Origin: a virus
DNA length: 29,933 bases
Direction: 5' to 3' (one strand)
IMG/VR virus record: IMGVR_UViG_3300046689_000511
Location: 1 to 29,933 of that record
Part shown: piece by piece, positions 1 through 29,933 of the stretch
How positions within the stretch are numbered: the first letter of the stretch is position 1
How the letters are laid out: each line of letters starts with the position of its first letter
The notes under the pieces: model-generated
The model's input: only the letters and a program-made list of their open reading frames with translations
The model's database searches: none
What the model was told of the DNA's origin: nothing
Program-made: the position numbers and the translations under genes

Positions 1-1
1 T

Positions 2-1216
2 GGTGATTTCTGGGATGCACAGAACAACTCCAATAAATATGGTCCTATAGCTGGATGTACTCAGTCACAAACGGGCTATCATTTGTATGGTTCTACTAGT
101 GGTCCTTTTACTCCAACTAAAGGCTCCAAGAATGCAAACGCCTTTAATATGGTAAACGTTGATTACTGTACTGCATCTGGAGTTCCCTATGCAGTAACCA
201 GCCTACCGACTGGAACATTTAATAACTTGATCGCTGTCGGAAACCATGTTGACTTCAACGTTAATGTTGCAGGAATCGGTCACGGCTCATGCACTGCGTT
301 CGCTGGTTCTGGAGAAATTAGTTCTGTTCCAGGTTATGATTCTGCTACTGGACTCGTTACCTTCCCGGGAGGTACATTTAATAATGGTGGAAGTATAACT
401 TGTACTGCTCAGGATGGAACTGTTACCACACGAACTGTACCAAACACAGGTGCTACAGCTCAGACGTTTGACATGTCAACTTACTACTCTGCTGCTTCAG
501 CTGGGACGATCCAGGATTACCATGCCATCCAGAAAATCAGTGCCAATGAGCTTGACTACGTTGGTAATGCACCAGTTCTAACAGCTGTTGGAGTAAATAA
601 TGGTACAGCCGGAACCATGATACTTCATACTGTAAGTTTGAATTCTAGCATCAACAATTATGGGGAGGTTATCGGTCCAGATGGTTTTGTTCATGTTGGA
701 GCTGCTGTATCATTCTTTGATACTGGAGGTGCATTTAATGACAGAGGATCCAATGATACTGCTGGACTGATCCCTAACTCATATCTTATCGACTCGAATA
801 ATGGTACCTCATTTCGTGTGGCATCCATGGGAGCAGACACCTCCCATGTATTTCCTTTTAAGCTTACGTCCTCATCTACAAACTTCAGTGTTAATCTTGA
901 TTCGTTTTCATCTGACAACCTAGGAAAGGTTACACTTGCAGGTTTAACTACTGTTGATCAAGCTGGTAATCTTATCCCAGTAACTGTCAAGGTTGCTTCA
1001 GCTAGACGTGGTACCTTTGTATGTACTGGCGGTGGGACAATCACAATCAGCAATGCTAATATGGCTGTAGGATCTGATGTTATTATCTCAATGAGAGCAC
1101 AGGGTGGAACTATTACAATACCTCCGGCTATGAAAACTGTAACTGCCTCAACTGGATTTACTGTTCTATGTGGTGCAACTGATACAAGTACCTATCAATA
1201 TTCAATTCAGAATTGA
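2..1216 (+). CDS. Phage surface/structural protein, 5'-truncated
   Basis: The frame is open from base 2, so the true start lies left of the window; the TTG at 83 is not a convincing start because in-frame coding continues upstream of it. About 404 residues are visible. They are rich in Gly, Ser, Thr and Asn with many short beta-prone stretches and NNG/GTxxN turns, a composition typical of tail fibre, appendage or capsid-decoration proteins. I recognise no enzymatic motif. Four to five scattered cysteines occur, including TCTAQ and CTGGG contexts. It is the first visible gene of the rightward late block, and its stop is followed within one base by the ATG of the coiled-coil membrane protein, so the two are probably co-transcribed. 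The structural assignment is inferred from composition and context; the specific role is unknown. Confidence 0.6.
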   Translation, partial: GDFWDAQNNSNKYGPIAGCTQSQTGYHLYGSTSGPFTPTKGSKNANAFNMVNVDYCTASGVPYAVTSLPTGTFNNLIAVGNHVDFNVNVAGIGHGSCTAFAGSGEISSVPGYDSATGLVTFPGGTFNNGGSITCTAQDGTVTTRTVPNTGATAQTFDMSTYYSAASAGTIQDYHAIQKISANELDYVGNAPVLTAVGVNNGTAGTMILHTVSLNSSINNYGEVIGPDGFVHVGAAVSFFDTGGAFNDRGSNDTAGLIPNSYLIDSNNGTSFRVASMGADTSHVFPFKLTSSSTNFSVNLDSFSSDNLGKVTLAGLTTVDQAGNLIPVTVKVASARRGTFVCTGGGTITISNANMAVGSDVIISMRAQGGTITIPPAMKTVTASTGFTVLCGATDTSTYQYSIQN

Positions 1217-1217
1217 G

Positions 1218-1535
1218 ATGGAAATATATAAGGATTCTGGTGAAGACGACATGCAAACAATTCAGGAGTCTGAGGAGTGGAAAAGCCTCAAAAGAAGGTT
1301 TCAAGAAATCGAAAAGCAACATAATCGATTCTCCACCCAGCTAGAAAACTCTGATAAAGTTTTCAAAGATATGTACCTTGGTGATGGGAAGGAAAATCCA
1401 TCCATGACATCTCGAATGCTTCAAGTTGAAGAAGCCGTTGAGAGATGGGCTAAGGATTCTTCTCAGATTAAGAAATGGCTGTTTGGAATTCTAGCTTCTC
1501 TGTTAGTCAACATCATCCTGCACTTTTGGAAGTGA
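1218..1535 (+). CDS. Coiled-coil protein with C-terminal membrane anchor (XhlA-like)
   Basis: This protein of about 105 residues has a charged amphipathic helical N-terminal two-thirds (EEWKSLKRRFQEIEKQ and later EEAVERWAKDSSQIKKW) and ends in one hydrophobic segment, WLFGILASLLVNIILHFWK. That layout, a cytoplasmic coiled coil followed by a C-terminal transmembrane helix, is the one seen in XhlA/hemolysin-type lysis accessory proteins. It also occurs in small phage proteins annotated as holin-associated. I chose ATG 1218 because it sits directly after the upstream stop; ATG 1251 is an alternative and a longer GTG form would overlap the previous gene. No strong Shine-Dalgarno precedes either start, so translation may be coupled. 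A holin or spanin-like role is possible but not shown; a structural membrane-linked role is equally open. Confidence 0.6.
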   Translation: MEIYKDSGEDDMQTIQESEEWKSLKRRFQEIEKQHNRFSTQLENSDKVFKDMYLGDGKENPSMTSRMLQVEEAVERWAKDSSQIKKWLFGILASLLVNIILHFWK

Positions 1536-1538
1536 CCC

Positions 1539-2312
1539 ATGCCGATACCTCCTCCAGTAACTCCTCCCTATGACGAGACTGATGTTATTCTCAATTTCGC
1601 TAGGGTCATTGCGAATGACTGTGGGCTGAGTTTGGCTGGTAATCTTCTAGCTGATACGCAACCCTACACCTTTACAATGCTTCAGTTGGCCTTCAGGAAG
1701 CTTTGCAATAGGCTTTCTAATAACTCAATAGAAGCATTTCCCGAAGAAATAATTCTTACAGGTATTCCAGCACAGGGAGCTTCCGCACTACTGGACCCGG
1801 CAATTCAAGCGTCTTTAGGGTACGACGGTTATAATGATGGCACCGGTGTATTTCCTAATTGGGCCCTCCCTCAAGATTTAGAGATCCCACTACGAGTTTG
1901 GCAGAGAGTTACTGGACAGAACGCTCAGTTCCTGCCTGTGGTTCCGGCTGTAGATGGTATGGAAACATTACCTAAAGGTGGATTACTTAATAGCTGGGAA
2001 TGGCGAGGAGATGCCATCTGGTTTCCTGGGGCCAGTCAATCTCTAGACCTTAGATTGAGATATAAAAGAATAATGCAAGACCCATATCCAGCCGGAATAA
2101 CTCCAATTCCTCTCATCAGATGTGCCGTTGCCTTGGCTTATCTGGTAGTAGAAATCTTTGCTGCGGGTCGTGGTTCAACAATGCTTCCAGCTTTCAACCT
2201 TGAGAAGGAAGATTCTATCAAGCAGATTGTGAACACCACTACTCGTAAAAATCAACGAAAGAATTACAGAAGAATTCCATACAGCCGAAGGGGTGGTGGA
2301 AGACTGTGGTAA
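1539..2312 (+). CDS. Head-tail adaptor-like structural protein
   Basis: The protein has 257 residues. The N-terminus is proline-rich (MPIPPPVTPPYDE) and followed by a helical region (ILNFARVIANDCGLSLAG, FTMLQLAFRKLCNRL). A central beta region has the pattern of phage neck/adaptor proteins: a description of a plane WEWRGDAIWFPGA, then LRLRYKRI, then a helix with small residues and charged ends (IRCAVALAYLVVEIFAAGRG). The C-terminus is strongly basic (RKNQRKNYRRIPYSRRGGGR). The position just before a small structural gene and a nozzle-type protein fits a podovirus adaptor or connector-ring protein. The assignment rests on architecture and synteny, not on a catalytic motif. Confidence 0.45.
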   Translation: MPIPPPVTPPYDETDVILNFARVIANDCGLSLAGNLLADTQPYTFTMLQLAFRKLCNRLSNNSIEAFPEEIILTGIPAQGASALLDPAIQASLGYDGYNDGTGVFPNWALPQDLEIPLRVWQRVTGQNAQFLPVVPAVDGMETLPKGGLLNSWEWRGDAIWFPGASQSLDLRLRYKRIMQDPYPAGITPIPLIRCAVALAYLVVEIFAAGRGSTMLPAFNLEKEDSIKQIVNTTTRKNQRKNYRRIPYSRRGGGRLW

Positions 2313-2322
2313 AGGAGATGTT

Positions 2323-2706
2323 ATGTCAGCATCAGTAGCAGCACTGTCAACTCCTACTCCGTTTGGTGGTGTTGACACAACGAAAGCCCTCGAGAGGATT
2401 TATGTTCAGATTACTGCATTGGGAAATTACGCAGCTCTGGGCGATACCCTCGACCTGACTGTACTTGGTGATCTTATCAAGTCCGGTTACCTACCAATCT
2501 TCTATTACCTCCAATCGCAGAAAGCCGGAGGGGTCAGTGGATATGAGTACTGTTATGTCCCCGGAACTACTCTTGCGAATGGAAAGTTTCAGGTCTTGCA
2601 ATGCGCTGGTGCTGGAAACCCGATGCTTGACATTGGAGCCGGGGCCTATCCGGCTGGAGTACTGGCCGACACCATCATCGGTTTCTTTGATTTCCTGAGG
2701 CTCTAA
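2323..2706 (+). CDS. Small phage structural protein of unknown role
   Basis: I chose ATG 2323 because AAAGGAG lies just upstream; the longer GTG form at 2293 would overlap the preceding gene. The product has 127 residues and is moderately hydrophobic and Gly/Ala-rich, with a helix around TTKALERIYVQITALGNYAALGD and a region near GYEYCYVPGTT. No signal peptide or long membrane helix stands out, although the C-terminal IIGFFDFLRL is hydrophobic. It is sandwiched between an adaptor-like gene and a very large tail protein, with its TAA directly abutting the ATG of the latter. A minor virion, head-decoration or tail-completion role is likely but unproven. Confidence 0.55.
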   Translation: MSASVAALSTPTPFGGVDTTKALERIYVQITALGNYAALGDTLDLTVLGDLIKSGYLPIFYYLQSQKAGGVSGYEYCYVPGTTLANGKFQVLQCAGAGNPMLDIGAGAYPAGVLADTIIGFFDFLRL

Positions 2707-5700
2707 ATGGCAGAGAATGTCCCACAGACGGTAGAAGTTCCAGTCCCACTATCACTCTTTGGTGGTCTTGTGACGGAAATGAATCCGTCTAATCTCCCGG
2801 AAGGTATCTCACCTGACAACCAGGATGTGGTGTATCTTCCGGGAGGGGTTTCTTCTCGTCCTGGTATGAGGAGATGGCTTTCAGGACTTCCACTGGGAAC
2901 TACTGTAACTTATGTAAAAACATTTGTAACTCCAGCCCAGGTTCCTCTTAACCTAATCTTAACATCAGATGGGCAATTCTGGGTACAGAATCCAACAGTA
3001 GGTCCATTCACTCCTACTCTTCTTGGCTTTGTAACTCCCGGAAGCTACTGTAGCTCAATCACAGCTTTCGGTAAAGAACTGATTACCTTCCATGACGGGA
3101 TAAATGGAACTGACATCCCATATACTTATGATGGTCAGTACTTCGACCGAGCCACCCAGTGTGGCCCGGGGATTCCCCCAACTCTCTCTAATACCATCAT
3201 ACCAGCTACAACATTAACTACAACGGCTCCAGGTACAGTTGCTCTAGTTTCCTGTACTCCAGCCAATCAAGTCTTCATTGGTCCCGATCTTTACGATACC
3301 ACCCTGATTGTCGTAACTGCCACACCACACGGCTACACGACAGGTCAGACTATAGCACTGGCCGGAACTAGTCAGGCTAGCTACAATGGCTTTGTAAACA
3401 CACTTACAGTCATTGATGCCACCACATTCTCAATAGGATTCCTGCAGCTTGATCCAGGTCCTGTTGCCGCAGGTGGAACATCGGCTCCTTATGCCTCTGC
3501 CTTCCTTAATAGAACTAACAACACCGTAACGGGCAATACATCATCCAACCATAGGCTGCAAGTTGGTTATCAGGTTCAGATCTCAAAGGTACCAGACACC
3601 GCCGTCGGTGGAGCAATCACTTCTATAGTAATTGACAATAAGCAGAATCCAGGAGTAGCTACTGTTACCACCACAACTCCTCACGGCCTTCTGCCAAAGA
3701 ACACCGTCAGCCTAGTTGGAATACCCAACACCCTTGTGGGAACAGCCATTGCCACTGCGGTTCGTGCTGGTCAAATTGTTACAATAGCTACTACTTCAGC
3801 CCACGGCCTAACGGCTGGAGCAACAGTCGCTATCGCCGGAGTTACCGACGCCACGTTTGATGGTCAATTTATAGTTCTCTCTACTCCTAGTACCTCGACC
3901 TTCACATATGCACAAGTAGATGCCGATGCCAACAGCACTTTAGGGACAGTGAACCTATCCTGGATACCTAACCAAGTAGGATTAGTAGATAGCTTATTTA
4001 CTGTGGTGTCGGCTCCTACTTTGACCACTTTTGAGATTCAGATAAGCTATGGAGATGGTACCTGGACTGGTGGCAGTGTATTCTTCTCATGGAATGGTAT
4101 TTTCTATGTCACTGGAGTACTGAGTAACACCTCATTCCAATATAGCCAGGACGGGCCGAATGCTGTAAGTGTTAATGGAGGAACGGTAACTCCACACTCA
4201 CAGATTAGTCCTGGTACCCACCAATGTGTAGTTCTATTCCAGACGAGAACTGGGTTCATAACTGCTCCTTCACCACCTATAAGCTTTGTAGCTAATGGTG
4301 GTCAGTATCTTACAGTTAATAACATCCCCCAGGGCCCATCCAATGTGGTGAGGAGAATCCTAGCATTTACAGGAGCCGATGGAGGGAATTTCTTCTACAT
4401 CCCAGTACCGGCTTTTGTGAATGGGATTGTTGTATCAACCTCCACTCAAGTAGAAGATAATACATCTACTTCAGTACTGCTGGACTTCTCTGACAACACT
4501 CTTTTCGCCTCAATTGCTATAGATATACCAGGATTCAATCTATTTCAGATGCGGGTTCTCGGGCCATGTCTAGGAGTCTCATCCTATGCCGATCGGTCGG
4601 CCTGGTGGGGGATGAAGAATATAGTTCCCAACTTCCTGAATCTTGGATTTGAAGGTGGTAACCTCTCTGGTAGCCTTATAAATCCATGCGGGTGGACCGT
4701 TGAGAATGCCGGTGGGATTTTAGATACCATTCATTCTGAGTTTGGAGTTGATTGGCTTATCACTGGAACTGGTGGCGGCGGTTCTATGGGACAGATAAGT
4801 CAGCCAGCTTATCAGGATGCCTATGGTATCCCAATAGTCAGTCCTCTCACCAAGTATTCAATGAACTTAAGGTTATTTAGAACAGCCGTTATCGGTCCAG
4901 TATCCGGAAGTGTACATTTCCAATTCTATAGCCCCGGCTCCACAACAGTTTTGGCTGAGTGTGTAGTTCAAGCCTCCGACTTAAGTATACAAGGAAAGTT
5001 CGTACAGCTAGACTTCTCAGCTCAGTTACCGGCTACTATACCAGCTGACCTTCAGTTCAGGATTTTTGGTTTTGGCTTAGGTGTTGGAACTAATCCGGTG
5101 ATAGATGAAATTGAGATCTATCCAACTCTTGTTCCAAGAGTTCCTCAGTTCATTATGTCCTATGTGAATCTCCCTGAGCAACTCGATCAAAGAAGTGGAG
5201 TTATCGGTGGTAGTGATGATGCCACCTTTATTCAGACAACCTTTGAGTATAGATCAGCTCTTCTATTCCTCACTCAGGCAAAGCTTCATGAGACCAACGA
5301 CATTGCTAATGTAGAACCATTCCAGTGGAGAGTAAGAGAAGTTAGTAACAACTGTGGGGCCTGTAGTCCACGGGCTTGCTCATCTGGAGAGAATTTCTCC
5401 GTTTGGTTAACCTCACCCTCCTCAACTCCACCAGTTGGCAGGGGCTTGTATATCTACACCGGCGGGGCGGTATACAAGATCTCTCAGGAAATTCAGCCAG
5501 ATTTCGATAACATCAACCAAGCATTCCAGCAAGCCTCATGGGTTCAGAATGATTCAGTAACTCGAAGAATCTACGTTGGAGTTCCAGTTGCATCGGCTAC
5601 TGCACCAAACATGGTCTATGTACTGGATTATCGTGAAATGGATTCAGCATCTGAGATAGCCTCTAAATCACCAATCCATATCTCCTTCAGTGGTAAGATG

Positions 5701-6258
5701 ATTTGCTCTGATCTGTCGAGGAAGTGGACTAAGTGGAACGTGGCAGGGAACTGCGGTGGTATAGTTTATGTTCCTAATCTTGGGTTGCAGTTCATTGTGG
5801 GTGGTGGGAATGGATTGATTCCTGGAACTGGCTTTGGGTTTTCAAATGCTTATTGGTTTGATCCAACTCTATTCACCGATAATGATTATGGACAAATAGT
5901 TCCCTACTACACAACCTATTTCTTCGTTAACCATGAGGCTGAACAATCCATCGGAGTAGGATTGCATCGTAAGCTTTACAAGAGATATGCTACTGACGCC
6001 ACAGGGGTTGGTCAATTCCAACTGGTTCCCTATGCCAATTCTTTGAACAACCCATGGCCAGCAGCCCCAGCTCAGCCACTTCCTATTGATTCTACATACG
6101 ATATGGGAGATGGACTCAACGTATCAACTGAAAGATGTGCATTTAAGCTTAGAAGTATCCCGTTCAATGGACAGTCCGATAATGCTTTCACTATCGGTAG
6201 ACTTGTGATCACACTCAGTCAGGAGCCCGTTTCTCCTGTCAGATTTGGAGCTGTATAA
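2707..6258 (+). CDS. Large tail nozzle/stabilization-type protein with E1-FCCH-like repeats and CBM-like module
   Basis: The protein has 1183 residues. Near residues 17-45 the sequence FGGLVTEMNPSNLPEG, followed by an NQDVVYLPGGV-type stretch and SRPGMRR, matches the start of podovirus tail-tube nozzle/stabilization proteins, which form beta-propeller plugs at the tail tip. Three repeats of the pattern T-x-HG-[YL]-x5-V/I-x-[LI]-x-G occur at about residues 200-245, 318-340 and 357-400. This is the module that databases label ubiquitin-activating E1 FCCH-like, a fold label with no ubiquitin role in phages. Around residues 640-810 a sequence beginning NLGFEGGNLSG resembles a galactose-binding/CBM jelly roll. 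The C-terminal third returns to propeller-like blades (WTKWNVAGNCGGIVYV). The likely role is the distal tail assembly, with possible host glycan contact through the CBM-like insert. The downstream ATG overlaps the stop by one base. Confidence 0.7.
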   Translation: MAENVPQTVEVPVPLSLFGGLVTEMNPSNLPEGISPDNQDVVYLPGGVSSRPGMRRWLSGLPLGTTVTYVKTFVTPAQVPLNLILTSDGQFWVQNPTVGPFTPTLLGFVTPGSYCSSITAFGKELITFHDGINGTDIPYTYDGQYFDRATQCGPGIPPTLSNTIIPATTLTTTAPGTVALVSCTPANQVFIGPDLYDTTLIVVTATPHGYTTGQTIALAGTSQASYNGFVNTLTVIDATTFSIGFLQLDPGPVAAGGTSAPYASAFLNRTNNTVTGNTSSNHRLQVGYQVQISKVPDTAVGGAITSIVIDNKQNPGVATVTTTTPHGLLPKNTVSLVGIPNTLVGTAIATAVRAGQIVTIATTSAHGLTAGATVAIAGVTDATFDGQFIVLSTPSTSTFTYAQVDADANSTLGTVNLSWIPNQVGLVDSLFTVVSAPTLTTFEIQISYGDGTWTGGSVFFSWNGIFYVTGVLSNTSFQYSQDGPNAVSVNGGTVTPHSQISPGTHQCVVLFQTRTGFITAPSPPISFVANGGQYLTVNNIPQGPSNVVRRILAFTGADGGNFFYIPVPAFVNGIVVSTSTQVEDNTSTSVLLDFSDNTLFASIAIDIPGFNLFQMRVLGPCLGVSSYADRSAWWGMKNIVPNFLNLGFEGGNLSGSLINPCGWTVENAGGILDTIHSEFGVDWLITGTGGGGSMGQISQPAYQDAYGIPIVSPLTKYSMNLRLFRTAVIGPVSGSVHFQFYSPGSTTVLAECVVQASDLSIQGKFVQLDFSAQLPATIPADLQFRIFGFGLGVGTNPVIDEIEIYPTLVPRVPQFIMSYVNLPEQLDQRSGVIGGSDDATFIQTTFEYRSALLFLTQAKLHETNDIANVEPFQWRVREVSNNCGACSPRACSSGENFSVWLTSPSSTPPVGRGLYIYTGGAVYKISQEIQPDFDNINQAFQQASWVQNDSVTRRIYVGVPVASATAPNMVYVLDYREMDSASEIASKSPIHISFSGKMICSDLSRKWTKWNVAGNCGGIVYVPNLGLQFIVGGGNGLIPGTGFGFSNAYWFDPTLFTDNDYGQIVPYYTTYFFVNHEAEQSIGVGLHRKLYKRYATDATGVGQFQLVPYANSLNNPWPAAPAQPLPIDSTYDMGDGLNVSTERCAFKLRSIPFNGQSDNAFTIGRLVITLSQEPVSPVRFGAV

Positions 6259-6788
6259 TGGCACTTTCGTACAAGAACCGTCAACTGATTCTCGACAAAT
6301 ATCCAGAGGTTGGACAGGCCTTTGATGATCTTATGGATCAGCTTGGGAATGTATCAACTCAGGCTAATGCCAATCCCAATGGGATTACAGACCCACCAAT
6401 TGCCCCATCCGCTTTAAAGGTGACAGCCGCCCATGGAATCTTCGATGCTCAAATCATTGACAGGAATCCAGTTCAGCGAGGAATCAATTACTTCCTCGAA
6501 TACTCAGACAACCCGCAGTTTAATGCCCCCCACACCATTGATCTTGGTCAATCTAGGAACCATCGGGCAAACCTTGGCAATGCAGTTCTTTATTGGAGAG
6601 CTCATTCCTCATACCCAACCTCGTCAAGGTCAGCACCCGTATTCCATGGCAGCCAAGCTTCTCCAATCGCGGTAGTAGGTGGGGGAACTGCTACTGGACC
6701 AGTTTTCTTGCCAAGTGAAGGAAGTGGAACAAGTAATGGGCCATCTGGATCTGATGGAGCCTTTGGCAACAATCCGAGAAGGCAATGA
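6258..6788 (+). CDS. Fibronectin-III-like virion protein
   Basis: This 176-residue protein begins with a short helical segment (YKNRQLILDKYPEVGQAFDDLMDQL). It then shows a beta-sandwich-like stretch at about residues 50-135 (PSALKVTAAHGIFDAQIIDRN, INYFLEYSDNPQF, AVLYWRAHSSYPTS) with the order and spacing of a fibronectin type III domain. A Gly/Ser/Pro-rich flexible tail follows. Such proteins are common in phage tail-tip regions, where the Fn3-like domain is thought to bind surfaces or link subunits. Its ATG overlaps the stop of the large tail gene by one base and its stop overlaps the next start (ATGA), so the three are translationally coupled. The structural role is inferred. Confidence 0.55.
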   Translation: MALSYKNRQLILDKYPEVGQAFDDLMDQLGNVSTQANANPNGITDPPIAPSALKVTAAHGIFDAQIIDRNPVQRGINYFLEYSDNPQFNAPHTIDLGQSRNHRANLGNAVLYWRAHSSYPTSSRSAPVFHGSQASPIAVVGGGTATGPVFLPSEGSGTSNGPSGSDGAFGNNPRRQ

Positions 6789-7186
6789 ATATCCGACAGT
6801 TAAGACCAGAAGACACTGATAAACTGAAAGAACTACATGGAAGACTGGGAGCTGATTACAAGTTCCCCGACTTAAGTGAGTTCTTTCCAATACCAGCTGT
6901 GGTAGATGAGTCGGACAGTCCGATTGTAGTAGTTGCTTCGCTACCAACTGTGGAACTATTCTCATTTTTTGATCCAGACTGGGAAACTCCTGGAATGAGA
7001 ATGGAAGCCTTTAAACTTATTCACGAGTTTGTGAGACGAGATCTTAAGTCTCGCGGTATTATACAAGCTGAGGCATGGATTCCTCCTCAGCTGGCTAAGA
7101 CCTTTGGAAGAAGGCTTGCTCGAATGGGTTGGAGTCGCAATAGAAAAGATTGGCCTTGTTTCTCAAGGAGAGTAAATAATGTCTAG
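6785..7186 (+). CDS. GNAT-like protein (putative N-acetyltransferase fold)
   Basis: The product has 133 residues. It opens with MNIRQLRPEDTDKLKELHGRLG, the usual first strand and helix of the GNAT acetyltransferase fold. Strands follow near PAVVDESDSPIVVVASL and FSFFDPDW, then a helix (AFKLIHEFVRRDLKSRGI), then a final IIQAEAWIPPQLAKTFGRRLARMGW, which matches the C-terminal strand-helix of GNATs where side-by-side helices contact acetyl-CoA. The canonical Q/RxxGxG/A acetyl-CoA loop is not clear, so the activity may be lost or divergent. GNAT-like genes sit inside tail-gene blocks of several podoviruses, where the substrate is unknown. It overlaps the Fn3-like gene by four bases and the next gene by eight. 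Confidence 0.55.
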   Translation: MNIRQLRPEDTDKLKELHGRLGADYKFPDLSEFFPIPAVVDESDSPIVVVASLPTVELFSFFDPDWETPGMRMEAFKLIHEFVRRDLKSRGIIQAEAWIPPQLAKTFGRRLARMGWSRNRKDWPCFSRRVNNV

Positions 7187-7745
7187 AGCTGCAGAAAACC
7201 AAGCGAAGCAGACTTACCAAACCTCAGCCGATTTTGGAAAGGGAGCCACTGCCCGATCCAATGATCTGTATGATACCTTGTCACCTACCTATGCCAATGA
7301 GGCTGCCAATCCACAAGGATTCGGTAAGGCTGACTTAGCCGATATGAACACGGCAGCTCAGCAATCTGTGGGTGGTTCACTTGGTGCTGCAGTAGGTCAG
7401 GCCAATACGATGGGAGCAGCTAACAGGAACTCTGGAAGCTTTGCCCCGGCCCTAGACGAAGCCTCCCGTGGAGCTGGCAGAACTATGAGCAATATCTCCA
7501 CTGGTATCTCTGCAGATAACGCCAAGCTCAAAGAGATGCAGAGGCAGGCAGGGATCTCCGGGCTACAAGGATTGGAAGGACAGCAGAATAGTGATGTTCT
7601 TAGCTCATTAGGGCTTGAGAATAATTCAACTAATGCCCTTACTGATGCTGGCAAGTCTGGCTGGTTCCAGAATATGACCGGGCTTATAAACGCAGTTGCT
7701 GGGGCCGGCGACTCGGCAGCAAAGTTGAAGACTGCTTACTCCTAA
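7179..7745 (+). CDS. Small internal/ejection-type virion protein
   Basis: This protein has 188 residues and is low in hydrophobic and aromatic residues. It is rich in Ala, Gly, Ser, Asn and Gln with long helix-prone stretches (MSRAAENQAKQTYQTSADF, NAKLKEMQRQAGISGLQGLEG) and a hydrophobic C-terminal patch (MTGLINAVAGAGDSAAKLKT). This composition, and the position ahead of two much larger Ala/Gln/Pro-rich proteins, fit the small member of the three-protein ejection set of podoviruses, which enters the host envelope with the DNA. AAGGAG precedes ATG 7179 at good spacing. No enzymatic motif is visible. The role is inferred from context. Confidence 0.5.
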   Translation: MSRAAENQAKQTYQTSADFGKGATARSNDLYDTLSPTYANEAANPQGFGKADLADMNTAAQQSVGGSLGAAVGQANTMGAANRNSGSFAPALDEASRGAGRTMSNISTGISADNAKLKEMQRQAGISGLQGLEGQQNSDVLSSLGLENNSTNALTDAGKSGWFQNMTGLINAVAGAGDSAAKLKTAYS

Positions 7746-7763
7746 CTGAGATTGGTGGATAAG

Positions 7764-9632
7764 ATGACAGTAGTTGCCCAAGATCCAACAGTAAATCCAG
7801 CTGATTTAGTAGACCTAGATCAGCAGAGGAAACTCGCTGAGGGTGTACTTAATCAATTAGGGCTTCACCCTAATCAGGCCGGCGCACGGAACCTATTGGA
7901 CACTCACTTCCAAGGTCCAACGGCCAGCCCGGAAGTTTCTAATGTTATAGCCCCAGCTCCATTAATTAACTCTACAGATCAACCTACTGCCCCTAAGGTG
8001 GCACCACAAGCGGCAATAGCGCACACATCGGTAACCCCAGACGCCACTAAACCAGTTCAACCTACTGCCACTCAGGTGACTCCTCCGGTTGCCGGACAAG
8101 AGGCAAGTCAGCCTCTAGTGAGCATAGGTGGCCCAACTATCCCAAGCCCATCCGCCGCAAGCAGGATTCCTTCAAACTTGGAGAGCAGAACTACTCAGGA
8201 TCAGGATGAGCTCAATCGACTCATTAGAACTGGTGCTGGAGTAAGTCAGGTCAAGAATCCATTCCTCAAGGGACTCGCTGCTGTTGGTGATATAGCTGGT
8301 GCATCTCTCTTTCCTAGCATAGAGAGGTTGATTCCTGGAACCTATGGTCATCATAATGATCTGATAAACACTCAGGAGAGTAGGATTAAGGGGGACTTGG
8401 CAAACACTGAAACACAGGCCAGAACTGAGCAAGCTCGTCAAGCCACTGAAACCTCTGCCAATGAAGCAAAGAACAAGCCCAACGAGCTGTCTGTGTGGAT
8501 GCAGCAGAATCCGGGCAAGCCAATCTCTGAGTATTGGAAAGCAAAGGCTGATGCAGCTTTCAACAAGATGACTCCTCAACAGTTTGCCATGAAGTATTAC
8601 ACCACTCCTCTAGATGAGGGAGGTGGTGGACTTACTGCTGGTGAGGCCTTAGTTCAAGTAAACAAAGATATGGCTTTTGCTAAACCACCTAACTCGGCCC
8701 AGCAAGAGCAACACTTCCAGGAACTGTTGGCAAAGGTTGTGGGATCCACTCCGGATCCAAAGATCATATCTGATCCTAAGACTCTGTTCGATATGATCAG
8801 CAAGTCCGAGAATCTGACCGACCCAGAAAAGCAAGAAGTTTTTGCTCACTTAACTTCTAAGACATCTCCAGCGGCACAAGGCGGGCTTGCCACAATCAGA
8901 ACTCAAGGACTTCTCCAAAGAGGCTTAACACCAGTGATTGATAGAGATACTGGGATGCTTACTGTGATCAATGCACAGGAGCATATTCAGAGTCCTAACA
9001 AGTACATTGGAGCAGCTCAGGGAACTACCTCCATGTCTCGTGAAGCTTCATTCAATGAATTGGCTAGGGTATCTAGTATGGCAAGACAAGCTGTTACTGA
9101 TCTTAAGACTCCATTTACAGTTGAACAACGAGCTAAACTATCACTCGCTTTGAGATCTCCAGACCCACATAGCGCCATGGACAGCTTTCTTCATAGTTCG
9201 GTTGGTCAAAGTCTTGCTGATGATCAGGTTGATTGGGTTACAGCTATTGCTTCACTTGAGGAGAATGCAATGGCTCTACGTTCCGTGCAAGGAATGGGCC
9301 AGGGCTCAGATCAACTAAGGGGAGCCATTCACGCTATGATACCAGGATCTGGAACCCCCAATTTAAAGACAGCCATCAGACAGTTGAATATCTTTGATGC
9401 TCTGGTTAATACACTTAAGGTAGGAGTAGCGAAGAGTGGGGTTAATCAGCCAAAAGCTGCAGAAGTCCCAAAGACTCAGGATCAGACTACAACAACAAAT
9501 ACTCCACCGACAGCTGGTAAGACCTTCACTAAAACTCAGGTAACTGCAATCGCCAAGCAGAATGGTATTACCTATGAAGCTGCCAAAGCTGATGCAGAAA
9601 AACATGGACATAAAGTTGATGAGAGCAGGTAG
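7764..9632 (+). CDS. Internal/ejection-type virion protein
   Basis: I chose ATG 7764, preceded by GGTGGATAAG; a TTG 12 bases upstream is possible but has no better ribosome site. The product is about 622 residues. The first 150 residues are a low-complexity Pro/Ala/Thr/Gln linker, followed by helical regions rich in charged and Gln residues (TETQARTEQARQATETSANEAKN; LDEGGGGLTAGEALVQVNKD). The C-terminal tail is Thr/Pro-rich and then ends in a lysine-rich helix (FTKTQVTAIAKQNGITYEAAKADAEKHGHK). A short helical motif of this kind also ends many phage internal proteins. I see no lytic transglycosylase or peptidase motif. It lies between the 188- and 1306-residue proteins and is probably a middle ejection protein. 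Confidence 0.5.
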   Translation: MTVVAQDPTVNPADLVDLDQQRKLAEGVLNQLGLHPNQAGARNLLDTHFQGPTASPEVSNVIAPAPLINSTDQPTAPKVAPQAAIAHTSVTPDATKPVQPTATQVTPPVAGQEASQPLVSIGGPTIPSPSAASRIPSNLESRTTQDQDELNRLIRTGAGVSQVKNPFLKGLAAVGDIAGASLFPSIERLIPGTYGHHNDLINTQESRIKGDLANTETQARTEQARQATETSANEAKNKPNELSVWMQQNPGKPISEYWKAKADAAFNKMTPQQFAMKYYTTPLDEGGGGLTAGEALVQVNKDMAFAKPPNSAQQEQHFQELLAKVVGSTPDPKIISDPKTLFDMISKSENLTDPEKQEVFAHLTSKTSPAAQGGLATIRTQGLLQRGLTPVIDRDTGMLTVINAQEHIQSPNKYIGAAQGTTSMSREASFNELARVSSMARQAVTDLKTPFTVEQRAKLSLALRSPDPHSAMDSFLHSSVGQSLADDQVDWVTAIASLEENAMALRSVQGMGQGSDQLRGAIHAMIPGSGTPNLKTAIRQLNIFDALVNTLKVGVAKSGVNQPKAAEVPKTQDQTTTTNTPPTAGKTFTKTQVTAIAKQNGITYEAAKADAEKHGHKVDESR

Positions 9633-9635
9633 ATA

Positions 9636-12600
9636 ATGCCTCCACAGACCATAGACTGGGATAGTGTTCCGGACTCGACTCCTAATATTGATTGGGATAA
9701 GCTGCAGCCTACTCCACTGGCCGACCAGTATCATGTCCATCCTGGAACTACTATTGGCCCACGAACTGATAGCCTCAGCGGTTGGTTTGGTGATGTAGCT
9801 AATGATGTCCGTCATGGAACTACAGCTACTCTACCTGGCAGAATCCTCCATAAACTCGGAGCTCAGCCAACTGAGGCTGGGGCCGGCGGTGGTCCTGGAG
9901 GTATAGGTGAGCAGATGGGTGGGGAGCTCATCGGACCAGCACGGATGGCTCAGGGAGCGATTGGACTCTACTCTCATCCTCCTAACAACACCGGTCAGAG
10001 CGTCCGTGATGTTAATAACGTTGTGGGAGGTGCATTTCAATCTCCCGGTCCTGGAACTGCTCTTATTCCGGGTGCAGTTCCTGCAATAGCTACTTTAGGA
10101 CCTATAAGTGCTGGGGCATCAGCACTAGCCACTAAAGCTGGAGCTGATCCTGATGAAGCAGAACTGGCTGGTAACGCAGCCGCAATAGCTGCCCCATTTG
10201 CTCATCCTGCAGTTGCTAGAGCTGGGAACCTAATTAAGACCTATTCTCCGGAGATTGGACGAGCTGCTGGGTATGGAGCTTCTCTAGCTAAGGTTGGGTC
10301 TAGTCTAATTCATGGGAAGATACCAAACATTGCAGATGCCCTGTATGCAACTCCTTTAATCACTAAACCTGTCTCCATGATAACTCATGGCATTGGTGCT
10401 GGGATAGAAGCTGCTGGAGGGATGCCAGCTCCACTTATTGATCTAGGTGAATTCACTCCTACAGCTCATTCAGATGTTATTCCAACTTCCGCTCAGAATA
10501 CTGGCAAGTTTGCTCGTAACGTGATGGGAATGAGGTCTGGTGCTCCAGTTAATGCTCCAGTTCCCAACCCATCATTACTAGGTCGTGGGCCTTTGATTCC
10601 TGAGTCTGGGCCAGTTGCTACTGGAGGAACCCCAGAGGCAGCACCTAAACCACCTACTTCTGGCGCACCTAGAGTTCAGATCGAGCGCGGCAAGGGTGGG
10701 AAAATGACGAAAGTCTATCCTCCAGCCACTGTGGAACCAGGAACTCCGACGATCATGAATCCTGGTAAGATTGAGCATCCATGGATCACTGGGACAGCAC
10801 CTCAGGTTAATGAAGCACTTCCCACAGATCTTATTAAGGGAGGGGCAGCTGCTGAGGTTCCTCAGTTCTCTAGTGGTGGAACGATTGAGCCTAAAGGTGA
10901 AGTATTTCCTCCAGATCACGATGAAGAAAATCTTGTTAAGGATGGTTTTCTTAAAGCTCCAAAGAATGTTACTCCAACCTTTAGCATTGATGACCTTAAA
11001 GCCCCTCAGGATTTCCTGAAGCAGCACGGTACTCCACACGATCAGCTTAGAACTATGAAGGACACTGATATTGTGGATCAGGCCAATGAGCTTCATGACT
11101 ATCTCTCGACTCAAGGTAATGGACAGACTGAGAGAACTAGGATAGCTACACCAGAACGAGTTCCATACGATGTTCCTCCAGAGGCTTCTAACTTTACTGC
11201 TGATGAATTCAGTGATGCTCAGAAGTTTCTCAAGCAGAACGGGGTTTTTGCGTCCGATCTTAGGACTATGCCGGATACTGAGATTATCCAGAGGGCCAGA
11301 GATCTTAAACAGCATCTCGATACTCAAACTGGCTCAGCAAAGCCTCTAGTACCAGGAGCTTCTCAGCCTGAGGTTCAGCCATCGGAGACTCCTTCGAGTC
11401 AGTCTCAGCCCTTGACAAATGAACCCGAAAAGCCTATAATAAATACTGATATGCCTCAGGAATCAGTGAGTAGATTTAGATTTGATGAAAATGCTGAGCC
11501 ACACGGCTCTGTACAAGGTGACTTCAGTCTCCATAAGCCAACTAGCTTCTATCATGGCTCTTCAAATCCAAATCTAATTAACACTGGAATAGAAGCTAGA
11601 GTTTCTCCGGAAGTCAGAGCGAATCATCCAGAAGAACATCCTGACACATTCAAGGGAGTATTCTTAGGTGATAATCCTGATGCTGAAGAGGTAAGGGATA
11701 GGGTCCCCGGTGGGTATTGGGGTGGAGAAAAGCCTTATAAAGTAGATTTACCTAAAGGGTCTCAGATGAGAGTGGATCCCCATTTTGGGGGTAATCCCTT
11801 TGAGCATATCGATACCAACGTTATCCACATGGGTGATATTCCTTCCGGTCGGGTGAGTACTCCTGAAGACACTCTTGAAACTAAGGGTATTCAGGAAGCT
11901 GCACGTGAAGATCTTGATAAAGGTCAAGCAGCTGCTGATGATCTTGAGCGAAAGCAGTTTTACAAGAACAACAAGCCAGGAGTAAGTAAAACAACTGGAC
12001 AGCGCTACAATCCAGATCTACATGAGAATGAACTCCTCCCATGGGCACAGACACCGTGGGGAGGAGAGCCTGAGTTTGAACCGCAAGAAGGAGCAAGTGC
12101 AAGCGTGAAGCCTCCGAAGAACACCGCTAACTTCGTCAATCCATTCTCCGGTAACTATGAACCTGATCCTAAGTTCAGCGCAGATGAACTCAATGACCTC
12201 TATCGTGGAGATGTTCTCGACACTATGGCGAAGACTCATGGTGAACTGATTCACATGCCTCCTGAACCCGGTAGATCTTCTTTGAAAGGAACCTCCGGTA
12301 TGATTGAAGGCCCTGACGATGATTATGTCAGAAACAGGGCTGAGGATGGTCTCGGAACTCCTGAGGAAGAGGAGGGAATGAGAGGACCTAACAAAGCTGC
12401 AGAGGATTTGAATATGCCCAAAGGTGACCAAGCCAGCGGAGATGAACAACAATTCTTAGATAGCGTTAGATCTGAGATTGAAAAAAATGGATTCACTTTT
12501 AAGAAAGATGCTAGGGCTGTTCCTGGTTCTGTACTGGGATTTAATGATAATAATGAGCTTGCTATCCTAGGACCTGACGGCTATCTGAGGATCTATGAGC

Positions 12601-13556
12601 TCCCGCCGGACGTTTATAAGGCAGTTCTTGAAAAGGGAACTGCTGATCTCTCTGAAAAACCCAAATCGGATGAAGATTATCTAAAAGATTTGAGTAAAGG
12701 TGACCCATCTGGACATATGCCCAAAGACCTCATCAATTGGTCTGAAACTGCCGATGATGCCTCACACTGGCTTGTGGATAATGGCCACCTCAGATGGGAA
12801 GAAGCCAATAACATGGCTCCAGATGACATCCTTAAAACAGCCGAAAAATTAGGATTTAAACTTCCTAAACCACCACAGGATGCCAAGGACATCATCAAGA
12901 ATCAGAACAACAAGAACATCTCTGACATCGTGAACCGTCAGATAGAGAATGCTGATTCTAAGCCTCCTATAGACGACTCGGATTCTCGCAATCTTGCTAA
13001 AGATCCCAAGAATGTAGATTCAGCTAAATTCTTCCTAAGAAATCAGATGGGAGATTATGAAGAGCTGATGGAACAAGGTGGATTAAATCCTAAAAACCCC
13101 ATCGACATAATTGAAGCTGCTAAAGAATTAGAATGGGATCCCAATACCGATTACCAAAAGCCTGGAGCTATTGTTAATATGGATGTAGATTTAGGTTCTC
13201 TCGATGAAGAGTCCAAAAAGTTCAGTGATAAGTATGGTGGAAAGGGTCCTGCTTTACCTGGTGAACATGCCCCAGGAAGTAGAGATGTTCAGGATGCTCT
13301 TGAGTATCTTGAGGAGAATGACATCCTCAATAACCACATCCGCAATTCCAGTCCAGCAGATATTATGAGAATCGCCAGAGACAATGGATGGAAGATGCCT
13401 GTGGATACCAACCTAATTAAAAATCTGATTGATTCCCCAGAACCGAACATCAATGATCTACGAGAAAAGAGGAGAGAAGATCTCATCGACACTCGTGGGG
13501 TAGCCCAGGAAATGCGTGAACGGGCTGCCCAGGACAAAAGAAGACCCTACAAATAA
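9636..13556 (+). CDS. Giant internal virion protein with ADP-ribosyltransferase-like segment and helical repeats
   Basis: The product has 1306 residues and is the largest gene here. Residues 1-20 contain a short tandem pattern (TIDWDSVPD, NIDWDKLQP). Residues about 85-260 are Gly/Ala-rich and hydrophobic (PGTALIPGAVPAIATLG), suited to membrane insertion during ejection. Residues about 636-745 resemble an ADP-ribosyltransferase fold: YHGS at 639-642, then VFLGDNPDAEEV at 675-686, the spacing of the H and Y motifs; a catalytic Glu is not certain. Five degenerate helical repeats of about 40-45 residues start near 449, 520, 1032, 1126 and 1217. The remainder is charged and Pro-rich linker. It is probably ejected into the cell with DNA and could carry an effector. 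A perfect sigma-70-like promoter lies inside it at 11412-11440, followed by an in-frame ATG at 11451. Confidence 0.55.
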   Translation: MPPQTIDWDSVPDSTPNIDWDKLQPTPLADQYHVHPGTTIGPRTDSLSGWFGDVANDVRHGTTATLPGRILHKLGAQPTEAGAGGGPGGIGEQMGGELIGPARMAQGAIGLYSHPPNNTGQSVRDVNNVVGGAFQSPGPGTALIPGAVPAIATLGPISAGASALATKAGADPDEAELAGNAAAIAAPFAHPAVARAGNLIKTYSPEIGRAAGYGASLAKVGSSLIHGKIPNIADALYATPLITKPVSMITHGIGAGIEAAGGMPAPLIDLGEFTPTAHSDVIPTSAQNTGKFARNVMGMRSGAPVNAPVPNPSLLGRGPLIPESGPVATGGTPEAAPKPPTSGAPRVQIERGKGGKMTKVYPPATVEPGTPTIMNPGKIEHPWITGTAPQVNEALPTDLIKGGAAAEVPQFSSGGTIEPKGEVFPPDHDEENLVKDGFLKAPKNVTPTFSIDDLKAPQDFLKQHGTPHDQLRTMKDTDIVDQANELHDYLSTQGNGQTERTRIATPERVPYDVPPEASNFTADEFSDAQKFLKQNGVFASDLRTMPDTEIIQRARDLKQHLDTQTGSAKPLVPGASQPEVQPSETPSSQSQPLTNEPEKPIINTDMPQESVSRFRFDENAEPHGSVQGDFSLHKPTSFYHGSSNPNLINTGIEARVSPEVRANHPEEHPDTFKGVFLGDNPDAEEVRDRVPGGYWGGEKPYKVDLPKGSQMRVDPHFGGNPFEHIDTNVIHMGDIPSGRVSTPEDTLETKGIQEAAREDLDKGQAAADDLERKQFYKNNKPGVSKTTGQRYNPDLHENELLPWAQTPWGGEPEFEPQEGASASVKPPKNTANFVNPFSGNYEPDPKFSADELNDLYRGDVLDTMAKTHGELIHMPPEPGRSSLKGTSGMIEGPDDDYVRNRAEDGLGTPEEEEGMRGPNKAAEDLNMPKGDQASGDEQQFLDSVRSEIEKNGFTFKKDARAVPGSVLGFNDNNELAILGPDGYLRIYELPPDVYKAVLEKGTADLSEKPKSDEDYLKDLSKGDPSGHMPKDLINWSETADDASHWLVDNGHLRWEEANNMAPDDILKTAEKLGFKLPKPPQDAKDIIKNQNNKNISDIVNRQIENADSKPPIDDSDSRNLAKDPKNVDSAKFFLRNQMGDYEELMEQGGLNPKNPIDIIEAAKELEWDPNTDYQKPGAIVNMDVDLGSLDEESKKFSDKYGGKGPALPGEHAPGSRDVQDALEYLEENDILNNHIRNSSPADIMRIARDNGWKMPVDTNLIKNLIDSPEPNINDLREKRREDLIDTRGVAQEMRERAAQDKRRPYK
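10980..13403 (+). repeat. Five degenerate helical protein repeats within the 1306-residue gene
   Basis: The repeats encode the pattern A-x2-[FWY]-L-x2-[NHQ] ... L-x2-M-x3-[DE]-I-[ILM]-x2-A-x-[ED]-L. They start near residues 449, 520, 1032, 1126 and 1217 of the protein. Cores are DFLKQHG...TDIVDQANEL, KFLKQNG...TEIIQRARDL, HWLVDNG...DDILKTAEKL, FFLRNQM...IDIIEAAKEL and EYLEEND...ADIMRIARDN. Copies 1-2 and 3-5 form two clusters with the ADP-ribosyltransferase-like segment between them. The similarity is at protein level only; DNA identity is low, so these are old duplications. Confidence 0.6.
11412..11440 (+). promoter_or_regulatory. Perfect-consensus sigma-70 promoter inside a coding region
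   Basis: TTGACA at 11412-11417 and TATAAT at 11435-11440 are separated by exactly 17 bases. The -35 element carries the same CCCTTGACAA extension as the intergenic promoters of this phage. Transcription would start near 11447, four bases before an in-frame ATG at 11451 (residue 606), so a nearly leaderless message for the C-terminal half, including the ADP-ribosyltransferase-like part, could be made. Function is unproven; codon constraints could produce this by chance. Confidence 0.45.
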
Positions 13557-13566
13557 GGAGTAGTCC

Positions 13567-13953
13567 ATGCCAGCATACCAGACAACAGGTAGCATCACAG
13601 CGTTGTATCCAGGAGACCAGGTTCTTGCTTTCAATGCAGAAAAACCTGCTTCTGGCACACTTTCACAGCAATTTGCCATCGCTCCAAACAATGTTGATCC
13701 GCCATCAGTTAACATAGAAGTCCTGTTTGCTGGAGCTCCTGGGGCCTTCGAATTTGACGTCTATGAAGCTGATACAGATGTTTCAACCAATTACCGACAA
13801 GTTCCAGTTTCTGGGGCCATTAGCGCTGTAGATGCTAACAACGGAGCTCGTTTGGATCTGTCTCCATTTACTGGAACCTTCATTGCCATATTCTGCAAAA
13901 CGCAGAATGCAAACTCAGTTAATGCCACTGTGAAGATAACAAGGAGATCTTGA
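13567..13953 (+). CDS. Small structural protein of unknown role
   Basis: This protein has 128 residues with a good ribosome site (AAGGAG about eight bases before ATG 13567). The sequence looks all-beta: repeated short strands separated by Pro/Gly/Asn turns (GSITALYPGDQVLAFNAE, VNIEVLFAGAPGAFEFDVYEAD, TFIAIFCKTQNANSVNATVKI). This resembles jelly-roll or Ig-like phage head-decoration or tail accessory proteins. It has one cysteine and no signal peptide, unlike the two following genes. Its TGA overlaps the next ATG by one base. I do not recognise a specific family. Confidence 0.5.
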   Translation: MPAYQTTGSITALYPGDQVLAFNAEKPASGTLSQQFAIAPNNVDPPSVNIEVLFAGAPGAFEFDVYEADTDVSTNYRQVPVSGAISAVDANNGARLDLSPFTGTFIAIFCKTQNANSVNATVKITRRS

Positions 13954-14381
13954 TGAAAACTATAGTGAGGAGTTTAGTTGTATTCCTTCTTTTTGGGGCC
14001 GTGTGTTTCGGTCAGAGTACTGCTAACTTCGGTACAGCCTCCCAATACAAACAATGGGTCTGTCAACAAGGTATTGGTGATGGGCTAAATGCGATTGCAG
14101 CAGGAACCTATCTACAGTCCACTTGTTGGAATAAAACAGGTGTGACCGTTACAATCACTGGTCTAAGCTGCTACACCGACAACAACGGAACATCATCCAT
14201 GAATGCGGCGGGTAACACACTCGGAGCTCTCCTGACTGGTCCGGTGACCTGTACTACTGCATTGGCTCCAGGAATCCAATCGGCTAATATACTGCTAACG
14301 AACGGAGACTACATTAAGTTTACCTTCGTATCAGATACCGTCAGTAAACAAACAACATGGGTTGTAACAGGGACATACTAA
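13953..14381 (+). CDS. Sec-exported small Cys-containing protein
   Basis: AAGGAG lies seven bases upstream of ATG 13953; a TTG three bases earlier is less likely. The 142-residue product starts with a textbook Sec signal peptide: MKTIVRSL, a hydrophobic core VVFLLFGAVC, then a likely cleavage after CFG before QSTANF. The mature part is small and beta-rich with four cysteines (QWVCQQG, STCWNK, LSCYTD, VTCTT), compatible with two disulfides in an oxidising periplasm. Virion proteins rarely carry signal peptides, so this is either a secreted late product, a host-surface modifier or a lysis-related factor. The mature domain has an Ig-like feel (VTVTITGLSC) but I do not name a family. Confidence 0.55.
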   Translation: MKTIVRSLVVFLLFGAVCFGQSTANFGTASQYKQWVCQQGIGDGLNAIAAGTYLQSTCWNKTGVTVTITGLSCYTDNNGTSSMNAAGNTLGALLTGPVTCTTALAPGIQSANILLTNGDYIKFTFVSDTVSKQTTWVVTGTY

Positions 14382-14382
14382 T

Positions 14383-15183
14383 ATGATCAGACTCATAACA
14401 CTGCTGTCAGCTCTTCCTCTGCTGGTGGCTAATGGTCAGGTTACCAGCGTAGGCGGCCACCGTTCGGTTGCCTCTACGTGTACTACACCAGCATTTACCA
14501 CACAATACACTTTCTGGAACTCCACAAACACATGTAATGGTGGTGGAGCTTGTACTGTTGGTACTGATGGAATAGATTCAATCTCCAGTACTGGTTCCAT
14601 CACTGGCAGACCACTCGTTCAAGCTACTAGCGCTCAACGCCCACTTTACACCCCGGCAGCCCTTAATGGTCTAGCAGTGGGTACATTCACTCAAGCTGCA
14701 CAGACTCAGATTGGTGGACAGGAGCTTTATGGGTCAGCCACTAATGGAAACTTTGCTCAAACTTTTCTAGTTGTTATGAAGATGTCGGCATCCTCTGGTG
14801 GTGGCAATATGATTGGAGCCAATCCCACAGGAAGCAACCTTGAGTGGTATGTTTCACCCAATGCTACATCTGGGTTTAACAAAGCTAGCACTATCATTAT
14901 CGGTACGAGTACGGGTACTTTTGCCACTTCCACATGGTATGCAATGGTGCTACAATTCAACCAGCCTACTGGAGTCTGGTCAATTCTCCACTGTGCAAGT
15001 GGATCTTGTGTATCCGATGGCACTGGCACCAATCTACAGGGTTTTGGGTGGCCTGTACAAACAATAGGTTTTCAGAATAACGGAGATGGCGGTTTTGGTG
15101 GACAAATTGCCGAAGTGAGCTTCTTTAATGGAATTTCAACAACTGGATTTGCATCATATGTACAGTGTAAGTATGGAATCTAA
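14383..15183 (+). CDS. Sec-exported concanavalin/LamG-like protein
   Basis: The product has 266 residues. Residues 1-19 (MIRLITLLSALPLLVANGQ) form a signal peptide. The mature part has the strand order of a concanavalin A-like (LamG-type) jelly roll: RPLYTPAALNGLAVGTF, TFLVVMKMSA, LEWYVSPNA, STWYAMVLQFNQPTGVWSI, GGQIAEVSFFNG and a terminal Cys. Six cysteines in short loops (NTCNGGGAC, HCASGSC) suggest disulfides. In this fold the typical role is glycan or protein binding, not catalysis. It follows the other exported protein directly (TAA, one base, ATG), with no clear Shine-Dalgarno, so coupling is likely. A role at the host envelope, such as receptor masking or adhesion, is inference. Confidence 0.6.
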   Translation: MIRLITLLSALPLLVANGQVTSVGGHRSVASTCTTPAFTTQYTFWNSTNTCNGGGACTVGTDGIDSISSTGSITGRPLVQATSAQRPLYTPAALNGLAVGTFTQAAQTQIGGQELYGSATNGNFAQTFLVVMKMSASSGGGNMIGANPTGSNLEWYVSPNATSGFNKASTIIIGTSTGTFATSTWYAMVLQFNQPTGVWSILHCASGSCVSDGTGTNLQGFGWPVQTIGFQNNGDGGFGGQIAEVSFFNGISTTGFASYVQCKYGI

Positions 15184-15201
15184 AATTGATAGGAGAGTTA
15201 G

Positions 15202-16038
15202 ATGAATTGGAAGGTATGGTTTCACTCACTTGCGGCTGCCGCTATTGGCGGAGGTTCTAGTGCTCTTCTTGGAGCTCTAGCCATGCCGGATACATTCAAC
15301 TTCTCACATGAGGGTTGGATTCACCTTGGTAAACTTGGTTTGATCGGTATGCTGATTCCGGTTCTCACACTGCTCAAGCAGTCTCCATTACCTGAAGCAG
15401 TAATCACTCAAACCCAAACAGTGACCAATACCACAAAGCTGGGCGCATGGGCTCTCATTGCCATTCTTCTCGGGTTCACAATTCCAGAGATGGGATGCTC
15501 AGGACAGCAAGTTGCACGGAACATTGTGGATTGGACTCCAGCACTAGTCTCAGCCGTTAATACTGTGGGAGGTGCTGCTGTTATTCTAGATCCAGCTTCA
15601 GCTCCCATTCTGGCTTTGGCTATCACTGGGTTTGATGCCGCAGCAAAGCTAGTTCAGAATCAAGCTCAGGCATACCTCGACAACCCTAATGCCACAATAC
15701 TTCAGCAACTTCAGGCAGCGGTGATTTCCTTCCAGCAGCAAGTCACCCAGGGACTTCTTACTGCAGCTCGAATAGTCAATCCACAGAGTCAGGCTACAGC
15801 TCTTCTGGACATCAATGCTGTGGCCACAGTGATCAATACTATCCTTGGTCTCATCGCTGGAATTAAAGGAAACACGGTGGCTGCCACATCTGCTGCGGTA
15901 AAGCTTTCAATGGTCCAGCCATACCTGAATAGAGATCAGTCCATTGAGATGCTCTCAGCACACTACGGTGAAAGCAGAACAGTGGCCTCAGTTCAGTATG
16001 ACGGCGGACTCAAGCTTCTAACTCAAGTAGGGTTCTAA
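15202..16038 (+). CDS. Holin-like membrane protein with lipoprotein-like C-terminal domain
   Basis: AGGAG precedes ATG 15202. The 278-residue product has three hydrophobic segments at about residues 8-29, 41-58 and 79-98. The first two and the short charged loop resemble a small phage holin. The third ends in PEMGC (Cys99), which looks like a lipobox although the -3 residue is Glu, not Leu. After Cys99 comes an Ala/Gln-rich helical domain (SGQQVARNIVDWTPAL, FDAAAKLVQNQAQAYL, ISFQQQVTQGLL) of the kind found in periplasmic helical lipoproteins. The gene may thus be a fusion of a holin and a lipoprotein, or one polytopic protein with a periplasmic helical bundle. It is the last gene of the rightward block, the usual place for lysis genes. 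No endolysin was found beside it. Confidence 0.5.
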   Translation: MNWKVWFHSLAAAAIGGGSSALLGALAMPDTFNFSHEGWIHLGKLGLIGMLIPVLTLLKQSPLPEAVITQTQTVTNTTKLGAWALIAILLGFTIPEMGCSGQQVARNIVDWTPALVSAVNTVGGAAVILDPASAPILALAITGFDAAAKLVQNQAQAYLDNPNATILQQLQAAVISFQQQVTQGLLTAARIVNPQSQATALLDINAVATVINTILGLIAGIKGNTVAATSAAVKLSMVQPYLNRDQSIEMLSAHYGESRTVASVQYDGGLKLLTQVGF

Positions 16039-16083
16039 AGTTTGATACCCGGGAATAGGACGAGGCCCACAGAATAACCGGGA

Positions 16084-16111
16084 CAGTCCATCGCGGGAGG
16101 GACTGGGCTTC
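16084..16111 (+). terminator. Possible terminator hairpin after the late operon
   Basis: CAGTCC (16084-16089) pairs with GGACTG (16100-16105), followed by GGCTTCTCT. An outer partial pairing between GAGGCCCA upstream and TGGGCTTC is also possible. It lies about 45 bases after the last rightward stop codon. The downstream T-run is poor, so termination is uncertain. Confidence 0.35.
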
Positions 16112-16127
16112 TCTATCAATGGCCGGA

Positions 16128-16169
16128 GACAATGCCTTCAGTGAATGGGGATCCACTGGAGGCATTGTC
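16128..16169. terminator. Strong hairpin at the convergent junction
   Basis: GACAATGCC (16128-16136) pairs perfectly with GGCATTGTC (16161-16169). After a two-base internal mismatch an inner CAGTG/CACTG stem (16139-16143 and 16154-16158) extends it, leaving a roughly 10-base loop. There is no T-run on either side. Placement between convergent transcription units suggests transcription blocking or RNA end protection. Confidence 0.4.
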
Positions 16170-16240
16170 GTATGTATAGATCATGATATGTGAATTTGGC
16201 GCCTGTAAAGAGGCATGATAGGCTCCTATAATATAAGAAC

Positions 16241-16276
16241 TTGCCCCTCATGCAATTTTCAGTACATGAAGGGCAA
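16241..16276 (-). terminator. Hairpin ending the leftward operon
   Basis: TTGCCCCTCATG (16241-16252) pairs with CATGAAGGGCAA (16265-16276) with a single mismatch and a 12-base loop. Read leftward it is followed by GTTCTTATATT, a weak U-rich tract, so it is the best candidate terminator for transcripts leaving the VRR-NUC gene. Read rightward it could equally fold in an RNA started at the TATAAT at 16227. Confidence 0.4.
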
Positions 16277-16315
16277 ATTGAGAAAATTAGGTTATATTGG
16301 GCAAATCTCAAGGTA

Positions 16316-16381
16316 CCTAGGTTGAATTTTGATGGCATGGTCTATAATACCATGTCATGACATATTTTATGTTAACCTAGG
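16316..16381. repeat. Inverted repeat with embedded promoter-like boxes
   Basis: CCTAGGTT (16316-16323) and AACCTAGG (16374-16381) form a perfect inverted repeat whose right arm covers the stop codon of the VRR-NUC gene. Inside it are a shorter GGCATGG/CCATGTC dyad and, on the + strand, TTGAAT (16322) and TATAAT (16343) with a 15-base spacer. It could be an operator, a termination structure or a small-RNA promoter. The 333-base junction 16039-16371 contains no convincing gene. Confidence 0.35.
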
Positions 16382-16689
16382 CATTTGCGGGTCCAATATT
16401 GAACTAGGCCTGTTTTTACAGCCGAGATTGCATCTTCTGGATTAGTTACGACCATATGGATCCCCTCTGCATTTAGAATGTCTAGGCCTTCAAGTTCTTG
16501 AATTTTAGAAAGTCTTCCACTCTCAGTCTTTACCTCAATCCCTACAAATACACCCTCTATGCATCCGATGATGTCAGGAATCCCGGCATGTTGGAACTGG
16601 TTGCCATGTATCTTACGTAGATAGGCCCCAGGATATTTCTTCCTGAGGCCTTCCATAATCTGCTTAACGATTGTGGCTTCTTCCTTCAT
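16372..16689 (-). CDS. VRR-NUC domain nuclease
   Basis: This compact 105-residue protein covers a single VRR-NUC (Holliday-junction-resolvase-like, PD-(D/E)XK) domain. The key pattern is GNQFQHAGIPDIIG with Asp39, then FVGIEVKTESG with Glu52 and Lys54, then Gln64 in SKIQ, which is the full active-site set. Stand-alone VRR-NUC proteins of this size are frequent in phages, where they probably cut branched or flap DNA during recombination and packaging. The ATG shares one base with the stop of the ssDNA-binding protein gene (TAATG). It is the last gene of a recombination module together with Sak4, the SSB and the Cas4-like nuclease. Family assignment is firm; substrate preference is not known. 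Confidence 0.88.
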   Translation of the reverse strand: MKEEATIVKQIMEGLRKKYPGAYLRKIHGNQFQHAGIPDIIGCIEGVFVGIEVKTESGRLSKIQELEGLDILNAEGIHMVVTNPEDAISAVKTGLVQYWTRKCLG

Positions 16690-17186
16690 TACTCGAAAAG
16701 CTCCTCGTCGGATTCTCCGCCTTCCTCGGTTTCGGTGGCATCTTCATCTCCACCTTCTTCTGTATCTTCAGCTGGTTTCTCCTCCTCAGGAGTAAGGTCA
16801 GCAAGCGGGAAGAATGCTGAAACTGTGGACTTAGGTTTACCGTCATACTCATCATCAATGACGGTGCCGGCAAGAGTCAATCCGACCAACTTATCAAGAT
16901 CAATCTTGACAGCCTTGGACGGCACCTGCTTACCTGTGGCTTCCAGCAAATTGCGAAGATTCCACAGTGACTTCGCCGTCAGTGTGCAGTTGTGGGGGAT
17001 CGTTTTCCCAATGCCACCGACAGGTCCTTTGATGGCTTTGAGGCCAAAAACCAAGCACTGATTTCCGGCATCTGATTTCTTCTGAGTCACCTTAGTAATC
17101 TTGAAGCCGTAGTCACCCTCAGGAACTTTTACTGAGGTCATTCCGACTTCTACTCCGGTGAAGTCAATACTGATCGCACGTGCCAT
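16689..17186 (-). CDS. Single-stranded DNA-binding protein-like, acidic tail
   Basis: The product has 165 residues. The first 125 residues look like an OB-fold of the phage DUF669-like SSB group: VKVPEGDYGFKITKVTQKKS, NQCLVFGLKAIKGP, then TLTAKSLWNLRNLLEATG, then LAGTVIDDEYDGKPKSTVSAFFP. The last 35 residues are almost all Glu, Asp and Gly, ending DEELFE, the acidic tail with a terminal aromatic residue that SSBs use to recruit partner proteins. The order Sak4, SSB, nuclease is typical of phage single-strand-annealing modules. AGGAG precedes the ATG at good spacing and the ATG overlaps the Sak4 stop by one base. It probably coats replication and recombination intermediates. Confidence 0.7.
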   Translation of the reverse strand: MARAISIDFTGVEVGMTSVKVPEGDYGFKITKVTQKKSDAGNQCLVFGLKAIKGPVGGIGKTIPHNCTLTAKSLWNLRNLLEATGKQVPSKAVKIDLDKLVGLTLAGTVIDDEYDGKPKSTVSAFFPLADLTPEEEKPAEDTEEGGDEDATETEEGGESDEELFE

Positions 17187-17929
17187 TAGCTGCTCTCCTT
17201 TGGTTCTTCGTGAAGTTGTTCAATAATCCGTTTCCGAATGGCTCGGTAGTTTGGATTCTTGATTCGTTTTGGAAAGATAGAAGCTCGATCTTTTGCTTCC
17301 ATCGACTCAGAGATTCGGAAGTCTAGAAACCGAACAATGACTGATTCACCTTTATCATTGTCAGCTTCTTCTATATTCATTCTACCTACCCAATCTACGC
17401 AACTAGATAGATATCCACGAATACTGGGTGTGAGAGCTGTGCTGATCTCGTCAGCCTCATCTTCAGTCCCAGAGGATTTCTTTTCCTGAACTAGGTATAT
17501 CACATCTTTTGGAAAGTTTCTGGTTTCCGCGATGCACTCAATGACTCTAGATCCAACAAGTCCCCAAAGTCGTTGATTCATCTCGAACTTCCTCTTACCC
17601 TTAACCTCCTTCAATGCGAGAGATTGTAGGCCGCTGAGAGTGTCGGGAACTAGCAGGTCATACTCATCAGCCCGTCGTACTACATCTTCAACAGCGTCAA
17701 GGTAGTGGAGAATTGATCTGATGCGAATGATCTTCAGGTCTTTCTTCACCTTACGAAGTGTGATAGCACCGGCATCGCTACAGTCCAGCAGGACAGTCCT
17801 TAGGCCGGTACGTTCTGGATCTCCAGCAAAGGTGGTCTTTCCAACTCCATTTCTAGCATAAACTGCTAGATGAATTGGATTATCTTTGCTGTAGACCTCG
17901 GGATCAGAGAACTGCAATACCTCGGACAT
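17186..17929 (-). CDS. Sak4-like RecA-core ATPase (single-strand annealing)
   Basis: The product has 247 residues, the size of phage Sak4 or AAA_24 proteins. The Walker A is ARNGVGKT at residues 25-32, the Walker B is DLLVPD with Asp96, and there is a later sensor-like segment DVIYLVQEKK. The protein lacks the N- and C-terminal regions of full RecA, as expected for Sak4, which anneals ssDNA with help from an SSB encoded next door. A GAGGTAATC ribosome site precedes ATG 17929. A sigma-70-like promoter sits 18-46 bases upstream, inside the 3' end of the microprotein gene, so Sak4, SSB and VRR-NUC can be made separately from the long early transcript. The family is well supported; activity is inferred from homology. 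Confidence 0.82.
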   Translation of the reverse strand: MSEVLQFSDPEVYSKDNPIHLAVYARNGVGKTTFAGDPERTGLRTVLLDCSDAGAITLRKVKKDLKIIRIRSILHYLDAVEDVVRRADEYDLLVPDTLSGLQSLALKEVKGKRKFEMNQRLWGLVGSRVIECIAETRNFPKDVIYLVQEKKSSGTEDEADEISTALTPSIRGYLSSCVDWVGRMNIEEADNDKGESVIVRFLDFRISESMEAKDRASIFPKRIKNPNYRAIRKRIIEQLHEEPKESS

Positions 17930-17946
17930 GATTACCTCATATTCTT

Positions 17947-17975
17947 ATGGTAAATCAGTGCACTTCATTTGTCAA
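17947..17975 (-). promoter_or_regulatory. Promoter for the Sak4-SSB-nuclease group
   Basis: On the - strand TTGACA (17975-17970) is followed after 17 bases by TACCAT (17952-17947). The box is extended as CCCTTGACAA. Predicted transcription starts near 17940, giving an 11-base leader with GAGG ahead of ATG 17929. The -35 lies within the final codons of the 52-residue gene. Confidence 0.55.
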
Positions 17976-18113
17976 GGGTTGAGACGCCGGTTTGACTTCT
18001 TCTTTCGGTTCCTCATTCTTGATGTTATGCTTCCCCTTGTGTCCACATTCTCGCATACAATAGGTGTTTGCCTTATCCGAATACGTCCAGATAATTTCCT
18101 GGCAGAGAATCAT
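17955..18113 (-). CDS. 52-residue Cys/His microprotein
   Basis: This short gene starts at ATG 18113 with an excellent GGAGGAG ribosome site and overlaps the stop of the nuclease gene by four bases (ATGA), the usual coupling in this operon. The product begins MILCQEIIWTYSDKANTY and contains CMRECGHKGKH, giving Cys19, Cys23, His25 and His29, a possible zinc site, with an additional Cys4. The second half is charged and disordered (NEEPKEEVKPASQPLTNE). The spacing does not match a known zinc finger that I can name. Its neighbours are an Fe-S nuclease and Sak4, so a small adaptor in DNA recombination is conceivable. Its last seven-residue peptide SQPLTNE also occurs in the 1306-residue virion protein. 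Confidence 0.65.
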   Translation of the reverse strand: MILCQEIIWTYSDKANTYCMRECGHKGKHNIKNEEPKEEVKPASQPLTNEVH

Positions 18114-19135
18114 TTCAACTCCTCCGTTTCTCTTGGTGGCCTTTTCTCATAATCACGGAGGATAACCAGGTCACGTTCGGTATCTCCTCTCATATCGACC
18201 TGACAAAGCTTATAGAAGTCACAGTCGAATTTACAGTTGCGATTCCAGCTTCTCAAAGGACGTGTAATCTCCTTTGCTCGACGGGCTCGTTCAATCCAAT
18301 CTTTAACGAATTGCTCACCCATCTTCAGATTGACACTATTGGGAACCCGCTCAAGTGCCATAGTAACCGGAAGACTTTGAAGTTTCTTCTCAAGCCAGTC
18401 AAGCTCATCTGGAGTGGTATACTCAATTCCGGCCTCTTTGAGAGATTTAAGATAGCCCCTCTGATCTGTATTGATCTGCCTTACAGAAAGACTGCCATCT
18501 TTGTTGATCTTTGGTCTAGGAACTGGCTCAGTTCTGATATAATCCCACAGGATTGAGTCAACAGGAAAGCCTTTCTTCCCAAGCAGGAAAGCGTAGGCAT
18601 GAACCTGTGGTTGCAGAATTCTTTCATCAGAGTCGGGTATAGCCTTCTTAAATTTGTGTTCTACAAGGATCCGACGCTTGAGTTCGTGACCTTTAATACG
18701 TCTAGCTGTGGAGACACGTCGTGAATCCTCCACAATAAGGTCAGCTTTCCAGCGGATTGGGAATCCGAGCTTAGTCATGATCTCATAGTCTTTCTCAAGA
18801 CTTACGACAGACCAGTTCTTATCATCCTCAGCCCAATGAGCTTCATAGTGTTCCATAAGCTCATACAGAGTATCCATGAAGTCCAGCCCGTAGTCAGCTT
18901 TTTCTTCTTCAAAAAGAGGATTCCACCGCTCTTCCCAGAGTGAATCATACTTGGCTCTCCAGCCTGGTCCTGGACGTGTGTAGTGGGCCTCAACAAGGAG
19001 ATGTCCAAGTTCTCCTCGAAATAGTCCGATCTTCTTTCTCTTGAGACGCAGTTTCTCCTCGTAGTTATAGTGATACTGCATCTCGCATCTGGCAAGTTTA
19101 CGGTCGGATGAAAAACTGACCCCGCTGACCTTCAT
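18110..19135 (-). CDS. Cas4/RecB-like PD-(D/E)XK nuclease with Fe-S cluster
   Basis: The product has 341 residues. Active-site residues are present in order: His45 in RGELGHLLVEA, Asp132 in RWKADLIVED, Glu159 and Lys161 in VEHKFK, and Gln177/Tyr181 in QPQVHAY. Cys17 together with Cys301, Cys305 and Cys311 near the C-terminus (CKFDCDFYKLC) gives the split four-cysteine set that holds a 4Fe-4S cluster in Cas4, AddB and related phage exonucleases. These enzymes resect DNA ends to give ssDNA for annealing, which fits the following Sak4 and SSB genes. The ATG overlaps the polymerase stop by four bases. No cas1/cas2 or repeat array is nearby, so this is a phage replication or recombination nuclease, not CRISPR adaptation machinery. 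Confidence 0.85.
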   Translation of the reverse strand: MKVSGVSFSSDRKLARCEMQYHYNYEEKLRLKRKKIGLFRGELGHLLVEAHYTRPGPGWRAKYDSLWEERWNPLFEEEKADYGLDFMDTLYELMEHYEAHWAEDDKNWSVVSLEKDYEIMTKLGFPIRWKADLIVEDSRRVSTARRIKGHELKRRILVEHKFKKAIPDSDERILQPQVHAYAFLLGKKGFPVDSILWDYIRTEPVPRPKINKDGSLSVRQINTDQRGYLKSLKEAGIEYTTPDELDWLEKKLQSLPVTMALERVPNSVNLKMGEQFVKDWIERARRAKEITRPLRSWNRNCKFDCDFYKLCQVDMRGDTERDLVILRDYEKRPPRETEELK

Positions 19136-20940
19136 GCTATTTCCTCACCTTCCCAACAATCTTCATAAGCAGTTACATCCATCAAAATCGGAACTCTGAA
19201 TTGGAACCCGAAATGTCTATCAACTGCGCCTTGAATATTATCCAACGTGTATTTGATACCAGCTCTCAGTGTGGGAACGTAATCACGTTTAACTTCAAAG
19301 ATCTGAGAGTCATGTGCTGATCCTACCATAAAAGCTTTAGATGGGTCGATTTTGAAATCCCATTTGAGATGTCTTGAGGTGATGAGGTTAGAAATAAATA
19401 GATTAAGATCAGACCCAGCAGACTGAATAGGAGAGTTAATACCTTGTCTAACAGCTTCCCTTCTTCTCCATTCCTCAAGAGCAGAGCCATACTGAGCACC
19501 AGGAAGGTGCCTACGGCGCCCAAAAACAGAATCGATCCAACCGTTTTGTGCGACGAAATGCTCAACTCGAGAGTGCCATAGGAGTAATCCAGAATACTTA
19601 TCAAAAAAAGCTTCACGGTATGTCTCCCCCTCATCCTGCCTTAAGTTAAGTCCAAACTTTTCTTTAGCATAAGCTACGAATTTCTTGGCCCACATCCCAT
19701 ACACGAACCCAAAGTTTACAGCTTTAGCTTTCTTTCTAGTTTCTTTATCAACATTCCCAGTTGTTAGGGTCTGTGCTGTAGCAAGGTGAATATCCAAACC
19801 TTGATTAAAGATTCGGATCATGGTCGGTTCATTAGCTGCATGAGCTACAAGCCTTAATTCAACTTGTGAGAGGTCAGCAGCCACAATAACCGAATCAGGA
19901 TCACGAGCTGTAATAAGATTACGAATAAAGTGATCTCTTGGACACTGATGGAGAGTTGCTCCAAGCTTTTTTTCGCCCCGTTTGTTCTTAACCATAGTTG
20001 AGTTAAGACGGCCAGTATCAGTGTCAGTAAAGCCATAGTTTGCATGAAGCACCGGTCCTTTCGTAGTCCACGGTATCAGATAAGTAGATTTCCACTTCTT
20101 CCACTTACGCCATTCCAGTGTTGGCTCAACTACTGGGTGTTTTCCAATGAGTCTGATTAGAGCAGCTTCTGCTGTACTGTTGTTACCCTTCCCCTTGGTC
20201 TTGACTGGACATTTGAGTCCTAGATCTTCGTAGTAAAGCTTGTTCATCTGCTTTGGTGAGGCAGGGTTGACATGCCTTCCAGCAATCTCATCTATCTTGC
20301 CATTAAATTCTTTAAGCTTCTCATCGCATTGATCAATTCTCTCAATGGCCAGGTCCATGTTGATATGGAATCCATTGCAGATAACATCGGAGAATGTTTC
20401 AATAGCCGGCATTAGGATGTATTTGGCCAGTCTAGCAACCTTAGGATTACTCTTCAGGAATGGGAGGTGTCTTTCCTTATACAACCTAAAGTCGTATAAT
20501 ACATCTCGAGAGTTATATCTCTTCATCCTATCCCAATCAACTACATGAGCAAAGTCATCTACATCACTCCAAGCATCAACTCCAAGATGAGCCATAGCCT
20601 CATACTTGAGTCCAGTTTCATCATTCTCGTCGATGAGAAATGCACCTACTTTAGTATCAAAGTAGAGTCGAGGCTTTACACCAAAGATTGTGGTGATATA
20701 GGTAAGCTCAAAAGTACCTCTGCGGGAGATGATCTTGTACTTACGGAAGAAGTCCTGGTACTGTGCCAGATGGGAATGACGAACTTTAATCCAGTAGATA
20801 TCCTCAGTAGTCTGTGCTACAGAGAAACACCAGATCCTAGCATTAGACCTAAATGGGTCCAGCCCATTGGTCTCGATGTCCACTTCCACAGGAAGGGATT
20901 CGTCAAAGTGCGTAGGAAGCATCGAGTAAACTCTTGCCAC
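19132..20940 (-). CDS. Family-A DNA polymerase with 3'-5' exonuclease
   Basis: The product has 602 residues, the usual size of phage PolA-type replicases lacking the 5' nuclease. The exonuclease part shows DIETNGL (Asp21, Glu23) and a late YNSRDVLYD motif. The polymerase part has motif A ADLSQVELR with Asp356, motif B RKKAKAVNFGFVYG around Asn409, and motif C at 543-545, which reads HDS instead of the common HDE. The catalytic Asp544 is retained. The GTG start follows the deaminase TAA directly and has GAGGG upstream. It is the main replicative polymerase candidate of this phage, between nucleotide-supply and end-processing genes. The Glu-to-Ser change in motif C is unusual and may tune metal binding or fidelity, though activity is still expected. 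Confidence 0.93.
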   Translation of the reverse strand: MARVYSMLPTHFDESLPVEVDIETNGLDPFRSNARIWCFSVAQTTEDIYWIKVRHSHLAQYQDFFRKYKIISRRGTFELTYITTIFGVKPRLYFDTKVGAFLIDENDETGLKYEAMAHLGVDAWSDVDDFAHVVDWDRMKRYNSRDVLYDFRLYKERHLPFLKSNPKVARLAKYILMPAIETFSDVICNGFHINMDLAIERIDQCDEKLKEFNGKIDEIAGRHVNPASPKQMNKLYYEDLGLKCPVKTKGKGNNSTAEAALIRLIGKHPVVEPTLEWRKWKKWKSTYLIPWTTKGPVLHANYGFTDTDTGRLNSTMVKNKRGEKKLGATLHQCPRDHFIRNLITARDPDSVIVAADLSQVELRLVAHAANEPTMIRIFNQGLDIHLATAQTLTTGNVDKETRKKAKAVNFGFVYGMWAKKFVAYAKEKFGLNLRQDEGETYREAFFDKYSGLLLWHSRVEHFVAQNGWIDSVFGRRRHLPGAQYGSALEEWRRREAVRQGINSPIQSAGSDLNLFISNLITSRHLKWDFKIDPSKAFMVGSAHDSQIFEVKRDYVPTLRAGIKYTLDNIQGAVDRHFGFQFRVPILMDVTAYEDCWEGEEIA

Positions 20941-21297
20941 TTAACCCTCTTCTGCAATTATTTCAGTGATTCCTGCAGCTTTAGCCAGCTTCATACACCG
21001 ATGGCAGACTTCTCGACCGGTGACATAGAGCGTAGCCCCTTCAACCGAGATACCATGCTTGGCAGCAAAGCAGATAGCGTTGGCTTCTGCATGTACAGTC
21101 CTGATACAGTGACCATCCACCATCTCGCAGCCTACATCCTCACAGTGAGGGTCTCCCGGAGAAGACCCGTTGTAACCTGTGGATAGGATACGCCCTCCCT
21201 TCTCGATAACACATCCTACTTTGGCTCTTAAGCAGGTACCACGCTTTCCGATAGCTTTTGAGACCTCAAGCATTATTTCTCTACGAGAGATTCTCAT
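20941..21297 (-). CDS. dCMP deaminase
   Basis: This 118-residue cytidine/deoxycytidylate deaminase fold protein has all the zinc-site residues: HAEANAI (His69, Glu71) and CHRCMK (Cys98, Cys101), plus the extra Cys/His segment HCEDVGCEMVDGHC seen in ComEB/T4 Cd-type dCMP deaminases. It converts dCMP to dUMP for thymidylate or modified-dUMP synthesis. The usual Pro before the first Cys is replaced by Val. Its ATG overlaps the stop of ThyA-like protein 1 by four bases, so the two enzymes are made together. In a phage with dCMP-specific ThyA relatives it may instead act on a modified dCMP; that is speculation. Allosteric dCTP control, known in the family, cannot be judged here. Confidence 0.92.
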   Translation of the reverse strand: MRISRREIMLEVSKAIGKRGTCLRAKVGCVIEKGGRILSTGYNGSSPGDPHCEDVGCEMVDGHCIRTVHAEANAICFAAKHGISVEGATLYVTGREVCHRCMKLAKAAGITEIIAEEG

Positions 21298-22070
21298 GGG
21301 ATCCTTTCTGGAAACAGTGTATAGTAGTCATTTCTGAAGAGGTGCAAACTCGTGATGTGCATGGTAAAGCTGCCAGGTGTTAAGAGACCAAAAGCTGGAC
21401 GATCTAAAAGTTCATCCATTACCCAGTGTTGAAGCTTTACCGTCATATAGATATCATTCCTGAAATGACGAACAAAATCACAACTTCTGATATAGTACAC
21501 GATGTGGAGTTTGTCATCTCTGATGATGAAGTGATATCCAAGAGTGCAAGGCTTGCGCTGGCTGATTGGAGCTCCCAAATCTTCTGGAAACCACACAGGA
21601 AGGTAGGCTTGCCGAGTTAACGGGTCCATAGCAAGCAGTGAGACGAGGTCATCTAAATCGCCATACGGAAACCTAATGCCCTGATGGACGTCTAAAGAAT
21701 AATTAGCATACTTCGGCCAATACCTCTCGGGATAGGAATGACTGAAAATACCCTCTTTATTCTTAAACCTGTCATTTCCTTTGGGTGAATGAGGCCACCA
21801 ACTCTCGCTAGGAGGTGGGTTAAGTGGCCTTCTTCCAACTCGTTCAGAAAAGTGATCATCAGCCCAAGGCAGGTCAGGCTTGATAACATCTGCTAGTTGT
21901 GGGAGGGTAAGAATTGATGGTTCAACCCTTAAGCTGTAATTCAAAAGCTCATGAGTAGCCATCTCCGGGTGTTTTGTAGTATCTACACCTTGCCAATACC
22001 CGGATTTGACCAATGGGGCATCCCTCAAGGCAGAGGTAGCTTCAAAGATTGCTTGTGAGAAACTAGTCAA
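21294..22070 (-). CDS. ThyA-superfamily pyrimidine methylase 1 (dCMP hydroxymethylase-like)
   Basis: The 258-residue product starts at a TTG with AAAGG six bases upstream. The C-terminal 130 residues align to thymidylate synthase: DPLTRQAYLPVW (the SRR phosphate-binding strand, Arg153), KPCTLGYHF with the catalytic Cys175, IVYYIRSCD with Arg195 and Asp198, then FRNDIYM, then TSLHLFRND (His243, matching HLY). Counting from the conserved Arg, the residue equivalent to E. coli Asn177 is Asp206. Asp here is the feature of dCMP hydroxymethylases such as T4 gp42, while Asn selects dUMP. The N-terminal 130 residues are divergent. It sits between a perfect hairpin and dCMP deaminase. I favour a dCMP hydroxymethylase or methylase; a divergent dTMP synthase is the alternative. 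Confidence 0.72.
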   Translation of the reverse strand: MTSFSQAIFEATSALRDAPLVKSGYWQGVDTTKHPEMATHELLNYSLRVEPSILTLPQLADVIKPDLPWADDHFSERVGRRPLNPPPSESWWPHSPKGNDRFKNKEGIFSHSYPERYWPKYANYSLDVHQGIRFPYGDLDDLVSLLAMDPLTRQAYLPVWFPEDLGAPISQRKPCTLGYHFIIRDDKLHIVYYIRSCDFVRHFRNDIYMTVKLQHWVMDELLDRPAFGLLTPGSFTMHITSLHLFRNDYYTLFPERIP

Positions 22071-22085
22071 AACTTACCTTTCTAT

Positions 22086-22117
22086 TATAGGGGCTACAGA
22101 GGTATGTAGCCCCTATA
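22086..22117. terminator. Perfect 13-bp hairpin between coil gene and ThyA-like gene 1
   Basis: TATAGGGGCTACA (22086-22098) pairs perfectly with TGTAGCCCCTATA (22105-22117), with a six-base loop. It lies seven bases after the stop of the Ala-rich gene and sixteen bases before the start of ThyA-like gene 1. There is no U-run on either strand, so it may attenuate, stabilise mRNA ends or mark a processing site instead of simply terminating. Confidence 0.55.
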
Positions 22118-22123
22118 GGTAGA

Positions 22124-22378
22124 TTATGCTGCCGGCGGTGGAGGAGTTGGAAGTGAGGCTGTAGCCGTTGCAATGTTGGTGTTTGCCGTCTGAATCAAAG
22201 CAACCTGTGCTTCGATGGCATCTGCCGCTGCCTGAACTGCTGGATCGCTGCTAGCAGAGAGTTCTTTTACTGCTTCGGCAATGGCCGCTGTTGCTGCCGT
22301 TGTGTTGTCGGTCTCGGTCTTAACTGCATCCGACAAGTCGCTTACTGCCTTGGTCAAAGAATCGATGGCGCTTGACAT
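22124..22378 (-). CDS. Ala-rich helical small protein, possibly longer at the N-terminus
   Basis: The ATG at 22378 gives 84 residues of low-complexity, Ala/Thr/Ser-rich amphipathic helix (SLTKAVSDLSDAVK, AAIAEAVKELSASSD) with a PTPPPPAA tail; it has no aromatic residues and no Cys. GGAG sits 11 bases ahead. Oddly, the same frame is open for another 35 codons upstream, right to the stop of ThyA-like gene 2. A perfect AAGGAGG lies there, seven bases before an ATC codon (22471), with no ATG, GTG or TTG in between. The extra sequence (IDWVGLLFPTHRLTKKVTEL) looks coding. The protein may therefore start at a non-canonical codon, or arise by readthrough of the upstream TAA. The function is unknown; a coiled-coil oligomer is plausible. 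Confidence 0.6.
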   Translation of the reverse strand: MSSAIDSLTKAVSDLSDAVKTETDNTTAATAAIAEAVKELSASSDPAVQAAADAIEAQVALIQTANTNIATATASLPTPPPPAA

Positions 22379-22483
22379 CTTTTTTACTTCTCCTATTAGC
22401 TCGGTTACTTTCTTGGTTAATCTGTGAGTTGGAAAGAGTAATCCAACCCAATCTATTTTTCCACCGTTGATATTCCTACCTCC

Positions 22484-23299
22484 TTAATCTAGTCCATTTT
22501 CTTCAAGGAAGTCTTCTACATCCTCTGGGCTGATCATTAAGTCAGTCCTCACGGGAAGTTTCTCAGTGAACTTACCTGGCTCAATAGACAGGTTCTTAAC
22601 AAGAATGCTGTTAGGAATGTGTCCAAATTCATCAAGGGCCATCATCCTCTTACGTCCCCTCTTGAGAGGCCCAAACTTGATGTCCTCATAGTCCACATCT
22701 GTGAGGCGTTTCATGGTGCGCTGAAGCCTGTGTCCATCTGTGGGCATATCGAACATCTTCAAGTAAAAGATCTGGCTGATAGCTGAGATATAGCAATTCG
22801 AGGCAACCCAGGATCCACGGACTGCTTCAAAGCCCATACGCCGAGCTACCACATTCATGAGCGAAAGATCGAGAAATCCAACCTTGTCAAGATGGCAAGC
22901 GCGGCTAACCAGAATAACTTCTGGCTGAGGACAAATTCGGATCTGAAGAGATGCCAAACAGCCACCATAATTATGGCCCGTATTGAGATTGACAGAATAA
23001 CTTGCCACAAAGGGCCGAGAGGGGTACCGTTGTAGCTTAGCGATAGATTCATCAATCCATCCCGGAAAGTCTTCACGTAAATACCTCCGTAGAAACCGTG
23101 TCCATCGTGATTTGGTATAGCTTGCCATACCGAGAGTCATGTTCTCATCGTGGAGTAGGTCGTCAATCTCCACAGAGAGCATACCGTTGTAGCCGATGCA
23201 TACTCCCCACTTGAGGGGTTTAAGTTCTTTAGAGTATGCTAGTTCTTCGGTTACTCCTCGATAAGTAGCTAGAAGGTTTGGGAACTTTCTCTCAATCAA
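22484..23299 (-). CDS. ThyA-superfamily protein 2, divergent paralogue
   Basis: I chose TTG 23299 because GGAGA lies six bases upstream; a TTG at 23317 is the longer option without a ribosome site. The product has 271 residues. I recognise the thymidylate synthase fold from a run of matched landmarks: an IDESIAKLQRYPSRP stretch (the SRR strand, Arg95), GGCLASLQIRI with Cys114 at the catalytic position and Gln119 five residues on, VSRACHLDKVGFLDL with Arg133 and, eleven residues later, Asp144 at the place of E. coli Asn177, then RGSWVASNCYI. The His/Tyr pair that binds the nucleotide sugar in ThyA is not evident. About 80 extra residues follow at the C-terminus (GPLKRGRKRMM, ISPEDVEDFLEENG). 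It overlaps the MazG-like gene. It may be a second dCMP-modifying enzyme or a non-catalytic partner. Confidence 0.62.
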   Translation of the reverse strand: MIERKFPNLLATYRGVTEELAYSKELKPLKWGVCIGYNGMLSVEIDDLLHDENMTLGMASYTKSRWTRFLRRYLREDFPGWIDESIAKLQRYPSRPFVASYSVNLNTGHNYGGCLASLQIRICPQPEVILVSRACHLDKVGFLDLSLMNVVARRMGFEAVRGSWVASNCYISAISQIFYLKMFDMPTDGHRLQRTMKRLTDVDYEDIKFGPLKRGRKRMMALDEFGHIPNSILVKNLSIEPGKFTEKLPVRTDLMISPEDVEDFLEENGLD

Positions 23300-23714
23300 C
23301 TGGATTCTCCATTTCAAGGGTGGTTTGAATAGCCGGACGGAACAGTATGTCCCAAATCTGTGGACGTCTGAAATCTGGGCCTTTAGGATTCACTTCTCCA
23401 TATTTCTGACCTTCGTAAGCTTTTGAAGCTGTTTTGGTCATGTTGGAGTTATGGACTTCCTGGAATACTCGATCTATAGGTATTCCGTAAGAGATGGCAG
23501 TCCCAACCAATACATAGATTAGATCTGCAATCCCGTCGGCTATCTCCACTAGATCATCCTGTTCTAGTCCGCTGCTCAATTCGGACCATTCTTCCTCAAT
23601 CAGTTTTGCTCGTAAATCTTTCACATTGTCAGGAACATCTACGGTGGGATATTCTTTCACCAGATGTCCATACTTGTTGTGGAATTCCAGCACCATCTGT
23701 TCGGGAGTTTTCAT
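23292..23714 (-). CDS. MazG-like nucleotide pyrophosphohydrolase
   Basis: I chose ATG 23714, which overlaps the kinase stop as ATGA and has GAGG upstream; GTG 23720 is the longer option. The 140-residue product has the all-alpha NTP pyrophosphatase signature: RAKLIEEEWSEL (Glu41 and Glu45) and DLVEIADGIADLIYV (Glu57, Asp60 and Asp64), followed by a conserved helix VFQEVHNSNMTK. This arrangement matches phage MazG/phosphoribosyl-ATP-pyrophosphatase-like proteins. Such enzymes hydrolyse (d)NTPs to monophosphates, and in phages with modified DNA they can remove the unmodified dNTP or supply the dNMP to be modified. Placement directly between a dNMP kinase and a ThyA-like gene supports a role in pool remodelling; a role in ppGpp control, known for other phage MazG proteins, is an alternative. 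Confidence 0.82.
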   Translation of the reverse strand: MKTPEQMVLEFHNKYGHLVKEYPTVDVPDNVKDLRAKLIEEEWSELSSGLEQDDLVEIADGIADLIYVLVGTAISYGIPIDRVFQEVHNSNMTKTASKAYEGQKYGEVNPKGPDFRRPQIWDILFRPAIQTTLEMENPVD

Positions 23715-24211
23715 TTCCACCTCAGCAGGAATAGTAGTAGGTTATCGAAAGCCTCAGGCTCATTCCATTTATAGATATAGGTCCTAGCCGAGGTGAGGGC
23801 CTGGTCATTTACCAGGTTGTCGTACATGTTTCGGATTTGGGACATCTTCTCCTTAACTACTGGGGATTCGTCTAGTTTATAGATCAGAGTATCAGGAAGA
23901 CAAAAGATCACCACACTGCCTTTGAGCATGAGTTCTATCAGCTTATGCATGTACTCAGCTTTTGAGAAGGCTGATTTACCACGAAGAACTTTACCGTAGG
24001 CCATCTCTGAGAATAGAAATCTATCTACGGCTACCTTGTTATCTTCGCCATAGAGTCGAATGTATCGGTCAGTCTCATACTTCATTCGATCTACATCACC
24101 CTTGGCAGTGATTCTTGGTGATGGCTTAACTGAAGATACTGTCCCAGTAGACAGAAGCATATTACAGAGCGTTGATTTACCGGAACCATCAGGCCCCTCG
24201 ATGATCAGCAC
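23711..24211 (-). CDS. Thymidylate kinase-like dNMP kinase
   Basis: The 166-residue product starts at GTG 24211 with GGAGGAG just upstream. The P-loop is GPDGSGKST (residues 6-14), followed by a DR-type motif VAVDRFLFSE (Asp63, Arg64) where thymidylate kinases contact the monophosphate, and a lid-like region with Lys/Arg (KEKMSQIRNMYDNL). The protein is shorter than cellular Tmk (about 210 residues), as for several phage dNMP kinases that accept modified nucleotides. The gene lies between the SNF2 helicase and the MazG-like gene, overlapping both. It probably phosphorylates dTMP or a modified dNMP made by the ThyA-like proteins. Substrate range cannot be deduced from sequence. Confidence 0.8.
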   Translation of the reverse strand: MLIIEGPDGSGKSTLCNMLLSTGTVSSVKPSPRITAKGDVDRMKYETDRYIRLYGEDNKVAVDRFLFSEMAYGKVLRGKSAFSKAEYMHKLIELMLKGSVVIFCLPDTLIYKLDESPVVKEKMSQIRNMYDNLVNDQALTSARTYIYKWNEPEAFDNLLLFLLRWK

Positions 24212-25634
24212 GAATCTCCTCCATGAGTGACAGTATTTCCTCAGCTACTTCCTTATTCTCCATGAGAAGTCTATAAATCCTCTTGTCTATCGTTCCTCTA
24301 GATTGCAGGAAGTAATAGAAGCAGATTTTGGTTTGACCAATCCTGTGGATTCTATCCATGGCTTGTTGGAAGTTAATGAGTGAATAGTCGGTTGAGTAAA
24401 AGATTACATAATTTGCAGCTTGAAAGTTATTGGAACCGGATCCTGAAGCTGTTTGACATACCATCGCCCCACCTTCTTCAGAATTGAATCTATCCATGGC
24501 ATCTTTAGGAACTCTGCCTTTTACTCGATAGATATTGTTCCATCCCTGTTCGGAGAGAGCTTTCTTTATTTCTTCTATCTCCCATAAAAAACGAGCGAAG
24601 ATAACTACCCGGTTGGTACCATTCTCGGATAGCTCATCAAGGATGTTCCTCAATGCCATAATTTTAGCAGTGTGGATTGGTAAATCTTCCTTCTTCTCAT
24701 TCTTGATGAACCCACCGGCAATTTGTGAAAGTTTCATCATCTTAGTGAGTACAATTGAGGCTATAACATTCTGACCATCTACGTAGGCTACAAACTCCTC
24801 TTCCATTTGCTTATAAATGGACTTAGCATGAGGAGGCATTATTACTGGGTAGGGTATGGGGATTTTTTCGGGCAGGCCAGTCTTCTTAATTCGGATGGTG
24901 TATGGAGCTATGATTCGAGAAAGTTCTCTCAAGTTACGAGGTCTTACGAACTTGAAGTTACCGAACCCAGTCCATACACCATACCGTTGTTTAAACTCAG
25001 AGAATTCATCACATAACAAATCCCTCTTGATGAACCTAAATTGACTCCACAAGTCCATCACTTTCTTGTTCCCGGTTGGTGTACCAGTCAGGTCGATGGT
25101 GTATTCTGCAATCGGACCTAGGGCATGGATGGCCTTTGACCTACGAGCTGTAGGCCTCTTTATCTTGTGACCCTCATCGATCACAACACACTCCGGGGAC
25201 CATGCTACAATACTCTCAAGTATCTTCTTATCAATGAATTTCTTAAGTCTTATCTTCTTACCTGTTAATGATGCATTTCGCAACTGCCTTTCTGTAGGCT
25301 TCTTTTTCTTCCTACGTGGGCAAATGTAGTCATAGTTGACTATGACCACCTGGGCATCCCAGCAAACTCTCTCATCTTTGATATAGAGGGAGTAGTTCAC
25401 AAAGGGACAGTTATCTGAGAGTTGTTGCTCCCAGACACCAATAGCTTCTAGAGGAGCTACCACCAAGGCTCTAGATAGTTTGCCATGCCAGATCATATTG
25501 GCAATGAAGTCCACAGCTATTTTTGTCTTTCCTACGCCCATGTCACCGGCAACTAGAACATTCTTGACTCGACGAATTTTCTTCATCGCGGCAAGCTGTT
25601 CCGGTCTAGGCTGTTGGACGTAGTGATAGGACAA
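24189..25634 (-). CDS. SNF2-family DNA helicase/translocase
   Basis: The 481-residue product starts at a TTG and has the seven helicase motifs of superfamily 2: GDMGVGKT (residues 30-37, Walker A), VVAPLEAIGVWEQQL (Ia), VIDEGHKIK at 151-159 (a DEGH variant of DEAH), LTGTPTGNKKVMDLW (III), then a second RecA-like lobe with NRVVIFARF (IV), CQTASGSGSNNFQAANYVIF (V) and QAMDRIHRIGQ around residue 430 (VI). The IHRIGQ box is diagnostic of SNF2 proteins. Phage SNF2-like proteins of this size are common in early operons and are thought to remodel DNA-bound proteins or assist replication. The start is weakly preceded by GAGGG and follows the small CxxCxxC gene by three bases. Confidence 0.9.
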   Translation of the reverse strand: MSYHYVQQPRPEQLAAMKKIRRVKNVLVAGDMGVGKTKIAVDFIANMIWHGKLSRALVVAPLEAIGVWEQQLSDNCPFVNYSLYIKDERVCWDAQVVIVNYDYICPRRKKKKPTERQLRNASLTGKKIRLKKFIDKKILESIVAWSPECVVIDEGHKIKRPTARRSKAIHALGPIAEYTIDLTGTPTGNKKVMDLWSQFRFIKRDLLCDEFSEFKQRYGVWTGFGNFKFVRPRNLRELSRIIAPYTIRIKKTGLPEKIPIPYPVIMPPHAKSIYKQMEEEFVAYVDGQNVIASIVLTKMMKLSQIAGGFIKNEKKEDLPIHTAKIMALRNILDELSENGTNRVVIFARFLWEIEEIKKALSEQGWNNIYRVKGRVPKDAMDRFNSEEGGAMVCQTASGSGSNNFQAANYVIFYSTDYSLINFQQAMDRIHRIGQTKICFYYFLQSRGTIDKRIYRLLMENKEVAEEILSLMEEIRADHRGA

Positions 25635-25637
25635 GGC

Positions 25638-25997
25638 TTAGAGACCCTCTGAGCTTTCTAGACTTACCATCCGTTCAAGCTCACTGACGGTATTCTCGCT
25701 GAGTTGAATCTTGTATCCAACGAGAAAGCCCATACGGACCAGCATCAGAAGATCTTCCATAACACTGGGATCAGCAATGGAAGCTATCAGAGTTTGGTTG
25801 TCTTGAATCACTGTGAACATCAGCTTATCAATGACAGTAGGGTTGTTGGCTTCTCTTCCGCGTCTGTCAATCTCATGGCAGAAATGGCAAGTATCACACT
25901 CACCTTCTTGATTATTGCCATGTTTATGGTTGAGTTCAGAACTCATTTGCAGTTCTGAAATGGCCTGATCGAATTGCATCTCAGTAGGAACTTCCAT
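25638..25997 (-). CDS. Small CxxCxxC protein of unknown function
   Basis: AAAGGAGATAAC precedes ATG 25997, a good ribosome site. The 119-residue product has helices at the N-terminus (FDQAISELQMSSEL), then HKHGNNQEGECDTCHFCHEI, in which three cysteines spaced CxxCxxC and nearby histidines form a likely metal site. The C-terminal half is helical (KLMFTVIQDNQTLIASIADP, DLLMLVRMGFLVGYKIQLSE). It lies between DNA ligase and the SNF2 helicase in the early operon. I do not recognise the family; an adaptor or regulator of the helicase or ligase is possible, but nothing in the sequence proves it. Confidence 0.6.
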   Translation of the reverse strand: MEVPTEMQFDQAISELQMSSELNHKHGNNQEGECDTCHFCHEIDRRGREANNPTVIDKLMFTVIQDNQTLIASIADPSVMEDLLMLVRMGFLVGYKIQLSENTVSELERMVSLESSEGL

Positions 25998-26008
25998 GTT
26001 ATCTCCTT

Positions 26009-26935
26009 TTACATGTCAATTGAACTACGAAATCCGAGAAGGATCGGAGTTCTTGGTTTATCCTTTACTCCGATTGGTTGGAACTTATACTTGATCGTCT
26101 GTCCAATATATCCCGACGGTTCGGAGCAAAAGTTAATCCACATATTTCTCCGCTGCTCCTTAGTGATGCCAAGCATAGTACCAACATCAAACTCAACGCC
26201 AGTAGTAAGATCTCGAACGTAAAAACCACCGAGATGACCATTAGGTACCTTACCTTCCTTGTGAGAACTGCGCTTACTTCGACCAACTTCATTTATGGTA
26301 GCCTCATTTGTGTTGGTTTCCTGCTCGTAACATCCAAGAATCTCGGCCTCTGAATCTTCAAATCTCTTAATCTTGATAAGATAGCCTTCATTGAAAGTAG
26401 ACCTGCCTTGCTTGTATGGCCCATCCGGGTCACGGATCATAATTCCTTCCCAACCTTTGGTAAGCATCTCCGACTCAAAGTCCAGTAGCTCTTTCAAGGA
26501 CTCCACATACTGATGAGGCACTACAGTAATTGAGGGATTGCCGATGAGCTTTATCCGTTCTTTTACACCGGACAGACGGAACATGAATCCGGCATTGCTC
26601 TCAGTCCTATCAAACACATGGTAGTGAACATCGGGTGAACCGCCATGAGACATCACAGCGCTCTGGGTGTCATGGAAGACTGTGGGAGAAGTTGGGTCAC
26701 CGACGGTTATTTCTCCGTCGAGTCCGTTGAGGTGTCCGAGTCCAAGGACTTCCTGCACATGATGATTAGGAATTAACTTGTTCTTCCTGCTCAGCGCAGT
26801 CGCGTCATATATATGACAGCGTATGCCGTCGATCTTGGGGGAAGCAAGAACTGGGAATCGGATCTGTTTCATCTGCTGTTCTTGTACTGTCTGGTCAGGA
26901 TCGAACTTAGCAGATAGCATAACTTTTTGTATCAT
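26009..26935 (-). CDS. ATP-dependent DNA ligase
   Basis: The product has 308 residues, close to small phage ligases of T7 type. The adenylation domain has motif I SPKIDG with nucleophile Lys34, motif III around GLDGEITVG (Asp73, Glu75), motif IV WEGIMIRDPDG (Glu163) and motif V YLIKIK (Lys188, Lys190). An OB-like C-terminal domain with GGFYVRDLTTGVEFDVG and IGQTIKYKFQPIG follows. It seals nicks in replication and recombination intermediates. It is the first gene of the long leftward early operon. Its ATG coincides with the predicted transcription start, so the message is probably leaderless and has no Shine-Dalgarno. Family assignment is firm. Confidence 0.93.
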   Translation of the reverse strand: MIQKVMLSAKFDPDQTVQEQQMKQIRFPVLASPKIDGIRCHIYDATALSRKNKLIPNHHVQEVLGLGHLNGLDGEITVGDPTSPTVFHDTQSAVMSHGGSPDVHYHVFDRTESNAGFMFRLSGVKERIKLIGNPSITVVPHQYVESLKELLDFESEMLTKGWEGIMIRDPDGPYKQGRSTFNEGYLIKIKRFEDSEAEILGCYEQETNTNEATINEVGRSKRSSHKEGKVPNGHLGGFYVRDLTTGVEFDVGTMLGITKEQRRNMWINFCSEPSGYIGQTIKYKFQPIGVKDKPRTPILLGFRSSIDM

Positions 26936-26941
26936 GCATAA

Positions 26942-26970
26942 AGTATATCATGTGGTGTTTTCATTGTCAA
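26942..26970 (-). promoter_or_regulatory. Early leftward promoter, leaderless
   Basis: On the - strand TTGACA (26970-26965), extended as CCCTTGACAA, is followed after 17 bases by TATACT (26947-26942), with TG one base before the -10 (extended -10). The standard +1 position falls on 26935, the A of the ligase ATG. It is divergent from the primase promoter, with about 70 bases between the -35 boxes. Confidence 0.8.
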
Positions 26971-27042
26971 GGGTAAGTTTACTGTGAAAGTTATAAGTTG
27001 TTCATTATAAAAGGCTTATTTCTTCCGAGACTATTACGGCCC

Positions 27043-27071
27043 TTGACAAAAGTTTCGCCCCATGTTATGAT
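27043..27071 (+). promoter_or_regulatory. Rightward promoter for primase-helicase, short leader
   Basis: TTGACA (27043-27048), extended as CCCTTGACAA, and TATGAT (27066-27071) are 17 bases apart, with TG before the -10. Transcription should start near 27078, leaving about six bases before ATG 27084, with no Shine-Dalgarno sequence. The 148-base space between the divergent genes contains two TTATAA boxes (around 26990-27010) but no gene. Confidence 0.8.
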
Positions 27072-27083
27072 GAATTATTAAAC

Positions 27084-27620
27084 ATGAAGGACATCACCAC
27101 GCAAGAATTCCTATCGAGAGTTTGGCCCAATCCTCTACTTCGAAATGAAACTCTAGAACTTAGAGCCATAAGACGAGAGGACAAGACCATCAAGCGTCGG
27201 TTTGTCAAATCCATCCAGGACTTTATGAGAGAAGCAGAAGCTTTCGGTCCTGGATGGGAGATCTACTTTGGAGTCAGCACTCGCCATTATGATAAAGGCA
27301 AGAAGGCTGATTGCTATCGCACCAAGACGGTGTGGGTGGACTTTGATAAAACGAAGGAACTACCACAGTTTGGAAAGGTATGTCCAGACATCATTGTGAA
27401 GTCTGGTGGAGGATTTCATTGCTACTGGTTACTCGAATCACCGATATTTATTCAAAATGGTCGGTGGAGAGAAATCGAGGCAGTGAATAGGGCACTAGCG
27501 GGTAAGTTCAAGGGCGATCTAATGTCTATAGATGCCTCTAGGATTCTGCGGGTTCCCGGTTTCAATAACCATAAGTACAACCCGCCTCGGAGAATCCAAG
27601 CCAGTGTCTTATCGGATTGA
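27084..27620 (+). CDS. Archaeo-eukaryotic-type DNA primase domain (RepB-like)
   Basis: The product has 178 residues. The catalytic pattern of the archaeo-eukaryotic primase superfamily is present: VWVDFD with Asp86 and Asp88, then VKSGGGFHCYW with His112, then SIDASRILRVPGFNNHKY with Asp150 and Arg153. This is the RepB/primase-polymerase form found in plasmids and phages. In many relatives this domain is fused to a PriCT helical domain and a RepA-like helicase; here the following gene supplies those parts in the +1 frame, starting inside the last codons. The ATG is preceded by a strong promoter and a leader of only about six bases. It probably makes the primers for the family-A polymerase. 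Confidence 0.85.
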   Translation: MKDITTQEFLSRVWPNPLLRNETLELRAIRREDKTIKRRFVKSIQDFMREAEAFGPGWEIYFGVSTRHYDKGKKADCYRTKTVWVDFDKTKELPQFGKVCPDIIVKSGGGFHCYWLLESPIFIQNGRWREIEAVNRALAGKFKGDLMSIDASRILRVPGFNNHKYNPPRRIQASVLSD

Positions 27621-29031
27621 GCAGTTCAGGCAACTCGGCCTGTACCAAGAAGCCTCTGAGTCTGAGGAATGTTCATTTGAAGGCGGTAGAGTAGTACAAG
27701 TTCCTCCAAGAATTGCTACCCTACTAGAGATTGTAGGTGGCAATTCTTTAGGAGGAGATAAGAGTAAGCAAGATTCTTCCGTTATCACAATGATGCTTCA
27801 AGGCGGAATGAGTCCAGCTGATACCTACGCTACCTTCAAAACTTCAGCAAAGGGACAGGATGCCATAAGCAGGAAGAACGGGCATTCTGAAGACTATATG
27901 AGAAGGACCATTGAGCGAGCTCTGGCCTTCGTTAACTCTAACCCTACCAAGATCAATATTGACTTCTCCAACTCTAAATCCAAACCCACAGGTACAGGAC
28001 TCATCGTCTCGATGGGACATGAAGTTGAGACTGAGAGAGTACACTGGGTTTGGCCAGGTTACATCCCAGCAGGTAAGCTAACTCTAGTAGCTGGAGATCC
28101 TGGTATGGGGAAGTCCACACTTGTGGGAGATCTGATTGCGCGTATAAGCAAAGGAACTCATCTTCCCTCAGGACAGCGCAGTATCACGGGGACGAGTCTA
28201 ATTGCCTCGGCAGAAGATTCTCCTGAAGATACTATCATTCCCAGACTAATCGCTTGTGGAGCTAATCTAAAGCGTGTAGGAATAATTCGTGAGGTTAGGG
28301 ATGCCAAGTCTGCAGATGAGGAGTCTCGATACCTTTGCTTCCCAAGAGATCTAACTCTCTTGAGAGACACTCTAGTTTCTACGGGTGCTAGGATTCTTGT
28401 AATCGACCCACTCAACGCCTTTGTGGAGAAGGGTGTTGATACTTACAAGGATCAGGACATCAGGAGAATTCTACATCCACTAGAAACTATAGCTCAGGAA
28501 ACTGGAACAGCTATCATTATTGTTGCTCACCTCAACAAGAAAGAAGATGCTTCCACACTCTATCGTGTTGGTGGGACAATCGGATTCGTGGGTGCGGCAA
28601 GGTCGGTACTTGCAGTGAGTAAGCTGCCTGACGATACCAATGTACTATTCTGGTTGAAGGGTAACCTTGCTAGACGTCCACCATCTATGGCATATGAGAT
28701 AAAGCAGGTTAGAAAGATTAAGACAGCCACAAACACTTGGAAGGGTGAGAATGTCATTCACTCAAGTAGCATTAGATGGCTAGGAGAAGTAGATTTTAAT
28801 CCACTATCTAAAAATCAAGCGCCAACTCCAGAAGCTCGCGTAATGGAAGAGGCAACTGAATTTCTTCGACAGGTTCTCCAACAAAGTCAAGAAGTCGATA
28901 CAGAAGCTCTATACGCCGAGGCAAGGGCTGCTGGAATAGCCAAATCCCATCTCAATCGGGTTAAATCTAGCTTGGGGATCGTCCAAACCCGTCGTAATGG
29001 AGCATGGTTCTGGAGTTGGCCAACCGAATAA
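27604..29031 (+). CDS. RepA-like replicative helicase with PriCT-like N-terminus
   Basis: I chose GTG 27604 (475 residues) because GGAG lies 11 bases upstream and the following residues YRIEQFRQLG match the usual sequence after the primase domain; an upstream ATG at 27532 would only add out-of-frame primase sequence. The N-terminal region (DSSVITMMLQGGMSPADTYA, EDYMRRTIERA) resembles PriCT. The RecA-like core has GDPGMGKS (residues 164-171), an EDS segment ASAEDSPEDT, RILVIDP with Asp268 and IIIVAHLNKK. The C-terminus (VDTEALYAEARAAGIAKSHL, then a GAWFWSWP ending) is a winged-helix typical of RepA/AAA_25 helicases. It is expected to unwind the fork as a hexamer. The primase gene overlaps by 17 bases. 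Confidence 0.85.
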   Translation: MSYRIEQFRQLGLYQEASESEECSFEGGRVVQVPPRIATLLEIVGGNSLGGDKSKQDSSVITMMLQGGMSPADTYATFKTSAKGQDAISRKNGHSEDYMRRTIERALAFVNSNPTKINIDFSNSKSKPTGTGLIVSMGHEVETERVHWVWPGYIPAGKLTLVAGDPGMGKSTLVGDLIARISKGTHLPSGQRSITGTSLIASAEDSPEDTIIPRLIACGANLKRVGIIREVRDAKSADEESRYLCFPRDLTLLRDTLVSTGARILVIDPLNAFVEKGVDTYKDQDIRRILHPLETIAQETGTAIIIVAHLNKKEDASTLYRVGGTIGFVGAARSVLAVSKLPDDTNVLFWLKGNLARRPPSMAYEIKQVRKIKTATNTWKGENVIHSSSIRWLGEVDFNPLSKNQAPTPEARVMEEATEFLRQVLQQSQEVDTEALYAEARAAGIAKSHLNRVKSSLGIVQTRRNGAWFWSWPTE

Positions 29032-29055
29032 TTAACATGTCAACCGGGCAAAAAC

Positions 29056-29083
29056 AGGTCCGTTAAGGGCCCTAATTGGACCT
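29056..29083 (-). terminator. Intrinsic terminator for the leftward regulator gene
   Basis: AGGTCC (29056-29061) pairs with GGACCT (29078-29083) around an internal AGGGCCCT palindrome (29066-29073). Read leftward the hairpin is followed by GTTTTTG, a short U-run. Outer arms CGGGC (29045) and GCCCG (29089) extend the dyad. The structure includes the stop codon of the sigma region 4-like gene and lies 24 bases after the helicase stop, so it can stop both convergent units. Confidence 0.6.
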
Positions 29084-29282
29084 AAGCGGCCCGTCTTTGC
29101 CTCTGGCTAGGGTTTCCCATGTTAAGGGTTTTCGTAATTCTATTGATGGCCCTTTGGTGAATTTGATGCACTCGCTGACGGCTGATCTTCAGATCATCAG
29201 CGATCTTCTGGAACGTCTTTCCTTCTTGACGTAGATCCAGAATCCTCTGGTAGCGAATGATACTTGTAACGTTTCTCCTCAT
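29082..29282 (-). CDS. Sigma region 4-like helix-turn-helix regulator
   Basis: I chose ATG 29282 (66 residues); a longer TTG form would start inside the -35 box of its own promoter. The product contains RILDLRQEGKTFQKIADDLK followed by ISRQRVHQIHQRAINRI, which matches the helix-turn-helix of sigma-70 region 4 (pattern SRxRVxQI). It lacks all other sigma regions, so it is a stand-alone DNA-binding module that could bind -35 elements. It ends in a basic tail (NPSQRQRRAA). The predicted transcription start is one base from the ATG. It may activate or repress the TTGACA promoters of this phage, which is inference. Confidence 0.72.
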   Translation of the reverse strand: MRRNVTSIIRYQRILDLRQEGKTFQKIADDLKISRQRVHQIHQRAINRITKTLNMGNPSQRQRRAA

Positions 29283-29289
29283 ATTAATT

Positions 29290-29318
29290 ATACTACATGA
29301 GTCTAATCTTTTTGTCAA
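29290..29318 (-). promoter_or_regulatory. Leaderless promoter of the regulator gene
   Basis: On the - strand TTGACA (29318-29313) is followed after 17 bases by TAGTAT (29295-29290). Position +1 falls at 29283, one base before ATG 29282. The upstream extension is CACTTGACAA, a near match to the CCCTTGACAA of the other promoters. Confidence 0.6.
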
Positions 29319-29328
29319 GTGTGCGGGC

Positions 29329-29697
29329 CTAAAGTTCTGAGAAAACTATTCTAATCCTTTCAATCCTCTTAAACTTGACAAACTTGTAGTACCGCATCCT
29401 TCCTGTAATTCGATCACCAGATCCTGAAACGGCTATCTCGTGGTCTTCTCTTGTGCCAGGTACCATCTCAGAGTATAGTGGCTTGTAGCCCATATCTGTG
29501 ACTATACGACAAACGCTGAGAGGAGCGATCAATACCATCTCATCGTAATGACCACTCTTGAACCTGTGGATGATGTCATAAGCAGAGGAGAATGGATTTA
29601 TATCTTGATGGATTTCCACATCATCTCCAAAGCACTTTTTAAGTCCCTCAACTTGAGAGTCAAGTGGAACATTCTTTGATATCCATAAGATCTTCAT
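29329..29697 (-). CDS. Unrecognised Rossmann-like small protein
   Basis: The product has 122 residues. It begins MKILWISKNVPLDSQVEGLK, then DVEIHQDINPFSSAYDIIH, then YDEMVLIAPLSVCRIV, a beta-alpha-beta order resembling a small Rossmann-like or receiver-type fold. The C-terminal 35 residues are basic (KFVKFKRIERIRIVF). Similar short proteins with the opening MKILW exist in phages and archaeal elements, but I cannot assign a function. Its ATG overlaps the stop of the upstream gene by four bases. No catalytic motif is evident. Confidence 0.6.
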   Translation of the reverse strand: MKILWISKNVPLDSQVEGLKKCFGDDVEIHQDINPFSSAYDIIHRFKSGHYDEMVLIAPLSVCRIVTDMGYKPLYSEMVPGTREDHEIAVSGSGDRITGRMRYYKFVKFKRIERIRIVFSEL

Positions 29698-29933
29698 GTC
29701 TTCTTAATCCTCCTCTTAGGAGCACCTTCAGGTGGAGCTATAGATTCAGGTATTGTAACAGAACTCTCTCTTGATACCCAATCTCCAGCTGTAACATCAT
29801 CTACAGGTATCGGGACACTCCCGACACCTCTGAAGAATACATACCTACGAGTAGCATCATCAGGAGCTTCTGGTATGTTATTGATGTCGGTTTGTCTTAT
29901 CCGAGCTAGTTCAGCTTGTCGTAACATCTCCAT
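29694..29933 (-). CDS. Unrecognised protein at the window edge, possibly 5'-truncated
   Basis: The frame ends at 29694 and its first ATG is the last three bases of the window, so the real start may lie beyond. The visible 79 residues begin MEMLRQAELARIRQTD and include RRYVFFRGVGSVPIPVDDVTAGDW, a small beta-like segment, then a disordered basic tail (PPEGAPKRRIKKT). It overlaps the next gene as ATGA, so the two form an operon. No family is recognised. Confidence 0.5.
   Translation of the reverse strand: MEMLRQAELARIRQTDINNIPEAPDDATRRYVFFRGVGSVPIPVDDVTAGDWVSRESSVTIPESIAPPEGAPKRRIKKT

Follow-up and report, generated by a model that had tools for sequence, protein, structure and literature searches.

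Two ThyA-fold proteins form a fixed phage cassette, a proposed source of C5-modified deoxycytidine

A stretch of phage DNA of 29,933 nucleotides (the window: IMG/VR record IMGVR_UViG_3300046689_000511, positions 1 to 29,933) encodes two proteins of the thymidylate synthase (ThyA) fold, P1 and P2, and this pair is a fixed cassette across many phages. P1 lay downstream of P2 in 91 of 93 non-redundant P2 loci (in the remaining two the sequence ends just after P2); P2 was never seen without P1. The preliminary description of this DNA had regarded two such enzymes in one phage as unusual, a view that this recurrence overturns. From the comparisons given below we consider it reasonably probable that the product of this operon is a deoxycytidine nucleotide modified at C5, formed ahead of replication and then supplied for phage DNA synthesis, following a logic like that of T4.

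Open reading frames with their Pfam and PHROG matches agreed with the gene positions described earlier, and the whole cluster lies on the minus strand:

19132..20940, minus strand: family A DNA polymerase (PolA), directly downstream of the deaminase gene; PF00476 (1.2e-62)
20941..21297, minus strand: dCMP deaminase; PF00383 (4.5e-16), PF14437 (4.1e-11), phrog_174 (6.2e-36)
21294..22070, minus strand, TTG start: P1, ThyA-fold enzyme; PF00303, phrog_160 (2.2e-30)
22484..23317, minus strand, TTG start: P2, second ThyA-fold protein; PHROG 13667 (4.4e-10)
23292..23720, minus strand: MazG-like, all-alpha nucleotide pyrophosphohydrolase; PF01503 (6.2e-15), phrog_671 (1.7e-25)
23711..24211, minus strand: P-loop deoxynucleoside monophosphate kinase-like protein; phrog_761, thymidylate kinase (7.7e-11), PF02223 (9.4e-06, just under the family cut-off)
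26009..26935, minus strand: ATP-dependent DNA ligase, near the cassette; PF14743 (2.8e-08), PF01068 (3.2e-08), phrog_114 (1.8e-59)

P1 and P2 sit between the MazG/kinase pair and the dCMP deaminase, whose gene shares 4 bases with the end of P1; the MazG-like gene overlaps P2. A tRNA search of the window found none. Phage T4 uses the dCMP hydroxymethylase gp42, the dCTPase gp56, the dNMP kinase gp1 and a dCMP deaminase. The same supporting activities are present here as gene families, and at that level the set for precursor-level replacement of cytosine (dCTP pyrophosphatase, dCMP-modifying enzyme, dNMP kinase, dCMP deaminase) is complete, as the choice of neighbours in the preliminary description had implied. 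The T4 system differs from this compact operon, with its family A polymerase and its obligate second ThyA-fold protein.

Phages of many, unrelated hosts share the gene order kinase-MazG-P2-P1-deaminase-PolA. Across the 93 P2 loci we detected the deaminase in 86, PolA in 85, the kinase in 82 and MazG in 78; the ligase, detected in three, is no fixed part of the cassette. Cultured phages with the pair include Mycobacterium phage Muddy, Gordonia phage GTE2, Streptomyces phage Zuko, Pseudomonas phage PMBT14 and Serratia phage Serbin.

Structure prediction and superposition supported the ThyA fold proposed for both proteins. The AlphaFold (AF2) model of P1 (pLDDT 95.5) superposed on ThyA 5x67 with a VIA-align Z of 19.9 (rmsd 2.7, 222 residues), and on both 9iqc and MilA with a Z of 19.5; P1 also scored 27.9 bits against the Pfam thymidylate synthase family PF00303 (cut-off 24.3). 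The AF2 model of P2 (pLDDT 88.5) had as its top fold match 9iqu (Z 14.8, rmsd 3.8, 183 residues), with a Z of about 11 against thymidylate synthases. Each protein has the fold, the catalytic Cys and the phosphate Arg of the ThyA superfamily.

The spacing of C146, R166 and N177 in ThyA is matched exactly in P1 by C175, R195 (+20) and D206 (+11); P2 has C120, R139 (+19, against +20 in ThyA) and D150 (+11). Among 162 non-redundant P1 relatives, Cys175 was conserved in 159/160, Arg195 in 160/160 and Asp206 in 159/160. Among about 135 non-redundant P2 relatives, mostly 15-25% identical, Tyr79 was found in 131/131, Cys120 in 130/130, Arg139 in 132/132 and Asp150 in 133/133. A bare Cys-Arg-Asp motif arose in 1.8% (P1) and 3.9% (P2) of shuffled copies and is weak evidence alone; it is the conservation in relatives and the structure that place the motif beyond chance.

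E. coli ThyA has Asn at R+11, the 177 position. We looked for this Asn in both families, since its presence would have spoken against the earlier proposal, and did not find it. Asp occupies R+11 in P1, P2, AfhB and, as previously stated, T4 gp42 (seen in its sequence), and in MilA by alignment; in the dUMP hydroxymethylase SPO1 gp29 the Asn lies one position later, as read from its sequence. Thus, among the references compared, the dCMP/CMP enzymes carry Asp at 177 and the dUMP enzymes Asn. Of the two modified bases suggested earlier, selection of a cytosine nucleotide is favoured, and a modified uracil is less likely, since both families have Asp rather than Asn as their fixed residue.

The sugar-selecting positions point the same way for P1. 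Ser and Arg at these positions make MilA-type enzymes favour dCMP over CMP (PMC5175136), and P1 has this pair (Ser196 and Arg153). MilA itself, a CMP 5-hydroxymethylase (PDB 5jnh, 5b6d), shares the fold and the Asp at 177 and differs in having Ala and Lys there. SPO1 gp29 resembles P1 in a Thr-Arg-Gln motif (the other site residues of P1 include Arg153-Gln154) and, towards the end of the core, in a Ser-Leu-His motif; it differs by the Asn in the 177 region and an Asp at Cys-3.

Database entries for P1 relatives read thymidylate synthase, and together with the adjoining deaminase they could suggest that P1 is an odd thymidylate synthase supplied by the deaminase to make dTMP, with P2 a decayed copy. 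We consider this quite improbable, given the Asp in nearly all P1 relatives. Moreover, the flavin-dependent ThyX is encoded by Polewnik and MW202455, and was above the family cut-off in 13 of 50 P2-bearing records; the pair is therefore not needed for dTMP in those phages. Decay of P2 is ruled out, as its catalytic residues never vary.

Is P1 then a hydroxymethylase of the T4 type? With gp42 it shares the ThyA fold, the Asp at 177, the Cys, the Arg, the Ser and the folate Asp (Asp198 at R+3, kept in 159/160 relatives). The difference lies three residues ahead of the catalytic Cys (Cys-3), where Asp or Glu activates water in hydroxymethylases; the residue is Asp in gp42 and Glu in AfhB. P1 has Arg172 in 159/160 relatives at this position, which is Leu in thymidylate synthase and whose occupation by Asp or Glu is a hydroxymethylase feature (PMC6400193). 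Because this Arg replaces the acidic residue, a gp42-like hydroxymethylase activity of P1, as judged from sequence, is not established.

One could still suppose that P1 alone makes 5-hydroxymethyl-dCMP, as gp42 does, and that P2 then works on the product of P1, for example by replacing or extending the C5 substituent. There are 16 P1-only records without P2; paired and unpaired P1 show no difference in catalytic residues and both have all residues of their own site, and P1 can therefore stand alone. P2, for its part, always has its Tyr, Cys, Arg and Asp and, having Glu, Tyr, Ser, His or Leu at R+3 in place of the folate Asp (ThyA Asp169), probably performs other chemistry. Against this stand Arg172 and the gene context of the P1-only forms, which differs from that of the paired ones, so these forms may act otherwise. 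We regard the sequential scheme as possible, on a tentative basis.

P2 is an undescribed family; the literature on AfhB and on 5-hydroxycytosine synthesis might still cover P1 or P2. No Pfam or NCBIfam model matched P2, and its sole family match, PHROG 13667, has no assigned function. A search of PDB sequences with the P2 profile gave no credible match (one chance match, E 0.68). Sequence profiles related P2 to P1 weakly (hhalign probability 8.7%), and profile-profile comparison with P1 and with AfhB could align residues only in the Cys-Arg-Asp core. Outside the core, where profile comparison is too weak, we propose from spacing and order of secondary structure that Tyr79 corresponds to Tyr94 of ThyA and Arg101 to Arg126. 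Of the three residues of T4-type dCMP hydroxymethylases (Asp at 177, folate Asp at R+3, Asp or Glu at Cys-3) P2 has only Asp150; its Cys-3 residue is mostly Met, Trp, Gln, Phe, Leu or Tyr.

The best fold match of P2 brings in a different chemistry. According to the PDB deposition, 9iqu/9iqc is AfhB, the dCMP hydroxylase of phage HY126, a riboflavin-dependent monooxygenase. By analogy with this 5-hydroxy-dCMP type enzyme of Mosigvirus phages, the pair could make 5-hydroxy-dCMP with flavin and no one-carbon product. Both P2 and AfhB have the Asp at 177 and lack the folate Asp, the spacing of Tyr79 and Arg101 in the window P2 equals that in AfhB (22, counted by eye), and P1 also superposes well on 9iqc. 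However, fold similarity shows no function, AfhB is about 12% identical to P2 and has Glu at Cys-3, no partner of the P2/P1 type is annotated next to it, and P1 keeps its folate Asp. Known 5-hydroxycytosine phages glycosylate this base; no glycosyltransferase was found among the window proteins scanned (Pfam, PHROG) or among the annotated genes of PMBT14, Serbin and Muddy. We think the flavin route unlikely.

P2 is probably an active partner of P1, acting as another enzyme or as a subunit of a hetero-oligomer. In the ThyA dimer each site borrows Arg126' from the neighbouring subunit. P2 relatives show no conservation at the Arg126 position, while Arg153 is invariant in P1; P1 and P2 might be an obligate hetero-oligomer, with Arg153 supplied to the P2 site. 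The constant presence of P1 beside P2 fits this arrangement. So does the gene junction, where in 45 of 123 cases the P2 stop and the closest candidate start of P1 share 1-4 bases, and so does a locus (L088) in which a third copy in tandem no longer has its Cys and Asp. On the other hand, P1 residues are not degraded where P2 is present, and in a mirror-tree test the P1-P2 distance-matrix correlation, 0.65 (partial 0.18), was not above other operon pairs, so that covariation lent the heterodimer no support; P2 tracks PolA best, 0.89 (partial 0.58). We see the hetero-oligomer as rather doubtful.

Phage contigs selected for modified cytosine in an independent experiment offer an outside comparison. 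The portion of the MetaGPA report used here (PMC8670742) describes enrichment of such contigs in thymidylate synthase domains with Asp177, as well as in PF01503, PF00383, PF14437, PF14743 and PF01068. The window holds the entire enriched set given in that portion, a match by Pfam set and not by sequence; its ligase domains, PF14743 and PF01068, are among the cytosine-modification-linked ones. That portion makes no mention of a second ThyA homologue. It also describes carbamoyltransferase-linked contigs, whereas a family search for carbamoyltransferase PF16861 in 50 P2-bearing records found none; its control matched in a single one of 14 genomes, a slight check on the sensitivity of this search.

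From what was observed here (the genes and their order, the folds, the conserved residues and the obligate pairing) we propose the following pathway. Judging from known enzyme families, the MazG-like protein, presumably a dCTP(/dUTP) pyrophosphatase, would convert host dCTP to dCMP, and Cys175 of P1 would attack C6 of dCMP, a substituent being added at C5. P2, which retains a Tyr, Cys, Arg and Asp of its own, would work with P1, either catalysing the following step or serving as a subunit. Again by analogy with known families, the kinase-like protein would presumably phosphorylate the modified dCMP, host enzymes would finish the triphosphate, and phage PolA, presumed to use the modified dNTP, would incorporate it; surplus dCMP would be turned into dUMP by the deaminase for dTTP supply. 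The deaminase might also convert the product to a uracil derivative, which counts against the cytosine reading. What P2 does in detail, and which substituent is added, can be proposed on slight grounds only; the papers we located gave no nucleoside data for pair-bearing phages.

Several of the DNA modifications by which phages escape restriction and CRISPR start from a relative of thymidylate synthase. A second ThyA-fold family that is always accompanied by the first, keeps four catalytic-type residues invariant and is itself unannotated points to undescribed chemistry; many P2 genes now listed as 'hypothetical' and P1 genes listed as 'thymidylate synthase' would need a new annotation if the pair proves to modify cytosine. 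One could speculate, with considerable reserve, that P2 and P1 constitute a two-component synthase of the ThyA superfamily, with composite sites or coupled steps, which places on C5 of dCMP a group other than hydroxymethyl, methyl or hydroxyl. If true, phages of a widespread group would carry a DNA base modification not described before.

Two enzymes of the thymidylate synthase (ThyA) fold had been described from this 29,933-base IMG/VR virus record, in one cluster with dCMP deaminase, a MazG-like protein and a dNMP kinase. All five genes are in their places, on the minus strand and overlapping for the most part; Pfam and PHROGs bore out the identities of the deaminase, the MazG-like protein and the kinase. 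The two ThyA-like genes lie between the MazG-like/kinase genes and the deaminase gene:

21294-22070, minus strand: P1, PF00303 match at 27.9 bits (cut-off 24.3)
22484-23317, minus strand: P2, match to a PHROG of unknown function only

P1 is a remote yet recognizable thymidylate synthase relative by PF00303; P2 had no match among Pfam or NCBIfam models. Between them lies an Ala/Thr-rich open frame of 84 residues (22124-22378, minus strand), for which a PHROG search gave no match; in the close relatives L001 and L002, P2 and P1 are adjacent.

The preliminary description also held that both proteins carry Cys, Arg and Asp in thymidylate synthase spacing. For P1 (C175-20-R195-11-D206) the spacing is identical to that of E. 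coli ThyA (C146-R166-N177) and of T4 gp42; in P2 (C120-19-R139-11-D150) the Arg-to-Asp distance of 11 agrees, but Cys to Arg is 19 rather than 20. Asp occupies the ThyA-177 position in both (D206, D150). Since this motif arises in 1.8% (P1) and 3.9% (P2) of shuffled copies, it is little proof by itself. Tyr79, Cys120, Arg139 and Asp150 are the only invariant columns in an alignment of 47 P2 sequences (Gly118 is almost invariant), and they are exceptionless in ∼135 non-redundant sequences; among ∼160 P1 sequences Cys175, Arg195, Asp206, Arg153, Gln154, Arg172 and His243 are fixed or almost fixed.

AlphaFold2 models, built with alignments of the related loci gathered here (pLDDT 95.5 for P1, 88.5 for P2), match ThyA-fold enzymes. 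For P1 the match to thymidylate synthases had Z 19.9, with rmsd 2.7 over 222 residues; MilA and 9iqc fitted just as well. The best match of P2 was AfhB, the dCMP hydroxylase of phage HY126 (9iqu; Z 14.8, rmsd 3.8, 183 residues), followed by MilA (Z up to 14.3) and thymidylate synthases (Z ∼11). Among predicted viral structures P2 matched uncharacterized phage proteins, one of which bears the annotation thymidylate synthase/dCMP hydroxymethylase domain, as well as its PMBT14 relative. 'Pyrimidine hmase synthase' is the existing name of the P2-position gene in L030 (2909-3679) and L117 (4208-5041); thus, earlier annotators had already noticed the remote likeness. In Mycobacterium phage Muddy two genes annotated as hypothetical are gp45 (34731-35273), of the dCMP deaminase family (PF00383, 2.5e-18), and gp47 (36046-36939), which occupies the place of P2 and shares its Cys, Arg and Asp.

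Eleven residues after the phosphate Arg, P1 and P2 have Asp, as do T4 gp42 (C148-R168-D179) and AfhB, while E. coli ThyA has Asn; MilA also has Asp at the ThyA-177 position. The sequence of the dUMP hydroxymethylase SPO1 gp29 has Asn at the twelfth residue, after a one-residue insertion. P1 has both the Ser and the Arg that favour dCMP over CMP (PMC5175136). Three residues before the Cys, where T4-type hydroxymethylases have Asp/Glu and thymidylate synthases Leu, P1 has Arg (159 of 160 sequences) and P2 chiefly uncharged residues; P2 also has no folate-binding Asp three residues after the Arg. Therefore, neither fits the complete definition of a T4-type hydroxymethylase. Nor is the ThyA fold restricted to folate chemistry, as the nearest solved relative of P2 is a flavin-dependent dCMP hydroxylase; the 5-hydroxy-dCMP synthases of Mosigvirus phages belong to the thymidylate synthase superfamily (PMC13390438).

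Three scans of viral contigs, with queries from P2 subfamilies, gave 93 non-redundant P2 loci. P1 is downstream on the same strand in 91; in the other two the contig ends 254 and 0 bases past P2. Single-sequence searches, giving lower bounds, placed the deaminase in at least 86 loci, family A DNA polymerase in at least 85, kinase in at least 82 and MazG in at least 78. In the wider locus set a few P2 copies or pieces are downstream of P1 instead. P2 may be a subunit acting with P1: it never occurs without P1, translation of the two is frequently coupled, and its position for the residue exchanged between ThyA subunits is not conserved; however, a distance-matrix test did not single out the pair. 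The invariance of P2's own-site residues suggests that it may instead be a separate enzyme. P1 does occur without P2: a P2 profile that matched 8/8 known P2 records matched 0/16 whole P1-only records.

One P1 relative without P2 (L060, 4980-5756, in a 150-kb virus record) has as neighbours genes for glycosyltransferase-like, FkbM methyltransferase and DegT aminotransferase proteins, not nucleotide genes, and may have a role in making nucleotide sugars or glycans. An extra P2-like gene follows P1 in L080 (6811-7524), besides the usual P2. A tandem in L088 (3447-5768) consists of P2, a P1-like copy with catalytic Cys and Asp replaced (PTILG, NNLF) and an intact P1. In L116 (MW202777) an unannotated gap of 789 bases (4122-4911) immediately upstream of P1 fits a P2 gene in place and size.

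The same gene order recurs in isolated phages of Streptomyces, Gordonia, Curtobacterium, Pseudomonas, Serratia, Yersinia, Mycobacterium and Brevundimonas; in some, deaminase or MazG is replaced or unannotated. Among 84,980 bacterial and archaeal species P1 relatives were on just seven contigs, all from MAGs, so these genes are essentially phage-confined and rarely prophage.

Polewnik and MW202455 have their own ThyX, which is above the family cut-off in 13 of 50 P2-bearing records; this argues against dTMP supply as the role of the pair. In the MetaGPA study (PMC8670742), the phage contigs that came through an enzymatic selection for modified cytosine showed enrichment of Asp177 thymidylate synthase domains and also of PF01503, PF00383, PF14437, PF14743 and PF01068; the window holds all of these, an agreement at the level of the domain set. 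The observation of two ThyA-like Asp enzymes in this cluster was right. New here are the P2 family and the fact that it is obligately paired with P1, and also the Arg that marks P1. On the best reading, the phage probably produces a modified cytosine.
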